DNA from: Ignavibacteria bacterium
Lineage (GTDB): Bacteria > Bacteroidota > Ignavibacteria > Ignavibacteriales > SURF-24
DNA: 64,000 bases
Assembly: GCA_025612245.1 (NCBI GenBank)
Contig: JAAXKQ010000003.1
Coordinates: 321,105 to 385,104 of the forward strand
Reading direction: 5' to 3'
Shown: in pieces, positions 1-64,000 of the stretch
Numbering within the stretch: position 1 is the first letter of the stretch
How the letters are laid out: each line of letters starts with the position of its first letter
The notes under the pieces: model-generated
What the model saw: the letters and a program-made list of their open reading frames with translations, nothing else
What the model was told of the DNA's origin: nothing
Databases searched by the model: none
Made by a program: the position numbers and the translations under genes

Positions 1-433
1 CCCTGTGCTCCTGCATTGCCTCAAGCAGTGCAGCCTGTGTCTTAGGGGGCGTTCTGTTAATTTCATCGGCAAGGATGATGTTTGAAAAAACCGGGCCCTC
101 GATAAACCTGAAAGACCTTCTTTTTGAAGTAGGATCTTCCTCTATAATTTCTGTACCCGTAATGTCACTCGGCATCAGGTCAGGCGTAAACTGAATACGG
201 CTGAACTTAAGATGCAGCACTTCGGCCAGCGTTTTAATCAGCAGCGTTTTTGCCAGACCCGGCACGCCTACAAGCAGACAGTGCCCTCTTGAAAGCAGGG
301 ATATAAGGAGATTGTTTATGATCTCATCCTGGCCTATAATAACCTTGCCGATTTCTTGTTTAATTTTTCCTATAGATTCATTTAGCTGTTCGACCAGCTG
401 AATATCCTCATTAGTCTGAACTTCAGATTTCAA
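1..433 (-). CDS. MoxR-family AAA+ ATPase (partial, 3' end outside window)
   Basis: The minus strand encodes the N-terminal part of a MoxR-type AAA+ ATPase, a chaperone-like ATPase that usually matures metal- or VWA-domain partner proteins. A Walker A motif reads GVPGLAKT and a Walker B motif reads IILADEINR, followed by [15 protein letters not shown], which is typical of MoxR. The likely start is TTG at 433: an in-frame TAG lies two codons upstream and an AAGGA Shine-Dalgarno precedes it. The gene lies 52 bp downstream of the SurA-like gene on the same strand and may belong to the same transcript. The C-terminal part lies beyond the left edge, so partner genes cannot be seen. Confidence 0.9.
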
Positions 434-485
434 ATTCTATATTCCTTTTATTAGTGTTGCCAGAGTATTCTCATCTAAACAAATC

Positions 486-1757
486 TCAGAGTCTTACTTC
501 CCAGAAGATACTGCTCTTAAGCTCATCAATCCACTTGGCCTTCATTTTCTCCTGCTTTGTATAGTCGGCAATCTGCTTTATCTCTGCATAATCCTGGTTG
601 ATGTCGGGCTTATGCTGTGGAGTTTTCTTAATAAGATAAACTATGTGGTATCCATAGATCGAGGGGCCCAGCTCCATTCTTTTCGGATAGCTGATTTCAC
701 CGGATTTCATCGGGTTTACCACCTCAAGGAGGCTTTTGTCCAGCTGTCCTACGTCAAAACTGCCTAAAAGTCCGCCCAGTTTTGCTGTTTCCTTATCCTC
801 GCTGTATTTTTTTGCAAAATCTTCAAACTTACCCTTACCTCTCATCACGCTATCCCTCAGGTCGCTTAAGAACTCGATGGTCTTAAGGTCGGCATCCTCA
901 TCGCTTTTAACTTTGATGAGAATATGCCTTGCGTGTATGGTTTCGCCCCTTTTTTCAATGAGCTGTATAATATGGAAACCGAACGGGGATTCCACTACAC
1001 CTGAGATCTGGCCGTTTTCCAGTGCAAATGCTGCAGCTTCAAATTCCGGAACCAGGCGTCCTCTTTTCGAAAATCCCAGGTCACCCCCCTGCTTTGCCGA
1101 GCCGGGGTCCTCTGAATACTTTGTTGCCAGACTTGCAAAATCAGCTCCTGCTTTCAGTGAATCGAGCAAAGCCTCCGCAAGCTTCCTGGAGGATTCCTTT
1201 ACCTTTTCACTTGCCTTTGGAATCCTGAAAATGTGTGCTATTGTATATTTTTCGGGTATCAGCCCCAGTGAATCCCTGTACGTATTGAAGAAATCCACAA
1301 CCTCGCGCCTTGAGGACTCAACCTGCCCGAATTTCTTCTGAATCAGCAGCTGCGACATCAGGCCCTTTCTTGTATTGTCTCTTAAGACCGACTTTATCTT
1401 TGAAAGGCTCATGCCATAGGCCTGTTCGACTTTCTCCCTGGAACCGAATTGCTGCATAAACTGGTCGAGCTGGTAGTCGACACGCTTGTTTACGTCCTCA
1501 TCAGTCACGACAACGGAATCCAGCTGTGCCTGCGCATAAAGCAATTTTTCATTTATAATTGAATTTAGCACCTGCTTTGCCAGGTTCGGATCCGAAGGAT
1601 TCAGGTTATGCTGAGCTGCGAACTGGTTGGTCTGAAAATCGAGCTCGCTTTTCATAATTATTTCATTATCCACTACGGCAACCACCTTATCCAACACTTC
1701 CTGTGCGTAGAGGGAAGAACTAATTATAAGTATAACAAAAAGCACAAACTTTTTCAT
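486..1757 (-). CDS. surA: SurA-like periplasmic peptidyl-prolyl isomerase/chaperone
   Basis: A 423-residue protein with a signal peptide (MKKFVLFVILIISSSLYA, then Q), an N-terminal SurA-type chaperone region (about residues 20-170) and two parvulin domains. The first contains AHIFRIP, the GGDLGFSKRG loop and FGFHIIQL. The second contains ARHILIKV, GGLLGSF and YGYHIVYL. Proteins of this family fold outer-membrane proteins in the periplasm. It is the third foldase of a co-directional trio and starts 9 bp after the stop of the 280-residue lipoprotein, so it is probably in the same operon. The SurA assignment rests on domain order; PpiC/PrsA-like naming is the alternative. Confidence 0.88.
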   Translation of the reverse strand: MKKFVLFVILIISSSLYAQEVLDKVVAVVDNEIIMKSELDFQTNQFAAQHNLNPSDPNLAKQVLNSIINEKLLYAQAQLDSVVVTDEDVNKRVDYQLDQFMQQFGSREKVEQAYGMSLSKIKSVLRDNTRKGLMSQLLIQKKFGQVESSRREVVDFFNTYRDSLGLIPEKYTIAHIFRIPKASEKVKESSRKLAEALLDSLKAGADFASLATKYSEDPGSAKQGGDLGFSKRGRLVPEFEAAAFALENGQISGVVESPFGFHIIQLIEKRGETIHARHILIKVKSDEDADLKTIEFLSDLRDSVMRGKGKFEDFAKKYSEDKETAKLGGLLGSFDVGQLDKSLLEVVNPMKSGEISYPKRMELGPSIYGYHIVYLIKKTPQHKPDINQDYAEIKQIADYTKQEKMKAKWIDELKSSIFWEVRL

Positions 1758-1766
1758 CTATTTCCT

Positions 1767-2609
1767 TTATTTGATTTCAACTTGATACTTGGAATATAAA
1801 CCTTTAATATGCTCACTGAGCAGTTTTTCTTTACGCCTTAAAAGAAGCCTTTGCCTGACCTCAGGCTTAAGAACCTGAAATTCAGGTATATCCCCAACGG
1901 AATACTTTCTTTTTAGTTGTACCACCGCGAACACAGAAGGTTCCGTATTTAAGACAATACTCGTTTCACCAGACATCAGTCCCTGAAGGCAGAACAGCAG
2001 GCTGTTGGGCTGTATCTGGTAGTCGCTTTTAAGTATGCCTGTCTTTTGCTCAACGACCGAGGGGTCGTTCCTGAGCGCATTGGCTGCCTTCATCCAGTCG
2101 CTTTCAATTAGCGCAGTCCTGAAGAAAACCGCCTTATCCTCGTTCTTAAACTTAATTAAATTATAGCAATAAGTATCCTGGAAAAGCCTGAATTCTTCTT
2201 TGTGCGAGTTAAAATACTCTTCCAGTTCACTGTCTTTGAGCTCAATTTTGTTATCGTCCAGTATCTTATTAATGAGAAAAGCCCTGGCAAGTTCCCTTTT
2301 TGCCTTTTCAAGCGTCTTAAGATACTCTTTATCCTTTAAGATGTCCTCTTCTGAAGCCTCTTTATACAGTAGCTCGGTCTCAATCCAGTTTCTTATGTAT
2401 TCATTCCTGCGGCTGGTTTCAAGTCCCGCTGTATCCAGGTCGGTTGCAAGATCCTTTGCCGAAAGGTAGGAATTATCCACCCTGGCAATAAAGTCCTTTC
2501 GGGGCTGTTCTTTGCCGCAGGCGCAAAGAGCGACTGCGGCCAAAAGAACGTATGAAGATTTCAGATTAATTTGACTTAAAAGCTTTTTCAAGTTTTTCGT
2601 TATCAACAA
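1767..2609 (-). CDS. Parvulin-like periplasmic foldase lipoprotein
   Basis: About 280 residues with a lipoprotein signal (VLLAAVALCAC, where the last Cys would be lipidated). The body resembles the N-terminal chaperone helices of SurA/PpiC proteins (TELLYKEASEEDI, AFLINKILDDNKI), followed by a poorly conserved parvulin-like region; a catalytic parvulin core is not obvious. The longest frame starts at a TTG inside the upstream foldase gene and overlaps its 3' end by 44 bp. A TTG at about 2591 or a CTG just before KSSYVLL would give a more typical lipoprotein signal, so the true start is uncertain. Overlap on both sides of the trio suggests translational coupling. Confidence 0.75.
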   Translation of the reverse strand: MLITKNLKKLLSQINLKSSYVLLAAVALCACGKEQPRKDFIARVDNSYLSAKDLATDLDTAGLETSRRNEYIRNWIETELLYKEASEEDILKDKEYLKTLEKAKRELARAFLINKILDDNKIELKDSELEEYFNSHKEEFRLFQDTYCYNLIKFKNEDKAVFFRTALIESDWMKAANALRNDPSVVEQKTGILKSDYQIQPNSLLFCLQGLMSGETSIVLNTEPSVFAVVQLKRKYSVGDIPEFQVLKPEVRQRLLLRRKEKLLSEHIKGLYSKYQVEIK

Positions 2610-4542
2610 CGGGTTTGTACTTGTTTTTCAGGTTCGAAATATACTCATTTTCCAGGCGTTTGCTTTCGAGATCCTGATACTGTGCCGAGACTTCAGCTTT
2701 TGCTTCCTCGAAGCTCTTTATGCGTGATGGATCCTTGGCAAGCAGCTTTACAATTATCCAGCCCGAGCCCATTTTCATCGGTTTGCTGTAAGTGCCCGGT
2801 GTTTCAAGCTTTGCAGCTTCCCTGGCTACGAGATTATTTGCCGGATCCACAAAAACTGTCTGCCCCGGTTTTCCGCTCCCAAACTTTTCGTTCTTGGCGC
2901 CAAGACTGTCGAACTCGGCTCCCTTCTGGAGGAGGTCGTAATAGTGGTTAATTACGGAATCCTTTGCGGAGAAAAGTTCGCTGTAGGCTACCCTGTCGGG
3001 CCATACGTACTGCGATTTGTTCTGCTCGTAGTAGGCCATGAGCTTTGTACTGTCGATCTGAATCTTGCTCCAGATTTCATCATCCTGAAGCTTAAAGATA
3101 TAAATGCCGTTTTTATAGTCATCCATAAGTGAGGCAAACTGGGAATCTTTCTTATCGAGCTGCATTGCGGCAACTTTAAGAATCTTTGACTCGGAGTCCT
3201 TGTTTATGGCGGCATTCAAGAGATTCTGGTCGATTTTCCTGTTTACAAAGTCAGGATTCTGTTCAATATACTTGAAGAAGCTGTCGACCTGTACAGTTGT
3301 TCCGGCAAATGAATAAAGGGTTGAGTCCTTTATTGCGTTTCTCCATTTGGCTTCCCAGTACTGTCCGCCGACCTTCAGTGTATCGTTGTTCTTTGTAATA
3401 TAGTTTACCGTATTGTCGTTTATCCTGAAGTTGAAGTCATCTTTCAGTTTCCTGATAAATCCGGCGTAATCAAAGTCGTAGCGGGCTCTCTGGTAAAGCT
3501 TCTTTAGCTCATCTTTTTCCTCATCGAAAGGCTTTGCCGGAGCAAGGTCTGTTACTTTCAGTATATGGAAGCCGTAGTTGGTCTTAATGATATCGGAGAT
3601 CTGGCCTTTTTTCAGGTTAAACGCAGCCTCGTCAAATTCCTTAATCATTACTCTTCTTTCAAAAAAGCCCAGGTCGCCGCCATTTTGCTTTGAGCCGGGG
3701 TCTTCCGAGTATTTTTTAGCCAGTTCAGCAAAATCGGCTCCTTTTAAGAGCTGGTTGTGTATGTCCTGAATGCGTGCCAGTGCGCCTGCGGTATCCACTT
3801 TTCCGCTGTCATTCTTAAATGTAATTAAGATATGGCTGGCCCTGACCGATGGGATCCTTTCGCGTTTTTCGGTTACTTTCAGTATATGGTATCCATAGCG
3901 CGTCTTTACGAGCTCCGGATAAACATCACCTACCGCAGTCTTATATGCCGCATCTTCAAATTCAGGTATTACAGTTCCGGCAGTTATATAGTAAATGTCG
4001 CCGCCGTTGTCTTTCGAAAATGAATCAGAAGAATATTTCTTCACGAGGCTTTCAAAGCTTTCGCCTTTTTTAATCCTCTCGAGCAGCGACTGAGCCAGTT
4101 CCTTGGCCTTGGCATCTGAAATGGTGTCGGGCCTTATCATCAGGTGGCTTACCCTCAGTTCATACTTTCTCTTCTCGTAAAAATCTCTGAGTGCCGGGGC
4201 AACCATTTCCTTTTCTATAAGGTATGAGCTTCCAATCCTTTCCTTGTAGTCTGAAAGTTCAGACTGCAGGGCCGGATCCTTATCGAAGCCCCTTTGAGCG
4301 GCGTCCGAAAGTTTCATTTTGAAATTTACGTACAGATCCAGGAAATTCTTAAGTTTAGAAAGCGAGTCTTTCTGGGCTGTTTCCAGACTTGTGCCATTTT
4401 TTAAATAAACGTTTTCAAATTCACCTAACGTAACCTTTTCATTTCCATACTCGGCTATTACCAGCTTGGAGTGTTCCGGGGAACAGGAAGAAAGGTACAT
4501 AGCAACCGCAATAAGTAAAACGGATAAAATCCGAATCCGCAT
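2566..4542 (-). CDS. Multi-domain parvulin peptidyl-prolyl isomerase lipoprotein
   Basis: A 658-residue lipoprotein (MRIRILSVLLIAVAMYLSSC; lipobox LSSC). The ATG at 4542 has a GGAGGT Shine-Dalgarno 7 bases upstream and is preferred over a GTG five codons earlier. Two clear parvulin domains follow in series (SHLMIRP to YGYHILKV, then ASHILITF to YGFHILKV), each with the GGD loop. A third, degenerate parvulin-like region lies in the C-terminal third (VAYSELFSAKD to GSGWIIVKL). The probable role is folding of outer-membrane or secreted proteins at the periplasmic face of a membrane. It is the first gene of the foldase operon reading toward the MoxR gene. Confidence 0.85.
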   Translation of the reverse strand: MRIRILSVLLIAVAMYLSSCSPEHSKLVIAEYGNEKVTLGEFENVYLKNGTSLETAQKDSLSKLKNFLDLYVNFKMKLSDAAQRGFDKDPALQSELSDYKERIGSSYLIEKEMVAPALRDFYEKRKYELRVSHLMIRPDTISDAKAKELAQSLLERIKKGESFESLVKKYSSDSFSKDNGGDIYYITAGTVIPEFEDAAYKTAVGDVYPELVKTRYGYHILKVTEKRERIPSVRASHILITFKNDSGKVDTAGALARIQDIHNQLLKGADFAELAKKYSEDPGSKQNGGDLGFFERRVMIKEFDEAAFNLKKGQISDIIKTNYGFHILKVTDLAPAKPFDEEKDELKKLYQRARYDFDYAGFIRKLKDDFNFRINDNTVNYITKNNDTLKVGGQYWEAKWRNAIKDSTLYSFAGTTVQVDSFFKYIEQNPDFVNRKIDQNLLNAAINKDSESKILKVAAMQLDKKDSQFASLMDDYKNGIYIFKLQDDEIWSKIQIDSTKLMAYYEQNKSQYVWPDRVAYSELFSAKDSVINHYYDLLQKGAEFDSLGAKNEKFGSGKPGQTVFVDPANNLVAREAAKLETPGTYSKPMKMGSGWIIVKLLAKDPSRIKSFEEAKAEVSAQYQDLESKRLENEYISNLKNKYKPVVDNEKLEKAFKSN

Positions 4543-4656
4543 CTGATTTACCTCCACTGTTAATAAAATTGACCTGCTATTTTACCCAAAGCTTCCAATA
4601 AATGCAAGGGAATTTGGGAAAGCTAATTATATCAAAAGTAAGCCCTTTTACAAGGC

Positions 4657-6705
4657 TTACTTTGCTCTTGTTCCTGTCTTTACATTCTCATCCACTTCCA
4701 GTAAGCTGACCCCGCCCTTTCCGTTATCAACTGCCAGAATCATTCCCTGCGATTCCAGCCCCATTAACTTTGCGGGCTTAAGGTTAGCCACCATAATGAT
4801 CCTTTTGCCGACCAGTTCCTCAGGCTTAAAGCTCTTTGCAATGCCAGCAACAACCTGCCTTTTTTCAAATCCCAGGTCGACTTTCAATTTTACAAGCTTT
4901 TCACTTTTCGGTACGTTTTCAGCGTGCGTTATCACTGCCGTCCTGAGCTGGACCTTAAAGAAGTCATCAATGGTAATTTCCTCAAATTTCTCAACCGCCA
5001 CGGGTTCTTCGGCCTGTCCTAACCTGCTTGTCTGCTCCTCGATCACCTTGTCTTCGATCTTTGTAAATAAAATCTCAGCCTTGTTGAGCTGGTGGCCTGC
5101 AGGGAGGTTTTTACTACCGGATTTATCCCACTGGACCGGCTTTGCATTTAGCATGTTAAATAACCTCTCTGCCGAGAAAGGAATTACGGGGTAGAAAAGT
5201 TCGGCAAGCGTGTAAATTGCCTCCAGGCAGACGTACAGGGTTGTCTGGCAGCGTTCACGGTCGCTTTTAACCGATTTCCACGGCTCGGAATCGTTAAAAT
5301 ACTTGTTGCCCGCGCGTGCCAGGCTCATTATTTCGTTTACGCCGTCTTTAATCTTGTACTGTTCGAAGTATTCCGAAACTTTCTTCGGGTATCCTTCAAT
5401 AAGCTCCAGCATCTGGCTGTCAATAGGCAGAAGCGTTCCCGGCTGCGGCACTTTGCCTTCAAAGTGCTTATGTACAAAGGTAAACGTCCTGTTGACGAAG
5501 TTTCCCAGTATATCGGCCAGTTCGCTGTTATTCCTTGACTGGAATTCCTTCCAGTAGAAGTCTGTGTCCCTGTTCTCAGGCAGGTTGGCAGCCAGCGTAT
5601 AGCGCAAGGGGTCGGCCGGGAAGAGCTTCAGGAAATCAATTACGTCTATTCCCCAGTTCCTGCTTTTTGAGAATTTTTTACCCTCAAAGTTCAGGAATTC
5701 ATTTGCCGGCACGTTTTGTGGCAGAATGTACTTATCTTCCCTGGCGTCGTTCCAGGCCATGAGCATGGCGGGGAAGAAAATAGTATGGAATACAATGTTA
5801 TCCTTTCCGATAAATGCCACGTACTTGGTTTCAGGATTCTGCCAGTACTCTTTCCAGAGTTCCGGTTTCCCGAGCTTTTGCGAGAGCTCTTTGGTGGCTG
5901 AAATATACCCCAGTACGGCTTCAAACCATACATAAAGCACTTTACCGGAAGCCTCTTCAAGCGGAACCTGCACGCCCCAGTCCAAATCGCGTGTAACAGC
6001 CCTGTCCTGAAGCCCGTCCTTAAACCATCCGCGGCAGTACTGAAGAACGTTTTCCTTCCAGCCGTATTTTTCATTCATTGAGGCTACGTATTCTTCCAGA
6101 CGTTTCTGGTATTTTCCCAGCGGGAAATAATAATGAGAAGTTTCTTTCAGTACCGGGGTTTCGCCCGTAATTTTGCTCTTCGGGTTCTTAAGGTCCGACG
6201 GGTCGTACAGTGCGCCGCAGTTTTCACATTCATCGCTTCTTGCCTGTTCGTTTCCGCAGTTTGGGCACGTACCTTCCACGTAGCGATCGGGCAAAAACAT
6301 CTTTGCCTTTTCGTCGTAAAACTGCAGGGATTTCTTTTCATTTAAGATCCCCTGCTTGTAATAGTTAAGAAAGAATTCCTTCGAAGTTTCATGGTGGACA
6401 GGTAGGCTTGTCCTTGAATAAATGTCAAAACTCATCCCGAACTTTTCGAAGGCATCCTTATTTATATTATGAAAACGGTCAATGACGACCTGAGGTTTTA
6501 CGTTTTCCTTATCGGCAGTAATCGTAATTGGCACTCCATGCTCATCAGAGCCGCAGATGTAGAGTATATCGGCTCCAAGGAGCCTTTTATACCTGACATA
6601 AATGTCGGCCGGCAGGTAAGCGCCGCTTAAGTGGCCTAGATGTATAGGCCCGTTGGCATAGGGCAAAGCAGAAGTAATAATAATTTTTTCTTTATCCAAT
6701 TTCAT
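4657..6705 (-). CDS. metG: Methionyl-tRNA synthetase
   Basis: Charges tRNA-Met with methionine in the cytoplasm. The class I signature HLGH lies near residues 24-27 and the KMSKS loop is KFSKS (about 346-350). Two zinc knuckles, CPNCG and CENCG (about 149-165), mark the zinc-containing MetG1 type. The last 100 or so residues form an EMAPII/Trbp111-like tRNA-binding dimerisation domain (starting near TIDDFFKVQLRTAVI). Length (about 680) fits the E. coli-type enzyme. An in-frame GTG at 6711 would add two residues; the ATG at 6705 is preferred. It is transcribed divergently from the histidine kinase gene. Confidence 0.97.
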   Translation of the reverse strand: MKLDKEKIIITSALPYANGPIHLGHLSGAYLPADIYVRYKRLLGADILYICGSDEHGVPITITADKENVKPQVVIDRFHNINKDAFEKFGMSFDIYSRTSLPVHHETSKEFFLNYYKQGILNEKKSLQFYDEKAKMFLPDRYVEGTCPNCGNEQARSDECENCGALYDPSDLKNPKSKITGETPVLKETSHYYFPLGKYQKRLEEYVASMNEKYGWKENVLQYCRGWFKDGLQDRAVTRDLDWGVQVPLEEASGKVLYVWFEAVLGYISATKELSQKLGKPELWKEYWQNPETKYVAFIGKDNIVFHTIFFPAMLMAWNDAREDKYILPQNVPANEFLNFEGKKFSKSRNWGIDVIDFLKLFPADPLRYTLAANLPENRDTDFYWKEFQSRNNSELADILGNFVNRTFTFVHKHFEGKVPQPGTLLPIDSQMLELIEGYPKKVSEYFEQYKIKDGVNEIMSLARAGNKYFNDSEPWKSVKSDRERCQTTLYVCLEAIYTLAELFYPVIPFSAERLFNMLNAKPVQWDKSGSKNLPAGHQLNKAEILFTKIEDKVIEEQTSRLGQAEEPVAVEKFEEITIDDFFKVQLRTAVITHAENVPKSEKLVKLKVDLGFEKRQVVAGIAKSFKPEELVGKRIIMVANLKPAKLMGLESQGMILAVDNGKGGVSLLEVDENVKTGTRAK

Positions 6706-6855
6706 TCCCACTATTTTTTATACGTATCACTAAATATAAGTAAATTTTCCTGAAAAACCGGAATTTCAGCATAATTTATGCGATTTATTGGTCCCTCTTT
6801 TCTATCGCAAATTCCTGAAGAATCATAATTTTCCGGCAAGTCTTAAAAATAGGGA

Positions 6856-6884
6856 TTGACTCTAAAGACTCAGCGCCATATTTT
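6856..6884 (+). promoter_or_regulatory. Candidate sigma-70-type promoter for the histidine kinase gene
   Basis: TTGACT (6856-6861) and TATTTT (6879-6884) are separated by exactly 17 bp in the 296-bp divergent region between metG and the kinase gene. The predicted leader would be about 115 nt. This is a motif match only; the promoter consensus of this lineage may differ from E. coli. Confidence 0.35.
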
Positions 6885-7007
6885 TCCGTCGCTTTATAAG
6901 AAAAAGTTTAATTAAAGACACGAGTTCATTTATAAGAAGTTTATTCTATAAGATCTAAGACAGGGCAAATTCTTCAATTTGACAGGTTCAGGAGTTTACT
7001 GAGTTTC

Positions 7008-8249
7008 ATGAAGAAAAATTACGGGTATGAGTTAGCTGAGGCAGAAAGTGTCGGCTCCGGGAGCTATATATATTCCCCAAAAGACAAGACACAAACGGGC
7101 GAGGGGCAAAAAGAAGCGGAAAAGTTCAGGCTCTTAATTGACCAGTCGAGGGAAGAGCTGAAAAAATTTCTCAGGGCTGTCAATCAAAGCTCCAGCCTCA
7201 TCATGATAACGGATAATAAAGGGATAATTGAGTACGTTAACCCCAAATTTACTGCCGTTACAGGGTATGAGCCGGATGAGGTTAAAGGCAAGACCCCTTC
7301 CATATTAAAATCCGGCGAAACGCCACCTGAAGAGTACAATAACCTCTGGAAGACGATCAGTTCCGGCAGGGAATGGCACGGCGAATTTCACAATAAAAAG
7401 AAAAACGGGGAGTTTTTCTGGGATCTGTCCTCCATTTCACCCGTTACAAATGACTTGGGTGAAATCACGCACTTTATAGGCGTCAAGGAGGATATAACTC
7501 AAAGGAAAGCCGCAGAAGAGGAGCTGCGCCGTGCAAAGGAACTGGCTGAAAAATCAGAACGGCTGAAAACCGAGTTCCTGGCACAGATATCCCATGAGAT
7601 CCGTACGCCCGTAAACACAATAATGAGTTTTATCTCCCTCATTAAGGATGAGCTTGAAGGAAAGCTCTCAGACGAGCTGAAATCGGGCTTTAAGGTCATC
7701 GATAACGGCGCCCGAAGGCTGATCAGAACAGTGGACCTGCTGCTCGATATGTCGCAGGTGCAAAGCGGCAACCTCAAGCTTAACACCGTTGAAATCGACC
7801 TTGAAAAAGAGGTACTCGAAAACCTTATCTTCTACTTTCATTCGGTTGCAAAATTAAAAGGACTCCAGCTGAACTATACAAACTCTCTGCCCAGGGCACT
7901 CGTAAAGGGCGATCTTTATACCATTAACCAGATATTCGGAAACCTGATAGAAAACGCAGTAAAGTTTACACTGGAGGGAACCGTTAACATCAGAGTCTAT
8001 AAAGATAAGACAGGCAGGATCTGTGTTGACATTGAAGACACGGGTATCGGAATTTCAGAAGATTACCTGCCCCAGCTTTTTACGCCGTTTTCGCAGGAGA
8101 AGACGGGATACACGAGGCAGTTTGACGGTAACGGCCTGGGTCTGGCACTGGTAAAGCAGTATGCAGAGGTCAACAAGGCCGAAATTAAGGTTAGCAGCAG
8201 CAAAAACAAGGGCTCGCTCTTTACGGTCGTCTTTAATCAGCTTACCTGA
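7008..8249 (+). CDS. Cytoplasmic PAS-domain sensor histidine kinase (orphan)
   Basis: A 413-residue kinase without membrane segments or signal peptide. Order: a short N-terminal region, a PAS domain with PAC motif (about 55-168; WHGEFHNKKKNGEFFW, FIGVKEDITQRK), a coiled-coil linker, a HisKA domain with the phosphoacceptor His at about 196 (ISHEIRTPVN), and a HATPase_c domain with the N box (NLIENAVKF), G1 (DIEDTGIGI) and G2 (GNGLGLALVK). No response regulator is adjacent and both flanking genes are on the other strand, so its partner is unknown. The signal is likely cytoplasmic (redox or a small molecule), which is inference from the PAS domain alone. Confidence 0.92.
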   Translation: MKKNYGYELAEAESVGSGSYIYSPKDKTQTGEGQKEAEKFRLLIDQSREELKKFLRAVNQSSSLIMITDNKGIIEYVNPKFTAVTGYEPDEVKGKTPSILKSGETPPEEYNNLWKTISSGREWHGEFHNKKKNGEFFWDLSSISPVTNDLGEITHFIGVKEDITQRKAAEEELRRAKELAEKSERLKTEFLAQISHEIRTPVNTIMSFISLIKDELEGKLSDELKSGFKVIDNGARRLIRTVDLLLDMSQVQSGNLKLNTVEIDLEKEVLENLIFYFHSVAKLKGLQLNYTNSLPRALVKGDLYTINQIFGNLIENAVKFTLEGTVNIRVYKDKTGRICVDIEDTGIGISEDYLPQLFTPFSQEKTGYTRQFDGNGLGLALVKQYAEVNKAEIKVSSSKNKGSLFTVVFNQLT

Positions 8250-8282
8250 AGACCTTAAGGGCAGTTTCAAAAACGTATCACA

Positions 8283-8325
8283 AAAAAAGCCGCGGTTGAA
8301 CGGAAAAAACAACCCGCGGCTTTTG
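8283..8325. terminator. Bidirectional terminator between convergent genes
   Basis: An inverted repeat (AAAAGCCGCGGTT paired with AACCCGCGGCTTTT) with a 13-nt loop is flanked by A-rich and T-rich ends on both strands. It lies between the kinase gene (plus) and the acyl-CoA synthetase gene (minus), which converge here. Confidence 0.75.
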
Positions 8326-8376
8326 CAAAATTAAAGGTCAAATGTACCTTACCTGATACATCTCCGAAACACGGCT

Positions 8377-10200
8377 TTACTTCTCCAGGCTCGAATACAT
8401 CTCTTCTATCAGGTTGCCATAACGCTCCTCAATTACTTTTCTCTTCAGCTTTAAGGTTGGCGTAACCTCGCCGGACTCCAGGCTGAAAGGCCTGTCTAGA
8501 AGCACAAACTTTCTTACCCTTTCATAATTTGCAAGCTGCTTCTGGAATTTCTCCAGGTCTTTTTCAATCAGGTCGTATATTTCCCTGCTGTTCGTGAGGT
8601 CGTCATTCGACTGGTAGTCAATTCCATGCGAGTCGGCGTATTCCCTTATGGCCTCGAAGTCGGGTACTATAAGAGCGCTTAAGAACATGCGCCTGTCGCC
8701 GATGAGGACAAACTGGTCTATGTATTTGCTTCCAAGGAAAAGGTTTTCAATTGGTGTAGGGGCAATGTACTTGCCGCCCGAGGTCTTAAAGAGGTGCTTT
8801 TTCCTGTCCGTGATGACCAGGAAGCCTTCAGCGTCAAAGACACCTATGTCGCCCGTATGCAGCCATCCGTCTTTTAGGACCATTTCGGTTTCCTTCCTGT
8901 TCTTATAATAGCCATGCATTATGTTCGGTCCCCTGGCAAGAATTTCTCCGTCCGGGGCAATCTTGACCTCAACACCTGGGAAAGGCTTTCCAACGCTCCC
9001 GAATTTGTAGTCGTCCACGCGGTTGGCTGCAATTACGGGTGAAGCTTCCGTCAGTCCGTAGCCTTCCAGGATTGTAATTCCAACGGCTTCAAAGAATTCC
9101 CCTAATTCACGCGGAAGGGCCGCTCCCCCGGAGACAAAAAATCTCAGGCGCCCGCCGGTCTTTTCCTTTATCGTATTCAGCACCAGCTTTTCGGCTGCCT
9201 TGTGCTTCAAGGCAAGCGAGAGTGTCATCTTGTCGGCCTTTTTTGCCTGTGCATATTCTCTGCCCGTCTCAAGAGCCCAGTTGAAAATTTTCTGTTTTTT
9301 CTCAGACTGGCTTTCCACGTTTTTTCTGATCTTGCCGTAAATTCTTTCAAAGAGCCTCGGAACGGTCGTAATTATCGTCGGCTTGACTTCAATCATGTTA
9401 TTTGCCACGGCTTCAATGCCTTCGGCATAGCAGACCGTACAGCCCGAGGAGAAAGCCGTATAATAGCCGGCCATCCTTTCAAATATATGGCACAACGGAA
9501 GAAACGACAGGAAGACATCCTGGTCGTTAAATGGAAATGCCTCCGAGGCAGCAAACACGTTGGAAACAATGTTCCAGTGCGTAAGCATCACGCCTTTTGG
9601 AACCCCGGTCGTACCCGAGGTATAGATCATCGTGCACATGTCATCGGGCCTGCAGGCTTTTATGCTTTCCCTGAATGTAAACGGGTTCTGCTGCCTGTAT
9701 ATTATTCCCCTTTCCTGAATTTCACGGAACGAAAAAATTTCCGGCACGCCGGAAGGAACGTCCTTCTCATTTAATACAATTATATATTTCAGAGCCTTAC
9801 AGTTGGCCCTTATCTTAAGAGTCTTATTAAGCTGGAATTTATTTGAAACTATTATTCCGACGGCTTCTGAATTGTTGAGAATAAACTCCACGGAATCGGC
9901 CGTAAGCGAGGGATATATCGGAACGTCAATGCCCCCCAGGGCAAGTATGCCCATATCCGAATAGATCCATTCGGGACGGTTTTCCGAGATTATTGCAATT
10001 TTATCCTCGCGCTTAAATCCCAAGGACAGAAGTCCGTTCGCAAAGTCTTCTGTCTGATCCTTTAGTTCACCGTAGCTGATCCCCTTATACTGTCCGGCTA
10101 CTTTATATTTCATCACAGGCTTATCAGTGGTTTTTGCATACTCTTCGGTAAGCATTACAAAAAGTTCGGGAATAGTCTTAAATTTTCTAATTACCGCCAT
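8377..10200 (-). CDS. Long-chain fatty acid--CoA ligase (AMP-forming)
   Basis: A 607-residue member of the ANL superfamily that activates long-chain fatty acids to acyl-CoA via acyl-AMP. Visible motifs are the P-loop YTSGTTGVPKGVMLTH, the adenine-binding GYGLTEASPV, and GWLHTGDIGVFDAEGFLVITDRKK with the hinge DRKK. Length and the C-terminal VTPTLKLKRKVI match the FAA1/FadD15-type synthetases common in Bacteroidota. No beta-oxidation gene lies nearby, so it may serve lipid recycling or import. It is a single-gene unit between the NagX-like gene and a bidirectional terminator. Confidence 0.93.
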   Translation of the reverse strand: MAVIRKFKTIPELFVMLTEEYAKTTDKPVMKYKVAGQYKGISYGELKDQTEDFANGLLSLGFKREDKIAIISENRPEWIYSDMGILALGGIDVPIYPSLTADSVEFILNNSEAVGIIVSNKFQLNKTLKIRANCKALKYIIVLNEKDVPSGVPEIFSFREIQERGIIYRQQNPFTFRESIKACRPDDMCTMIYTSGTTGVPKGVMLTHWNIVSNVFAASEAFPFNDQDVFLSFLPLCHIFERMAGYYTAFSSGCTVCYAEGIEAVANNMIEVKPTIITTVPRLFERIYGKIRKNVESQSEKKQKIFNWALETGREYAQAKKADKMTLSLALKHKAAEKLVLNTIKEKTGGRLRFFVSGGAALPRELGEFFEAVGITILEGYGLTEASPVIAANRVDDYKFGSVGKPFPGVEVKIAPDGEILARGPNIMHGYYKNRKETEMVLKDGWLHTGDIGVFDAEGFLVITDRKKHLFKTSGGKYIAPTPIENLFLGSKYIDQFVLIGDRRMFLSALIVPDFEAIREYADSHGIDYQSNDDLTNSREIYDLIEKDLEKFQKQLANYERVRKFVLLDRPFSLESGEVTPTLKLKRKVIEERYGNLIEEMYSSLEK

Positions 10201-10239
10201 TTATTCTCCAATAACACTTTTCTCGGGTTAAAACTAACA

Positions 10240-11364
10240 TTAAACTTTAATAAAGATTTTTTTTGTGTACAGAATCCACATTATTCCGAGCCAGAAAATA
10301 ACGTACATGAGTGCCCAGGCAAGCGAAGCATTAAAGCCCGGCAGCCAGGAGGAAAACAGTACGTTATAAAGATAAACCCTCAGGTCGACCAGTTGCCCGG
10401 CCTGGTCGGTTACTTTAGGAATATACAATGCACGCTCAACTATTCCTGAAAGAAAATATACCGCAATTGCATTCATGCCGTAGACGACAAAAGGCTTGCT
10501 CCACCGGGTAAATCCCTTTACGTCAATGAGCCAGTAGCACATTCCAAGAAACTGAAGTGCCATTCCGGCCGTAAAAACCACGTAGGAGCTCGTCCAGAGG
10601 TTCTTATTTATCGGGAACCATATATCCCAGACGGTGCCAAGTACAAGGCCCACATTTCCCCAGAAGAACATCCATACTGTCCTTGTCGTCTTTTCCAGCT
10701 CCGGCTTTCTTAACCACTCCCCGGTCATTATGCCGAAAATGGCAGTCGACAGGGCAGGCAGCGTGCTTAAGAGCCCTTCGGGGTCCCAGGTCTTTGTATA
10801 ATACCAGATGTGTTTTCCAAAGACCAGCCTGTCCAACCAGGCTCCAAGGTTTGTTGAAGGCTCCAGGTTCGCATAGCCTACGCCAGGCACGGGAACGAGC
10901 GTCATGATAGCCCAGTAAAGGAGCAAAATTACGGCTGAAGTAACGCCTAAGCTTTTTATACTTACCTTCAGGTACAAAAGTGAAGTAACCAGGTAAACAA
11001 CCGCAATCCTCTGCAGCACTCCGGGTATCCTTACCGTGGCAAAATTAAAGTCGGGAAAAGCGGCCATAAAAATGCCAAGCAGGAATATAATCGCGGCCCG
11101 CCTTAAGATCTGCAGTGCAAGTTTTTTTTTGTCATCCCCTCTCTGCTTTCTTTTGGAAAGCGAGAAACTCGTGGCTACACCCACAATAAAAATAAAGAAA
11201 GGGAAAATCAGGTCTGTCGGCGTTATTCCATTCCATTTTGCGTGTTCCAGTGCAGGGTAAACATAATTCCACGTGCCGGGGTTGTTTACAAGTATCATCC
11301 CTGCTATGGTAATTCCCCTGAAAGCATCCAGTGAAAGCAGACGTTCCGATTTTGCATTACCCAT
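10240..11364 (-). CDS. NagX/HGSNAT-like membrane acyltransferase (DUF5009)
   Basis: A 374-residue polytopic membrane protein with about 10 hydrophobic segments. The N-terminal RLLSLDAFRGITIAGMILVNN and the TPTDLIFPFFIFIVGVA segment are characteristic of the DUF5009/heparan-alpha-glucosaminide N-acetyltransferase family. Family members acetylate a sugar, often glucosamine derived from chitin or glycan, across the membrane using acetyl-CoA. No chitin- or amino-sugar-utilisation genes are adjacent, so the substrate here is unknown. It lies 39 bp upstream of the acyl-CoA synthetase gene on the same strand. Confidence 0.85.
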   Translation of the reverse strand: MGNAKSERLLSLDAFRGITIAGMILVNNPGTWNYVYPALEHAKWNGITPTDLIFPFFIFIVGVATSFSLSKRKQRGDDKKKLALQILRRAAIIFLLGIFMAAFPDFNFATVRIPGVLQRIAVVYLVTSLLYLKVSIKSLGVTSAVILLLYWAIMTLVPVPGVGYANLEPSTNLGAWLDRLVFGKHIWYYTKTWDPEGLLSTLPALSTAIFGIMTGEWLRKPELEKTTRTVWMFFWGNVGLVLGTVWDIWFPINKNLWTSSYVVFTAGMALQFLGMCYWLIDVKGFTRWSKPFVVYGMNAIAVYFLSGIVERALYIPKVTDQAGQLVDLRVYLYNVLFSSWLPGFNASLAWALMYVIFWLGIMWILYTKKIFIKV

Positions 11365-11517
11365 TTAAGCCTCCCGTTTTTTATTGAAAGGAAACGTTAA
11401 GCCCGCATGAAAACCAGCCAATGTAAGCCAGGGAAAAAGAGATGAAGGAAAAAGGAGCAGAAGGAAACAAAACTGAAATTTTCCTTTGGCCATGCGCTCA
11501 AATTACGGCTTCATTTT

Positions 11518-12162
11518 TTAAGCTTTCTTCACCCTTTTTTGCCTGAAATATTCAATAAATCCCGGCATAACAGAAATCAAAATGATCGCTAAAATAACAA
11601 AAGAAAAGTTATTTTTCACAAACGGCAAATTTCCGAAAAAGTAGCCCGCAAATAAAAAGAGCATTACCCAGAGAAGGCCTCCGAAGACGTTATAGCTTAT
11701 AAAGCGGCCGTAAGACATGCTCCCGATTCCGGCAACAAAAGGCGCAAAGGTCCGGATTATCGGAATAAAGCGGGCAATAATGATTGTCTTTCCGCCGTGC
11801 TTTTCGTAGAACTGGTGAGTCCTTTCCAGGTGCTCCTTTTTCAAAAACCGTGTCTTCTGTTCAGAGAAGATCTTGGGACCTATATAGTTCCCTATCCAGT
11901 AGTTAACCGTATCGCCTAGGATTGCTGCAACGGCCAGTATTAAGAAGAGCAAAGCCAGGTTAAAAGACCCCAGTGCTGCAAAGGCTCCGGCCGCAAAAAG
12001 CAGCGAATCCCCGGGCAGAAACGGCGTTACAACAAACCCGGTTTCTGCAAAAATGACTATAAACAGCAGAAGATATGTCCAGATGCCGTACTCAAGTATG
12101 ATTCCGTTTAGGTGTTTATCGAGATGAATGAACAGATCAATAAAGTATCTTATGTGCTCCAA
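11518..12162 (-). CDS. DedA-family membrane protein
   Basis: A 214-residue membrane protein with the DedA/SNARE-associated (VTT) signature: [19 protein letters not shown] near the N-terminus, then [17 protein letters not shown], and the positively charged loop [30 protein letters not shown]. DedA proteins are linked to phospholipid scrambling, undecaprenyl-phosphate or lipid-carrier recycling, and proton-motive-force homeostasis. It lies downstream of transketolase but is separated from it by a terminator-like hairpin, so it is probably expressed on its own. Confidence 0.92.
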
Positions 12163-12181
12163 AACTACTCCTTAATGTAAA

Positions 12182-12210
12182 GGGGCACTTCCTGAAAAGC
12201 GGAATGCCCC
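12182..12210 (-). terminator. Rho-independent terminator after transketolase
   Basis: On the minus strand the hairpin GGGGCATTCC/GGAA(G)TGCCCC (one-base bulge) is followed by TTTACATT. It lies 39 bp after the transketolase stop codon and 20 bp before the DedA start. Confidence 0.6.
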
Positions 12211-12248
12211 CTGTAGATCAATTTAATTGTAGATCGATTTATTACTCT

Positions 12249-14279
12249 TTATTTACTGCTTTTTACCTTGCCTAATACTTCCTTTGCCCTTTTGAACACG
12301 TTTTGGGCGGTAAAGCCGAATTTTTCCATTAGAACGCCCGAAGGAGCCGATACGCCGAACCTTTCCATGCTTATGGCCTCGCCTTCTTCTCCCAAGTACT
12401 TCTCCCAGCCCATTTTAACCCCGGCTTCAACCGAAAGGCGGGCTTTAACTTCCGGCAGCAGCACGGATTTTTTGTACTCCTCAGGCTGCCTGTCGAAGAG
12501 TTCAAAAGACGGGACGCTTACGCACCTTGCCTTAATGCCCTCCGATTCCAGCCTTTCAGCGGCGCCTAGAATATGCTGTACCTCCGAGCCCGAGGCCATG
12601 AGGATTATATCCGGCTTTGCCCCGCCGGTATCTCTCAGGACGTAGGCTCCCTTGAGGAGGCCTTCAGCCCCCGGGTATTTATCCTGGTCAATTACCGGGA
12701 CATTCTGACGCGTCAGAATGAGCGCCACGGGACTTCCCTTGTGTTCAATTGCGGCCTTCCAGGCATAGCTCGTCTCGTTTGCATCTGCCGGACGGATTAC
12801 AATTACTTCAGGAATTGCCCTCAAGGCGGCCAGGTGCTCAATTGGCTGATGCGTCGGACCGTCTTCACCAAGACCAATGCTGTCGTGCGTAAATACATAT
12901 ATCGGCCTCAGTCCTGAAAGGATGCCAAGGCGGATTGCAGGGCGCAGGTAGTCTGAGAATACGAGGAATGTTCCGCCGTACGGGATGACTCCTCCATAGA
13001 TTGCCATGCCGTTAAGCATGCTTGCCATTGCGTGCTCCCTTACGCCGAAATGAAAATTTCGCCCGTCGCGGTGCTCGGGTGAAAATGCCGCATAGCCCTT
13101 TAATTCCGTATTGTTTGAAGGAGCCAGGTCTGCCGAGCCTCCGATGAGTGTCGGTAGAGATGAGGCAATTGCATTAAGAGTCTTGCCTGAGGCAGAGCGT
13201 GTAGCCATACCCTTTTCTTCAACTGCAAACCTGGGCAGCTTCGACTGCCACTTATCGCCGAAGTTTCCGGTCATTACCTTCTCGAAGAGCTTTCCTTCCT
13301 CGGGGTACTGTCGGCAATATTCCTCAAATTTCTTTTTCCATTCTTCTTCCAGCTTCTGCCCTTTCTGCTTAAACTGCGAAAAGAATTTGGATACCTCTTC
13401 TGGGACATAAAAAGTTTTGTCTTCGGGCCATCCGAGATTTTTCTTCGTAAGTTTTACCTCCTCGGCTCCGAGCGGGGATCCGTGTGAAGAGGAGGAATCC
13501 TGCTTATTTGGGCTTCCAAAACCGATGTGAGTCTTTGTAACTATAAACGAGGGTCTGTCTTTTTCATTCTGTGCATTTTCAATCGCCCTGTCCATTGCCT
13601 CCAGGTCGTTGACGTCATCCAGGTGCTGCACGTGCCAGCCATAGGCCTCAAAGCGCTTTCCGACGTCTTCGCTAAAAGAAAGGCCCGTGCTGCCGTCTAT
13701 GCTGATATTGTTGTCGTCATAGAAGACGATCAGTTTTCCGAGCCTCTGGTGGCCTGCAAATGAGGCTGCCTCGTGGGAAATGCCTTCCATCATGTCGCCG
13801 TCGCTGGCGATAACGTATATATAATGGTCGAGTAACTTTATGTCACCTTTATTGAATTTTGCGGCCAGGAACTCCTGTGCCACGGCCATTCCAACAGAGT
13901 TTGTAATTCCCTGTCCAAGTGGCCCTGTAGTAGTTTCAACGCCCGGAGTAAGGATCGCTTCCGGGTGGCCGGGGGTTCTGCTTTCCCACTGCCTGAAGTT
14001 TTTCAGGTCTTCCATGGAAAGATCATATCCTGTCAGATAGAGCATGCTGTAGAGGAGCATGCTGCCGTGTCCGGCAGAAAGGACAAATTTATCCCTGTTA
14101 AACCACTTCGGGTTCTCAGGGTTATAGCGCATATATTTTGTAAACAACCTGTAAGCAATAGGAGCGCATCCCATGGGCATTCCCGGATGCCCTGAATTTG
14201 CTTTTTGTACCGCATCAACTGCCAGAAATCTTATGGTATTGATGCAAAGCTGATCGAGCTCGTTTGCTTTTTCGGACAT
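12249..14279 (-). CDS. tkt: Transketolase
   Basis: A 676-residue thiamine-diphosphate enzyme of the non-oxidative pentose phosphate pathway, transferring two-carbon ketol units between sugar phosphates. Visible features are the N-terminal ANSGHPGMPMG, the ThDP-binding GDGDMMEG-type motif (ASDGDMMEGISHEA) with DDNNISIDG, the catalytic glutamate region FGVREHAMASMLNGMA, and the THDSIGLGEDGPTHQPIEHLAALR motif read in parts. Full length. A 378-bp upstream region contains 17-bp direct repeats, and a terminator-like hairpin follows the gene, so it looks monocistronic. Confidence 0.97.
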   Translation of the reverse strand: MSEKANELDQLCINTIRFLAVDAVQKANSGHPGMPMGCAPIAYRLFTKYMRYNPENPKWFNRDKFVLSAGHGSMLLYSMLYLTGYDLSMEDLKNFRQWESRTPGHPEAILTPGVETTTGPLGQGITNSVGMAVAQEFLAAKFNKGDIKLLDHYIYVIASDGDMMEGISHEAASFAGHQRLGKLIVFYDDNNISIDGSTGLSFSEDVGKRFEAYGWHVQHLDDVNDLEAMDRAIENAQNEKDRPSFIVTKTHIGFGSPNKQDSSSSHGSPLGAEEVKLTKKNLGWPEDKTFYVPEEVSKFFSQFKQKGQKLEEEWKKKFEEYCRQYPEEGKLFEKVMTGNFGDKWQSKLPRFAVEEKGMATRSASGKTLNAIASSLPTLIGGSADLAPSNNTELKGYAAFSPEHRDGRNFHFGVREHAMASMLNGMAIYGGVIPYGGTFLVFSDYLRPAIRLGILSGLRPIYVFTHDSIGLGEDGPTHQPIEHLAALRAIPEVIVIRPADANETSYAWKAAIEHKGSPVALILTRQNVPVIDQDKYPGAEGLLKGAYVLRDTGGAKPDIILMASGSEVQHILGAAERLESEGIKARCVSVPSFELFDRQPEEYKKSVLLPEVKARLSVEAGVKMGWEKYLGEEGEAISMERFGVSAPSGVLMEKFGFTAQNVFKRAKEVLGKVKSSK

Positions 14280-14431
14280 AAAGGCCTCTCAAATTCTTAT
14301 AAATGGGTTATAAATATAATAATATTTATCCAATATTCGCTCATGTAAGCGATATTCATTCTTCTAATGTAAAAAAATAATCAGTTAAATATGAAGTGAA
14401 AAGAGATGTCCAACGCCTGAAGCACCGAATA

Positions 14432-14482
14432 ATGATTGTGCACGGGAAATGATTGTGCATCAAAAATGATTATTCACGGTAA
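14432..14482. repeat. Three imperfect 17-bp direct repeats
   Basis: Units begin at 14432, 14449 and 14466, each exactly 17 bp apart: ATGATTGTGCACGGGAA, ATGATTGTGCATCAAAA and ATGATTATTCACGGTAA. They lie about 150-200 bp upstream of the transketolase start, in the 378-bp region 14280-14657, which otherwise shows no gene or clear structure. They could be regulator sites or a minor tandem duplication. Confidence 0.6.
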
Positions 14483-14657
14483 ATCGCCACAGGCCGAAGA
14501 TCGTGCAGTTCAAGAATAGGATTTTGAAGCTAGCCGCAGTTGCAGCAATTCAATCCGTGTCAATTTATTCCGTTTCCATTCAGGTCGAGGGAACTAAAGC
14601 CGGGACAATTTAGCTCTGGCAATCCATCTTGTGGCTGGTCAGGAGGAAAAGAGAGAT

Positions 14658-14990
14658 TTAATATTCGCTGATAATTTTACCGTTTACAACCGGGGTTACG
14701 CATATAAGAGGCTGTTCCGGGAGCTTGAAGCTTTGGAATATCTCCTCAAAAAGCTGATACTGCATTCCCTGTTGTTCAAGGCGGGCAAATTTATTGTACT
14801 TCATGAATTCCCCTCTTTTATTCTGGGGAGCGTCAAAGTGATATGCATGCTCAAAATCCTCCCTCGCTTTCCTTTTTAGAAACTCGATCTTAGTGTTGTC
14901 GCCGCCTTCCATCTCGTAGCCCTTTGCCTTGAAGGCAACGACAAACCCGTTGTTTATAATAAGATAGATATTAAGGATGATTTCTAACAC
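14658..14990 (-). CDS. Hypothetical small protein (uncertain)
   Basis: An open frame of about 110 codons between fumC and transketolase on the same strand. A GTG at 14990 with GAGGG seven bases upstream is a plausible start; the frame extends to a TTG at 15062, but that stretch runs through the hairpin that follows fumC. The sequence is mixed polar (KIEFLKRKAREDFEHAY, FARLEQQGMQYQLFEEIF) and looks protein-like, yet I recognise no family. The last residues read VVNGKIISEY. It may be a genuine orphan or a remnant of a longer gene. An antisense frame over the same bases looks less protein-like. Confidence 0.4.
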   Translation of the reverse strand: MLEIILNIYLIINNGFVVAFKAKGYEMEGGDNTKIEFLKRKAREDFEHAYHFDAPQNKRGEFMKYNKFARLEQQGMQYQLFEEIFQSFKLPEQPLICVTPVVNGKIISEY

Positions 14991-15024
14991 TTTTTTGCCC
15001 TCTTCATCTGTCTGAAAACCCGGA

Positions 15025-15052
15025 CAGAAAGGGAGAGTTTTCTCCCTTTCTG
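15025..15052 (-). terminator. Perfect hairpin downstream of fumC
   Basis: A 12-bp perfect stem (CAGAAAGGGAGA with TCTCCCTTTCTG) with a 4-nt loop lies 27 bp after the fumC stop. No long T-run follows, so it is either a weak terminator or an mRNA 3'-end stabiliser. Confidence 0.5.
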
Positions 15053-15079
15053 CCCTGCTCAATTAAATCATTTATTCAG

Positions 15080-16471
15080 CTATTTCTTGGGTCCTATCAT
15101 GTCTTTAGGTCTTACGACCTGGTCGAACTTCTCACCCGTAAGGATTCCGAGCTCGATGGCTGCTTCCCTGAGGGTCTTGTTTTCCTTGTGGGCTTTCTTG
15201 GCCACCTTGGCAGCGTTGTCGTAGCCTATGTGCGGGTTGAGAGCAGTAACAAGCATGAGTGAATTTTCCAGGTGCTTTTTGATGTTTTGCGTATTGGCCT
15301 TGATTCCGACCACGCAGTTATCCGTAAAGCTTTCGCATGCATCGGCAATGAGCTTAATTGACTGCAGCAGGTTGAAGATTATTACCGGCTTAAAGACGTT
15401 CAGCTCGAAGTTACCCATTGAGCCGCCAACGTTAATTGTAACGTCGTTTCCGAAAACCTGAGCGCAGACCATTGTCATTGCTTCACACTGCGTCGGGTTG
15501 ACCTTGCCCGGCATAATTGAGCTTCCCGGTTCATTCTCGGGGAGTGAAATTTCGCCGATGCCGCTTCTTGGACCGCTTCCGAGCCAGCGTACGTCATTTG
15601 CAATTTTCATCAGTGAAGCTGCAAGCGTCTTTAATACGCCGCTCATTTCAACCATGGCGTCGTGTGTTGCAAGAGCTTCAAATTTATTTCTTGCCGAAGC
15701 AAAAGGCTTTCCTGTAAGTTCCGAAATCTTTTTGGCCGCACTAACTGCAAATTCAGGGTGAGTATTTAAGCCAGTGCCAACGGCTGTTCCGCCCAAAGCA
15801 AGCTCGTAGAGCCTCGGCAGTGCGCAGTTTATCCTTTCCAGCCCGTTTGTAAGCTGCTGAACATAACCCGAGAATTCCTGCTCCAGCGTAAGTGGCGTGG
15901 CATCCATGAGGTGCGTACGGCCGATTTTGATGATTCCATGGAACTCCTGCGACTTTTTGTCGAGTGCGTCCCTTAGTTTTGTAACCATCGGAATGAGCCT
16001 TCTGTGGATCTCCTCGACTGCCGCAATGTGCATTGCCGTCGGGAAGGTATCGTTTGAGGACTGTGCCTTGTTTACATCGTCGTTGGGGTGTATGGGCTTT
16101 TTACTTCCCATCTGTCCGCCAGAGAGTTCAATGGCGCGGTTTGAGATAACCTCGTTTGTGTTCATGTTTGTCTGTGTGCCGCTTCCGGTCTGCCAGACTA
16201 CGAGCGGGAAATGAGCATCGAGCTTGCCGTCTATGACTTCATCGGCTGCCCTTACGATTAGGTCAGCTTTTTCAGCAGGCAGAATGCCCAGCTCTTTATT
16301 TGTAATTGCAGCTGCTTTTTTCAGTATGCCAAGAGCTCTTATAAGAGGCCTTGGGAAGCGTTCTCCGCCAATTTTGAAGTTTTGTAACGAACGGGCTGTC
16401 TGTGCGCCATAATATTTATCTGAGGGCACCTGTATTTCACCCATACTATCTGATTCAGTTCTAAAATCCAT
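15080..16471 (-). CDS. fumC: Class II fumarate hydratase
   Basis: Interconverts fumarate and malate in the TCA cycle. The 463-residue protein starts at an ATG (16471) with GGAGG seven bases upstream; a longer frame adds 12 unlikely residues. It begins [11 protein letters not shown] and carries the superfamily signature [15 protein letters not shown], the active-site region [12 protein letters not shown], and [15 protein letters not shown]. Fumarase is distinguished from aspartase by the overall FumC-like sequence, although the two are hard to separate by eye. No other TCA gene is adjacent. Confidence 0.95.
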
Positions 16472-16615
16472 GCATCCTCCATCACGGTTTATTATATTGT
16501 ACGTCATTCTCTTAAAAAAAGAATTATCGTCTGATTTGTAATTTAAAGCACGATAAAATAAGCGAATGATTGCTGATTGTCAAATTGGGCCCGTAAGGCC
16601 TTTTCTTTTCAACCT

Positions 16616-16981
16616 TTAGCCGGAAATATTCGGGTCATAAATAATTTCAACGGCATTCCCGTCGGGGTCAGCAAACAGCAGTGAATAGCTGTCATCGGTG
16701 TGAAGCTTGGGTTCCTCCAGTATCAGTGTGCCGATCTGCCTGAGCTTATGCAGGGCTTTATCGACCTCGTCTTTTGATGATACTCTCATTCCGAAGTGAG
16801 GTGGATGGGGGGCGCCTTTTCGGATAAACGCAATGTCATCCTTGTTTTTCCTTACGAGCCCCCATTCATCGAAAATAAAAATGATGTCAAAGCCGAAGTT
16901 TACGTTATAAAAATTTGCAGCCCTCTCGACATCCTCCACCATTAGTGCAGTGTGACCTGTTCTTTTAATGCTTATGCCCAT
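16616..16981 (-). CDS. VOC (glyoxalase/bleomycin-resistance) family protein
   Basis: A 121-residue single-module vicinal oxygen chelate protein: HTALMVEDVERAANFY at the start, HFGMRV in the middle and FADPDGNAVEIIYDP at the end. The first His, the middle His and the final Glu are in the usual metal-binding positions. Family members include glyoxalases, dioxygenases and antibiotic-binding proteins; the substrate cannot be told from sequence. It is a single small gene upstream of fumC. Confidence 0.85.
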   Translation of the reverse strand: MGISIKRTGHTALMVEDVERAANFYNVNFGFDIIFIFDEWGLVRKNKDDIAFIRKGAPHPPHFGMRVSSKDEVDKALHKLRQIGTLILEEPKLHTDDSYSLLFADPDGNAVEIIYDPNISG

Positions 16982-17151
16982 TTTGCTACCCTTATTAAAG
17001 TTTTTAACAGAGCGTGGAAGCCTGAGCAGGAAGAGGCAGCAAGTTAAGACCAGAAGTATAATTTTCCCGGGCCCCGGCTTTAATTAAATATAATACAAGG
17101 ATTGGGCTAATTGCAAGTTGCCCCCCCGGGCGTCAGGGATTTTTGAGGTAG

Positions 17152-17171
17152 AAAGACAGAATCCTGTCTTT
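17152..17171. terminator. Hairpin after the beta-lactamase-like gene
   Basis: AAGACAG-AATC-CTGTCTT with T-rich sequence following on the plus strand and a short TTT on the minus strand. It begins right after the stop of the minus-strand gene at 17173 and probably ends that transcript. Confidence 0.5.
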
Positions 17172-17172
17172 T

Positions 17173-18087
17173 TTATTTTTGATTTACATAGTAGTCGTAA
17201 ACAATCTTTGAAACCCCGGAGAGGACTTCTGTTCCCCGCTCCATATCCTCCAGATTCTTCGAGAGAATTACCAGTACGTACTGTCTTCCGTCAGGAAGAA
17301 TTACAAATCCCGAATCGTGCTTAATGCCGTCAACGGAACCCGTCTTGTGGGCTACTTTTACGCTTCGTGGGAGCTTTTGGGGTATTACATCACGGAATTT
17401 CTGCTTTAAGAGTATATCCGTCATCTCCCGGCAGGCTTCCTTTGAGACTACAGAACCCTTTGCAATCTGCTCAAAGATTATCATGAGGTCTTTTGCCGTA
17501 GTGGTATTGTTCAACCCCTTATCGAAAGCTTTAATGTCTTCTACGCCGCGCAGTACCCTTATGTTTTTTGCCCCCAGGCTTAGCATCGTGTTCTGTGCAT
17601 TTTCAGCCTTTACAAGCTCAATGAGTATATTTGTAGCAAGGTTGCTGCTGACAGTAATCATCTCAAAGACAAGCTGGCGGATGGTCCTTTTTCGGTTTAT
17701 AAATTTATAAAGGCCCTCTCCCGAGTCGCGGTCAATTGCCATGCTGAAGCTGGAGCCGTCTACAATGCTCTTAAACTCGTTTTTTACCTGAATTGAGTCA
17801 TCCAGACTGAATTTGCCCATAGCAGCCTGCCTGAAGACTTCCACCATAACGGGAGTTTTCATGGTGCTTGCCGCGTGGAAAGTCTCGTCAGCATTAATGA
17901 GTATTGTATTTCCGGGATCCTGCATATCCTTAAATGCCAGGGCAAAGTTTCCCTTGACGCCAGAGAACTCTTTGCTGATTTTGTCTTTTAATTCATCTAA
18001 TTTCAAAGTTTTTACCTGTGCTTTTTGTGAAACGTTTGTAAGCAGGAGCAATAGGCATAAAAAACAGGCTCTTCTTATGGACTCCAT
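17173..18087 (-). CDS. Class A beta-lactamase-like serine hydrolase
   Basis: A 304-residue secreted protein with an N-terminal signal (CFLCLLLLLTNVSQKAQ). It has the penicillin-recognising set: STMK at about 74-77 (nucleophile Ser74, Lys77), SSN at about 147-149 in place of SDN, and HKTGS at about 247-251. Glu183 in RGVEDIKAF followed by NNTTTAKDL could be the Omega-loop general base (Glu166), but the spacing is loose, so true beta-lactamase activity is not certain; a peptidase or PBP-like hydrolase is possible. It is the last gene of the lptD-NYN-bla unit, 17 bp after the NYN gene. Confidence 0.82.
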   Translation of the reverse strand: MESIRRACFLCLLLLLTNVSQKAQVKTLKLDELKDKISKEFSGVKGNFALAFKDMQDPGNTILINADETFHAASTMKTPVMVEVFRQAAMGKFSLDDSIQVKNEFKSIVDGSSFSMAIDRDSGEGLYKFINRKRTIRQLVFEMITVSSNLATNILIELVKAENAQNTMLSLGAKNIRVLRGVEDIKAFDKGLNNTTTAKDLMIIFEQIAKGSVVSKEACREMTDILLKQKFRDVIPQKLPRSVKVAHKTGSVDGIKHDSGFVILPDGRQYVLVILSKNLEDMERGTEVLSGVSKIVYDYYVNQK

Positions 18088-18104
18088 ACCCGCTCCGTTA
18101 TTGT

Positions 18105-18557
18105 TTATAAACCGAACAGTCTTTTAATTTCCTCGTCCCCGATGGACTTCTTTCTTTCCTCTTCTTCATCCACGTTCTTTTCCGTCAAGTCACGCGCGAA
18201 GTCCTCGCTTGAGATGACTTCACAACGGCAGACTTTGGCAAATTCCACCAGGTTATGGTCCGACGAGATGAGTGTAATGAGCCTTGGGTTGTTTTCCATT
18301 TCGATCTGGTTTTTAATGAGTTCGTCGGCGGTGCGCTTTTCAGAATAGTATATTTTAAGCTTTGAGGTATTAATTGCCAGGTCCCTGAAGCCGTCGAAAT
18401 TCAGCGTCACTCTGACTTTTTTACCGTAAAAATACCTGTCCACCATGCCGGCCAGCTTTTCCCTTGAGGCCTGCCCGTTCTTATTCTGTAACGCTCGGAG
18501 AGGCTTAATTTTGCCAATCAGGTTATTCCCATCGATTATATAATGCTTCATTCCCAT
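18105..18557 (-). CDS. NYN-domain protein (YacP/Rae1-like putative RNase)
   Basis: About 150 residues starting MGMKHYIIDGNNLIGK; the ATG at 18557 follows a GAGGGG Shine-Dalgarno and lies 16 bp after the lptD stop, so the 17 extra residues of the longest frame are discarded. The PIN-like NYN fold shows the acidic residues IDGNN, NFDGF and SSDHNLVEFAK. Relatives such as YacP/Rae1 cleave mRNA on the ribosome. It lies between lptD and a beta-lactamase-like gene with short spacings, so it is co-transcribed with them. The C-terminal tail is highly charged (DEEEERKK). Confidence 0.83.
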   Translation of the reverse strand: MGMKHYIIDGNNLIGKIKPLRALQNKNGQASREKLAGMVDRYFYGKKVRVTLNFDGFRDLAINTSKLKIYYSEKRTADELIKNQIEMENNPRLITLISSDHNLVEFAKVCRCEVISSEDFARDLTEKNVDEEEERKKSIGDEEIKRLFGL

Positions 18558-18573
18558 TGCGCCCCCCTCTATT

Positions 18574-21204
18574 CTATCTTCCGCTGAACTGGCCTCTTGA
18601 ACGTTCAAGCTTAATATCCTGAAGCTGAGGCGCCTTTACCCTGATCTCGAAGCGGTAGCCCCTGTAAACCCCAAGGGGGTTCCAGCTGAGATTCATCTCC
18701 CAGCAGTGCAGGTCCTTATATATCCTTACCTGCGGGGCCGTAAAGACCTTCTGCTTAAAGTCATAGCTTCCCGTAAAGGCGAGCTTTATGCTTTCCGTAA
18801 GGCTGAAGTTAAAGCTGGTGCTCATGTTGGAATACTTTCTTACCTCTCTGGGGTCCCTTTTATCCATCGAATAATTAAAGTTCAGCGCCAGATCCCACGG
18901 GATGGAATAATCGGGCGGCTCATCCGAGTAAATTCCCATGTAAGGATTATTACGGTTGCCGTATGCGCTTTCCGTAACCGGAGGCACTGTTTTTTCCTCT
19001 TTCTTCTGGTCCTTGCCCTTCAGCCTTTCAGCAGAAATGGAAGTGCTTATGGAAAACTGGAAGTTCGTAAGCCTCATAAATCCGCCGCCTTTACGCGAGG
19101 CGAGATAACTCGTTGAAGTTGTGCCCTTGTTGTAATCAAAGTCGTAAAACGAATAGGAAGAAGATCCGTTAAAGCTGAAGTAGTCCCCCACCTGTGTCCT
19201 GTAGGAAAGCAGCAGGTCGGAGAGCTTATTTACAGGTGCGGCAAAATTATAGCTCAGGCCTGCATCCAGGTTCAACAGCTGTATCTTTTTAGCCTCACTA
19301 GTCGTGTCCGAAGGATCTTTGTCAGTTTTAATTTCAAAAATATTGTTTACAGAGAAGTTTAAGTTCTGCTGCTCGTATGCTCCGGGTCCCTGGAAGACCT
19401 CGCGCTCATATTTGCTGTATTTGACCCTATTGCCCGCAACATCGGTATAGGTTCCATAATAACCCCATTTGGAGCCTGAAAAGTCGGGCGTATAGGTATA
19501 GGAAATTCTCGGCGTAATTGTGTGTCTCATTGCCTGAATGCCCAGAATGTTCGGCTGTATGATGCCATAGAGCTTGGTTGAAGCCTCCAGGCCGAGGTCG
19601 AAGGAACGCACGGCGTCAAGTTCATGTACTTCCCTGGTTACGATGGAGTCTTTCAGTACGGTGTTCTCCACGGTTGAACGCGCGCGGTCGATGACGTGGA
19701 AATCCTCTCTTTCAATTCTTTTATTGTACCAGCGTTCAACGTAGTTAAAGCGCGGTGAAACGTTAAAATATCCGATCTTGGGGGCTATGTTGGTCGAAAG
19801 GCTGTGCAAAAATCCCCCGTGTGAGCTTAAGTTGCCGCTTAACTTTGTCCTCACGTTCTGGAACTGACCGGAATAATTAATTCCTATCTGTTCGTACCAT
19901 TTTTCATCTGAGGGATCAACTTTCCCCTTTTTCTTGAAAGGATAGGTCGGTAGCATCGTAAAGTTTACAGAAGGTAAGATCTCATTTATGTTGCCTATCT
20001 GCGATGAATCCGGGCTGTCAATTATCTGGTCGCGGCTGTAGCCAATGGTCATGCTGTTGCCCGAGGCCTCCCAGGTTTTGGATAAAGTTGCCGAGGAGCG
20101 TATGTTCTGGCTTAAAAGTTCGTTATAATTAAAGCTCGTCCTGTTCAGGTATCCCTTGGAAGACATATAGTTCAGGTTTGCATCCAGCCTCATAGTCGGA
20201 TCAATCTGCTGGTTGTGGTAGACTCCAATGCGCCAGTCATTTTTCTGTCCGTAATCGGGATCTCCCGACTCACCGGTGTGCAGGCTGGAATATCCACCGT
20301 CAATGCTGCCGGAAAGCGAGTAACGTTTGGCATAGCGGAAGCGGCTGCTCAGGTTGTATCCGCCCCTTAAGTACAGGTCGCTTAAGAGATTAACGTCCAT
20401 ATAGTCGCTTATTGCCCAGAAATACCCCAGGTGCGAAAAATACTGCCCGTATTCAAAGCTCTGCCCGTAGGCAGGTGCAATAATGCCCGAGCGGCGTCCG
20501 CTTTCATTCGGAAATACGCCGAAAGGCAGGGGTATGGGCAGAGGTACTCCCCCGATGTAAAGCCAGATCCAGCGCGCAATTATCTGTTCTTTCATGATAA
20601 CTTTCATTTCCTTGGCATAGAAGAAATAGTGTGCGCTGTCGGCATCGCAGGTAGTATAGGTGCCGTTTTTAATGAAATAGGTTTCCTTGTCGATCTTTTT
20701 AACCCTGGAGCCCCCGTAGTAGCCCCCTTCGGCTTTGCTCCTGGCGACAGAAATTATGCCGCGCTGTGTCTTAAAATCGTAGGTAAGCCTGTTGCCCTCA
20801 TAAATTTCACCGGCCTCAGACATGACCGGGGTGCCCTTAAGCTTTGTTTTTGCCGTATCTGAAGTATCAACTACTCCCCAGGCCTGGATCCGGCTAAGGT
20901 CAAAGTCCACCAGTATGTCGGCGCTTTTAAGTTCGGTTTTCTTATACTTCAGCTCACCGTTTCCAAATATCTGCATCTGTCTTTCCGGTATCTTGAAGAT
21001 GAGTGAGTCTGAGCCGGAAGCATAAATTACGGCGTCGATATCCGACTTTTTTTTCGTCGTGTCCTTAACGGCTGAAGTGTCTGTTTTAGCAGCGAGGCTG
21101 TCTAAAGTGGGTCCGGTTTTTGGTCTGAATAAAGTACTGTCCGTCTCCTGAGAAAAGAGAAAGCCAGAGAACAGAAGGATAAAAAGAATCGTTACTTTAT
21201 TCAT
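18574..21204 (-). CDS. lptD: LPS-assembly outer-membrane protein LptD
   Basis: An 876-residue outer-membrane protein with a signal peptide (MNKVTILFILLFSGFLFSQ). The N-terminal part (about 60-210) is an OstA/LptA-like beta-jellyroll (SDSLIFKIPERQMQIFGNGELKYK; YEGNRLTYDFKTQRG). It is followed by PLPIPLPFGVFPNESGRRSGIIAP, a hallmark of LptD-like proteins in Bacteroidota, and a long beta-barrel. It inserts lipopolysaccharide into the outer leaflet of the outer membrane. It is the first gene of a unit with the NYN and beta-lactamase-like genes. Confidence 0.9.
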   Translation of the reverse strand: MNKVTILFILLFSGFLFSQETDSTLFRPKTGPTLDSLAAKTDTSAVKDTTKKKSDIDAVIYASGSDSLIFKIPERQMQIFGNGELKYKKTELKSADILVDFDLSRIQAWGVVDTSDTAKTKLKGTPVMSEAGEIYEGNRLTYDFKTQRGIISVARSKAEGGYYGGSRVKKIDKETYFIKNGTYTTCDADSAHYFFYAKEMKVIMKEQIIARWIWLYIGGVPLPIPLPFGVFPNESGRRSGIIAPAYGQSFEYGQYFSHLGYFWAISDYMDVNLLSDLYLRGGYNLSSRFRYAKRYSLSGSIDGGYSSLHTGESGDPDYGQKNDWRIGVYHNQQIDPTMRLDANLNYMSSKGYLNRTSFNYNELLSQNIRSSATLSKTWEASGNSMTIGYSRDQIIDSPDSSQIGNINEILPSVNFTMLPTYPFKKKGKVDPSDEKWYEQIGINYSGQFQNVRTKLSGNLSSHGGFLHSLSTNIAPKIGYFNVSPRFNYVERWYNKRIEREDFHVIDRARSTVENTVLKDSIVTREVHELDAVRSFDLGLEASTKLYGIIQPNILGIQAMRHTITPRISYTYTPDFSGSKWGYYGTYTDVAGNRVKYSKYEREVFQGPGAYEQQNLNFSVNNIFEIKTDKDPSDTTSEAKKIQLLNLDAGLSYNFAAPVNKLSDLLLSYRTQVGDYFSFNGSSSYSFYDFDYNKGTTSTSYLASRKGGGFMRLTNFQFSISTSISAERLKGKDQKKEEKTVPPVTESAYGNRNNPYMGIYSDEPPDYSIPWDLALNFNYSMDKRDPREVRKYSNMSTSFNFSLTESIKLAFTGSYDFKQKVFTAPQVRIYKDLHCWEMNLSWNPLGVYRGYRFEIRVKAPQLQDIKLERSRGQFSGR

Positions 21205-21248
21205 AAATCAAAAAGAAAAAAATCATCACATTTGGCTGTTAAAAATAA

Positions 21249-21291
21249 ACCATTTGGATGCCAGAGACAAGACAAACGGCATCCAAATGGT
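21249..21291 (-). terminator. Strong terminator between the ROK kinase gene and lptD
   Basis: A perfect 14-bp inverted repeat (ACCATTTGGATGCC / GGCATCCAAATGGT) is followed on the minus strand by TTTATTTTTAAC. It ends the ROK-kinase transcript and isolates lptD. Confidence 0.85.
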
Positions 21292-21361
21292 ACAAAATAC
21301 AAAAGATCAAATTCCGCCCGGAAGCTGCTTCTTCTCAGAAACGGCTCCTTCTCAAAGGCAG

Positions 21362-22327
21362 TTACTTCTCACTGTAAAAAACCAGTGAGGATGCGCCTTT
21401 AATGCCGGCTTCGTTTTTCAGTTTTGCCGGTACTACCTTAACCTTCGGGGCAAGTGGTGAAAGGACCCGTTCCTTTACCGTCTTGCGGACGGACTCGAAC
21501 AAAGGAGCGCCGAATCCCGCCACGCCGCCTCCGATAATGACATTATGTATGTCCAGCAGGTTAATTGAAGAGGCCAGTGCATAGGCCAGATACTTTCCTG
21601 TCTCGGCAATTACCGACTTTGCGAACTCGTCGCCAAGCAGCGCTGCATCATTAATAATTTTGGGAGTAAGGTTGTTCAGGTTGTTATCGAGCAGGTCATT
21701 TATTTTTGTCGTCTGCCCGCCTTCGAGCTGCTTATGGACCCTTTCAACCAGGTAGCCGTTACCCACGTATGTCTCGACGCAGCCATATGAGCCGCAGTTG
21801 CACTTGTTGCCGTTAAAGTCAATTGTTGTGTGTCCAAGTTCTCCTGCCGCGCCCTGCATTCCGTGATAAAGCTTGCGGTTGACAATTATACCGCCACCTA
21901 CACCCGTACCAAGCGTAACCATAATAAAATCCGTGAAGTTTTTCCCGGCACCAAATACCATTTCGCCGACTGCGGCAGAATTGGCATCGTTTTCAACAAC
22001 CGTTTTCAGGCAGAATTCATCTTCAATCACTTTACTTAAGTAAACTTTCTTCCAGCCGGGCAGGTTCGGAGGATTCTCAACTGTACCATTTTCCATTGAA
22101 ACCACACCAGGTGCGCCAATGCCTATTCCGCCTATTTCCTTTTCGTAATCACCAAGAACGAGCCTGATGCCCTTCTTGATCTGGCTGACAACCACTTTTG
22201 GCCCCTGGTGGGCTAAAGTATCGACAAAACCTTTTTTTATAAGCTTTCCTTCTTTTGAAACGACGCCAACCTTAATCGAGGTACCACCTAAATCGACACC
22301 GATCACGAATTTTTTGTTTTTTGCCAT
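21362..22327 (-). CDS. ROK-family glucokinase-like sugar kinase
   Basis: A 321-residue ASKHA kinase. The N-terminal phosphate-binding loop is IGVDLGGTSIKVGVV. The ROK zinc motif CNCGSYGCVETY, GAAGELGHTTID before it, and ENDANSAAVGE are visible. ROK kinases with this layout usually phosphorylate glucose (glucokinase), but N-acetylmannosamine or other hexoses are possible. It is a cytoplasmic enzyme feeding glycolysis. The downstream terminator is strong, and the upstream lipoprotein gene is 34 bp away on the same strand. Confidence 0.92.
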   Translation of the reverse strand: MAKNKKFVIGVDLGGTSIKVGVVSKEGKLIKKGFVDTLAHQGPKVVVSQIKKGIRLVLGDYEKEIGGIGIGAPGVVSMENGTVENPPNLPGWKKVYLSKVIEDEFCLKTVVENDANSAAVGEMVFGAGKNFTDFIMVTLGTGVGGGIIVNRKLYHGMQGAAGELGHTTIDFNGNKCNCGSYGCVETYVGNGYLVERVHKQLEGGQTTKINDLLDNNLNNLTPKIINDAALLGDEFAKSVIAETGKYLAYALASSINLLDIHNVIIGGGVAGFGAPLFESVRKTVKERVLSPLAPKVKVVPAKLKNEAGIKGASSLVFYSEK

Positions 22328-22361
22328 AACTTTTAGAGTTTAATTGTAAAATTATGATTTT

Positions 22362-22976
22362 CTACCTGTACTCCTGACTGACAATCGTCAGATCGCCGGG
22401 ATAAGTAATATTCCCGATCGGACTTGAGACAGTCGGCCGGGCAACGAGTTTGATGCTTACAGGGTTACTCTGCTGACCGCCTAGCTTAAGGGCCAGGTTT
22501 ATGAGTCCCTGGTAATCTTTATCATTAAAAAACTTAAACAGATCCATTTCAATTTTGAGCGGAAATTTCACATCCTGCCCCACGCCCGGAACGCTGACTG
22601 GAGAGGTAATGTCTCCGGTAATTGTTTCCTTGTCGTCTATAATGAGCTTCCAGGGAAATTTGGTCAGCTGAACGTCGGTCTTCTGGTTGCCTCCCTTACC
22701 GTCATTTGGATTCAAAGCATCCACGTTCAGCACAAAGGACACGGGAAGCTTCCTGGTCGTAACGGCCGAGGTTATTCTCAGTAAATCAGTCGCCGAAAAG
22801 TCCTTCAGGCTGGTTTTATTTGAAACGGGAATGCCGTTTAAGAGAAACCCATTTACACTGTCCAGCTTGAATTTAAGCCTGGCAATATTCTGAAAAGTCT
22901 GAATCACACTACAACTGCTAAAGCTTAAAAACATACCTGCCAAAAGCAAATATAAACATAAGATTCTGCGCGTCAT
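22362..22976 (-). CDS. LEA14-like lipoprotein of unknown function
   Basis: A 204-residue lipoprotein (lipobox FSSC after MTRRILCLYLLLAGMFL). The body is beta-rich with alternating polar and apolar residues and resembles late-embryogenesis-abundant type 2 (WHy/LEA14) domains: KLDSVNGFLLNGIPVSN at the start and PVSFVLNVDALNPND with the asparagine-proline pair typical of LEA14 folds. It is probably anchored to the periplasmic face of a membrane. The function is not known. It lies just upstream of the ROK kinase gene. Confidence 0.65.
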   Translation of the reverse strand: MTRRILCLYLLLAGMFLSFSSCSVIQTFQNIARLKFKLDSVNGFLLNGIPVSNKTSLKDFSATDLLRITSAVTTRKLPVSFVLNVDALNPNDGKGGNQKTDVQLTKFPWKLIIDDKETITGDITSPVSVPGVGQDVKFPLKIEMDLFKFFNDKDYQGLINLALKLGGQQSNPVSIKLVARPTVSSPIGNITYPGDLTIVSQEYR

Positions 22977-23129
22977 TTGTCACTTCTCCTTTTTTAAGAA
23001 TAAAAATCAAAGCGAGTTATAGGGACTAATCAAGCATGCGAACACTTCAAAAATGAACTTTCCCTGCGTGTAAAAATAATTTCCGCCTTCAAAATAATCA
23101 GAACAGTTAAGAACAATGCTCAGGAATTC

Positions 23130-24119
23130 TTACCTGAGCTGCGAACGCTCAATTTCCTTTATGATGGCTTCAGCAACCCTCAAAGCCTTTAGTCCGTCCA
23201 GACCGCTTACTACGGGCTTCGTGTGCTCAAGCACGGAGTCTATAAAGAGTTTCAGCTCGTATTGAAGCGCGTTTACTTCCCTTACTTCGGGCTGCTCATA
23301 GATAACCTGCTTTTTCTTCTCGCCAACGCCGATTTCGCCAAAAGAAATAAAATGGTTATCCACGGTCTGCTCCTTGGAAATAAGTCTGTAGACTTCCGAG
23401 ACCCCCGTATTAAAGTCCAGTGAAATGTAGCTGTCCCTCTGGAACATCCTCATTTTTCTCATTCTCTTCTGTGAAATTCTGCTGGCAGTTACGTTGGCCA
23501 CGGCTCCGTTTTCAAATTCCAGGCGGGCATTTGCAATATCAATGTTATCGGACACTACCGCAACCCCGCTGGCATGAACCTGTTTGATGTCACTTTTAAC
23601 GAGGCTGAGTATAATGTCAATATCGTGAATCATGAGGTCTAAGACAACGGCGACGTCTGTTCCGCGCGGGTTGAACTGCGCCAGGCGGTCGCTTTGAATA
23701 AACTTCGGCTCCAGCTTGTAGTGGTCAAGAGAAAGGAGTGCCGGATTGAACCTTTCGATATGCCCCACCTGCAGGTTAAGCGATTTCTTTGCTGCAATAT
23801 TAACCAGTTCCTCTGCCTCTGAGATCAGCCTTGTAATCGGTTTTTCCACGAATACGTGCTTTCCCGCCTCAAGGGCTCTTTTTGCCAGCTCATAGTGAGC
23901 GCTGGTAGTTGCCACAATTGAAACGGCATCCGATTTTTCAAGGATTTCATCCAGGCTTTCAAAAACATTTACATTAAATTCATTGCCGCATTCATGCGCC
24001 CTTTCAGCGTCCATGTCGAAGATGCCTATGAGCTCGCATTCAGGGATGGTCTTAGATATCTTAATGTGAAGTTTGCCTAAGTGCCCTGTTCCTATAATTC
24101 CAAGTTTTAATTTTTCCAT
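23130..24119 (-). CDS. Gfo/Idh/MocA-family NAD(P)-dependent sugar dehydrogenase
   Basis: A 329-residue oxidoreductase. The Rossmann start is GIIGTGHLGKLH and the acidic-residue loop IGIFDMDAERA. The conserved VEKPIT motif and MIHDIDIIL, with the His-Asp pair of the catalytic region, are present. Relatives oxidise UDP-GlcNAc derivatives (as in lipid A or O-antigen synthesis) or inositol. It lies 9 bp after the T9SS plug gene, so a link with cell-envelope glycans is possible but unproven. Confidence 0.9.
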   Translation of the reverse strand: MEKLKLGIIGTGHLGKLHIKISKTIPECELIGIFDMDAERAHECGNEFNVNVFESLDEILEKSDAVSIVATTSAHYELAKRALEAGKHVFVEKPITRLISEAEELVNIAAKKSLNLQVGHIERFNPALLSLDHYKLEPKFIQSDRLAQFNPRGTDVAVVLDLMIHDIDIILSLVKSDIKQVHASGVAVVSDNIDIANARLEFENGAVANVTASRISQKRMRKMRMFQRDSYISLDFNTGVSEVYRLISKEQTVDNHFISFGEIGVGEKKKQVIYEQPEVREVNALQYELKLFIDSVLEHTKPVVSGLDGLKALRVAEAIIKEIERSQLR

Positions 24120-24128
24120 TTTACTGCT

Positions 24129-25397
24129 TTAAAATCTGCTGATTACTTTTTGATAACCGATAATTCTATCGTAGCCGCCCTTATCAGGATCGGCGTAGTA
24201 AATAAAAACGTGATAAATATTGCCCGTAGCAAAGCTGTTTCCTTCCAGAGTCACCCAGTCGATGCCACTTATCTTTCCGTCGTCCAGGTAGGCCAGGACA
24301 TACTGGTAGTCGTAAACCCCTCTTTTAAGCATCAGGGTTTCAGTGAAGAGGCCGTCGTTCTCGGTCATTTCATTTTCCGGGAGAACATCCCAGTTGGAAA
24401 AAGGCCCCACAAGGAAGATCTTCTTTGCATAATCCTCAGGCGGTCTTAACCTGAAAGTGACGTTCATATAGACGGCATTTTCGTCCTTGTACCTGGTAAG
24501 TATTGAGCCACCGTTAAGGTCGTTCTTCCCGTTCTTAAAGAACCTGGAAGTTTCAATTCCGTCAAACTGCGCGTTTACATTCTTGGAATTAAAAATGTTA
24601 TAGTTCCTGAGATCCGTCTGCCTGTACTCATTTCCCGGTCGCAGCTCTTTGGACGTAAAGCTGAATTTTTTGTTTCCGTCCCAGGAATAATACCTGTTTA
24701 GAGTGTTATCCTCGGTCCTTTCAACCGTGTATGGGTAATCGATCTTGTGGTTTTCAATTATTTCCACGTTCTCAATGTAAAACGGGAAAAGCTCTTCGGG
24801 CAAATTGAAGTCGGTCGTAAGATTAAAAACCCTGGCCAGATCGCTCGGAAAATAGTTCTTGTCTTCCAGGAATTCCTGTTTTATGGTGCAATTAGCCGGC
24901 ATAATTGGATGAAGTGCGAAAAACTTACCCGAAGCATAAACCTTCGAGGTATCCTGCGAATCCGTGATAAAGTAGCGCCATTTGCCCGAGAATGGGAAAT
25001 CGACGTAACCGTATTCATCGGGAAAGCTTCCCTTAAAGTGGTACTTTGCCTCACGGACCGTTACGGGCAGAACTTCAAAGTCAAGATTGCGCGCTATGTT
25101 CTGACCAGTATTGGTCAGAAAAAGATTTGTATACGGAACCCAGTTTTTGTCGCAGAACTTAAAGACGATGCTAAGGCTCGGCGCATGGTCGGCATCAACA
25201 TCAAACTCAATCGTCAAAAGGTCGCTGCCGCTTTCATCATAGAGTAAAACGGGCAGTGTGGTTTCATCCCTGTTTGTGTATGCTTTAAGCGATAAAATGC
25301 TCCTGAGCTCTTCGGCAAAAGAATCTGAGGCGAAGAGGACAAAAAGGGCGGACAATACAGAGAAAATAAATCCAAATGACCGGCTATGCCTAGACAT
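24129..25397 (-). CDS. Type IX secretion plug-like protein (DUF5103)
   Basis: A 422-residue secreted protein with signal peptide ending near SDSFAEE. The layout fits the DUF5103/T9SS plug family: an N-terminal beta-sandwich (LSLKAYTNRDETTLPVLLYDES) and a C-terminal E-set/glycogen-binding-like region (IFLVGPFSNWDVLPENEMTEN). In Flavobacterium the Plug protein closes the periplasmic side of the SprA translocon. Its presence agrees with a T9SS cargo at 29657-32257. Assignment is from memory of the family, not a search. The stop codon overlaps the start region of the 79-residue gene upstream by 8 bp. Confidence 0.75.
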   Translation of the reverse strand: MSRHSRSFGFIFSVLSALFVLFASDSFAEELRSILSLKAYTNRDETTLPVLLYDESGSDLLTIEFDVDADHAPSLSIVFKFCDKNWVPYTNLFLTNTGQNIARNLDFEVLPVTVREAKYHFKGSFPDEYGYVDFPFSGKWRYFITDSQDTSKVYASGKFFALHPIMPANCTIKQEFLEDKNYFPSDLARVFNLTTDFNLPEELFPFYIENVEIIENHKIDYPYTVERTEDNTLNRYYSWDGNKKFSFTSKELRPGNEYRQTDLRNYNIFNSKNVNAQFDGIETSRFFKNGKNDLNGGSILTRYKDENAVYMNVTFRLRPPEDYAKKIFLVGPFSNWDVLPENEMTENDGLFTETLMLKRGVYDYQYVLAYLDDGKISGIDWVTLEGNSFATGNIYHVFIYYADPDKGGYDRIIGYQKVISRF

Positions 25398-25629
25398 TAA
25401 AGATTTCTACGCATTTAATTGAATGATGCGGAATAAAAATCTTTACCTGCTGCGATTCCCTTGTAGTCTCCAGAAGCAGCCCATCCTCATACTCACCAAT
25501 GAGTTTACCTGTCTTGAAAACTATTTCATACAATGGAGCCTGACTTTTGGAATCGTAAGTCATCCCGTAGTTTTCCATCATGGTAACGTTAACCATTCTC
25601 TGCAGGTATTCCTTCCAATCCAGTTTCAT
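25390..25629 (-). CDS. Small protein, Sm/Hfq-like beta-barrel candidate
   Basis: A 79-residue protein whose 3' end overlaps the start of the plug gene by 8 bp (translational coupling). An N-terminal amphipathic helix (DWKEYLQRMVNVT) is followed by beta strands: YEIVFKTGKLIGEYEDGLLLET and KIFIPHHSIKCVEIF. The last segment resembles the Sm2 motif of Hfq (YKHAISTV), and the G-x-L-x-G spacing resembles Sm1. This is only a visual resemblance; a generic SH3-like barrel is possible. No homologous named family is recognised with confidence. Confidence 0.7.
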   Translation of the reverse strand: MKLDWKEYLQRMVNVTMMENYGMTYDSKSQAPLYEIVFKTGKLIGEYEDGLLLETTRESQQVKIFIPHHSIKCVEIFNV

Positions 25630-25637
25630 AGATCTCC

Positions 25638-26345
25638 TTAAAGCAACTTTGAAATTTGTTCTTTAAATTCTTTCAGGTCCTCACAAAGATAATACTCTTC
25701 CAAAAGTTTATCTGCAAGTGCATATTCATCCGCATAGATATAATTAGCATAAGCAGAGGCAATTGCGGCTTTCAGAAGTTGCGAGGATTCGCAGTTTCTC
25801 CCCTTTTCCTTGAAGAAAGAATCCATAAAATCTATATTCGCATCATTTTCCGAGAGAAACACGTTGTAGAGCTGGTCGTTAACAATTTCCAGTGAAGAAT
25901 CCACAAAACTCCAGCAAACAAGCGGCGAAAAGACGTCCTGCCCTCCTGCATTCAAGGAATCGAAGTCGGGACTTCCCGTAACTAGCACCACATTGTTAAT
26001 TTCGTCGGAGAAGAAGGAATAAGGCTCCTTTAAGCCTGAATATATAGAATCGATCAGATAAAAGCTGCCAACCGTGTTATATACATATAGGGTATAACTA
26101 TCCTGTCCTTCAGATTCGTTATCATCATTAATTAAAAGCTCAGAAGCACCGTCACCGTCAATATCGAGCGTATAGGCGTATGGGTCCTGAAACTGCCTGT
26201 CGTAAACGGTTTTGTTATCCAAATCACCGACCAGGAGCTTTGCATCCTGGATTTTTATGTTAAAATCCTCAACAGCAAAAGTGCTGTCCTGCGCAAAGGC
26301 GTAACCGCCAAAAAGCGCAACAAAAAATAATAATAGTGTCTTCAT
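25638..26345 (-). CDS. Secreted protein of unknown function
   Basis: A 235-residue protein with a clear signal peptide (MKTLLLFFVALFGGYAFA, then QDS). An FG-GAP/VCBS-like calcium motif is visible (LDIDGDGASELLINDDNES). The C-terminal third is helical (QLLKAAIASAYANYIYADEYALADKLLEEYY), suggesting a TPR-like hairpin. It lies 8 bp upstream of the 79-residue gene, probably in the same transcript as the T9SS plug gene. The function is not known; a periplasmic or outer-membrane role is likely from the signal peptide. Confidence 0.75.
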   Translation of the reverse strand: MKTLLLFFVALFGGYAFAQDSTFAVEDFNIKIQDAKLLVGDLDNKTVYDRQFQDPYAYTLDIDGDGASELLINDDNESEGQDSYTLYVYNTVGSFYLIDSIYSGLKEPYSFFSDEINNVVLVTGSPDFDSLNAGGQDVFSPLVCWSFVDSSLEIVNDQLYNVFLSENDANIDFMDSFFKEKGRNCESSQLLKAAIASAYANYIYADEYALADKLLEEYYLCEDLKEFKEQISKLL

Positions 26346-26430
26346 AATTAATGTATAAAACTATCTAAAAAAGGGGATTTATACAAGAAATTTCACACAA
26401 AGTGAAATTAATTTTGATGCATGTTTAAGG

Positions 26431-26469
26431 CAGGTCCGGTCCCTTTTTATAAGGGGAAAGCCGGACCTG
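26431..26469. terminator. Hairpin after the DUF4097 gene
   Basis: CAGGTCCGG paired with CCGGACCTG, with an inner TCCC/GGGG step and a T/A-rich loop. It lies between the stop of the DUF4097 gene and the next gene on the same strand. A U-run is lacking, so it may be a terminator or a processing hairpin. Confidence 0.55.
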
Positions 26470-26516
26470 GCAGGAATTTCAGGAAGTAGTTCCCGGTGGA
26501 ATATCAAGCATGGCAG

Positions 26517-27437
26517 TCACTTAAGGATTTTAATGTCGCCACCTGAGGTATAGCAGTGAAGTGTTTTTCCGCCGCCGTTAAGCGCTCCTTTGAGCTTTGA
26601 GGAAGTAAGCTTGCCGGTTTGAGTAATAGGCAAAAGGCATTCAACTTCCCCGCCCGTAGTTGAAATATCGGCATCTGCAGAAAAATTGCCGGGTACCTTA
26701 ACAGTAATGTCGCCTCCTGAGGTCTCAAGGTCAATTCCATAGTTGGTATCGAAGTAGTCAAGCGTTATGTCTCCGCCCGTAGTCGAGGCCTCAACCCGGC
26801 CGCCCTTGCCTTGAAGCTTCATATCCCCTCCTGAGGTGGAAGCCTTCAGGTTACCCTCGAAATTGCGTGCCTGTATATCACCTCCCGAGGTAGAGATTTT
26901 CATGTCGCCTTTTGTATTTTCGAGCTTAATATCCCCGCCTGAAGTGCTGATATTTGTGTTCCCTTTTGTATTGAAGAGGGAAATATCCCCGCCCGAGGTC
27001 TCAAATTTAATTGTACCGTTGAGGTCGTAGATTTTTATGTCCCCGCCTGAAGTCCTGATAAAAGCATTATAATTGTTAGGAAGCTTGATTTCGTATTTGA
27101 CGTAGACAGAATTCCATCCCAAAGAGAACCAGGAGGAGTTGCTTTTCCCCTCCATTCTGACGCCGCTGTTGTCGCCCTGAAGGTTAAAGTGCATTTTGTC
27201 GGAAGCCCTTTTATTGCCGCTTACCTTGACGTAGACCTCGGGACGGTCCCATGTGCTGATATATACGTCGCCCGAGGAAGTGTTTAGTTCAAGTTTTTTC
27301 CCCATTGAAGTATTAAATGTCCTCTCCTGTAGAGTCCTCAGGTCGCCTGCTTTAGATACAGACACAAAGTCCAAAGTAAGAATAAACATTAAAAATAAGC
27401 CCAGGCCCCTTAAAAACATCAGATATACAGATTTCAT
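26517..27437 (-). CDS. DUF4097-family beta-solenoid protein with 18-residue repeats
   Basis: A 306-residue secreted protein (hydrophobic N-terminus MKSVYLMFLRGLGLFLMFIL). From about residue 129 to 218 it contains five repeats of exactly 18 residues, each beginning TSGGD(I/M), followed by longer units near 219 and 239 and a final TSGGDIKILK at the C-terminus. The pattern is that of DUF4097/DUF2807 putative adhesins forming a right-handed beta-helix. Such proteins often sit with anti-sigma or stress regulators, but none is adjacent here. Likely periplasmic or surface-located. Confidence 0.82.
   Translation of the reverse strand: MKSVYLMFLRGLGLFLMFILTLDFVSVSKAGDLRTLQERTFNTSMGKKLELNTSSGDVYISTWDRPEVYVKVSGNKRASDKMHFNLQGDNSGVRMEGKSNSSWFSLGWNSVYVKYEIKLPNNYNAFIRTSGGDIKIYDLNGTIKFETSGGDISLFNTKGNTNISTSGGDIKLENTKGDMKISTSGGDIQARNFEGNLKASTSGGDMKLQGKGGRVEASTTGGDITLDYFDTNYGIDLETSGGDITVKVPGNFSADADISTTGGEVECLLPITQTGKLTSSKLKGALNGGGKTLHCYTSGGDIKILK
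26784..27053 (-). repeat. Coding tandem repeat, 54-bp period
   Basis: The DNA encoding the TSGGD repeats of the DUF4097 gene recurs with a period of 54 bp, visible as repeated CCGCC(C/T)GA(A/G)GT blocks on the plus strand. The copies are diverged at the nucleotide level, pointing to an old duplication kept by selection on the fold. Confidence 0.7.
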
Positions 27438-27618
27438 AATTAACCCCTTTATTGTCTCTACCAGTTTAGACGCAGTGCAAGGCGGAATGGTTACAGGGAC
27501 AACTAAAAATTAAAAAGTATAAATTAAAAAGTACAAATTAATAGGTTCCGCCTTCGGCGGGTTCGAGGTTCTAAGTTCTTACGAAAGGAAAGCATTGAGA
27601 ATACCCCTATTATATAGA

Positions 27619-27643
27619 ACCGAAGGTGCGTCTGTTTGTAGCC
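27619..27643 (+). repeat. REP-like unit, degenerate copy
   Basis: A short ACC-GAA-GGT hairpin followed by GCGTCTGTTTGTAGC resembles the better-kept unit at 27884 (hairpin, then GCTTCGTCTGTAGC). Confidence 0.4.
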
Positions 27644-27883
27644 TGGAGTGACAACCCCTGCGATGCATGCACAAGTTGGGACCGGTGTATTACCTATAGC
27701 CGGGAGTTCAGAAAAGAAGATAAAAGCAGTACACCTTACATAACACATTCCCCAAAATCCGGGTGGACATCGTGCTAATAACACGCCCCGGCATCCCCCA
27801 AATTCAATGACCTTTGAAGAATCGGTATCCGGATTCCGGACATCCCCACCCAATCTAAACCAATAGAACAACATATCCCCCTA

Positions 27884-27960
27884 GTCCCGGAGGGACGCTT
27901 CGTCTGTAGCAAACACCGGTATCCCCCTATATTCCAGAGCTCCTGTCAGGAGCGACTTGT
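27884..27960 (+). repeat. REP-like hairpin pair
   Basis: Two perfect short hairpins with triloops lie 55 bp apart: GTCCC-GGA-GGGAC (27884-27896) and GCTCCT-GTC-AGGAGC (27939-27953). Each is followed by G(A)C(G)CTT- or GACTTGTA-like sequence. The form matches multicopy extragenic palindromes; copy number in the genome cannot be seen from this window. Confidence 0.5.
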
Positions 27961-28946
27961 ATCTTACTTCCTATTGGGTAAATACATCATTGAAACCTGA
28001 ACGCATACACATAAATTTACATGGGGCATTTTAAACAGTTCAGGAAATGGTGAAAAAGTAAAACTTCAAGATTGTGAAATTACGACCACGGGATCTAAGG
28101 CTTTCAGGAATTACGCGCAACGTTTCGCGGTAAGTTTGTTAACTATAATTAAATAACTCATTCCTCTTAACACAAATGCCGGAGATGAGTTTTAGGAAGA
28201 TGAGAATTATGTAACTTATTTCTATTAATATAATTATGCCACATGGAAGGAAGTTATCATTTATATGAGAGCTGCAAACGCCAGCCGCATTTTCTTTTTG
28301 CGTTCTTCCCTGGTTTTACTTTTAACCTGCCGCCTTGAAATGAAAGTTACCCAACGCATGGAATTCATTATATTTACGTGTCTTTATGGTATATGGCTTA
28401 AACCGGCTCATGAATTCATTATTTCTACACCCATTATTCTAAAATCAGTTGTCAATTTGATATACAAATTCTTTCAATAATTGTTAGTGCTTAGAATAAT
28501 CAGATAACTCATTATCCACACTGCTCTTCTGCCATCTAAATAAGATAGTTTTTAATTCCGGACATTTTTTCTGCAGGGAATTATTAGGCAATTTTAATCC
28601 GCCCCTGAATTCTATGTGGAACAATAGACAGTATGAGGCTTAATAAGTGCAACAAAAAAGGGATGTTTCTCTTGGATAGAATACTCCTTCATGGACACGG
28701 GAAATGCATTATCTATACCGGCTATTGAGCTCTTTTTTTTACTTAGGACCTGAATTACAATTCAGATAATTTATTGCTTTATTCCCCGGAGCCGGCGAAA
28801 GGATTTTTTATATACTTGCATACTAAGCTATTCTTAGGTTAATTTGTAGTTCAATTTTCAGGCATGTTTTTCATCGCTAAGTTAAACCTTCTGCCCCACC
28901 TAAGCCCCCGGGAAAGAGGGTTATAGAGCTAAATATTAAGGATCTC

Positions 28947-29459
28947 ATGGATAAAGAATATTATATTTTATGGTACCGCCTAAACGGCAAGGATCAGTAC
29001 ATTATCTGGTTTTCAAATGAGACAGACGGCGTCGTTACGGACCCTTCGGGTAACGTGATAAGCTTTGACTCTAAGGACCAGTTGGTAGAATATGCTTCAA
29101 AAAACAATCTGACTATCATAGAAGACGAGCCTGAACTTCATAACCTGGACCTCGTCTCAGAATGGATATCTGAAAATACGCCTGAACTCATAAACTTCAG
29201 CCAGTTCAACAATATATGGAACCTCTGGACAGACATTTCCAGCAGCACGGGTAGAAGCTTTGATAACAAGGACAGGAATGCCGCCGATATGATCTACGAT
29301 AAACTCTTCTGGAGCTGTACACTGCCTACGGGAAAATCTAAAGAGCAGGAATGCATTCCGGAATGGACGGAAAATGAATTAAATACTATGAAGGAACTGT
29401 TCCAGGAGGGAATAGCCATGTTTAAGGATGCTGTTGTGCCGCATGTTCAGGATAATTAG
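28947..29459 (+). CDS. Hypothetical acidic protein
   Basis: A 170-residue protein without signal peptide or membrane segment, preceded by AAGGA six bases before the ATG. It is acidic and rich in Trp and aromatic residues (YYILWYRLNGKDQYIIWFSNE; FNNIWNLWTDI). The first 65 residues look like a small beta-sheet domain and the rest is helical. I do not recognise a family. Its isolation next to a decayed region and its single-gene transcript (a terminator follows) would suit an accessory protein such as an immunity protein, but nothing shows this directly. Confidence 0.75.
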   Translation: MDKEYYILWYRLNGKDQYIIWFSNETDGVVTDPSGNVISFDSKDQLVEYASKNNLTIIEDEPELHNLDLVSEWISENTPELINFSQFNNIWNLWTDISSSTGRSFDNKDRNAADMIYDKLFWSCTLPTGKSKEQECIPEWTENELNTMKELFQEGIAMFKDAVVPHVQDN

Positions 29460-29464
29460 GGCTG

Positions 29465-29487
29465 AGAAGGCAGCCTTCTTTCTTTTC
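29465..29487 (+). terminator. Terminator after the hypothetical gene
   Basis: AGAAGG-CAG-CCTTCT followed by TTCTTTTCC, beginning five bases after the stop codon at 29459. Confidence 0.7.
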
Positions 29488-29519
29488 CCCCTGCCTGACA
29501 GAATAAAGCTTTAATACAG

Positions 29520-29536
29520 ATATATCTAGGATATAT
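29520..29536. promoter_or_regulatory. Palindrome upstream of the DUF3160 gene
   Basis: ATATATC-TAG-GATATAT is a 7-bp inverted repeat with a 3-nt centre, about 120 bp before the gene start. It could be an operator; there is no further support. Confidence 0.25.
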
Positions 29537-29656
29537 GCCCCGGGGGGAATTCCGGAGGCCGGTGCGTGTGTGTGACAGGGCAAATACTCTTCTTTTCTTA
29601 CTTGAGATTCTGCAAGCAATTCATTAGCTTATTTTAGAAAATTGAAGAGGTTTGTC

Positions 29657-32257
29657 GTGAAACACTTTTTATGGTCTCTTTCAATATTATTCATCTTCTC
29701 GGGTTTCTTTCCGGCTCTGCATCCGCAGACTTCAGACTTCAGCATCAGTAATTACAAAGCTTTCCTGTCAAATAACCAGAATCTTACAACTGAAAAACTC
29801 CTTGGTCTGCACCCGGCAGGAAACTTCATGGGTAATCTGAGGCTTAATGCCCTTAACAGCCCCTCTGCAAAATTAATTGATGAAAAATTTTCCCTTACCC
29901 CGGGAGAAAAATCGCTGCTGAATAAGAATGGATTCATGGTAACCGAAAGGATGAGCTATCCAACTTTTCAGTCTGCTTTCATGGATATTTATAACAAGGA
30001 TATCCCTGTTATGGTTACAAGCGATGCAATCCTGCACGCTTTTCATATTTCGTACGATAACATCCTTATAGATATGGAACAGGAAGTACTGATACCCGAG
30101 CTGAAGAATTTCCTCTCCCGGCTTCATGAAAAGTTGCCTTTACTTGCCTCTGCATACGCTTCAGATGCAAAGATGGCCACTTCCTTAAAGGATGTGGATA
30201 TTTATCTTACCGTTGCAAGGACTCTTCTTGGCGACCAGGCTGCGGCTTTCTTTGCTGAAAACAGCGGCGAGATTTCTGAGATTCTGCAGATGGTTGCCTC
30301 TGAACAACCTGCAGGTATAAAGCTTTTTTCATCTACGGAAAGAACGGTTGATTTCAGCCAGTTTAAGCCGCGCGGGCATTATACACTCAGCTCCAGCCTG
30401 AGCAGCTACTTTAAGTCCATGATCTGGCTGGGCAGGACGGAAATCTACCTTCTGGCGCCAAGGGCAGATCAGCCTCTGCCTACATCTGAAGACATACAAA
30501 GACAAACAATTGATGCCGGGCTTATACTTGAGGCGGTTGAGGCTTCCGGTAGCCTGCCGCAGTATGAGAAAATTAACGGCATTATTGAGTTTTTTACGGG
30601 CAAGCAGGATAACGTAACGCTTACTGACCTTAAAGACCTCACCAAATCGCTCAATATCACTAAAGCCAATGAATTTCTTGACCTCTCCAGGCTTAAGACT
30701 TTTCAGGATTCACTTAAGAGTCAGGCATACGCTTTCCAGAAAATCCTTTCACAGATTTTAATGACAGGGTTTGATTCACCCGACAGCATTATGCCTGCTT
30801 CGGCTTTCCTGCTCCTGGGGCAGAGGTTCGTAGTTGATTCCTACGTTACATCACAGATTGTCTTCGACAAAATTACCTTCAACAACAGCACCGTAAAAAG
30901 GATGCTGCCTTCAACGCTGGATATCATCTATGCACTCGGTAACGACGCCGCAGCCCAGCTGCTGCAGCCGGAACTGGATGCCTTTCACTACGGAACCAAC
31001 CTGGCCGCTTTAAGATACCTCATAGATTCTTACGGCCCCGATTTCTGGGATCTTTCACTCTACAACGGTTGGCTTGATGCCATAAGACAGCTAAACCCGA
31101 AGAGCGACAGGTCAAAGCTCCCCTTGTTTATGAAGACTGCCGCCTGGTGGCAGCAGAAGCTAAATACGCAGCTGGCCTCCTGGGCACAGCTCAGGCACGA
31201 TAACCTGCTGTATGCCAAGCAGTCTTATTCCGGTGGTGTAGGCTGCTCTTTCCCGTATGCATACGTTGAGCCTGTCCCGGAACTCTTCCTGAGGCTAAAG
31301 AAACTCTCTGAAAAGGCAAAGGATTACTTCTCGGGCTTCAGCTTCTCAAGTTCATACGAGAAAGACAAACTAATGGATTATTTCACTAATGCTATTTCTG
31401 TCTATACAATCCTCTCCTCCATGGCAGATAAAGAGCTGAATAATACCGCAGTTTCACTCGAAGAGCTGGGCTTTATAAGTTCCATGTTTTCAACGGGGAA
31501 CCCGTGCGGCAGCATGGGTAACTTCTCTTTGGGCTGGTATCCAAAACTCTTCTACAAAAATGAAGATTATAATCCCGGCAAAATGGAATCCGTTGTAGCC
31601 GACGTCCACACCGCGCCTACTGACGAGGCGGGTAATCCTGTAGGCTGGGTGCTGCATGCCGGTACGGGGCTCGTTAACCTGGGAATTTTCTCAATTGTAA
31701 CTCCGACCATAGAAAAACCCTCGGGCGACACGATTACATTTGCAGGCCCCCTCATGAGCTACTTTGAGCACCGTACGACAAACTTCCAGCGACTCAGCGA
31801 CGAGGAGTGGACAAACATGATCAGCGGAAATGAAAAAGTATTCCCGGAACACCCGGAATTTGTAAACCTCTACATGGCAGATAAATCAGGAAGCGAAAGA
31901 CAGGCGGGCCTTTCACTTTTAACCTCTGTCCTGGACAGACAGGATAACGTTCTGCCCAAGACAACGCTAATAGCAAAGAATTTCCCGAACCCATTCAATT
32001 CATCTACCATTATCAGCTTTGTAATTCCAAATGCAATGGCAAACAGGCAGGTGACACTGAAAATTTACAGCGCACTTGGAACCGAGGTCAAAAAGCTGCT
32101 CGATAACACTCTTCCGGCAGGCAGCTACCTGACGCGCTGGGACGGGACGGATAACTTCGGGCAGAACGTCTCAAGCGGAATTTATTTCTACAATCTCATA
32201 CTCGATTCAGGCGGACTTAAAGAAAAAGTTTCAGGGAAAATGATACTGATGAAGTAA
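29657..32257 (+). CDS. DUF3160 protein with type IX secretion sorting domain
   Basis: About 866 residues. The start is taken at GTG 29657, with AGAGG about seven bases upstream, giving a signal peptide MKHFLWSLSILFIFSGFFPA; a TTG five codons earlier is the alternative. The main body matches DUF3160: SDAILHAFHISYDNILIDME near the N-terminus and VADVHTAPTDEAGNPVGW in the last third. The final 85 or so residues are a type A T9SS sorting domain (AKNFPNPFNSSTIISF, WDGTDNFGQNVSSGIYFY, KMILMK). It should be exported across the outer membrane by T9SS and attached to or released from the cell surface. The substrate is unknown. Confidence 0.88.
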   Translation: MKHFLWSLSILFIFSGFFPALHPQTSDFSISNYKAFLSNNQNLTTEKLLGLHPAGNFMGNLRLNALNSPSAKLIDEKFSLTPGEKSLLNKNGFMVTERMSYPTFQSAFMDIYNKDIPVMVTSDAILHAFHISYDNILIDMEQEVLIPELKNFLSRLHEKLPLLASAYASDAKMATSLKDVDIYLTVARTLLGDQAAAFFAENSGEISEILQMVASEQPAGIKLFSSTERTVDFSQFKPRGHYTLSSSLSSYFKSMIWLGRTEIYLLAPRADQPLPTSEDIQRQTIDAGLILEAVEASGSLPQYEKINGIIEFFTGKQDNVTLTDLKDLTKSLNITKANEFLDLSRLKTFQDSLKSQAYAFQKILSQILMTGFDSPDSIMPASAFLLLGQRFVVDSYVTSQIVFDKITFNNSTVKRMLPSTLDIIYALGNDAAAQLLQPELDAFHYGTNLAALRYLIDSYGPDFWDLSLYNGWLDAIRQLNPKSDRSKLPLFMKTAAWWQQKLNTQLASWAQLRHDNLLYAKQSYSGGVGCSFPYAYVEPVPELFLRLKKLSEKAKDYFSGFSFSSSYEKDKLMDYFTNAISVYTILSSMADKELNNTAVSLEELGFISSMFSTGNPCGSMGNFSLGWYPKLFYKNEDYNPGKMESVVADVHTAPTDEAGNPVGWVLHAGTGLVNLGIFSIVTPTIEKPSGDTITFAGPLMSYFEHRTTNFQRLSDEEWTNMISGNEKVFPEHPEFVNLYMADKSGSERQAGLSLLTSVLDRQDNVLPKTTLIAKNFPNPFNSSTIISFVIPNAMANRQVTLKIYSALGTEVKKLLDNTLPAGSYLTRWDGTDNFGQNVSSGIYFYNLILDSGGLKEKVSGKMILMK

Positions 32258-32262
32258 AAAAG

Positions 32263-32301
32263 AAATCCCCTGCCTTTTTTGAGAAGTGCAGGGGATTTTT
32301 T
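32263..32301. terminator. Bidirectional terminator
   Basis: AAATCCCCTGC paired with GCAGGGGATTT, with A-tract before and T-tract after, lies between the convergent DUF3160 (plus) and TSUP (minus) genes. Confidence 0.9.
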
Positions 32302-32319
32302 ATAAATTTGGCATGAATG

Positions 32320-32682
32320 CTATTTATTGAAAATCATCTTCAGCGATATAAGAAAAAGCACCAGGCCGAAAACTTTTTTCATCATGGCCTCCGAAAGGCT
32401 AATAGCTACCTTGGCTCCCAGGAGGGCCCCAACGACAAAACCCGCACAGATGAGTCCTGCCACCTTGACATCAATCAGCCCCTCTTTATAGTATGTCATT
32501 GCAGCCAGAATGCCTACAGGAGGTATCAGAACGGCAAGACTCGTACCCTGAGCCTGATGCTGCGTCATTCCAAATAACATTACGAGCGCAGGAACAATCA
32601 GTATTCCGCCTCCTATTCCAACCAGTCCGCTGAGGGCGCCGGCTAAAAGCCCCAGCAGTATATAAAGATAAATTTCCGACAT
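32320..32682 (-). CDS. Half-size TSUP (TauE/SafE) membrane transporter
   Basis: About 120 residues, only half the usual 250 of TauE/SafE permeases, with four hydrophobic segments and one copy of the family motif (GLLAGALSGLVGIGGGILIVPALV). Half-size TSUP proteins exist and probably dimerise. Family members export sulfite, sulfoacetate or other organosulfur anions. The start is taken at MSEIYLY (32682), seven codons into the longest frame. It lies downstream of the VanZ-like and nnr genes on the same strand. Confidence 0.8.
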   Translation of the reverse strand: MSEIYLYILLGLLAGALSGLVGIGGGILIVPALVMLFGMTQHQAQGTSLAVLIPPVGILAAMTYYKEGLIDVKVAGLICAGFVVGALLGAKVAISLSEAMMKKVFGLVLFLISLKMIFNK

Positions 32683-32706
32683 CTTTAATTTCCTCTTTTG
32701 CATAGT

Positions 32707-33114
32707 TTAATTGTTTTCAGCGGCTACTTTCCTGGAAAACTGCTTTATCATAAAAACCAGCAAAAGCCCCAGCAAAGCCCCGGTAACGTCTGCTGCCAGG
32801 TCGCGTATGTCGCAGCTTCTTCCTGGTACCAGTAGCTGGTGCAGTTCGTCTAAAGCTCCGTAAAAAGACACCGTCAGGATCGTCATCAAAAAGGGCTTTG
32901 AAGATAAAAGCCTGAATTTTTTCTGGAAAAGATACGTAAAACAGACTAAAACCGAAAGGACCATGTAGCCGGCAAAATGCTCTATTTTATCGCTTACGCC
33001 TAAGCTGGGCACATCATTGCCCGGCAGTGTAGTTGCAATAAAAAGAATTGCCCAATAAACGGCGAGCGGAATATATATAAAATACATCTTATTTCTTTCC
33101 AAATACTTAAACAC
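32707..33114 (-). CDS. VanZ-like membrane protein
   Basis: A 135-residue protein with four membrane segments and the VanZ signature DKIEHFAGYMVLSV and DELHQLLVPGRSCDIRDLAADVTGALLG. VanZ itself gives low-level teicoplanin resistance, but most homologues are uncharacterised. The start codon overlaps the nnr stop by 8 bp, which implies translational coupling. No vancomycin resistance gene lies nearby, so resistance should not be inferred. Confidence 0.88.
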   Translation of the reverse strand: MFKYLERNKMYFIYIPLAVYWAILFIATTLPGNDVPSLGVSDKIEHFAGYMVLSVLVCFTYLFQKKFRLLSSKPFLMTILTVSFYGALDELHQLLVPGRSCDIRDLAADVTGALLGLLLVFMIKQFSRKVAAENN

Positions 33115-34675
33115 TGGACTTCCTTACAAATTTAATTGCTTCCGACAGGTTATTCATAATCTCTGTAGCCATAAGGCCGTACTCTGTTTTCTCTTTAAGA
33201 AGAAGGTCGGCCGAGAGGCTGTGCAGGTATACAGCCGAGACCACAGCGCCCTCAGCTTCATTCGATTGCGCCATAAATCCCGCAATTATACCCGTTAAAA
33301 CGTCCCCGGTTCCAAACTTTGCCATTCCCGGGTTCCCCGTGCTGTTTATGAGCGCCTCCCCTTCGGCGTTAAAAATGACGGTCGGCGAGCCTTTTAGAAC
33401 AAGCAGCGCCCCGGTTTCCCTGGAGAACTCCCTCCCGTAGGAAAGAACATCCTCCTGGAGCTCGCTGAGCTTTATGCCCAAAAGATTTGCAAACTCTGCC
33501 TGGTGCGGCGTTAAGACGCAATTCCTCAAGTTGAGGCTCTTATATCTTCCCTCTCCAAGGGCAAAAAGGGCGTCGGCATCAAGGACGATTTTCTTGTTTT
33601 TGTTGATGCGTATTATTTCCAGAACTGCCTCAACCGTCCGGGCATCCCGCCCAAGCCCAGGTCCAATTGCCAGAACGTCCATCCATCCGAAGCGTTCCTT
33701 AAGCTCTTCAAGGTTCTCTTTTCCTAGTATCCCCTTTTCTTCGTCTTTATATGGAAGCACAATTACTTCGTCAAGCTTGCCCTGAATGAGACCTCTTGCC
33801 GACTCAGGAAAGCATAAAATTGAGGCTCCGGCACCGGAATGCAGCACAGAAGAAGCAGTCATGAACGATGCCCCGGGCAGGTTCTTTGAACCCGCAATTA
33901 CCAGCACCTTGCCCGCGCTGTATTTATAAATGTCTTTTGCCTTCTGAGGTAAATTATAAAATGCGTCCTCAGGTTCAATTACATAAGTATCGACTTGAAA
34001 ATTATCAAAAAATTCTGCCGAAAGCCCGATGTAGCCTTTCTTAACTTCACCCGAAACGGCGGCTCCCTTGTTTACAAAGAGCCCCTTTTTAAGCTCGGCG
34101 AGCGTTACCGTAAGGTCGGCTTCAAATGGCTCCTCGCCAGAACCTTTATCGGCATCAAGCCCCGTCGGGATGTCCAGCGCTACGCGTATGGTGTTAAACT
34201 TATTCAGTTCTCTTACAATTTCGGCATACGGGGCTTTTAGGCTTCCCGAGGCACCCGTACCAAGCAGGGCATCAACTACAAGCTGTGAATGTTCAATCCT
34301 TTTAAGGTCGCGCACCGATTTGTACTGCCTCATGAAGGAAGTTTCATCGGAAAAGTGGATTACGTTCGACAGTATTTCAAAGTTACTAAGAGCGTCGCCT
34401 TTAAGCTCCTCGGAGCCTGAAAGATAGATCACTCCAACCCTGAAACCCGAATTTATAAAATGCCTAGCAAGCGCAAAGCCGTCACCACCATTGTTCCCCT
34501 TGCCGCAGACAATTCCAATTAGGTCGTTTTTATTTAAGGATGGATAATGCTCCCTTATGATGCTGTAAATGCTCAAAGAAGCATTTTCCATCAGGAGCAG
34601 CCCGGGAATCTGAAGCTGATTTATTGCATAATCATCAGCGTCTCTTACCTGGGAAACAGAAAATAAAGGTATCAT
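33107..34675 (-). CDS. nnr: Bifunctional NAD(P)H-hydrate epimerase/dehydratase
   Basis: A 522-residue fusion that repairs hydrated NADH and NADPH. The N-terminal YjeF epimerase domain (about 1-210) shows GIVCGKGNNGGDGFALARHF and ALLGTGASGSLKAPY. The C-terminal ribokinase-like dehydratase (about 225-510) shows GSKNLPGASFMTA, AIGPGLGRD, TPHQAEFANLLG and GTGDVLTGIIAGF. Its location just downstream of the complex I membrane subunits fits a housekeeping role in protecting NAD(P)H pools. Confidence 0.95.
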   Translation of the reverse strand: MIPLFSVSQVRDADDYAINQLQIPGLLLMENASLSIYSIIREHYPSLNKNDLIGIVCGKGNNGGDGFALARHFINSGFRVGVIYLSGSEELKGDALSNFEILSNVIHFSDETSFMRQYKSVRDLKRIEHSQLVVDALLGTGASGSLKAPYAEIVRELNKFNTIRVALDIPTGLDADKGSGEEPFEADLTVTLAELKKGLFVNKGAAVSGEVKKGYIGLSAEFFDNFQVDTYVIEPEDAFYNLPQKAKDIYKYSAGKVLVIAGSKNLPGASFMTASSVLHSGAGASILCFPESARGLIQGKLDEVIVLPYKDEEKGILGKENLEELKERFGWMDVLAIGPGLGRDARTVEAVLEIIRINKNKKIVLDADALFALGEGRYKSLNLRNCVLTPHQAEFANLLGIKLSELQEDVLSYGREFSRETGALLVLKGSPTVIFNAEGEALINSTGNPGMAKFGTGDVLTGIIAGFMAQSNEAEGAVVSAVYLHSLSADLLLKEKTEYGLMATEIMNNLSEAIKFVRKSSV

Positions 34676-34767
34676 TTAATTACCATTGCCCGTAATATGT
34701 TAAAATAAAACAAACAGCTTCCAAAACGGAATCTATAACATTATTCCAATCTTTAAGATACGAAAAA

Positions 34768-36201
34768 TTATCTGAGGTACGAAGTAATTAAATTAATTAA
34801 AGTGCCAGGGAATATGCCAAACATAACTACAAGGATGGCGGAGATAACCACTGCAAGCACGCCATTTGCGTTGTTGTGAACCGGCAGTGCCTCCGGCTCC
34901 GGCTCTTTGAAATACATATATACAATTACGCGCAGGTAGAAATAAACGCTGATTACGCTTGAAACTACGCCCAGAATTGCCAACCAGGTAAGATCCGCCT
35001 TTATGGCAGAGATAAATACATAATACTTTCCAAAAAATCCCGCAAACGGCGGAAGCCCCGAAAGCGAGAACATAAAAAGTGCCATCAAGGCCGAAAGGAG
35101 CGGATGCCTCTGGCTGAGGCCGATGTAATCCTTTAGTTCCAGATTCGTATCGTCTGCGCCTTCAACCATGGCTATTATTCCAAAAGCACCAAGGTTCATG
35201 AACGTGTAGGCAACAAGGTAAAACATAATTCCCGCAACGCTTTCCCTGTTCCCTGCTGCAAGACCTATCGCCATGTAGCCCGCATGTGCAATTGAGGAGT
35301 AGGCAAGCATTCTCTTAAGGTTATTCTGCGAAATTGCAACTATGCTGCCATAAAGCATCGAGAAAGCCGCAATTGCGGCAAAGTATGGCCTGAAAACGTT
35401 TGCTGCGTTCCCCGGGAATACCGCGCCAAGCGCAATTAATAGAACGCTGAAAGCAGCAGCCTTGCCGCCCGTGGACATGAGCCCTGAAACCGTGGTTGCA
35501 CTCCCCTGGTAAACGTCCGGCACCCACATGTGGAACGGGAAAGCTGCAATCTTAAAGGAAAAACCAACCAGAAAAAGAAGCATCCCAGTAACAAACAGCA
35601 GGTTGTGGCTTAAAGACCCGAAATTTGAAACTATCACCTCAAGGCTCGTCGTATGCGCCGTTCCGAATATGAGAGCTATTCCGTAGACGACAAAACCCGT
35701 TGCAAATGAGCCCAAAAGAAAATACTTGAGCGAGGCTTCATTTGCATTCTGTTTCTTCCTGTTGATGCCTGCAAGCACGTAAAAGCAGATTGACATGAGC
35801 TCGAGGCCTATAAAAACCATGAACAGGTCCCTGGCTCCTGCCATGAGCATCATGCCGAGCACGGAGGAAAGGAGAAGTATATAATATTCGCCGAAATAAC
35901 TTCCGTATTTCTTTATGTACTCCATTGAGCTTAAGACGGTCAGGGCCGCGGCAAGATTAAAAAGGGAATAAAATATAAATACATTCCCGCCGTAGGAAAG
36001 CATGTTGTTGTAGGCTGTACCGCAATTGTTGAGGTTAAATACTGAAAATAAAGAGGTCCCCAAGAAAACCAGAACCGAGAACCACGGCAGTATTTTTTCA
36101 CTCTTAACAGAGCCAATTTCAATTACAACTGAAAGAAATACTCCGCAGGCAACCAGAACTAGCGGTAAAACGTTATAAATTTCCTGAAAATGGTTTTGCA
36201 T
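34768..36201 (-). CDS. nuoN: NADH-quinone oxidoreductase subunit N
   Basis: A 477-residue antiporter-like membrane subunit of respiratory complex I, with about 14 hydrophobic helices. The conserved segments FPFHMWVPDVYQGSATTVSGLM and LAYSSIAHAGYMAIGL are visible; these carry the lysine and histidine of the proton path. Last gene of the nuoJKLMN run. Confidence 0.96.
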   Translation of the reverse strand: MQNHFQEIYNVLPLVLVACGVFLSVVIEIGSVKSEKILPWFSVLVFLGTSLFSVFNLNNCGTAYNNMLSYGGNVFIFYSLFNLAAALTVLSSMEYIKKYGSYFGEYYILLLSSVLGMMLMAGARDLFMVFIGLELMSICFYVLAGINRKKQNANEASLKYFLLGSFATGFVVYGIALIFGTAHTTSLEVIVSNFGSLSHNLLFVTGMLLFLVGFSFKIAAFPFHMWVPDVYQGSATTVSGLMSTGGKAAAFSVLLIALGAVFPGNAANVFRPYFAAIAAFSMLYGSIVAISQNNLKRMLAYSSIAHAGYMAIGLAAGNRESVAGIMFYLVAYTFMNLGAFGIIAMVEGADDTNLELKDYIGLSQRHPLLSALMALFMFSLSGLPPFAGFFGKYYVFISAIKADLTWLAILGVVSSVISVYFYLRVIVYMYFKEPEPEALPVHNNANGVLAVVISAILVVMFGIFPGTLINLITSYLR

Positions 36202-36255
36202 ATTTACCCTGAAATAAAATCTTTTTACTCATTTTTCCGTATTATTTCTTGCCGG

Positions 36256-37794
36256 CTATTTACCTGCCGCCACCGGCCTGACCTCAAAGCCCGGAACCGA
36301 AACCTGCTGAATGATCCTGTTCGTGGATTGTTCAGAAAGCTTCAGAAATGTACCCGGGTAGATCCCGATCCAGACGATAAATACAAATATGGGGATCAGG
36401 ACCAGCACCTCTTTTTTGTTCAGGTCCTTTAGGCCCGTAAGGTTTTCGTGCTTTACTTCGCCAAAAACAACCCTCTGGTACATCCACAAGAGGTAAACGG
36501 CCGCAAATATTACGCCCGTTGCGGCAAAAACAGCAAAGCCCCAGCTGTTCAGTACGGGTGACTTGAATGACCCGAGCAGTATTAAAAACTCGCCGACAAA
36601 CCCGTTTAAGCCCGGAAGCCCCATCGATGAAAGCGATGCAATCATCAGCGCCACAGAGTAAAGTGGAACTATCTTTGCAATTCCTCCGTACTTTGCAATC
36701 TCCCTTGTATGAGTGCGGTCGTAGATCATACCGACTAAAAGGAACAATGCGCCTGTTGAAAGGCCATGGTTAACCATCTGTATCACGCTTCCCTGCACAG
36801 CTTCTGTTGTCAGTGCAAAAATGCCTAAGACAACAAACCCCAGGTGTGAAACCGAGGAATAGGCAACCAGCTTCTTCATGTCCTTCTGCACCATTGCTAG
36901 CAGTGCACCATAGATAATTCCTACTACTGCAAGTACTGAAACATAAGGCGCAAATTCCAAGGCCGACTGCGGGAACAAGGGCAGGCAGAACCTCAGTATG
37001 CCGTACGTACCCATCTTGAGCAAGACTCCTGCCAGAATGACGCTGCCTGCCGTGGGTGCCTGAACGTGCGCATCCGGAAGCCAGGTGTGGAACGGGAAGA
37101 GCGGCACCTTAATGGCAAAGCTTAAAAGAAATGCCAGGAACATCCAGGCCTGGATTCCAAAGGGCAGAAATGGACCAACCTTGTAGAGCTCAAGAAGGTT
37201 TGTCGTAAATACCCCGGTAAACCTGGCAGCATAAACCCCGAGCCAGATTATGGCAACCAGCATGAGCAGGCTTCCGAACATCGTATAGATGAAAAACTTT
37301 ACCGAAGCGTAAATCCTCTTCTCCCCTCCCCAGATACCTATTATAAAGTACATCGGAATCAGCATTGCTTCCCAGAAGATGTAGAATAAGAACAGGTCCA
37401 GAGAAACAAATACGCCAAGCATTCCAACTTCAAGCAAAAGCATGAAGAAGGTAAACTCCTTTACTTTTTTCCTGATACTCCCCCAGCTGGAAAAAAGCGT
37501 TATCGGGGTGAGAAATGTCGTAAGCATTACCATCAGTATGGATATGCCGTCAATACCAACGTGGTAGCTGACGTTAAGACTGCTTATCCAGGGAAGGTTC
37601 TCTATGAACTGAAAACCTGAAGCCGAGCCGTTAAAGTTCAGGAACAGAAGCAAAGAGAGCATGAAAGCGGCAAGCGAAACTGTAAGCCCAGTCCACCTGA
37701 TTAAGGATTCCCTGTTCTTATTGAGGAACAATAAGAACAGACTTCCTGCCATGGGCAAAAATAATAAATACGTAAGTAAGTGGCTGTTTTCCAT
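36256..37794 (-). CDS. nuoM: NADH-quinone oxidoreductase subunit M
   Basis: A 512-residue proton-pumping membrane subunit of complex I. It shows YHVGIDGISILMVMLTTFL, EAMLIPMYFIIGIWGG with the conserved glutamate, FPFHTWLPDAHVQAPTAGSVILA and KLVAYSSVSHLGFVVLG. It starts 3 bp after the nuoL stop, so it is tightly coupled to it. Confidence 0.97.
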   Translation of the reverse strand: MENSHLLTYLLFLPMAGSLFLLFLNKNRESLIRWTGLTVSLAAFMLSLLLFLNFNGSASGFQFIENLPWISSLNVSYHVGIDGISILMVMLTTFLTPITLFSSWGSIRKKVKEFTFFMLLLEVGMLGVFVSLDLFLFYIFWEAMLIPMYFIIGIWGGEKRIYASVKFFIYTMFGSLLMLVAIIWLGVYAARFTGVFTTNLLELYKVGPFLPFGIQAWMFLAFLLSFAIKVPLFPFHTWLPDAHVQAPTAGSVILAGVLLKMGTYGILRFCLPLFPQSALEFAPYVSVLAVVGIIYGALLAMVQKDMKKLVAYSSVSHLGFVVLGIFALTTEAVQGSVIQMVNHGLSTGALFLLVGMIYDRTHTREIAKYGGIAKIVPLYSVALMIASLSSMGLPGLNGFVGEFLILLGSFKSPVLNSWGFAVFAATGVIFAAVYLLWMYQRVVFGEVKHENLTGLKDLNKKEVLVLIPIFVFIVWIGIYPGTFLKLSEQSTNRIIQQVSVPGFEVRPVAAGK

Positions 37795-37797
37795 ATT

Positions 37798-39735
37798 TTA
37801 TAGGCTTATAATTATCCAGAATAAAGCTATTGCTATACCCACCATCATTATGAGGGCATAAAACTGTGCGACACCCGTCTGAAGACGCCTTATGAGGCTA
37901 GCCGTCCTGTCAATCAGGGAAGCAGCGCCGTTGACAACACCGTCAATGATTCTGCTGTCTGTAAACTTCCAGAGTAAGGTCTCCGAGGCCCTCTGCAGCG
38001 GCTGAACAACGGCTGCCTCGTAGAACTCATCGACGTAATACTTATTGAGTAAAAGGTTATATAGCTTCCTGAGCTTCCTGGAAGTCCTCTCTGCTATGTC
38101 CTGCCTTTTTGTATAAATAAAATAAGCAAAATAAATTGAGCAAAGGGCCGCGGCAACCGATAGCACCATGAGCAGAAGCTCTTCAGTGTGGGAGTAGGAG
38201 CCGTAGAACTCGAGCTTCCTTTCGGCGCTCGTAAAGACGGGCGAAAGCCAGTTTTCGAAAAAGTTTCCTCCTTCGCCGGTAAAAACTGCGGGAAGACCTA
38301 TATAGCCACCCACTACGGATAAAAACGCAAGCACCATCAAAGGCAGAGTCATAATAGAAGGCGACTCGTGCGGGTGCAGGTCGTGAGAAAACTTTTCTTT
38401 CCCGTAGAAGGTCAAAAATACGAGGCGGAACATGTAAAATGCAGTCATTATTGCCGTAAGGACGCCAAGAGCCCAGAAGACGATATTTCCATGAGCATAA
38501 GCGTACCAGAGGATCTCATCCTTGCTGAAAAAGCCCGAGAGCCCGGGGAAACCCGATATTGCCAGTGACGCAATAAGGAACGTTATGTAAGTTCTTGGCA
38601 TGTATTTCTTCAGCCCTCCATAATGCCTGATGTCCTGCTGGTCGTGCATCGAATGGATCACAGAGCCCGCCCCCAGGAACAGTAACGCCTTAAAGAAAGC
38701 GTGGGTCATTACGTGGGAAATGCCCGAAGTAAATGCTCCTACACCCATGGCAAGGAACATGTAGCCAAGCTGGCTAATGGTTGAATAGGCTAGGACTTTC
38801 TTGATGTCATTCTGCACAAGCCCTACTGTAGCGGCAAAGAAAGCCGTCATCAGCCCAATTACGGCAATAAGTGTCATTATTACCGGAGCCGAAGCAAAAA
38901 TAATCGAGCAGCGTGCAACCATATAAACGCCTGCCGTAACCATTGTGGCAGCGTGTATTAAAGCCGAAACCGGTGTCGGACCCGCCATTGCATCCGGCAG
39001 CCAAACGAAAAGCGGTATCTGTGCCGATTTTCCCGTAGCACCAATGAAAAGGAAAAGAGCAATAAAACTGAAGACTTTTTCGGACACGGGGAAAAGTTCA
39101 GCCTTTGAGAAGACTTCCTGGAAGTTCAGGCTGTCGAAAGTCATGAATATTAAAAACATTCCCAGAAGAAAGCCGAAATCGCCTATCCTGTTCACAACGA
39201 ACGCTTTCTTTGCTGCCTGGCTTGTAGTGCCTTTTTCAAATTTCCTGTTGTACCAGAAGCCGATTAAAAGATAACTGCAAAGCCCCACTCCTTCCCAGCC
39301 CAGGAAAAGGAGGACAAAATTGTTTGCCAGAATGAGGTTCATCATTGCAAAGATGAACAGGTTCAGGTACGAAAAGAATCGCCAGAAACTCCCGTCGCCA
39401 TGCATGTAGCCGATTGAATAGACGTGAATTAAAAAGCCTACACCCGTCACAACAAGCGCCATAACGAGTGAGAGCTGGTCGACGAGATATGCAAACCTGA
39501 CGTTAAGGCCGCCCGTACTCAGCCACGTAAAAAGCTCAACTTCCTGCCTTCTTTCCGCCGCAGGAAGAGCAAGCGTCTGAAAAAAGGCAACAAGAACAAT
39601 CAGGAAAGACAGCCCTACGGTGCCGCTTCCGATTGCGCCGATTATTTTTTCATTTTTAATTTTCTTTCCCAGAACCCCGTTAACAAGAAATCCCAGCAGG
39701 GGAAGCAGGATTGTAAGATAAATATAGTTGACCAT
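37798..39735 (-). CDS. nuoL: NADH-quinone oxidoreductase subunit L
   Basis: A 645-residue subunit, the largest antiporter-like component of complex I, with a long lateral helix at the C-terminus. Visible conserved blocks are LFLGWEGVGLCSYLLIGFW, FVWLPDAMAGPTPVSALIHAATMVTAGVY read in parts, and KKVLAYSTISQLGYMFLAMG. It lies 7 bp after nuoK. Confidence 0.97.
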   Translation of the reverse strand: MVNYIYLTILLPLLGFLVNGVLGKKIKNEKIIGAIGSGTVGLSFLIVLVAFFQTLALPAAERRQEVELFTWLSTGGLNVRFAYLVDQLSLVMALVVTGVGFLIHVYSIGYMHGDGSFWRFFSYLNLFIFAMMNLILANNFVLLFLGWEGVGLCSYLLIGFWYNRKFEKGTTSQAAKKAFVVNRIGDFGFLLGMFLIFMTFDSLNFQEVFSKAELFPVSEKVFSFIALFLFIGATGKSAQIPLFVWLPDAMAGPTPVSALIHAATMVTAGVYMVARCSIIFASAPVIMTLIAVIGLMTAFFAATVGLVQNDIKKVLAYSTISQLGYMFLAMGVGAFTSGISHVMTHAFFKALLFLGAGSVIHSMHDQQDIRHYGGLKKYMPRTYITFLIASLAISGFPGLSGFFSKDEILWYAYAHGNIVFWALGVLTAIMTAFYMFRLVFLTFYGKEKFSHDLHPHESPSIMTLPLMVLAFLSVVGGYIGLPAVFTGEGGNFFENWLSPVFTSAERKLEFYGSYSHTEELLLMVLSVAAALCSIYFAYFIYTKRQDIAERTSRKLRKLYNLLLNKYYVDEFYEAAVVQPLQRASETLLWKFTDSRIIDGVVNGAASLIDRTASLIRRLQTGVAQFYALIMMVGIAIALFWIIISL

Positions 39736-39742
39736 TAATTCT

Positions 39743-40051
39743 TTACCACTTAAAGATGTTGATCTCGTCTATGTTAACAGTTAATTTATTCCTGAATATG
39801 GCTATTATAATTGCAAGTCCAACGGCAGCCTCGGCAGCCGCAACCGTCATAACGAAAAATACAAAGATTTGCCCGGCAGAACTCCCCATATAAGATGAGA
39901 ATGCAACGAGCGCCAGATTGCCGGAGTTCAGCATGAGCTCTATGCACATAAAAACGACAATTGCGTTTTTCCTGATTAGTACGCCTGTAACCCCGACGGC
40001 AAACATGAATGCGCTCAGGATCAGATAATATTCAATTGGTATTAGGTTCAT
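39743..40051 (-). CDS. nuoK: NADH-quinone oxidoreductase subunit K
   Basis: A 102-residue subunit with three membrane helices. It carries the conserved [16 protein letters not shown] with its glutamate and [12 protein letters not shown] with the second one, both essential for proton translocation in the family. Confidence 0.95.
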
Positions 40052-40094
40052 AATTTTTGCTTTGAGTAAATATTACCGGGAAACGGACAGATTT

Positions 40095-40610
40095 TTAATT
40101 GAATTTCTTCTTTGCAAGAACCAGAGCACCAATCGTAGCAGCCAGAAGCAGAAAACCAGCGGCTTCGAATGGGAGAATATAGCCCGTATAGAGCTGACGT
40201 CCTATCTCTTCAACAGTGCCTGCCTTAATACTTGCAGCAACATCCGGTGAAAGGCTCCGGGAAGGGGAAGAGAAAAATATCAGATATGCAATCTGAATGA
40301 ATACAAAAGCAGCAAGTACAATGGCAAAAACCTTAATTTTCTTCTGGCCGCTTAAAAGCTTCTGCTCACTTTTGCTGTTTAGAAGCATCAGAACAAAGAG
40401 GAATAGAACCATAATTGCCCCGGCATAAACTATCACCTGCACGACTGAGATAAACTGGGCATGCAAGAGCAGGTATAATCCGGCAAGAGCAAAGAAGTTA
40501 ATGACCAGGAAAATCGCGCTCATTACAGGATTTGGCCTCGTAACCATAACTACAGAGGATACTGCAGCTATGAGTGCAAAAAATACAAAGAGTATTATTT
40601 CAAAAGGCAT
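40095..40610 (-). CDS. nuoJ: NADH-quinone oxidoreductase subunit J
   Basis: A 171-residue membrane subunit with five helices. The family blocks NPVMSAIFLVINFFALAGLYLL and QVIVYAGAIMVLFLFVLML, where the pi-bulge helix lies, are present. It is the first gene of the run, 169 bp downstream of the asnS stop. The subunits that normally precede it (nuoI, nuoH and the peripheral arm) are absent here. Confidence 0.95.
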   Translation of the reverse strand: MPFEIILFVFFALIAAVSSVVMVTRPNPVMSAIFLVINFFALAGLYLLLHAQFISVVQVIVYAGAIMVLFLFVLMLLNSKSEQKLLSGQKKIKVFAIVLAAFVFIQIAYLIFFSSPSRSLSPDVAASIKAGTVEEIGRQLYTGYILPFEAAGFLLLAATIGALVLAKKKFN

Positions 40611-40688
40611 ATATTTTATTAATCCTAAAAAAACTGATTTTACTAAAACTGATTAAAGTGCTAAAGGTACTTACAACTAAATTCACCT

Positions 40689-40735
40689 AACCCTGTGAAA
40701 GAGCCTGCATTTTTATGCAGGTCCTTCACAAGGTT
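40689..40735. terminator. Large hairpin between asnS and nuoJ
   Basis: An outer stem (AACCCTGTGAA / TTCACAAGGTT) with an inner stem (CCTGCAT / ATGCAGG) and a TTTT loop, with small internal mismatches. It lies 45 bp after the asnS stop and 79 bp before the nuoJ start, and probably separates the two transcripts. Confidence 0.65.
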
Positions 40736-40779
40736 AAAAGTAAGAATTTAGATCTCGTTATAGAGCTCGAGGTTTCAAT

Positions 40780-42075
40780 TTACGGAGTGTTCCTGTAAAT
40801 CATTCTTGCAAATGGAATTGTCTCTCTGACATGCTCCAGGCCGCATATCCAGGCTACAGTCCTTTCAATGCCCAGCCCGAAACCAGAATGAGGTACCGAA
40901 CCGAATCTTCTTAAGTCCAGGTACCACTCAAAAGCTTCCTGAGGAAGTTGATGCTGTTCAATTCTCTCCAGAAGAAGATCAAGGTTGTCTTCCCTCTGGC
41001 TTCCGCCAATGATTTCACCATATCCCTCCGGGGCAAGCACGTCAACTGCCAGTGCAAGCTTCGGGTTCTCAGGGTCGCGCTTCATGTAGAAAGCTTTTAC
41101 CTCTGAGGGATACCTGTGTACCATTACAGGACGGTCGAACTGGTTTGAGACCACGGTCTCATCTGTTCCGCCAAGGTCGTTGCCATATTCAAAATCAATT
41201 CCGTTTTTATGCAGGATTTCAACGGCTTCGTCGTAAGAAATCCTGGGGAAGGGCCTCTTGACCGCTTCAAGCTTTGTGGTGTCGCGCTCCAAAATCCTGA
41301 GCTCCTCTGCCCTGTCTTTTAAGACGGACTGTACGATGTACTCCAGAAACTCTTCGGCGAGATCCATGTCGTCGTTCAGGTCGTTAAAGGCAACTTCAGG
41401 CTCAACCATCCAGAATTCCGTCAGGTGGCGCCTTGTCTTCGACTTCTCGGCGCGGAATGTGGGACCGAAGGAATAAACTTTGCCAAGGGCCATTGCGCCT
41501 GCCTCGGCATATAGCTGCCCCGACTGTGTGAGGTAAGCTTTTCCTAAATCAAAATAATCGGTTGCAAATAAGGTGGAGGTTCCCTCGCATGCACTCGGCG
41601 TAATGATGGGAGCATCCATGAGCGTAAAGTCGCGCTCGTCAAAGAAATCGCGAATTGCTTTGACTATCCTGTGACGAATCTTCAAAATGGCTACCTGGCG
41701 CTGCGACCTGAGCCACAGGTGACGCTTGTCCATGAGGAACTCTACTCCGTGTTCCTTTGGAGTAATCGGATAATCGACCGATTCGGCAATTAACTTAAGA
41801 TCCGTAACGTCCATTTCATAGCCGCCCGGAGCGCGGGATTCAATTTTAATTTTTCCTGTTATCTCAAGAGATGATTCCTGCCCAAGTTTGTCTGCAGCTT
41901 CAAAGGCTTCAGGAGTAACATTGCCCTTGAAAACAACGCACTGAAGAAGTCCGGTACCATCCCTCAGTATTACAAATTTTACCTTGCCGCTGGATCTTTT
42001 ATTGTAAAGCCAGCCTTTCAGGCTTACCGTCTGATCTACATACTGCGATAGATCTTTTATGTACACTTTTTGCAT
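40780..42075 (-). CDS. asnS: Asparaginyl-tRNA synthetase
   Basis: A 431-residue class IIb synthetase. The start is the ATG at 42075; an upstream TTG adds 11 unlikely residues. The N-terminal OB-fold anticodon-binding domain ([18 protein letters not shown]) precedes class II motif 2 ([19 protein letters not shown]) and motif 3 ([15 protein letters not shown]). The [22 protein letters not shown] context and WMVEPEVAF match AsnRS rather than AspRS. Its presence means asparagine is charged directly on tRNA-Asn. Confidence 0.93.
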
Positions 42076-42207
42076 AATCTGATTCTGGTTTAATATTTTA
42101 GTTATCAAATATAATGAGGTACTGAATTAAAAGCAAAATTTATTGCTCCTTTAATGGGCAGGTGCCGCTCTAAGTTACTTAAAAGCCACAATTTATGCGG
42201 ACAAGCT

Positions 42208-43791
42208 TTAGCCGTTTGCAGCTTCCTGAAGGCCGATTTTTTCGGTTGAAACCGTAAGCGTGCGCCCGAAAACTTCCTCAATCAGGCTCTTTCTTCTTTC
42301 CAGGTTCCAGAGCTCAATTTCCGGGTATTCCCCGTTATAGAACAGCTTGAGGTGCAATCTTTGGGGCTCAATGTCCACTTCGATCTTCCCAATCAGGGCC
42401 GAATGGGTCCTGTCAAGCGAGTCGGCAACCCTCAGTATGGAAGAGAGTTTTCTTATGACGGTCTTGTGTTTTTCAGACATTTTGCTGAAATCTGCGTGCG
42501 CAGGCTTTGGAAAGCTTTTCCTGTGGTACCTGGCAGTCTGGGCAATGATTTCAATTTCGTTTTCACTGAAGCCCAGAATTTCGGCGTTTCTTATGATGTA
42601 ATAGCTGTGCTTGTGGTGCTGCGAGTGGGATATATGGTAGCCGACGTCGTGAAGCGTGGCAGCAGCTTCAAGATATTCCCTGTTCTCAGGATTCAGTCCG
42701 TGCAGGGCCTCCGTCTGGTCATAAAGCTGCAGGGCCAGCGTACAGACGTGCTGCGAGTGAACCTTGTCGTAGTTGCACATCTCGGCAAGTTTCTGAATGC
42801 TCTGGAACCTGATGTCCTCAATTCCTGCGTGGCTTTCGTGGGGCCTCATCTTGTGCATAAAGTCCAGTATGGTCCCTTCCCTCAAAGCGTAGCCCGATAC
42901 GGTCATTTCCTTCAGCTCCAGTGCCTTTACGATTGTATTGAGTATGATGAGTCCGGCAGGAATTATGTCGGCCCTTTTCTCATCCAGCCCCCTGATTTTT
43001 TTTCTTTCTTTCAGTGAGGTTTTCTTAAGTACCAGATCGGTAACCTTCTGAAGGTCGTTCTGGCGGAAGGAATAGTTGTTAAGCATGATGTTCTCGGGCA
43101 TCTCGCTCGTTTTTTTGGCCTGTATCATCAGAGCCGCAGCCATTATTGTGCCCGAAGCGCCAACGGCAGTCTCAAAACCGATTTTTTTTATCTCCTTTAC
43201 GGTAGAGTATATTTCTCCTGCCACCCAGCTGATGCATTTGTCAATGCCCGGTTTTGTAATCTCATAGTCCGGGAAAAACATCTGGCTCAAGCGCACGGCG
43301 CCCAGCTTGAGGCTCTTTGCAAAAAGCATTCTGCCCTGCTGGCCTATGATCATTTCAGTCGAGCCGCCGCCGATGTCAATGCAGAGAACCTTTTGGTTGA
43401 ATACTGGAACCGCCTGAAGCACACCCAGGTAAATCAGGCGGGCTTCTTCAATTCCGCTTATAACCTGTATTTCAATTCCTGTTTCGTCGTAAACCTTCTG
43501 AATAAATTCATCGCGGTTCAGGCTTTCACGCACCGCGCTCGTTGCAACGGCACGAATCTGAGCATCGTAGGAAGATGCAATTGTCTTAAAGCGCTTTAGA
43601 GTTGCAATGGCCCTTTCCAGCGCATCCGGCTGTATGTGCTTTTTGTCGGGGCTGCTTCCAAGACCCAGCCTGATTACTTCCTTTTCGCGGTCGACAATTT
43701 CGAAGCTGCCATTGTCATTTGTCCTTACCACAATCAGGTGGAAGGAATTTGTGCCAACGTCAATTGCTGCAAGATGACTGTTAGTCTGCAT
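42208..43791 (-). CDS. Ppx/GppA exopolyphosphatase with HD domain
   Basis: About 527 residues. The N-terminal ASKHA half begins AAIDVGTNSFHLIVV and contains CIDIGGGSTEMIIG and GASGTIMAAA. The C-terminal third is HD-like (ATLHDVGYHISHSQHHKHSYYII). This layout matches exopolyphosphatase/guanosine pentaphosphate phosphohydrolase, acting on polyphosphate or pppGpp. The ATG at 43791 is preferred to a TTG five codons upstream. It lies 34 bp after the heptosyltransferase-like gene. Confidence 0.92.
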   Translation of the reverse strand: MQTNSHLAAIDVGTNSFHLIVVRTNDNGSFEIVDREKEVIRLGLGSSPDKKHIQPDALERAIATLKRFKTIASSYDAQIRAVATSAVRESLNRDEFIQKVYDETGIEIQVISGIEEARLIYLGVLQAVPVFNQKVLCIDIGGGSTEMIIGQQGRMLFAKSLKLGAVRLSQMFFPDYEITKPGIDKCISWVAGEIYSTVKEIKKIGFETAVGASGTIMAAALMIQAKKTSEMPENIMLNNYSFRQNDLQKVTDLVLKKTSLKERKKIRGLDEKRADIIPAGLIILNTIVKALELKEMTVSGYALREGTILDFMHKMRPHESHAGIEDIRFQSIQKLAEMCNYDKVHSQHVCTLALQLYDQTEALHGLNPENREYLEAAATLHDVGYHISHSQHHKHSYYIIRNAEILGFSENEIEIIAQTARYHRKSFPKPAHADFSKMSEKHKTVIRKLSSILRVADSLDRTHSALIGKIEVDIEPQRLHLKLFYNGEYPEIELWNLERRKSLIEEVFGRTLTVSTEKIGLQEAANG

Positions 43792-43825
43792 TGTTTTGTC
43801 TTTCAAATCTTTAGAAATTTTGTTC

Positions 43826-44938
43826 TCACCGCTTCAGCTCGGAGACCTGCTTTTTTCCCGTTATGGCTTTTTCCATAAGGGCTTTTTCGCAGAGCGTATA
43901 GACTTCGTCAACCGAAATGTCGTCAATTATGTCAGACTTGCGTATAAATATTTTGTTGCTTCCTACGGGCGCCCAGTTATAAGGGTTTGTAGGGCCGAAT
44001 ATGGAAACCTGGGGTGTAGGCGTAGTCCCGGCTACGTGCATTATGCCCGTATCGTTTGTAATAAACAGGTCGGCCTCACTGATCATTGCTGCAACCTCGG
44101 GTATAGTCCTGTTAAAAAATAATGCGGGTTTTACCGTAACATACTTCTTAAGATAGTCAATTTCCTCCATGTCAGCCGAGCTGCCAGTAAGAAAGAACCG
44201 GGTGCTATAGCTGTTGTTGAGCCTTTCGATCAGTTCGGCAAACTTCATAAGTGGCCACCTGTTGGGAGGCTTTCCGGCTCCGACGTGCAGCCCGATTAAA
44301 AGCTCTTTAGCCTTAAGGCCATTGGACTGTATAAACTCGCTTGCATTTGCGGCATCTGCCGAATCAAATGTAATTTCAGAAGAATAGTTGTTTGTCGAAA
44401 TGCCGAACGGGCGCAGCATATCGAGGCAGAACTCCGAGACGTTCTGGTCCGGGTGCCTGTTCCAGTCCATGGATACCCTTCTGTCGAAAAGAAAGCCGTA
44501 CGGGTTACTCATGCCGTTTAACTCTCTTACGCCAACTCTTACCTTTGAATTCGAAAGACGCGCCATGATGTTGCTGGTAAAAGAGATGGAAACCGTTACA
44601 GGAACAACCGCCAGGTCGTACTGCCTTCTTAAAAGTTTCCGGAACCTGGTAAAATAGCCCGGCCGGTAGATTTTCCTTTTGTCAAAAACAAAGTACTCGT
44701 CTATAAACTTGTTTTTTGTTATGGCCGCAAAGTTCTGTGGGCTTACAATTACCGTCACCCTGGAACCGGGGAAAGTTTCCTTTAATGCCCTGAAGAGCGG
44801 CACACAGGCAAGCAGGTCGCCAAGCTGGTTGTGCTGTCTTACGACCAGTATATTCTTCGGCCTGCCTATCTCAGTAGATTTAATTTCCCTTAGGGCAAAT
44901 GCCTTTTTTATTAAGCTGTAAAATAGTTTCTTAAACAC
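43826..44938 (-). CDS. Glycosyltransferase family 9 (heptosyltransferase-like)
   Basis: A 370-residue GT9 enzyme. The N-terminal NILVVRQHNQLGDLLACVPL is the classic GT9 start with the catalytic Asp. The C-terminal LFITNDTGIMHVAGTTPTPQVSIFGPT is the nucleotide-sugar binding end. Family members add heptose to lipopolysaccharide core. Combined with lptD this supports a lipopolysaccharide- or lipooligosaccharide-bearing outer membrane. Likely operon partners are the DUF4834-like gene upstream and ppx downstream. Confidence 0.92.
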   Translation of the reverse strand: MFKKLFYSLIKKAFALREIKSTEIGRPKNILVVRQHNQLGDLLACVPLFRALKETFPGSRVTVIVSPQNFAAITKNKFIDEYFVFDKRKIYRPGYFTRFRKLLRRQYDLAVVPVTVSISFTSNIMARLSNSKVRVGVRELNGMSNPYGFLFDRRVSMDWNRHPDQNVSEFCLDMLRPFGISTNNYSSEITFDSADAANASEFIQSNGLKAKELLIGLHVGAGKPPNRWPLMKFAELIERLNNSYSTRFFLTGSSADMEEIDYLKKYVTVKPALFFNRTIPEVAAMISEADLFITNDTGIMHVAGTTPTPQVSIFGPTNPYNWAPVGSNKIFIRKSDIIDDISVDEVYTLCEKALMEKAITGKKQVSELKR

Positions 44939-44956
44939 TTTCTTTTTCCGGGCTCG

Positions 44957-45223
44957 TTATTCTGAGTCTTTATCCTTGTTATCTTTTTCTTCCGGCTTTT
45001 CAGGTTTTATCTCCTCGAACTCGGCATCAACAATATCTTTACGATTTATGTTATAATGGGTTTTCGTCTGTGCCTGCTGCCCGTTGTTTGTATACACATC
45101 GGAGCCATTTATATCGCTATTTCCTTTGCGGGTGCTGTTCTGCAGAAAAAGAGCATTTATTACGTTGCGGACAAATCTATAAATAAAATAAAAAATTATT
45201 ATCCATATTAAAATTTTGGTCAT
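44957..45223 (-). CDS. DUF4834-like small membrane-anchored protein
   Basis: An 88-residue protein with one N-terminal membrane helix (ILIWIIIFYFIYRFV) and a charged C-terminal tail (IVDAEFEEIKPEKPEEKDNKDKDSE). The DAEFEEI motif is typical of DUF4834 proteins of Bacteroidota. Function unknown. It lies 2 bp after the deoxynucleoside kinase stop, so it is certainly in the same transcript. Confidence 0.72.
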   Translation of the reverse strand: MTKILIWIIIFYFIYRFVRNVINALFLQNSTRKGNSDINGSDVYTNNGQQAQTKTHYNINRKDIVDAEFEEIKPEKPEEKDNKDKDSE

Positions 45224-45225
45224 GT

Positions 45226-45879
45226 CTAACCTTTTGATTCGGGTTTAAAGTATTCACTAATTCCCCTGTCTTTTCTGAATATCTGTGTATAGAGTTCGTC
45301 AAAATCTTTTTCATTATGCACAAAATCAATCTCGGTAGTATTCACAATGAGCAGCGGGGTACTGTTATATTTGAAGAAGAAGTTGTTATAAGCCTCACTG
45401 AGTTCTTCGATGTAGCTGCGCGTGATGTTACGTTCAATTCTCCTGTTTCTTCTCTTAATGTTATACATCAGCCTGTCTAGGCTCGACTGCAGGAAAACCA
45501 CCAGATCGGGCTTCCTTAAGTCCCTGTGCAAAAGGGGAAAAAGAGTTTCATAGAGCTTCAGCTCGTCCCCTTCCAGGTTTAAATAAGCAAATATCCTGTC
45601 TTTATCAAAGATATAATCAGAGACCAGGAACTGGCTGAAAAGGTTTTCCTGGCTAAGCTGCTGAAGCTGCTTAAATCTGTTTATGAGAAAAAACATCTGT
45701 GTCTGAAAGGAATACCTCTTCCTGTCGCCATAGAACTTCTCAAGAAAAGGATTCTGTTCAAACTGTTCAAGGACAAGATTAGCCCTTATCTTATCCGACA
45801 ACTTGCGGGCCAGAGAGGTCTTACCGGCTCCAATGACTCCTTCAATAGCGATAAACTTTATCTCAGACATATCAGGCAA
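45226..45879 (-). CDS. Deoxynucleoside kinase
   Basis: A 217-residue P-loop kinase of the dCK/dGK/TK2 family, salvaging deoxynucleosides. Walker A is GVIGAGKTSLARKL; the DRK-type region RKPDLVVFLQSSLDRLMYNIKRRNR contains the LID arginines. A TTG at 45879 with GGGAG seven bases before it and an ATG at 45870 are both possible starts. It lies just after folK in a long minus-strand run. Confidence 0.9.
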   Translation of the reverse strand: MPDMSEIKFIAIEGVIGAGKTSLARKLSDKIRANLVLEQFEQNPFLEKFYGDRKRYSFQTQMFFLINRFKQLQQLSQENLFSQFLVSDYIFDKDRIFAYLNLEGDELKLYETLFPLLHRDLRKPDLVVFLQSSLDRLMYNIKRRNRRIERNITRSYIEELSEAYNNFFFKYNSTPLLIVNTTEIDFVHNEKDFDELYTQIFRKDRGISEYFKPESKG

Positions 45880-45921
45880 ACGCCAGCTCCCAAATGTTTT
45901 AATTTATAAGTTAAAATTTAT

Positions 45922-46419
45922 TTACAATTCGGCAGATATTTTCCCAATAATCAGTTTCTCCAGCTCGCTCGTGCTGATCTCAGAGACTTTAATCTTAAGG
46001 ACGGGGTGTTCAAACTCCGGGGCAATTTCCTTGAGCGGAACGAGCACGAAATCCCTCAGCAGCACTTCCCTGTGCGGCACGGTCAGCTTTTCACTGGAAT
46101 AGACAGTGTTGTTATAGAAAAGCAGGTCTATATCAATTTCCCTCGGCCCCCACTTGGGCCCCTCCTGCCGGCCGATTTCCTTTTCCAGGTTTTTTATCCA
46201 TGGGTGCAGCTCCATCAATGTGCGCTCCGAGCTGATCTGTATTACGGCGTTTAGGAACTGATTCTGCTCTTTAAGTCCGTAAGGCTCGGTTTCATAAACC
46301 GAGGATATCTTTTCCAGCTTCGTATCAGCATCGGCGCGAATTTTACTTACGGCTGCCTTCAGATAGTCTATTCTGTTGCCTTTATTAGATCCAAGTCCAA
46401 GAAATATATTTTCAGTCAT
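45922..46419 (-). CDS. folK: HPPK: 6-hydroxymethyl-dihydropterin pyrophosphokinase
   Basis: A 165-residue folate-biosynthesis enzyme that pyrophosphorylates 6-hydroxymethyl-7,8-dihydropterin. It shows FLGLGSNKGNR at the N-terminus, YETEPYG, and the HPPK signature GPREIDIDLLFYN, followed by VPHREVLLRDFVLVPLKEIAPE. It follows folB by 50 bp, giving two consecutive steps of the pathway together. Confidence 0.95.
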   Translation of the reverse strand: MTENIFLGLGSNKGNRIDYLKAAVSKIRADADTKLEKISSVYETEPYGLKEQNQFLNAVIQISSERTLMELHPWIKNLEKEIGRQEGPKWGPREIDIDLLFYNNTVYSSEKLTVPHREVLLRDFVLVPLKEIAPEFEHPVLKIKVSEISTSELEKLIIGKISAEL

Positions 46420-46469
46420 ATCCTCTAAACGTTCCCTGAAAGTATAATGTTCAAATTAAGTTCCCTTTT

Positions 46470-46844
46470 TTACTGAAGTTCTTCTCTGTCCTTAACAACT
46501 TCGGCCTCGACGTAATCGAGGTAGCCGCCTACAGGAACGTTGAGTTTTCTTACCCTGACGGCCACTTTATCGATCCTTGGAAAGTCCAGAAGGAGTCCGT
46601 TGGCTATGTTCATGGCAAGGGTTTCTATGAGCTTATACTTTTTTTCAAGGGCCAGCTTGCATATGTACTTATAAACCCTGTCGTAATTGACGGTTTCCTT
46701 CAGGTTATCGTGGCCCGATGCATCCTGAAAATCGGTATATATGTCCACATCGGCCTCAAACTTACCTCCCAGGTTCTGTTCTTCGGAAAAGAAGCCGTGA
46801 TAGCCGTAAAATGTAGCTCTTTTGATTCTTAAAACGTTAATCAT
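46470..46844 (-). CDS. folB: Dihydroneopterin aldolase
   Basis: A 124-residue enzyme that cleaves dihydroneopterin to 6-hydroxymethyl-dihydropterin. It begins MINVLRIKRATFYGYHGFFSEEQNLGG read in parts, and ends with the KLNVPVGGYLDYVEAEV region. The ATG at 46844 overlaps the stop codon of the EamA gene (ATGATTAA), with AGGAGC just before it, so the two genes are translationally coupled and the longer frame is rejected. Confidence 0.94.
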   Translation of the reverse strand: MINVLRIKRATFYGYHGFFSEEQNLGGKFEADVDIYTDFQDASGHDNLKETVNYDRVYKYICKLALEKKYKLIETLAMNIANGLLLDFPRIDKVAVRVRKLNVPVGGYLDYVEAEVVKDREELQ

Positions 46845-47757
46845 TTGCTCCTGCTCTCTGCGCCACAAGATAATTTTTCAGATCCTTAAAATTAGCAAAT
46901 AAAATGGCTATTAGCACTAATGAACTTCCGATTAAATCCCTTGAAGTAAGTATTTCACCCATAAAGATCGCCCCTAACACCACGGCTACAATAGGGGTAA
47001 CAAAGGAAGTAAGCGAGAGCAAAATAATATTTATTTTCTTCAGCAGCCAGTAATAGGTAGTAAAAGTTACAATTGTGCCGAAAATGGCCAGATAAACGAT
47101 TGAAACTACTGCTTTTGAATCCAGCTTTATGGCAGAAATATCCTCAAAAGCCAGTCCCATGAGTGTAAGTGTAACGCCGCAGATGAGGATCGGTATAAAA
47201 TTCATAGTCAGCGGATGGAGGTGTTCGCCGTACTTTTTAACCGTAACAGCAATTCCAGCCTGCAGCACGGCACCCAGTAAAACGGCTATCATACCCCAGA
47301 AGCTGAAGCCCGTATCCCAGGAAAGGTTTTTTGAGAAAATCACGAAAATCCCCAAAAATCCCAGTATCATTGCGGCAATCTTATCGCTGTTTACCTTTTC
47401 CTCAGGGATGGCAATGCGTGAAAAGATGACCACAAAGAAAGGCATCACGGCAAAAAGAATTGAAGCAAGCCAGGATGGAATATAGTTTTGCCCCCAGTAG
47501 GAAAGCCCGAAGGGGATTACAAATGAGAATACGCCAAGAATTATGTATAAAACAACCGAGCGCCTGTCGGTCTGAATTTTCACGCGCTTGTATTTCATGT
47601 AGATGTAAAGTGCAGCCGAGGCAAGCAGGAACCTGAAGCCTGCCGATAGGATCGGGGAAACAGAATCCAGACCGATCCTGATTGCCATCCACGTAGAGCC
47701 CCATACCAGGCAGACCATTGTGTAGCCTAGAATAATTTTAATTTTTTCAGTGTTCAT
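46837..47757 (-). CDS. EamA-family (DMT) exporter
   Basis: A 306-residue membrane protein with ten helices and two EamA repeats (GYTMVCLVWGSTWMAIRIGLD at the start; FWGMIAVLLGAVLQAGIAVTVKK opening the second half). Drug/metabolite transporters of this type export amino acids, nucleosides or other metabolites; the substrate cannot be read from sequence. It overlaps the YfiH-type gene by 11 bp and folB by 8 bp, so it is in one operon with both. Confidence 0.9.
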   Translation of the reverse strand: MNTEKIKIILGYTMVCLVWGSTWMAIRIGLDSVSPILSAGFRFLLASAALYIYMKYKRVKIQTDRRSVVLYIILGVFSFVIPFGLSYWGQNYIPSWLASILFAVMPFFVVIFSRIAIPEEKVNSDKIAAMILGFLGIFVIFSKNLSWDTGFSFWGMIAVLLGAVLQAGIAVTVKKYGEHLHPLTMNFIPILICGVTLTLMGLAFEDISAIKLDSKAVVSIVYLAIFGTIVTFTTYYWLLKKINIILLSLTSFVTPIVAVVLGAIFMGEILTSRDLIGSSLVLIAILFANFKDLKNYLVAQRAGAND

Positions 47758-48493
47758 TGTTCCCCTTCATAGCAATTATTCCCAGAAGACGCCCTGAATT
47801 CAGGCCGTTTCTCCTGTAGGAATGCAGCAGATTATCCATCTGGAAAGTGCACAAATCCGAGACCTGTATGTGTGACTCTGGCACCCCGGCCTCAAGGAGA
47901 ATATCCAGGTTTACCCCTTTTACGTCCAGAAGATACTTCTCACCCTGGGCTTTAAGGTACTTTTCGTCAAATAGACCGGTAAATTCCTCTCCTACTTCGT
48001 AATTTTCCTGGCTTATTGAAGGACCGATATAGGCTATAAGGTCTTCTGGGCGGGAATTAAAGTCGTTTGCCATTTTTTCCAGCACGTTTGCGAGGATTTT
48101 CTTCTGCGTTCCCCTCCAGCCCGAATGAACGGCTGCAATAACCTTGTTTTTAGTGTCATATAAAAATACCGGTGTGCAGTCGGCAACCGAGACCGCAAGG
48201 CCGAGGTTTTTCTTATCTGTCAGAAGCGCGTCGCTTTCGCCGCACATGCCTGCTTTTTGCGTATACGTGCAGATGTCGCTATGCGTCTGTTTCTGCAGGG
48301 CAACGCTCTTTTCAGAAAGGTTCAATGCCTGAAAAAACTCCCTCCTGCTATCTTTTACTCTCTTCGGGTCGTCACCTACGGAAAGCGACATGTTAAAAAA
48401 GTAAGGGGATATGGCTCCGGAACTGATTTTTGTGCTGAAACCGAAAACAATTTCAGGATATTTCCTGAAAATGAGACTTTGTAAGACTACCAT
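47747..48493 (-). CDS. YfiH/PgeF-family purine nucleoside phosphorylase (laccase domain)
   Basis: About 248 residues from the ATG at 48493; a longer frame of 38 residues upstream is hydrophobic and unlikely. Motifs are VADCTPVFLYD (metal-ligand Cys), VHSGWRGT (metal-ligand His) and IGPSISQENYEVG. Members of this family act as multicopper-like oxidases, purine nucleoside phosphorylases, or release lactylated muropeptides. It overlaps the downstream EamA gene by 11 bp. Confidence 0.9.
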   Translation of the reverse strand: MVVLQSLIFRKYPEIVFGFSTKISSGAISPYFFNMSLSVGDDPKRVKDSRREFFQALNLSEKSVALQKQTHSDICTYTQKAGMCGESDALLTDKKNLGLAVSVADCTPVFLYDTKNKVIAAVHSGWRGTQKKILANVLEKMANDFNSRPEDLIAYIGPSISQENYEVGEEFTGLFDEKYLKAQGEKYLLDVKGVNLDILLEAGVPESHIQVSDLCTFQMDNLLHSYRRNGLNSGRLLGIIAMKGNNEH

Positions 48494-48814
48494 AAAAGAT
48501 GATCTGCCTTTGGCTAAAAATTGTGGAAACTTTGAGAACTTTATAAAACTGCCCTCTAAAACTATCAAATAATCCAAGAATAAAAAAGTAAAAAGGGAAG
48601 GCACCATAAAAGGTATTATGATGGAAAATGAGGGGTAAAATTGCCGCTTTAACGGCTCCAGACCCGATTGCCCCGGTTCTGAATTGCATCGATCTAAATG
48701 GGCTAGTCAGGGGAAAAAAATTCTTAATTAGTTAAGCAAAACTGCACAGCCCCGACTCTGAGGCCGGAGCTGCATGCAGAATGGAACATTTCTCCACCTG
48801 GGAATTTGAACTAC
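48494..48814. other. Intergenic region, 321 bp
   Basis: It lies between the YfiH-type gene and the end of a Cys/Met PLP-enzyme gene, both on the minus strand. Apart from a terminator-like hairpin near 48750 I see no gene or clear motif. The minus-strand part near 48600 is AT-rich and may hold the promoter of the YfiH-EamA-fol run. Confidence 0.5.
48748..48771 (-). terminator. Terminator after the 442-residue PLP enzyme gene
   Basis: On the minus strand AGCTCCG and CGGGGCT pair (one G-T pair) around a 10-nt loop, extended by GC pairs, and are followed shortly by TTTTGCTT. It lies 43 bp after the stop codon. Confidence 0.5.
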
Positions 48815-50143
48815 TTAGACCACCTTCAGGCACTCCTCAAGGTCCAGCAGGAGGTCGTCCGTGTTCTCCAGCCCCAGAGCAAGCCTTATTCCCCCCGGGT
48901 CAATTCCCTTTTCATAAAGCTTGTCGGCAGGAACTACCGAATGCGTCATTGATGCCGGGTGTTCAATTAAGGTTCTTGTATGCCCAAGGCTTACGGCAAG
49001 TGTCATCGTATAAGCGTGGTCGGCTACATAATTCATGTATCTTCTTCCGTTCTCACGGCTTTCCTCGGGAGTTGAGCCCTTAAGGACAAAGTAAAGCAGG
49101 CTGCCAGGAGCAAAGTTGCCGTTAAAATCCACCATCTGCTTTTTGGCAAGCTCATAATACTTAAATTCCGGGAGTCCGGGGTAGTTCACAAATTCAACTT
49201 TAGGATGATGGCTTAAATACTCGGCAACCCTCTGTGCCGACTTTATCTGCTGGCGCTGCCTTACGGCAAGTGAAGGAAGCCCATAGGTCAGAATAGCCCA
49301 TGCGCTTTTGGTATTCAGAACGCCGCCGAAATCCTTGCGGTAAAGCAAAAGCATGTCGCGGTAGATTTTCTTTCCAACGACCGCACCACCCATATCGGTC
49401 CCAAAGCCCCCAATACCCTTGGTAAGTGAATGCACTACAAAATCGGCCCCGAAATCGAGCGGCCTCTGGCAGAAAGGAGTAGAGAATGTATTGTCGACTA
49501 CAATTTTTATCTGGTTGGCCTCGCTTCTGTCCTTGTTTGCCTCTTTTACGATCCCGGCGATTGCCTCGATGTCAATAATAACGAGGTTTGGGTTGGCGGG
49601 ACTTTCAAAGTAAATTACCTTTGTATCCTTGCTGATCAGGCTTCCCAGATTTGCGGAATCAGTCAGGTCGGTATAAGTTACCTTAATGTTATATCTGGGG
49701 TACCAGTTGTCAAGTAAAGATATCGTGCAGCCGTAGAGTGTTTTATGAGCAATAATCTCGTCCCCCGTTTTTACCAGCATTCCCAGCACGCCCGAAATCG
49801 CCCCCATGCCGGAAGCAAAAGTTACGGCCATCTCCCCCTTTTCAATATAGGCCAGGTTTTCCTCAAGTATATCTTTATTCGGTTCTCCAAGCCTGTCGTA
49901 AATGTAAATTGGCGTTTCGTCCTCACGCATGCTCGGGGTGTTGGCAAAGCTTATAAAGCCCTGCGCTCCTCTTTCAACCGAATCCAGCCTGAAGGTAGTT
50001 GAAGAAGAAATTGGTGAAACCACGTGGTGCGAATAATCCCATTTTGTGGTGATATTCTTCCCATAGATAAGGTGTGTATCCATGGAATACTTGGTGTCGT
50101 CGACTACCTTGTTGTTGTTTTTGACATTTGACTCAGTAGACAT
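48815..50143 (-). CDS. Cys/Met metabolism PLP-dependent enzyme
   Basis: A 442-residue fold type I PLP enzyme of the cystathionine gamma-synthase/methionine gamma-lyase group, well preceded by GGAGG. The PLP lysine is at about residue 242 in VHSLTKGIGG, after VVDNTFSTPF. It is longer than the usual 380-400 residues, with a 40-residue N-terminal extension and an insert of about ten residues (KEANKDRSEANQ). Likely reactions are gamma-elimination or gamma-replacement on methionine, homocysteine or an O-acyl-homoserine; which one cannot be decided by eye. It is the last of three sulfur-amino-acid genes. Confidence 0.87.
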   Translation of the reverse strand: MSTESNVKNNNKVVDDTKYSMDTHLIYGKNITTKWDYSHHVVSPISSSTTFRLDSVERGAQGFISFANTPSMREDETPIYIYDRLGEPNKDILEENLAYIEKGEMAVTFASGMGAISGVLGMLVKTGDEIIAHKTLYGCTISLLDNWYPRYNIKVTYTDLTDSANLGSLISKDTKVIYFESPANPNLVIIDIEAIAGIVKEANKDRSEANQIKIVVDNTFSTPFCQRPLDFGADFVVHSLTKGIGGFGTDMGGAVVGKKIYRDMLLLYRKDFGGVLNTKSAWAILTYGLPSLAVRQRQQIKSAQRVAEYLSHHPKVEFVNYPGLPEFKYYELAKKQMVDFNGNFAPGSLLYFVLKGSTPEESRENGRRYMNYVADHAYTMTLAVSLGHTRTLIEHPASMTHSVVPADKLYEKGIDPGGIRLALGLENTDDLLLDLEECLKVV

Positions 50144-50334
50144 AAAGCCTCCTTCAAGTTGAATGTTGAGAGTTTTAAGTTCCGGCTTCAGGCAAAGCTC
50201 AAAACAAAGTGAGAGTGTGTATGAGACAACTTAAAACTGTTTTTGACGTTATTTATTTCTGACCCATTTATCCCTTTCCATTTATTTTTCCCGATTTTGC
50301 ATAGCTTTAACACGTTAATAATATGCTTTTAACT

Positions 50335-51471
50335 TCAGATTTTCAACCCTCTTTCAATATCCTCTATAAGGTCCTCAACGTCCTCAATTCCAACCGAGAG
50401 CCTGACCAGGCTTTCGGTAAGGCCGAACTTTTCCTTCTCTTTCTTCGGCACCGAGGCGTGTGTCATTGAGGAAGGATGCGAGATGAGGCTTTCCACGCCC
50501 CCGAGGCTTTCACCCAGAGTAAATACTTTAACGCTCTTTAGCAGATGCCTGGCACGCTTCTCATCCCCAATTTCCAGGGATATCATTCCTCCGAAACCAC
50601 GCATCTGCTTTCTGGCTAGCTCGTGCTGAGGATGCTCCTTGAGACCCGGATAAATGACTTTTTCCACGAGGCCCGATCCGTTAAAATGCTCTGCAATGGC
50701 AATGGCATTCTGATTATGCCTTTCCATTCTTACGGCCAGGGTTTTTGTTGAACGCAGTATCAGCCAGCAGTCGAAGGGCGAAGGCACACCGCCGGCGGCG
50801 TTCTGGACATATCTGAGCCTTTTGTGTATATCCTCATTATTTGTTATAAGAATGCCGCCTATGACGTCGCTGTGCCCGTTAATGTATTTTGTGGAGCTGT
50901 GGATTACGACGTCAATTCCAAACGTGAGGGGGTTCTGAAAGTACGGGCTCATGAATGTGTTATCCACAACGCTTATGAGGTTATACCTCCTGCAGACTTT
51001 TGCAGCCTCTTCAATATCGGTCAATACCAGCATCGGGTTTGTGGGAGTTTCAAGAAAAACGAGCTTTGTATTCTTCCTGACCGCCTTTTCTATGTTCGCT
51101 GCGTCGCTCGTATCGACCCAGGAGTATTCAATTCCGAAATCCTTCATTACAAGCTCAAAGAGGCGGTAAGTTCCGCCGTAAACATTATGCGAGCCTATTA
51201 CGTGGTCACCTGCCTTAACGAGGCTCATGAGTGCGTGCTCGGCGGCAAGCCCCGAGGCAAAGGCAATTCCGTATTTTCCTTTTTCCAGTGTTGCAACATT
51301 TTTTTCCAGTGCCTCGCGGGTCAGGTTCTGGGTTCTTCCATACTCATAGCCCTTGTGCTTGCCCAGTTCTTCCTGCGCGTATGTTGATGTCTGATAGATG
51401 GGAGTAATTACAGCGCCCGTTGTTGGGTCGGGCCTCTGCCCGGCATGAATAGCATCAGTTGAAAATCCCAT
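50335..51471 (-). CDS. Cystathionine gamma-lyase/gamma-synthase
   Basis: A 378-residue fold type I PLP enzyme. It begins FSTDAIHAGQRPDPTTGAVITPIYQTSTYAQ read in parts, with VVDNTFMSPYFQNPL and the PLP lysine at about 195 in HSSTKYINGHSDVIGG. These are the canonical motifs of cystathionine gamma-lyase and gamma-synthase, which are hard to tell apart. Because the gene directly follows a cystathionine beta-synthase, gamma-lyase (reverse transsulfuration, cystathionine to cysteine) is the more likely role. Confidence 0.9.
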   Translation of the reverse strand: MGFSTDAIHAGQRPDPTTGAVITPIYQTSTYAQEELGKHKGYEYGRTQNLTREALEKNVATLEKGKYGIAFASGLAAEHALMSLVKAGDHVIGSHNVYGGTYRLFELVMKDFGIEYSWVDTSDAANIEKAVRKNTKLVFLETPTNPMLVLTDIEEAAKVCRRYNLISVVDNTFMSPYFQNPLTFGIDVVIHSSTKYINGHSDVIGGILITNNEDIHKRLRYVQNAAGGVPSPFDCWLILRSTKTLAVRMERHNQNAIAIAEHFNGSGLVEKVIYPGLKEHPQHELARKQMRGFGGMISLEIGDEKRARHLLKSVKVFTLGESLGGVESLISHPSSMTHASVPKKEKEKFGLTESLVRLSVGIEDVEDLIEDIERGLKI

Positions 51472-51501
51472 AATAATTCCTTTTTGTTTAATATTGAAAA
51501 T

Positions 51502-52872
51502 TTACTGATAAGCATCTGAATATTCAATCAGGTCGTACCTTGTCACAAGGTCAACTAACCTGCCGTATTCAGCAACCAGGACCGCAGTTGTGCGCGTAAG
51601 GTGCTTTTTAAGCTCTGCAATGTCGGCATTCACGTCAAGTACGGGAAAGGTCTCAATCATAAGCTTTGAGACTTCCTCTTCCATCATGGCCGGGTTTTCC
51701 AGTACGGCAGCCATGAACTTCGGCTCGCGGAGGCTTCCAACTGCATGGCCCCCGTCCATTACAGGAAGCTGTGAGATCCCCTTCTCATTCATCAGCTTAA
51801 TTGCCGACTTAATTTTGTCGCGTGCTTCAACAAAGATGAGGTTTTTAATGTTTCCCGATCTTTTTGCTTTTGATATATCGCCAAGCGTTCTGGCTGCATT
51901 AAGGAGCAATCTTTTCTCCCTGAGCCATTCCTCATTGTGAAACTTGGAGAGGTAGCGTTCCCCGGTATCACTTACTACAAAAACCAGCACGTCACTTTCA
52001 CTTAATTCCTGTGCAATCTTGAGCGCAACGTGGAGGTTAGTGCCCGTACTGCCGCCGCAGAAGATCCCTTCCTCGCGCGTAAGCTTGCGCGCGGCGGCAA
52101 ATGACTGTTTATCGCTGACCGTTACAATCTCATCTATATACTGGAAATGAACGTTCTCGGGGATGCAGTCCTGCCCGATTCCTTCAACCAGATACGGAGT
52201 CCCTTCGGTAATTACGCCGTATTCCTTGAATTCCTTGAAGATTGAGCCTACGGGATCGGCAGCAATAACTTTAATATTCGGGTTCTTTTCTTTGAGGAAC
52301 CTGCCCGTTCCGCTTATGGTGCCTCCCGTTCCGATATTGGTTACAAAGTGAGTAATCTTCCCGTCCGTCTGGCGCCAGAGCTCGGGACCCGTGGTTTTAT
52401 AGTGTATGGCAGGGTTCGACGGGTTTGAATACTGGTACATGAATACCGAATTTGAGGTCTCACCGGCAATTCTTTTGGCAACGTTCACGTAGTACTCGGG
52501 ACTCTCGGGTTTGACCGCATTTGAGACCACAATCACCTCAGCACCCAGGGCCTTGAGGTAGTTAATTTTTTCGACGCTTACCTTGTCGGTGCATACAAAA
52601 AGCGACTTATAGCCCTTGACTGCGGCAGCCAGAGCAAGGCCTATACCCGTATTTCCGCTTGTAGCTTCGATGATGGTTCCGCCGGGCATAAGAGCGCCCC
52701 TTTTTTCCGCGTCCTCAACCATGGACATTCCAATGCGGTCCTTGACGCTTCCGCCCGGGTTAAAAGATTCCAGCTTGGCAAAGATCTGGGGCTTAAGCCC
52801 CCTGTTTACCCTCTGGAGCTTTATTAAGGGAGTATTACCCACGAGCTCCAGTATGTTATTTTTATATTCCAT
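51502..52872 (-). CDS. Cystathionine beta-synthase with CBS domain pair
   Basis: A 456-residue PLP enzyme that condenses serine and homocysteine. The catalytic domain (about 1-300) has the PLP lysine at 44 in NPGGSVKDRIG, EATSGNTGIGLA, and the phosphate-binding GTGGTISGTG. The C-terminal 120 residues form a Bateman pair of CBS modules (IFVEARDKIKSAIKLMNEKGISQLPVMDGG), which in relatives sense adenosyl ligands such as S-adenosylmethionine. It lies 30 bp before the gamma-lyase-like gene. A cysteine-synthase-type activity is a lesser alternative. Confidence 0.92.
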   Translation of the reverse strand: MEYKNNILELVGNTPLIKLQRVNRGLKPQIFAKLESFNPGGSVKDRIGMSMVEDAEKRGALMPGGTIIEATSGNTGIGLALAAAVKGYKSLFVCTDKVSVEKINYLKALGAEVIVVSNAVKPESPEYYVNVAKRIAGETSNSVFMYQYSNPSNPAIHYKTTGPELWRQTDGKITHFVTNIGTGGTISGTGRFLKEKNPNIKVIAADPVGSIFKEFKEYGVITEGTPYLVEGIGQDCIPENVHFQYIDEIVTVSDKQSFAAARKLTREEGIFCGGSTGTNLHVALKIAQELSESDVLVFVVSDTGERYLSKFHNEEWLREKRLLLNAARTLGDISKAKRSGNIKNLIFVEARDKIKSAIKLMNEKGISQLPVMDGGHAVGSLREPKFMAAVLENPAMMEEEVSKLMIETFPVLDVNADIAELKKHLTRTTAVLVAEYGRLVDLVTRYDLIEYSDAYQ

Positions 52873-52911
52873 TTTGTGCCCTCTTTTTCGCGTTATTGAT
52901 CCGACATTAGA

Positions 52912-52932
52912 GCGGGTATGCTGTCATACCGC
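52912..52932 (-). promoter_or_regulatory. Leader hairpin and -10-like element of the transsulfuration cluster
   Basis: A stem (GGTATG / CATACC with flanking GC pairs, ACAG loop) lies about 40 bp before the start of the beta-synthase gene. A TATAAT on the minus strand (52952-52957) lies just upstream of it, so the hairpin would be at the 5' end of the mRNA. I do not recognise a known riboswitch. Confidence 0.35.
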
Positions 52933-53070
52933 CTTAAACGACATATTTTCTATTATAACGAGAAAAATTCTTAAAGAAAAGGATCCAGATGAAGGACAGA
53001 CGTCGTAATCAATGCGACACGGATTGAATCATTGTAAGCAAATTATCGGGCGCTAGGATTGGGGTTATTT

Positions 53071-53598
53071 TCAGTCTGATTTGACAACAAAAAGAGTATC
53101 TTTTGCAACGTGCCCGTGCCAGTAGGATCTGTAAGTTGCAATTATTTTGTCGCCTCCCCGGCTCACCTCAACAGTGTGATTATGGGCAACTGGAATGCTG
53201 CGTTCGGGATTGTAGAGTCTGTACTTCAATATTTTTAAGTAAGGAGTGATATTATCGGCGTGCTGAAGCCATCCTGTATCGTCATCCAAATAAAACTTCT
53301 CCCTGTCGCCTTTAAGGGTTTCAACTTCAAAAGATAATTCGCTGCCCTGGGCGGGGCAGGGTTTACAATCGGCACGGTTAAACTCAGCAACAAAAAAGGC
53401 CAGCGTATCATTCGAATGGAGTGTGTTAATTCTACTTATTTCCGGAAAGGTAATTCCATGAAACTTGGTTAAATAATACTTGCTGAAATGAACTATTGGA
53501 TCCCTTGCATAAAATCCTTCCAGCCGGTCCTCATTTTCAACCATGTTGCACGAATTAAAAAGAAGCAGAAGCGAAAAAAGAATAAAATGTTTTGCCAT
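53071..53598 (-). CDS. Hypothetical lipoprotein
   Basis: A 175-residue lipoprotein (MAKHFILFSLLLLFNSC; lipobox FNSC). No family is recognised. It contains a CxxC pair in NRADCKPCPAQG, a Trp-rich C-terminal part (TYRSYWHGHVAKDTLFVV) and a beta-rich body. The CxxC could be a disulfide or metal site, but there is no thioredoxin-like context. It is preceded on the same strand by fmt, 68 bp away, and may be the last gene of that run. Confidence 0.7.
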   Translation of the reverse strand: MAKHFILFSLLLLFNSCNMVENEDRLEGFYARDPIVHFSKYYLTKFHGITFPEISRINTLHSNDTLAFFVAEFNRADCKPCPAQGSELSFEVETLKGDREKFYLDDDTGWLQHADNITPYLKILKYRLYNPERSIPVAHNHTVEVSRGGDKIIATYRSYWHGHVAKDTLFVVKSD

Positions 53599-53666
53599 TT
53601 AATCTCCACCGGCTTATAACAAACTGCCTGCGATTTGCTTAGCGCAGCCTTAGAATACTTGTGGCT

Positions 53667-54566
53667 TTAGAATTTATATCCCCTTAAGAACTCTTCTATT
53701 CCCATGCGCCTGCGCCCTTCAATCTGGACTTCAAGAAGGTCTAATGCGTCAGTGCCGCAGCCTATTGTGGCTTCCGTTTTGGTCCGGAATATTTCACCCG
53801 GGGAAAGCTTCCTTTGGCAGTTTATAGTGGATCTGTAAATCTTAATAACTTTGCCGTTATGCGTGAAAAAAGCGCCTGGATGAGGCGAAAGCCCGCGTAT
53901 GAGGTCGTGTATCTGAACGGCAGGCTTATTCCAGTCTATCTGCGCCGTTTCTTTTGTAATCTTTGGAGCTGGAGTTGCAGTTGCATCATCCTGCTTTTCA
54001 ACCGGCACATTTCCCTTTTCTATCAGTTCTATGGTCCTCAGAACAAGCTCTGCTCCAATAGGACTCATCTTGTCGTGCAGGCTCCCGAAGTCATCACCTT
54101 CCAGGATTTCCACTTTCTCCCTCAAGATCACATTTCCCGTATCGACCTTGTCCTGAAGGAAAAAAGTTGTAAGCCCGGTTTCCTTTTCCCCTTTGATTAT
54201 TGCCCACTGTATTGGCGCCGCCCCGCGGTATTTCGGCAATAAAGAGCCGTGCAGGTTAAACGCCCCCCTTGGAGGAATTGAATATACTTCTTTGGGAAGT
54301 ATCCTGAAAGCCACGATTACAAAAAGATCTGCCTGAAGCTCTTTCAGGCGGCTGATAAAACTTTCATCTTTAAGTGAAACTGGCTGAAGCACCTCTATGT
54401 TATTCTTAAGTGCGAACTCCTTTACGGGCGTAAATGTTACTTTCTGCCCGCGGCCCCTTTCTTTATCCGGTGTAGTAACAGCTGCCACAACACTATGCCG
54501 GCTTTCGATTAGCGCCTTCAGGGAAGGTATCGCAAAGTCGGGGGTTCCCATAAATATTATCTTCAT
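53667..54566 (-). CDS. fmt: Methionyl-tRNA formyltransferase
   Basis: A 299-residue enzyme that formylates initiator Met-tRNA using 10-formyl-tetrahydrofolate. The N-terminal IIFMGTPDFAIPSLKAL and the formyltransferase signature HGSLLPKYRGAAPIQWAI are visible, with the C-terminal tRNA-binding domain starting near IHDLIRGLSPHPGAF. It follows def by 20 bp, the usual arrangement of translation initiation genes. Confidence 0.96.
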   Translation of the reverse strand: MKIIFMGTPDFAIPSLKALIESRHSVVAAVTTPDKERGRGQKVTFTPVKEFALKNNIEVLQPVSLKDESFISRLKELQADLFVIVAFRILPKEVYSIPPRGAFNLHGSLLPKYRGAAPIQWAIIKGEKETGLTTFFLQDKVDTGNVILREKVEILEGDDFGSLHDKMSPIGAELVLRTIELIEKGNVPVEKQDDATATPAPKITKETAQIDWNKPAVQIHDLIRGLSPHPGAFFTHNGKVIKIYRSTINCQRKLSPGEIFRTKTEATIGCGTDALDLLEVQIEGRRRMGIEEFLRGYKF

Positions 54567-54586
54567 TTCAAAATTTCCGGAATGGT

Positions 54587-55135
54587 TTAATCTTTGTCTG
54601 CTATAGGGTAGTCAACATCAATCTTGCGGCTTTTAATTCTGTTGAGCTCTTTTTTTACCTGCTTTTTCTGCTCTTCGGAAATTTTATCCGTAAAGAATAC
54701 GCCCAGCAGGTGATCGTACTCGTGCTGTATTACGCGTGCAAAGAGTTCATCTGCCTCCAGAGTCAATTCATTCATGTCGGTATCCTGGTACTTAACTTTT
54801 ATCTCTTTTGGGCGGATTACTTCGGCTCTTAGATTCGGCACGCTAAGGCATCCTTCTTCCATCTGTATCTTATCATCAGAGGTGAGAATGATCTTGGGAT
54901 TGATCATTACGATAGGTTTAATTTTCTCGTAACCTTCAACCGGCGAAACATCAATTACAAAAATGGACTTATTCAGACCCACCTGGTTTGCCGCCAGACC
55001 AATGCCGTTGGCATTGCGCATGGTTGCGAACATAGCCTTTATCTCCTTGATGGTCTGTATGTCAACATCAGTAACCGGTTTGGTTTTCTCTCTTAATATC
55101 CTGTCGCCGTAAATTGTTATTGGTAAAATCGACAT
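54587..55135 (-). CDS. def: Peptide deformylase
   Basis: A 182-residue metalloenzyme that removes the N-formyl group from nascent proteins. All three motifs are present: GIGLAANQVG, EEGCLSVP (metal Cys) and QHEYDHLLG (HExxH metal histidines and catalytic Glu). It lies between a 6-helix membrane protein gene and fmt. Confidence 0.97.
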   Translation of the reverse strand: MSILPITIYGDRILREKTKPVTDVDIQTIKEIKAMFATMRNANGIGLAANQVGLNKSIFVIDVSPVEGYEKIKPIVMINPKIILTSDDKIQMEEGCLSVPNLRAEVIRPKEIKVKYQDTDMNELTLEADELFARVIQHEYDHLLGVFFTDKISEEQKKQVKKELNRIKSRKIDVDYPIADKD

Positions 55136-55143
55136 TCCTTCTC

Positions 55144-56046
55144 CTAAATGACTTCTTCAACCTGCGCGGGAATGACCTGCGCATTAATATCCTTGTACAA
55201 AATGACTTCTGTAGCTGTAAACAGCATTTTTATTGATAACCTAAATATAATTAAGAATTGTTGAAGAATAAAGGTAAGAAGTAAGTAAAGGTAGTGGCTC
55301 TTTGGGAGCAGGTCATTTAAAAAATTATATACAATGGCACCCAGAGCGCCCATTATGGCAACGAGGAAAAAGACCGTAAAGACGCGGCTGAAATTATCCT
55401 TTAGAAATCCCATTAAAGGATATATTTCCGGGAATATTCTGCTGCTGTCCTTAGTTCCAAGGGCAACCTTCAGGTAATCACCCACAGCGGTTACCATTCC
55501 AAGCAGGAATATCAAAAACAGGTAGCGTGAGGCTCTTAATATGAATTCAAAGATGATCTTCTCCTGGTCTGCAAACATGTAGCTCAGCAGCTTCCCCGTA
55601 ATGTCGTTTAATTCGAAGGCCAGTGAATAAAACACCACGGACAAAAGAAGAACCTTTGTAAATCTGTACCAATACTTGACACCCCCGTAGAAGAAATCGA
55701 CGTAATGGTCTTTCTTTGTATTGTTGTAAATTGAAATAAGACCGCCTAGGAAAAACGTCTGTATCAGGACGTAAATTCCTGCAACGCCGTAAATCATGTA
55801 CGGAATTTCGCCTATATTGGTACCGTAGAGGTTCCTGAACTGAAGATACCATATATAGTCGAAGCCGTAGCTCAGGCTGTCGCTGATGGCTGAATGCTGG
55901 AGGTTATCATTAAGCAGGTAAAAAACCGGAAGCGAAAGTACAATCGAGAAGGCCAGGTTGGCTCCCCAGTAAAGCCAGATAAACCTGTAATTTTTCCATA
56001 TGAGCCTTATTGCCGGGCGAAATATTTCCTTTATGTGCAAAATCAT
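55144..56046 (-). CDS. Hypothetical six-helix membrane protein
   Basis: A 300-residue protein with about six membrane helices, for example FIWLYWGANLAFSIVLSLPVF near the N-terminus and ILQQFLIIFRLSIKMLF near the C-terminus. I recognise no family. Its start overlaps the stop of the M1 peptidase gene by 4 bp (ATGA type), implying translational coupling, and def follows after 8 bp. A role linked to the peptidase is possible but unsupported by sequence. Confidence 0.75.
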   Translation of the reverse strand: MILHIKEIFRPAIRLIWKNYRFIWLYWGANLAFSIVLSLPVFYLLNDNLQHSAISDSLSYGFDYIWYLQFRNLYGTNIGEIPYMIYGVAGIYVLIQTFFLGGLISIYNNTKKDHYVDFFYGGVKYWYRFTKVLLLSVVFYSLAFELNDITGKLLSYMFADQEKIIFEFILRASRYLFLIFLLGMVTAVGDYLKVALGTKDSSRIFPEIYPLMGFLKDNFSRVFTVFFLVAIMGALGAIVYNFLNDLLPKSHYLYLLLTFILQQFLIIFRLSIKMLFTATEVILYKDINAQVIPAQVEEVI

Positions 56047-58040
56047 GCGATACTGCTAATTATTAACAAAAGATTCTGAATCCAGAAAAGCCAGCGTACG
56101 GAAAGATTCATGCTTCCGCCGTACTGTTCATGAATCAGGTAAGAATTATTTGCGTAATTAAGATCCATTATGTTTTTCCTGAATGGATCTATTTCTGCGC
56201 CAATGACCTTGTTGCGGGTCCTGAAAATCATTTTCTTCCATCTCTCCTCACCGTTCCACTTCTGAAAGAGAGTATCTTTTTCAGTATACAAAGCCACCTC
56301 CTCTTTGAAGGCGCCGTCGCCCAGCCTCTCGGCCATGACCTCATATTCACCGGAATTGCCGGTAGTTTTCACATAATCTATCCTGTAGTCGAATGTAGAT
56401 GAAGACGAGTAAAGGTTTCTAAAAAACCAGCCCATATCCTCACCCGAATGCTTCGCCACCGTACTTATAAAATCTTTTCCCTCGGGATGAGTAAACCTGT
56501 AGGTGTTGAAGAAATCCTTCAGAATCTCCAGCACTTTCTCGCGCCCCAGGTACCTTTCCAGGGAGATCAGCATGAGTTCCGGTTTATAGTAGCCTGAAAC
56601 CGAATAGCTTTCAGTGTCGGGTAGTTTGTATGAAGTATCCGCAATTGCCGATAAAGAAGGGTTTCTGTAGTAGCCTGCAAGTGCCTGCATGCCTTCCGGC
56701 ACCGGATAGCGGCCAAGCGTATAGACCAGCGGAAGCTCACTATAGGAAAGGAAATCCAGTCCGAATACCGGGTAGTAGCCAAAAAGCTTAAAGTTAATGA
56801 GGGCTTTGCCGTAATAATGGTTCAGTATTTTTCCCGTCAGGTACGATGCGAGTCCCTCATCCAGCCAGGCTTCGTAGACTTCATTGTTTGCCACCATTCC
56901 GTAGAAATACTGGTGCGTAAATTCATGGATGGTGACCATTTCAGGCGACAGCGTTTCGAGCGGCGAAAACAGGTCGCTTCTTACCGTAATAAGCCCCGGG
57001 TATTCCATGCCGCGTGAACGGCTCGTCTTCGGCAGATCGACAAGTGTAATTGTCCTGTATGGATACGGCCCAATATATCTTTCAAAAAATGAAAGCGAAT
57101 TTTCTACCGCCTTTATGTAGCGCTCAAGGTATTTTTCGTTCTCGGGCTGCACGTAGGCTTTAATTAAAATCCGGCTCTTGTCGCCTCTTAAGAAGCTCGT
57201 GCTTTTATAAATTATATTATCTGAGGCCATCCAGGCAAAGTCGTGTATGCCGGACTGCCTGAAAGAATATGACGTTCTGCCGCCGCTGATGTTTTTCTTT
57301 TCGGATTCCACCCCGGCTGCTGCAACGCTGTACTTGTCCGGCAAGGTAATTTGTACCTCATAATTCCCGAAATCCGCAAAGAAATTGGTAAAAGGATGGT
57401 ACTCGCTGCATATCCATTCCTTACCCGTAAAGACTCCGGCTTTTATGAACCACTGAGAGATGAAATAAAAATCCCTTCCCGCGGCGTAGCCGAACCTGTG
57501 AAGTGATTTTGGGACGGGCATTCTGTAGGTAAATTTAAGAGTCACAGAATCCCCCGGGTTAACAGGCCTGTCGAGCGCCACCCTGGCTACCGTGCTGTCG
57601 AAAGGGTTCAGTGATTCAGTATGAACGTATTGCATCTCAAGCTTTTTATCACCCAGCAGGATATCCTTAAAAACAATGCCTGAGCGGTAATCGTCCGAAA
57701 ACTCAGATTCACGTCCCTTAAAAAACTGAGTCCTGGAATTCCTGAAAGCGTTTGGATAAAGGTGCAGCATGATTTCTGTGGCGAGACTGCCGGTTTTGTT
57801 TATCCAGGTCATTTCCTCACTGACATTCAGTGTCCGGGAAGAAGGAATAAGTTCAGCTTTGATTTTGTAATTGGCAACAGAAGGGACAGGCGTATTTTCC
57901 AGGATTCCGTTCCTGTAACCTTTTCCTTCAGAAGCCGGGCTGCTGCTTTTGGATAGTAAGCGCTCCCCCCAGCCTGAATTATTCAGGTATGTAAGTCCTG
58001 CAAATACAACAACAACGAAAATGAGTAAGAGTTTCTTCAT
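56043..58040 (-). CDS. M1-family zinc metallopeptidase, membrane-anchored
   Basis: About 665 residues from the ATG at 58040; an upstream extension of 23 residues is rejected as it lacks a good start. The N-terminal MKKLLLIFVVVVFAGLTYL is a signal anchor. The zinc site is HEFTH followed by exactly 18 residues and Glu (WLDEGLASY). Upstream, GMEYPGL replaces the classical GAMEN exopeptidase motif. A hydrophobic C-terminal segment (FWIQNLLLIISS) may be a second membrane helix. The likely role is extracytoplasmic peptide degradation. Confidence 0.88.
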   Translation of the reverse strand: MKKLLLIFVVVVFAGLTYLNNSGWGERLLSKSSSPASEGKGYRNGILENTPVPSVANYKIKAELIPSSRTLNVSEEMTWINKTGSLATEIMLHLYPNAFRNSRTQFFKGRESEFSDDYRSGIVFKDILLGDKKLEMQYVHTESLNPFDSTVARVALDRPVNPGDSVTLKFTYRMPVPKSLHRFGYAAGRDFYFISQWFIKAGVFTGKEWICSEYHPFTNFFADFGNYEVQITLPDKYSVAAAGVESEKKNISGGRTSYSFRQSGIHDFAWMASDNIIYKSTSFLRGDKSRILIKAYVQPENEKYLERYIKAVENSLSFFERYIGPYPYRTITLVDLPKTSRSRGMEYPGLITVRSDLFSPLETLSPEMVTIHEFTHQYFYGMVANNEVYEAWLDEGLASYLTGKILNHYYGKALINFKLFGYYPVFGLDFLSYSELPLVYTLGRYPVPEGMQALAGYYRNPSLSAIADTSYKLPDTESYSVSGYYKPELMLISLERYLGREKVLEILKDFFNTYRFTHPEGKDFISTVAKHSGEDMGWFFRNLYSSSSTFDYRIDYVKTTGNSGEYEVMAERLGDGAFKEEVALYTEKDTLFQKWNGEERWKKMIFRTRNKVIGAEIDPFRKNIMDLNYANNSYLIHEQYGGSMNLSVRWLFWIQNLLLIISSIA

Positions 58041-58212
58041 TGCCCGTTTATCTGATTTTTGTTCTTTCCAAGCGCCAATTATAAAAACTGCCTGGTCAAA
58101 AATAAGCACGTTTTTGCGTTAAAACAAAATGACGCTCCTATAATAATTTCCGGCAGGAGCACGAATGGTACGGGGGGGATAAGTTGTGAATTTTAAGTTT
58201 CGAATGGGGGGA

Positions 58213-58243
58213 AATAAAAAACCCGCCATTTTCTGGCGGGTTT
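58213..58243 (-). terminator. Rho-independent terminator after the distal hsp20
   Basis: On the minus strand AACCCGCCA-GAAAA-TGGCGGGTT is followed directly by TTTTATTT. It ends the heat-shock cluster, 15 bp after the stop codon. Confidence 0.9.
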
Positions 58244-58257
58244 CAAGAAAGGAGATA

Positions 58258-58656
58258 TTACTTTATCTCTATTGTTTTGGGTTTTAATCTTTCGTGTTTC
58301 GGCATGTGTATAATAAGCTGTCCGTTTTCCAGACGGGCGTCTATCTTCGAATCATCCACACCGTCGGAAATGTGGAACTTGCGGTAAAAGTTGCCTATCT
58401 GTGTCTCATTGAGAATATATCTCTGGCTGATCCTTTCGTTGTAATCAATCCTGCCCATAATTATCAGGTCGCCGTCTTCAAGCTTTATCCTTACATTCTC
58501 CTTTGAAACTCCGGGCATATCGGCAATTAACGTATAGGCTTCATCTGTTTCATATATGTCTACCAAAGGACCAACCCAGCTTTCTTTTTCCAGCGCTTCA
58601 TCCCAGGTGGTCTTCTGTGTTTCCTGTACCTGAACGAGATCCTTATTGTTTTCCAT
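58258..58656 (-). CDS. Small heat-shock protein Hsp20 (distal copy)
   Basis: A 132-residue alpha-crystallin-domain chaperone. The ATG at 58656 follows a perfect AGGAGG; a longer frame of 14 residues is rejected. The alpha-crystallin domain runs from about YETDEAYTLIADMPGVSKENVRIKL (in parts) to NGQLIIHMPK. It begins with a polar N-terminal region (ENNKDLVQVQETQKTTWDE). It is the last gene of the hsp20-dnaK-hsp20 cluster and lies 153 bp after dnaK. Confidence 0.93.
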   Translation of the reverse strand: MENNKDLVQVQETQKTTWDEALEKESWVGPLVDIYETDEAYTLIADMPGVSKENVRIKLEDGDLIIMGRIDYNERISQRYILNETQIGNFYRKFHISDGVDDSKIDARLENGQLIIHMPKHERLKPKTIEIK

Positions 58657-58768
58657 TTTTCTCCTCCTTTGTAAAATATTTATTTTTATAAAACTCATAG
58701 TTATACCGGTTCTGAAATCATTATTTCAAACTTTTTTTGTAAACTGACAGGAAAGTAATTTTTTAGAT

Positions 58769-58801
58769 CAGCAGGGCAGATTTTTTAAGTCCGCCCTGCT
58801 G
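58769..58801 (-). terminator. Hairpin after dnaK
   Basis: CAGCAGGGC pairs with GCCCTGCTG around a 15-nt loop, just after the dnaK stop at 58810. No U-run follows, so partial read-through into the downstream hsp20 is possible. Confidence 0.55.
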
Positions 58802-58809
58802 CAGAATGA

Positions 58810-60759
58810 TTATTGTTTCTTCTTATTTTTCTCTTCATCATCAACAACCTCGTAGGAAGCATCCTGCACGTCTTTTTCTTTACCTGCCTCCTGCTGCTGC
58901 TGCTGGCTGCTGCCCTGAGCACCTGCGCCCGGCTGTCCCTGTGCGCCCTGTTGTGCGCCAGCCTGCTGGTACATCTGGGAGGCAACTTCGTTCCAGACCT
59001 TGTTGAGTGAATCGGTTGCAGCCTTAATGTTATCCGTATTATTGCTTGCAATAGCGTCTTCAACTTTCTTGATTTCGCTTTCAAGCCTGTTCCTGGAATC
59101 GGCCGAGATCTTATCCTTCATTTCATCAAGCTGCTTTTTTGTCTGGAAGACAAGATTGTCGGCCTGGTTCTTGATCTCGATCCCTTCTTTTCTCTTTTTA
59201 TCCTCTGCTGCATGAGCCTTGGCGGCATTTTTCATATTTTCGATTTCGTCCTTGCTCAAGCCGCTGGAAGATGTGATCCTGATGCTCTGCTCTTTTCCGG
59301 TACCACGGTCCTTTGCACTTACGTGCAGAATACCGTTTGCATCTATGTCAAATGTCACTTCAATCTGAGGAATGCCCCTTGGTGCAGGCGGAATTCCATC
59401 CAGGTGGAAGCGGCCCAAACTTCTGTTGTCCGAGGCCATCGACCTTTCGCCCTGCAGAACGTGGATTTCAACCGAGGGCTGACTGTCGCTTGCCGTTGAA
59501 AATATTTCGCTCTTCTTCGTCGGTATTGTCGTATTTGAGGGAATCAGTGCAGTCATAACTCCACCCAGGGTTTCAATACCAAGCGACAAAGGAGTAACAT
59601 CCAGCAAGAGGACGTCCTTTACGTCGCCTGTCAGTACGCCGCCCTGAATAGAGGCACCGATAGCAACAACTTCATCGGGGTTAACACCCTTGTGAGGCTC
59701 CTTGTTAAATAACTTCTTTACGAGTTCCTGTACTTTCGGAACTCTTGTAGACCCGCCGACTAAAATAACCTCATCTATCTGTGAAGGAGTTACACCGGCA
59801 TCGCGCATAGCTTTTTCGCAGGGTCCTGCTGTTCTTTCGATCAGGTCGTCGATGAGCTGTTCGAATTTAGCGCGTGAGATCGTGATATTTAAGTGTTTAG
59901 GACCTTCCTGTGTAGCTGTAATAAAAGGCAGATTAACGTCTGTCTGCAGAGAGTTGGACAGTTCTATCTTTGCCTTTTCAGCCGCTTCTTTGAGTCTCTG
60001 GAGGGCCATCGGGTCTTTTCTAAGGTCGATGCCTTCCTGTTTGTTGAATTCATCGGCCAGAAAGTCGATAAGCCTCTGGTCAAAGTCATCGCCGCCAAGA
60101 TGTCCGTCACCGTTGGTGGACTTAACCTCAAAAACTCCCTCGCCAAGCTGGAGTATTGAAACGTCGAATGTACCGCCGCCAAGGTCGTAGACGGCAACAA
60201 GCTCGTCTTTACCCTTTTTGTCGAGGCCGTATGCCAGCGCTGCGGCAGTAGGTTCGTTGATTATTCTTCTGACCTTAAGGCCTGCGATCTCACCGGCGTC
60301 CTTGGTAGCCTGACGCTGTGAATCGTTGAAGTAAGCCGGAACCGTAATAACTGCTTCGGTTACTTCCTGGCCAAGGTAATCTTCGGCCGTCTTCTTCATC
60401 TTCTGAAGAATCATTGCACTGATTTCAGGTGGGGAATATACCCTGTCACCTATCTTAACACGTGCTGAGTTAGCGTCACCGGAAACGACCTGATAAGGCA
60501 CTTTTGTCATCTCCGAGGTAACCTCATCCATCCTTCTACCCATGAATCTCTTTATAGAAAAGACTGTATTCTTCGGGTTCGTCACAGCCTGGCGCTTAGC
60601 AGCCTGGCCTACAAGTCTTTCTCCGTTTTTTGTAAAAGCAACTATAGATGGAGTTGTTCTACCGCCTTCGGAGTTGGGAATAACCACCGGGTCGTTACCT
60701 TCCATGACAGCTACGCACGAGTTAGTAGTACCCAAGTCAATTCCTATTATTTTTCCCAT
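58810..60759 (-). CDS. dnaK: Molecular chaperone DnaK (Hsp70)
   Basis: A 649-residue ATP-dependent chaperone with [14 protein letters not shown] at the N-terminus, [13 protein letters not shown], and [14 protein letters not shown], the three DnaK signatures. The substrate-binding domain follows and the tail is low-complexity, rich in Gln, Gly and Ala ([15 protein letters not shown]), ending [13 protein letters not shown]. There is no dnaJ or grpE next to it; instead it is flanked by two hsp20 genes on the same strand. Confidence 0.98.
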
Positions 60760-60789
60760 TCTTAATCTCCCCTTTCTTTGTTAGTAATT

Positions 60790-60825
60790 GCGGCAGAAAC
60801 CGGTTTGGGATTGACTTTCTGCCGC
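60790..60825 (-). other. Perfect hairpin between hsp20 and dnaK
   Basis: A perfect 10-bp stem (GCGGCAGAAA / TTTCTGCCGC) with a 16-nt loop in the 83-bp gap between the proximal hsp20 stop and the dnaK start. It has no U-run. It could be a processing or stability site that sets different levels of the two chaperones. Confidence 0.6.
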
Positions 60826-60842
60826 CCTTCTCATGCCATAAG

Positions 60843-61277
60843 TTATGACAATTTTATTTCTTTTTCGTTGACGGGTTTCGGATTGATCTTTTCCATTTTG
60901 ACCATCAGTGTACCGTCCTCGAATTTTGCGTCAACTTTATCAGAATCTACCTCAACAGGCAGCGTAAAACTTCTGGTAAAAGTGCCGTATGTCCTCTCGT
61001 TCCTGTAGAAATTTTTATCCTTCTGCTCTTCGACTCTCCTCTTTTCACCCTTGAGTGTAAGAATATTGTCGTGGAGCGTTATCTTTAAGTCCTCTTTCCG
61101 GATTCCCGGCAGCTCGGCTTCAACATAAAGATGTGTGTCATCTTCTGAAATGTCTATCCTCGGACTGAAAGCGCCCGAAAGATCCATACCGAATCCCGGA
61201 AAGTCTTCAAAGTATCTCTGAATACGGCTGCTGAAATTTTCCAACTCTTTCAAAGGTTCAAATTTCATGATTGACAT
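60843..61277 (-). CDS. Small heat-shock protein Hsp20 (proximal copy)
   Basis: A 144-residue alpha-crystallin chaperone, the first gene of the cluster. AGGAGG precedes the ATG by about eight bases. The domain starts near PRIDISEDDTHLYVEAELPGI and ends with GTLMVKMEKIN. It holds unfolding proteins for DnaK. Upstream lies the sigma-54-type promoter described separately. This copy differs clearly from the distal one, so the pair is not a recent duplication. Confidence 0.95.
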   Translation of the reverse strand: MSIMKFEPLKELENFSSRIQRYFEDFPGFGMDLSGAFSPRIDISEDDTHLYVEAELPGIRKEDLKITLHDNILTLKGEKRRVEEQKDKNFYRNERTYGTFTRSFTLPVEVDSDKVDAKFEDGTLMVKMEKINPKPVNEKEIKLS

Positions 61278-61315
61278 ATTCTAATCCTCCTTTTTTATTT
61301 CTACGCTATTAGATG

Positions 61316-61332
61316 TACAAGCTCCGTGCCAA
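61316..61332 (-). promoter_or_regulatory. Sigma-54-type (-24/-12) promoter of the heat-shock cluster
   Basis: On the minus strand TTGGCACG-GAGC-TTGTA matches the consensus YTGGCACG-N4-TTGCW in all core positions except C to T in the -12 element. The predicted transcript start is near 61305, giving a leader of about 28 nt with AGGAGG near 61286. No CIRCE (HrcA) site is present. Confidence 0.6.
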
Positions 61333-61395
61333 ACTAATTTTCTGCAAAAACAGCGCCTTTTTGCGCTTTAGAATTCTTCTCCTTTTTCCAGGTAC

Positions 61396-61446
61396 GACAA
61401 ATTGTCAGAAATTCCGTCAATTTGTCGCTTATGATGACAAATTGTC
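61396..61446. promoter_or_regulatory. Three inverted repeats with exact 20-bp spacing
   Basis: GACAAATTGTC at 61396-61406, GTCAATTTGTC at 61416-61426 (one mismatch in the arm) and GACAAATTGTC at 61436-61446. Centres are about 96, 116 and 136 bp upstream of the predicted sigma-54 start of hsp20. This is the usual location of upstream activator sites bound by enhancer-binding proteins. Confidence 0.65.
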
Positions 61447-61536
61447 AGATTTCGTGCACGCTTACAAAAAAAACAGTCCTGGAATTATTGGACTGATCAG
61501 TGCTCCATGAAAAGAAAAAGAGCTGCAGGCTAAAGG

Positions 61537-61542
61537 TATAAT
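61537..61542 (+). promoter_or_regulatory. Candidate -10 element for birA
   Basis: TATAAT at 61537-61542 lies 61 bp upstream of birA, without a clear -35. A TAnnTTTG element (TAAATTTG at 61574-61581), the Bacteroidota -7 type, is an alternative closer to the gene. Confidence 0.25.
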
Positions 61543-61602
61543 AATTGAATTTTTATTTCTCCCCTGCAATTGCTAAATTTGTGGAAATAATCGAGGTAGA
61601 AT

Positions 61603-62376
61603 TTGTTCAATTTTGAAAATTTTGAGATAAAGCTGGATACCGATGTAATCGGCAGAAACTTTATCTATTGCGAGGAAGTGGAATCTACAAATGCCGAACT
61701 CCTCAATGAAGAAAACGGCATTGACATAGACGGAACCGTGCTGCTTGCCGAAAAACAAAATAACGGCAAGGGCAGAAAGGACAGGAAATGGTACAGCGCA
61801 AAGGATCAGAACCTGACTTTTTCAATTCTCCTGAAAAGGAAAATTAGTGAAAGGAAGGTCAACCTGGTCAACTTTGCAGCAGCTCTTGCAGTCTCCTATA
61901 CACTGGAAAACCTGTTCCAGATAAGGGTTAACCTCAAATGGCCGAATGACGTTTTAATCGGCCACTCAAAAATTTCCGGAATTCTTATTGAATCCACTAT
62001 CAGGGGTAGCAAGATCAATAAGCTGGTAATAGGAATAGGCTTTAACGTTAACCAGATTGCCTTCCAGGGAAGCTATATCATACCCCCTACTTCAATCCGC
62101 AAAGAGCTCAACCAGGAAGTCGACAGAGAAAGAGTTTTAAGCGACCTGCTGAATAACTTCGAGGACCTCCTGAACCGGGTGGACGAGAACCCAGAAGGTG
62201 TACTTAACGACTGGAAAGACCGCTGCCGGATGCTTGGCGAGAAGATCATGATACAGGATGAGAATTATTCAAAAAGCGGAATCTTTGAAGACGTCGATGA
62301 ACAGGGATTTCTCATGCTCAGAACGGACAGGGATACCGTGGAAAAGATCCATTTCGGGGATGTGAGCCTGCGCTGA
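61603..62376 (+). CDS. birA: Biotin--[acetyl-CoA-carboxylase] ligase
   Basis: A 257-residue biotin protein ligase without the DNA-binding repressor domain of E. coli BirA. Motifs: CEEVESTNAELL, AEKQNNGKGRKDRKWYS (ligand-binding loop), LKWPNDVLI, and KISGILIES. The start is TTG at 61603 with GAGGT five bases upstream. It is the first of three plus-strand genes (birA-coaX-cysteine desulfurase). Confidence 0.94.
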   Translation: MFNFENFEIKLDTDVIGRNFIYCEEVESTNAELLNEENGIDIDGTVLLAEKQNNGKGRKDRKWYSAKDQNLTFSILLKRKISERKVNLVNFAAALAVSYTLENLFQIRVNLKWPNDVLIGHSKISGILIESTIRGSKINKLVIGIGFNVNQIAFQGSYIIPPTSIRKELNQEVDRERVLSDLLNNFEDLLNRVDENPEGVLNDWKDRCRMLGEKIMIQDENYSKSGIFEDVDEQGFLMLRTDRDTVEKIHFGDVSLR

Positions 62377-62377
62377 T

Positions 62378-63148
62378 ATGATCCTTGCATGCGACATAGG
62401 TAACTCCAGGATCAAATTTGCACTATATGATCTTTCCGGACTCAGGGAGCTTAAAATAAGCTCCCACGACCTTCTGCCCATGGACTGGTTCAAGTCGCGT
62501 GACATTACAAGCGTTGCCATTTCTTCTGTTGTGCCTTCTGTTACAGCCCAGCTCTACATATACTTTTCAAGGGAATTTAACATAAAGCCGTTTGTAATTA
62601 CTCACCAGTCACTTTTCAACCTTAAAATCGATTATGAGACCCCGCAGTCGCTCGGCATCGACAGGATCTGTTCGGCCGAAGGCGCTTTTGCGCTTTTTAA
62701 GGCGTCACCCGAATTCAGCGGCTATAACGACAGGTCATTCATTATTACCGTTGATATGGGAACCGCAACCACGGTCAATATTGTAAAGTACAACGGGGTC
62801 TTTGCCGGAGGCATCATTATGCCGGGCATATTTACGATGGCCGCCTCACTTAAAGTTAATACGGCACAGCTTCCCGAAATTTCAATTGAAGGCGACTACA
62901 GGGATTTTATAGGGAAAAATACGCGTTCATCAATTGCAAGCGGAATACTCAATTCCACGCTGAGCCTGATTGACAGCTCCATATGCTACCTGAAAAGCCG
63001 CATGGGAGCCGAGGTAATAAAACTCTACACTACGGGCGGAAACGCGGCACTTGTAGACAAGCACATGAAATATGAACACGTTATGGTTGAAGACCTCGTA
63101 CTCAGGGGGGTTAAATCAGTTTTTGAAAGGAATGTAACTCTTGGTTAA
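62378..63148 (+). CDS. coaX: Type III pantothenate kinase
   Basis: A 256-residue ASKHA kinase for the first step of coenzyme A synthesis. It begins ILACDIGNSRIKFALYD and has DMGTATTVNIV and FAGGIIMPGIFTMAASL. The ATG follows the birA stop by one base. Adjacent birA and coaX, and even fusions of the two, are known in other bacteria. Confidence 0.95.
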   Translation: MILACDIGNSRIKFALYDLSGLRELKISSHDLLPMDWFKSRDITSVAISSVVPSVTAQLYIYFSREFNIKPFVITHQSLFNLKIDYETPQSLGIDRICSAEGAFALFKASPEFSGYNDRSFIITVDMGTATTVNIVKYNGVFAGGIIMPGIFTMAASLKVNTAQLPEISIEGDYRDFIGKNTRSSIASGILNSTLSLIDSSICYLKSRMGAEVIKLYTTGGNAALVDKHMKYEHVMVEDLVLRGVKSVFERNVTLG

Positions 63149-64000
63149 GAAAGTTTATTTTGACAATGCAGCCTCTACCCCGCTCCACCCCAAAGTGCTG
63201 GAGAAAATGCTTCCATACTTGAGCGAATACTTCGGAAATCCTTCCTCTATACACGAGGCGGGAAGAAAGGTGCGCGTTGCAATTGAAGAGGCAAGAGAAG
63301 TCGTTGCAGGCTTCATTAATGCAGACCCCGCCGAGATATATTTCGTTTCAGGCGGAACAGAGGCAAACAACTTCCCATTGTTCGGAATTGCAAAAACAGA
63401 ATTTCAGGAATCGGGCAAAAGAGGCATAGTTTCGAGTAAAACGGAACATCACTGCGTACTGGAATCCCTCGACGAGCTTTCAAGGCAGGGCTTTGAGACC
63501 ATTTTATCCGATGTTAGGTCAGATAGCTCTCTTGAGACTGAAAAAGTAAAGTCTCTTTTATGTGCCGGGAAGACTTCTCTTCTTTCAGTCATCCACGCCA
63601 ACAATGAAACCGGAACAATTAACGACATCAAAGCTATGGCTGAACTGGCGCATGAAAGCAAGGCCTGGTTCCACAGCGACGCCGTACAGTCATTCGGGAA
63701 AGTGCCAATTGACGTAAAAGCCTTGGGCGTTGACGCCCTTTCGTTTTCTTCTCACAAGATCAACGGCCCTAAAGGCGCCGGAGCAGCTTTTGTAAAAAGC
63801 GGAACGCCCTTATCCCCCCTCATTTTCGGGGGCTCGCAGGAGCGCAACAGGCGCGGAGGCACGGAAAATCCTGCGGCAATTATCGGGTTTGCCGAAGCAA
63901 TTAAAATTTCTTCGGAACTGATGGAACAAAACTTTGAAGTAGTCCGAAACCTGAGGAGTAAGTTTGTTGAAGGGCTTTTTTCAATGGACCCCGTGGGAAT
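63141..64000 (+). CDS. Cysteine desulfurase, NifS/IscS type (partial, 3' end outside window)
   Basis: A fold type I PLP enzyme starting VKKVYFDNAASTPLHPKVLEKML read in parts. It has the PLP lysine in SFSSHKINGPKGAGAAF, TEHHCVLESL and HANNETGTIND. The start is TTG at 63141, overlapping the coaX stop by 8 bp with AAAGGA upstream. Family members supply sulfur for Fe-S clusters or thiolated tRNA. About 286 residues are visible; the C-terminal part with the catalytic cysteine lies beyond the window, so the subtype cannot be judged. Confidence 0.92.
   Translation, partial: MVKKVYFDNAASTPLHPKVLEKMLPYLSEYFGNPSSIHEAGRKVRVAIEEAREVVAGFINADPAEIYFVSGGTEANNFPLFGIAKTEFQESGKRGIVSSKTEHHCVLESLDELSRQGFETILSDVRSDSSLETEKVKSLLCAGKTSLLSVIHANNETGTINDIKAMAELAHESKAWFHSDAVQSFGKVPIDVKALGVDALSFSSHKINGPKGAGAAFVKSGTPLSPLIFGGSQERNRRGGTENPAAIIGFAEAIKISSELMEQNFEVVRNLRSKFVEGLFSMDPVG

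What the first reader, a model, noticed from the sequence alone, without database searches (positions are those of the whole stretch)
61278..61602. Possible sigma-54-dependent heat-shock operon with three phased activator sites
The region upstream of hsp20-dnaK-hsp20 carries a near-perfect -24/-12 element (TTGGCACG-N4-TTGTA, minus strand). Three inverted repeats (GACAA-N-TTGTC) start at 61396, 61416 and 61436, exactly 20 bp apart, about 95-135 bp upstream of the predicted start. The distances, helical phasing and short leader with AGGAGG fit an enhancer-binding-protein promoter. Major chaperone operons are usually driven by sigma-32 or controlled by HrcA/CIRCE, so this would be an unusual regulatory circuit with an unknown activator.
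Basis: partly seen in the sequence, partly recalled or inferred. Interest (0 to 1): 0.75.

Follow-up and report, generated by a model that had tools for sequence, protein, structure and literature searches.

The report
Sigma-54 switch for DnaK/Hsp20 chaperones
In a lineage of mostly uncultured bacteria (Ignavibacteria) the genes for the main protein-rescue chaperones sit behind a sigma-54 promoter with a 20-bp-phased array of activator sites, conserved across the class, so these bacteria probably run this chaperone operon through an activator-driven switch instead of the usual sigma-32 or HrcA systems.

Summary
Window minus strand carries TTGGCACG-N4-TTGTA (61332-61316) 54 bp before the hsp20 ATG. 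Palindromes lie at 61395-61407, 61415-61427 (imperfect) and 61435-61447, exactly 20 bp apart; none of 5000 shuffles matches the triple. The genome has one intact rpoN, 15 strong sigma-54 activators (EBPs) and a single dnaK, in this operon. groESL is separate: it carries CIRCE, and hrcA is present.

The layout is conserved across class Ignavibacteria. GGCAY-N5-TTG occurs in 52 of 89 distinct hsp20 upstream regions (0.2 expected; any other spacing at most 3). Upstream lie TGNCA half-sites whose distances fall on one lattice (8, 12, 20-21, 32, 40-41 bp). In the sequences read, the combination marks hsp20 genes almost exclusively.

A sigma-54/EBP-driven hsp20-dnaK-hsp20 operon is therefore well supported, without experiment. 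The leading activator candidate is a PspF-like EBP without sensor domain, next to lptE, found widely in Bacteroidota with a nearly invariant recognition helix (probability about 0.45). Sigma-54 control of chaperone genes in Bacteroidota was already predicted computationally (PMC12316311). New here: the class-wide promoter anatomy, the enhancer lattice and the candidate activator.

The parts
61316..61332 (-). -24/-12 (sigma-54) promoter element TTGGCACG-gagc-TTGTA
   Evidence: same element at the same spacing in 52 of 89 distinct hsp20 upstream regions of relatives, 0.2 expected
61435..61447 (-). Enhancer site 1, TGACAATTTGTCA (two TGNCA half-sites 8 bp apart), centre about -136
   Evidence: kept in sister species G001
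61415..61427 (-). Enhancer site 2, CGACAAATTGACG (imperfect), centre about -116
   Evidence: kept in G001 as CGACAAAATGACA
61395..61407 (-). Enhancer site 3, TGACAATTTGTCG, centre about -96
   Evidence: kept in G001 as TGACAAAATGTCA
61352..61367 (-). GC-rich inverted repeat AGCGC-aaaaag-GCGCT between array and promoter; in other families a different dyad (TAACTTATT-N5-AATAAGTTA) lies near this place; role unknown
   Evidence: family dyad
61286..61291 (-). Ribosome-binding site AGGAGG
   Evidence: sequence
60843..61277 (-). hsp20 gene 1 (small heat-shock protein, 144 aa)
60790..60825 (-). Intercistronic hairpin GCGGCAGAAA...TTTCTGCCGC without U-tract, between hsp20 and dnaK
   Evidence: sequence; hairpins of differing sequence in many relatives
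58810..60759 (-). dnaK (649 aa), the only dnaK found in the genome
58258..58698 (-). hsp20 gene 2 (start may be the internal ATG 42 nt downstream)
58218..58244 (-). Terminator-like hairpin closing the operon (11 pairs, then T-rich)

Best explanation
The operon hsp20-dnaK-hsp20 is transcribed by sigma-54 RNA polymerase from the element at 61316-61332. The polymerase waits in a closed complex until an AAA+ enhancer-binding protein, bound as dimers or higher oligomers at the three sites 96-136 bp upstream, contacts it by DNA looping and spends ATP to open the promoter. One dimer covers two TGNCA half-sites 8 bp apart; successive dimers repeat every 20 bp, about two helical turns, on one face of the DNA. 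Shown here: the sequence elements, their conservation and lattice, rpoN, EBPs, the single dnaK and the CIRCE element of groESL. Inferred: sigma-54 transcription (about 0.9) and that the array binds the activator (about 0.85). Leading candidate activator: the PspF-like EBP at G000:C18:122413-123522, in a miaB-lptE neighbourhood, with AAA+ domain, linker and Fis-type HTH but no receiver domain (about 0.45). Having no built-in sensor, it may be held off by a partner, possibly a chaperone that misfolded protein draws away (speculative, about 0.2). The confidence below is for sigma-54 plus EBP control of the operon.
For: GGCAY-N5-TTG in 52 of 89 distinct upstream regions against 0.2 expected, at one spacing only; nearly all of the 30 best orthologous loci have the element 45-101 bp upstream. 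TGNCA half-sites 192 against 51 expected in 68 promoters, concentrated 80-140 bp upstream of -24, with pair distances enriched only at 8, 12, 20, 21, 32, 40 and 41 bp. Triple in the window beyond 5000 shuffles. rpoN with AID, core-binding and DNA-binding domains; 15 strong EBPs. Same arrangement at divergent hsp20 genes of another family of the order. Candidate EBP: one of six shared with relative G027, which has the promoter and only seven EBPs; found widely in the phylum; synteny and nearly invariant recognition helix ERTLYRK; G301, with at most three matches in the EBP search, keeps TGNCA palindromes before hsp20, p about 0.003.
Against: No transcription start or expression data. The -12 GC is GT here, and C is the minority base in the family (9 of 68), unusual for sigma-54. 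No EBP gene lies within about 4 kb of the operon in 80 relatives, and no array was found at the candidate EBP's own gene. Several genomes carry the candidate EBP but no hsp20, so it would need other targets. Upstreams of G111 and G114 are suggestive but not significant.
Confidence: 0.85

Rival explanations
1. The sigma-54 promoter is real, but the array is bound by a receiver-domain (NtrC-type) EBP with a kinase partner, one of the other EBPs shared with relative G027 (L003, L004, L011, less likely L006 or L008 types).
For: Five such EBPs are shared at 62-69% identity with G027; all have a receiver, AAA+ and HTH.
Against: L006 lies by flagellar genes and L008 by cytochrome genes (judged by eye). 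A genome with at most three EBP-like matches (G301) still shows the array at hsp20.
Confidence: 0.35
2. The TGNCA array is the operator of a separate regulator, a repressor or a non-EBP activator, added to a sigma-54 promoter that is activated from other sites.
For: No direct link between any EBP and the motif was shown.
Against: Position 80-140 bp upstream and the 20-bp lattice are typical of EBP enhancers; no other conserved array is seen further upstream.
Confidence: 0.1
3. The elements are chance, or transcription comes from a vegetative promoter and the -24/-12 element has another role.
For: The exact -24/-12 pattern is no commoner in the genome than its reversed control.
Against: Conservation at one spacing in dozens of genomes; no sigma-70-type match between array and ATG; no CIRCE at the operon.
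Confidence: 0.04

Closest known systems
Predicted sigma-54 heat-shock gene cluster of Bacteroidota and Planctomycetota (PMC12316311, PLoS One 2025)
   Same: Same phylum and same idea: sigma-54 promoters predicted at GroEL, IbpA, GroES, GrpE, DnaJ and DnaK genes
   Different: The passages read name Flavobacteriia, Bacteroidia and Cytophagia; Ignavibacteria are not mentioned in the text. No enhancer array or activator for these genes appeared in those passages. In the window genome groESL is a CIRCE gene
E. coli ibpB sigma-54 promoter (cited in PMC4370416)
   Same: Small heat-shock protein gene transcribed by sigma-54
   Different: There sigma-32 also transcribes ibpAB; here the operon includes the only dnaK, and a phased three-site array is conserved across a class
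PspF and the phage-shock operon (general knowledge; family model compared)
   Same: EBP made of AAA+ and HTH without receiver, stress-protein target operon, UAS upstream of a sigma-54 promoter
   Different: The candidate scores far below the PspF curated cut-off (279 against 443 bits), lies by lptE, and no PspA-like partner was identified
HrcA/CIRCE control
   Same: Common chaperone control in many bacteria; present in this genome at groESL
   Different: No CIRCE at the hsp20-dnaK operon

Membership tests
sigma-54-dependent promoter | TGGCA(C/T) and TTG(C) with fixed spacing (GG and G of the -12 ten bases apart) | tested here: met
   the C of the -12 GC is T, as in most relatives
sigma-54-dependent promoter | rpoN in the genome | tested here: met
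sigma-54-dependent promoter | Transcription start about 12 bp after the -12 element, dependent on rpoN | not testable with these tools
   needs RNA data or a mutant
EBP enhancer (UAS) array | Repeated palindromic sites about 80-150 bp upstream, helically phased | tested here: met
EBP enhancer (UAS) array | Bound by an identified EBP | tested here: inconclusive
   narrowed to six shared EBPs, one favoured; no binding data
PspF orthologue | Score above the curated PspF cut-off | tested here: not met
   279 bits against 443.55; PspF-like in architecture only
HrcA/CIRCE-controlled operon | CIRCE element near the start of the operon | tested here: not met
   one search finds none in window 58001-62000 with up to 5 substitutions, but one at groESL (L168)
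sigma-32 regulon | rpoH in the genome and a sigma-32 promoter | not tested
   No search for rpoH was made; its absence from this group is general knowledge only

The most novel reading that the evidence does not exclude
The sensorless PspF-like EBP found next to lptE throughout Bacteroidota is an ancestral master activator of cytosolic chaperones in this phylum, taking the place of sigma-32, and is switched by chaperone titration rather than by phosphorylation.
Probability: 0.2. Interest if true: 0.8.

Novelty: new variant of a known kind. Interest (0 to 1): 0.6.

Why it matters
Sigma-54 promoters are silent without their activator, so placing a cell's only dnaK behind one is an unusually tight way to control an important chaperone. 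If confirmed, it gives a third type of chaperone control for a large uncultured lineage. It also offers a concrete operator code (TGNCA half-sites, 8+12 bp) and a candidate activator to test across Bacteroidota, where I found no established heat-shock activator.

Tried and rejected
EBP gene linked to the hsp operon: none within about 4 kb in 80 relatives. Other targets of the array in the own genome: the 10 other near-matches to the palindrome do not form comparable arrays before chaperone genes; one lies 69 bp before dnaA. clpB, clpC and groESL lack the sigma-54 plus TGNCA combination. CIRCE at this operon: rejected. Sigma-70 promoters: no more in the region than shuffles give, none between array and ATG. 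TGNCA arrays near the EBP genes: nothing convincing. Desulfovibrio sigma-54 regulome paper: no hsp target in its text. Ignavibacteria with rpoN and heat shock in the literature: nothing in the held library. Elimination by genomes with few EBPs was limited, because several of them have no hsp20 at all.

Full report
What is there. On the minus strand, reading towards the operon, the order is: three 13-bp palindromes of the form TGNCA-N3-TGNCA at 61447-61435, 61427-61415 and 61407-61395; a GC-rich inverted repeat (61367-61352); TTGGCACG-gagc-TTGTA (61332-61316); AGGAGG; and ATG at 61277. The genes are hsp20 (60843-61277), dnaK (58810-60759) and hsp20 (58258-58698), followed by a terminator-like hairpin at 58244-58218. 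The gene on the other side, birA-like by eye, is divergent.

More than chance. A three-site score at 20-bp register is 21 of 24 here, and 5000 Markov shuffles reach at most 17. The perfect palindrome TGACAANTTGTCA occurs once in the genome, here. The -24/-12 element alone would not convince: there are 7 exact matches to TGGCAC-N5-TTGYW in the genome against 8 for the reversed pattern. Comparison with relatives settles it.

Conservation. The window belongs to a 4.84-Mb genome (contig C31) of class Ignavibacteria, judged from the titles of the nearest named contigs (Melioribacteraceae, Ignavibacteriales). In nearly all of the 30 best orthologous loci from the order a TGGCA-type element lies 45-101 bp before the match start; two or three are weak. 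In 89 distinct upstream sequences GGCAY-N5-TTG occurs in 52, with 0.2 expected from shuffles. Spacings of 4 and 6 give 0 and 2, and no other spacing exceeds 3. Across 68 promoters the base at the C of the -12 GC is T in 43, A in 12 and C in 9. The window's TTGTA is thus typical of this family, though unusual for sigma-54.

The enhancer array. TGNCA half-sites upstream of the promoter number 192 against 51 expected, and 66 of 68 promoters have at least one, with peaks about 90 and 130 bp upstream of -24. Start-to-start distances are enriched only at 8, 12, 20, 21, 32, 40 and 41 bp. That is the spectrum of an 8-bp half-site pair repeated every 20-21 bp (8, 12 = 20-8, 20, 32 = 40-8, 40). The window shows the full form of the lattice; many relatives keep only part of it. 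Sister species G001 keeps three sites 20 bp apart and G004 three sites 21 bp apart. Divergent hsp20 genes of another family of the order have the same arrangement. Scanning about 1.6 Mb of fetched sequence for a sigma-54 element plus at least three TGNCA upstream returns hsp20 genes with very few exceptions. That sample is enriched for hsp20 loci, so it shows specificity only roughly. Two KSB1 loci (L136, L138) also have a canonical TTGCT -12 with TGNCA half-sites upstream.

A third element. In many relatives outside the window's family a dyad like TAACTTATT-N5-AATAAGTTA lies roughly 16 bp upstream of -24; TAACTTAT occurs in 13 of 68 promoters against 0.4 expected. The window's family lacks it and has a different inverted repeat at a similar place. 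Its role is unknown. The position would suit an IHF-like bending site, which was not tested.

The regulatory setting. The genome has one rpoN with all three domains, 15 strong EBPs, one dnaK, hrcA and a CIRCE element before groESL. Chaperone control therefore looks split: groESL under HrcA, hsp20-dnaK-hsp20 under sigma-54. rpoH was not searched for.

The activator. A 2.7-Mb relative, G027, has the promoter and only seven EBPs. Six of these are orthologous (57-69% identity) to the window genome's EBPs at L003, L004, L006, L007, L008 and L011. L006 lies among flagellar genes and L008 by cytochrome genes (judged by eye). L007 is sensorless: AAA+ domain, lid, linker and Fis-type HTH, with the GAFTGA loop intact in the sequence. 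A protein search with it finds a clear top match in nearly all Ignavibacteriales tested and similar proteins across the phylum; beyond the class many top hits cover only the AAA+ part, so orthology there is not proven for every genome. The miaB-EBP-lptE neighbourhood holds in most of the neighbourhoods compared, including two from distant families, and the recognition helix ERTLYRK is nearly invariant in 14 aligned proteins. In G301, a distant Bacteroidota genome with at most three matches in that search, hsp20 is preceded by TGACGGATTGTCA and TGACAAAATGTCT (p about 0.003). This makes the sensorless EBP the leading candidate, not a proven one.

Mechanism proposed. Shown by sequence: promoter, lattice, presence of sigma-54 and EBPs. 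Inferred: sigma-54 polymerase forms a closed complex; EBP oligomers on the lattice remodel it with ATP; a stress signal frees or activates the EBP. Release by titration of an inhibitor is an analogy with PspF/PspA and with DnaK control of sigma-32, taken from general knowledge and untested.

Known context. A 2025 comparative study predicts sigma-54 promoters for GroEL, IbpA, GroES, GrpE, DnaJ and DnaK genes in Bacteroidota and Planctomycetota (PMC12316311). E. coli ibpB is reported to be transcribed by sigma-54 (PMC4370416). No paper holding Ignavibacteria, RpoN and heat shock together was found. The principle is therefore known, while the class-wide conserved anatomy, the 20-bp lattice and the candidate activator are, as far as I could find, new.

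Noticed in passing
window 60790-60825, minus strand: GC-rich hairpin without U-tract between hsp20 and dnaK; many relatives have a hairpin of different sequence at the same place (49 intergenic sequences, mean folding z -1.3). It may set the hsp20:dnaK ratio.
   Followed up: partly
L072, L027, L038, L115, L147 and others, about 16 bp upstream of -24: Conserved dyad TAACTTATT-N5-AATAAGTTA between array and promoter in many relatives outside the window's family; unexplained.
   Followed up: partly
hsp20 promoters of the class (68 sequences): The C of the -12 GC is replaced by T in 43 of 68 promoters, which is unusual for sigma-54 and may affect promoter silencing.
   Followed up: partly
L168:1057-1083 (G000 contig C14): CIRCE element TTAGCACTT-N9-GAGTGCTAA before groESL, with hrcA elsewhere in the genome.
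   Followed up: yes
L133-L135 and L137, just upstream of the match start: Another hsp20 group has TGACA/TCAG repeats directly upstream of TGGCACG-N4-TCGTA; whether this is sigma-54 is unclear.
   Followed up: no
L051:1501-1513 (G000 contig C9): Single TGACAATTTGTGA site 69 bp before dnaA, without an array or a sigma-54 element; probably chance.
   Followed up: no
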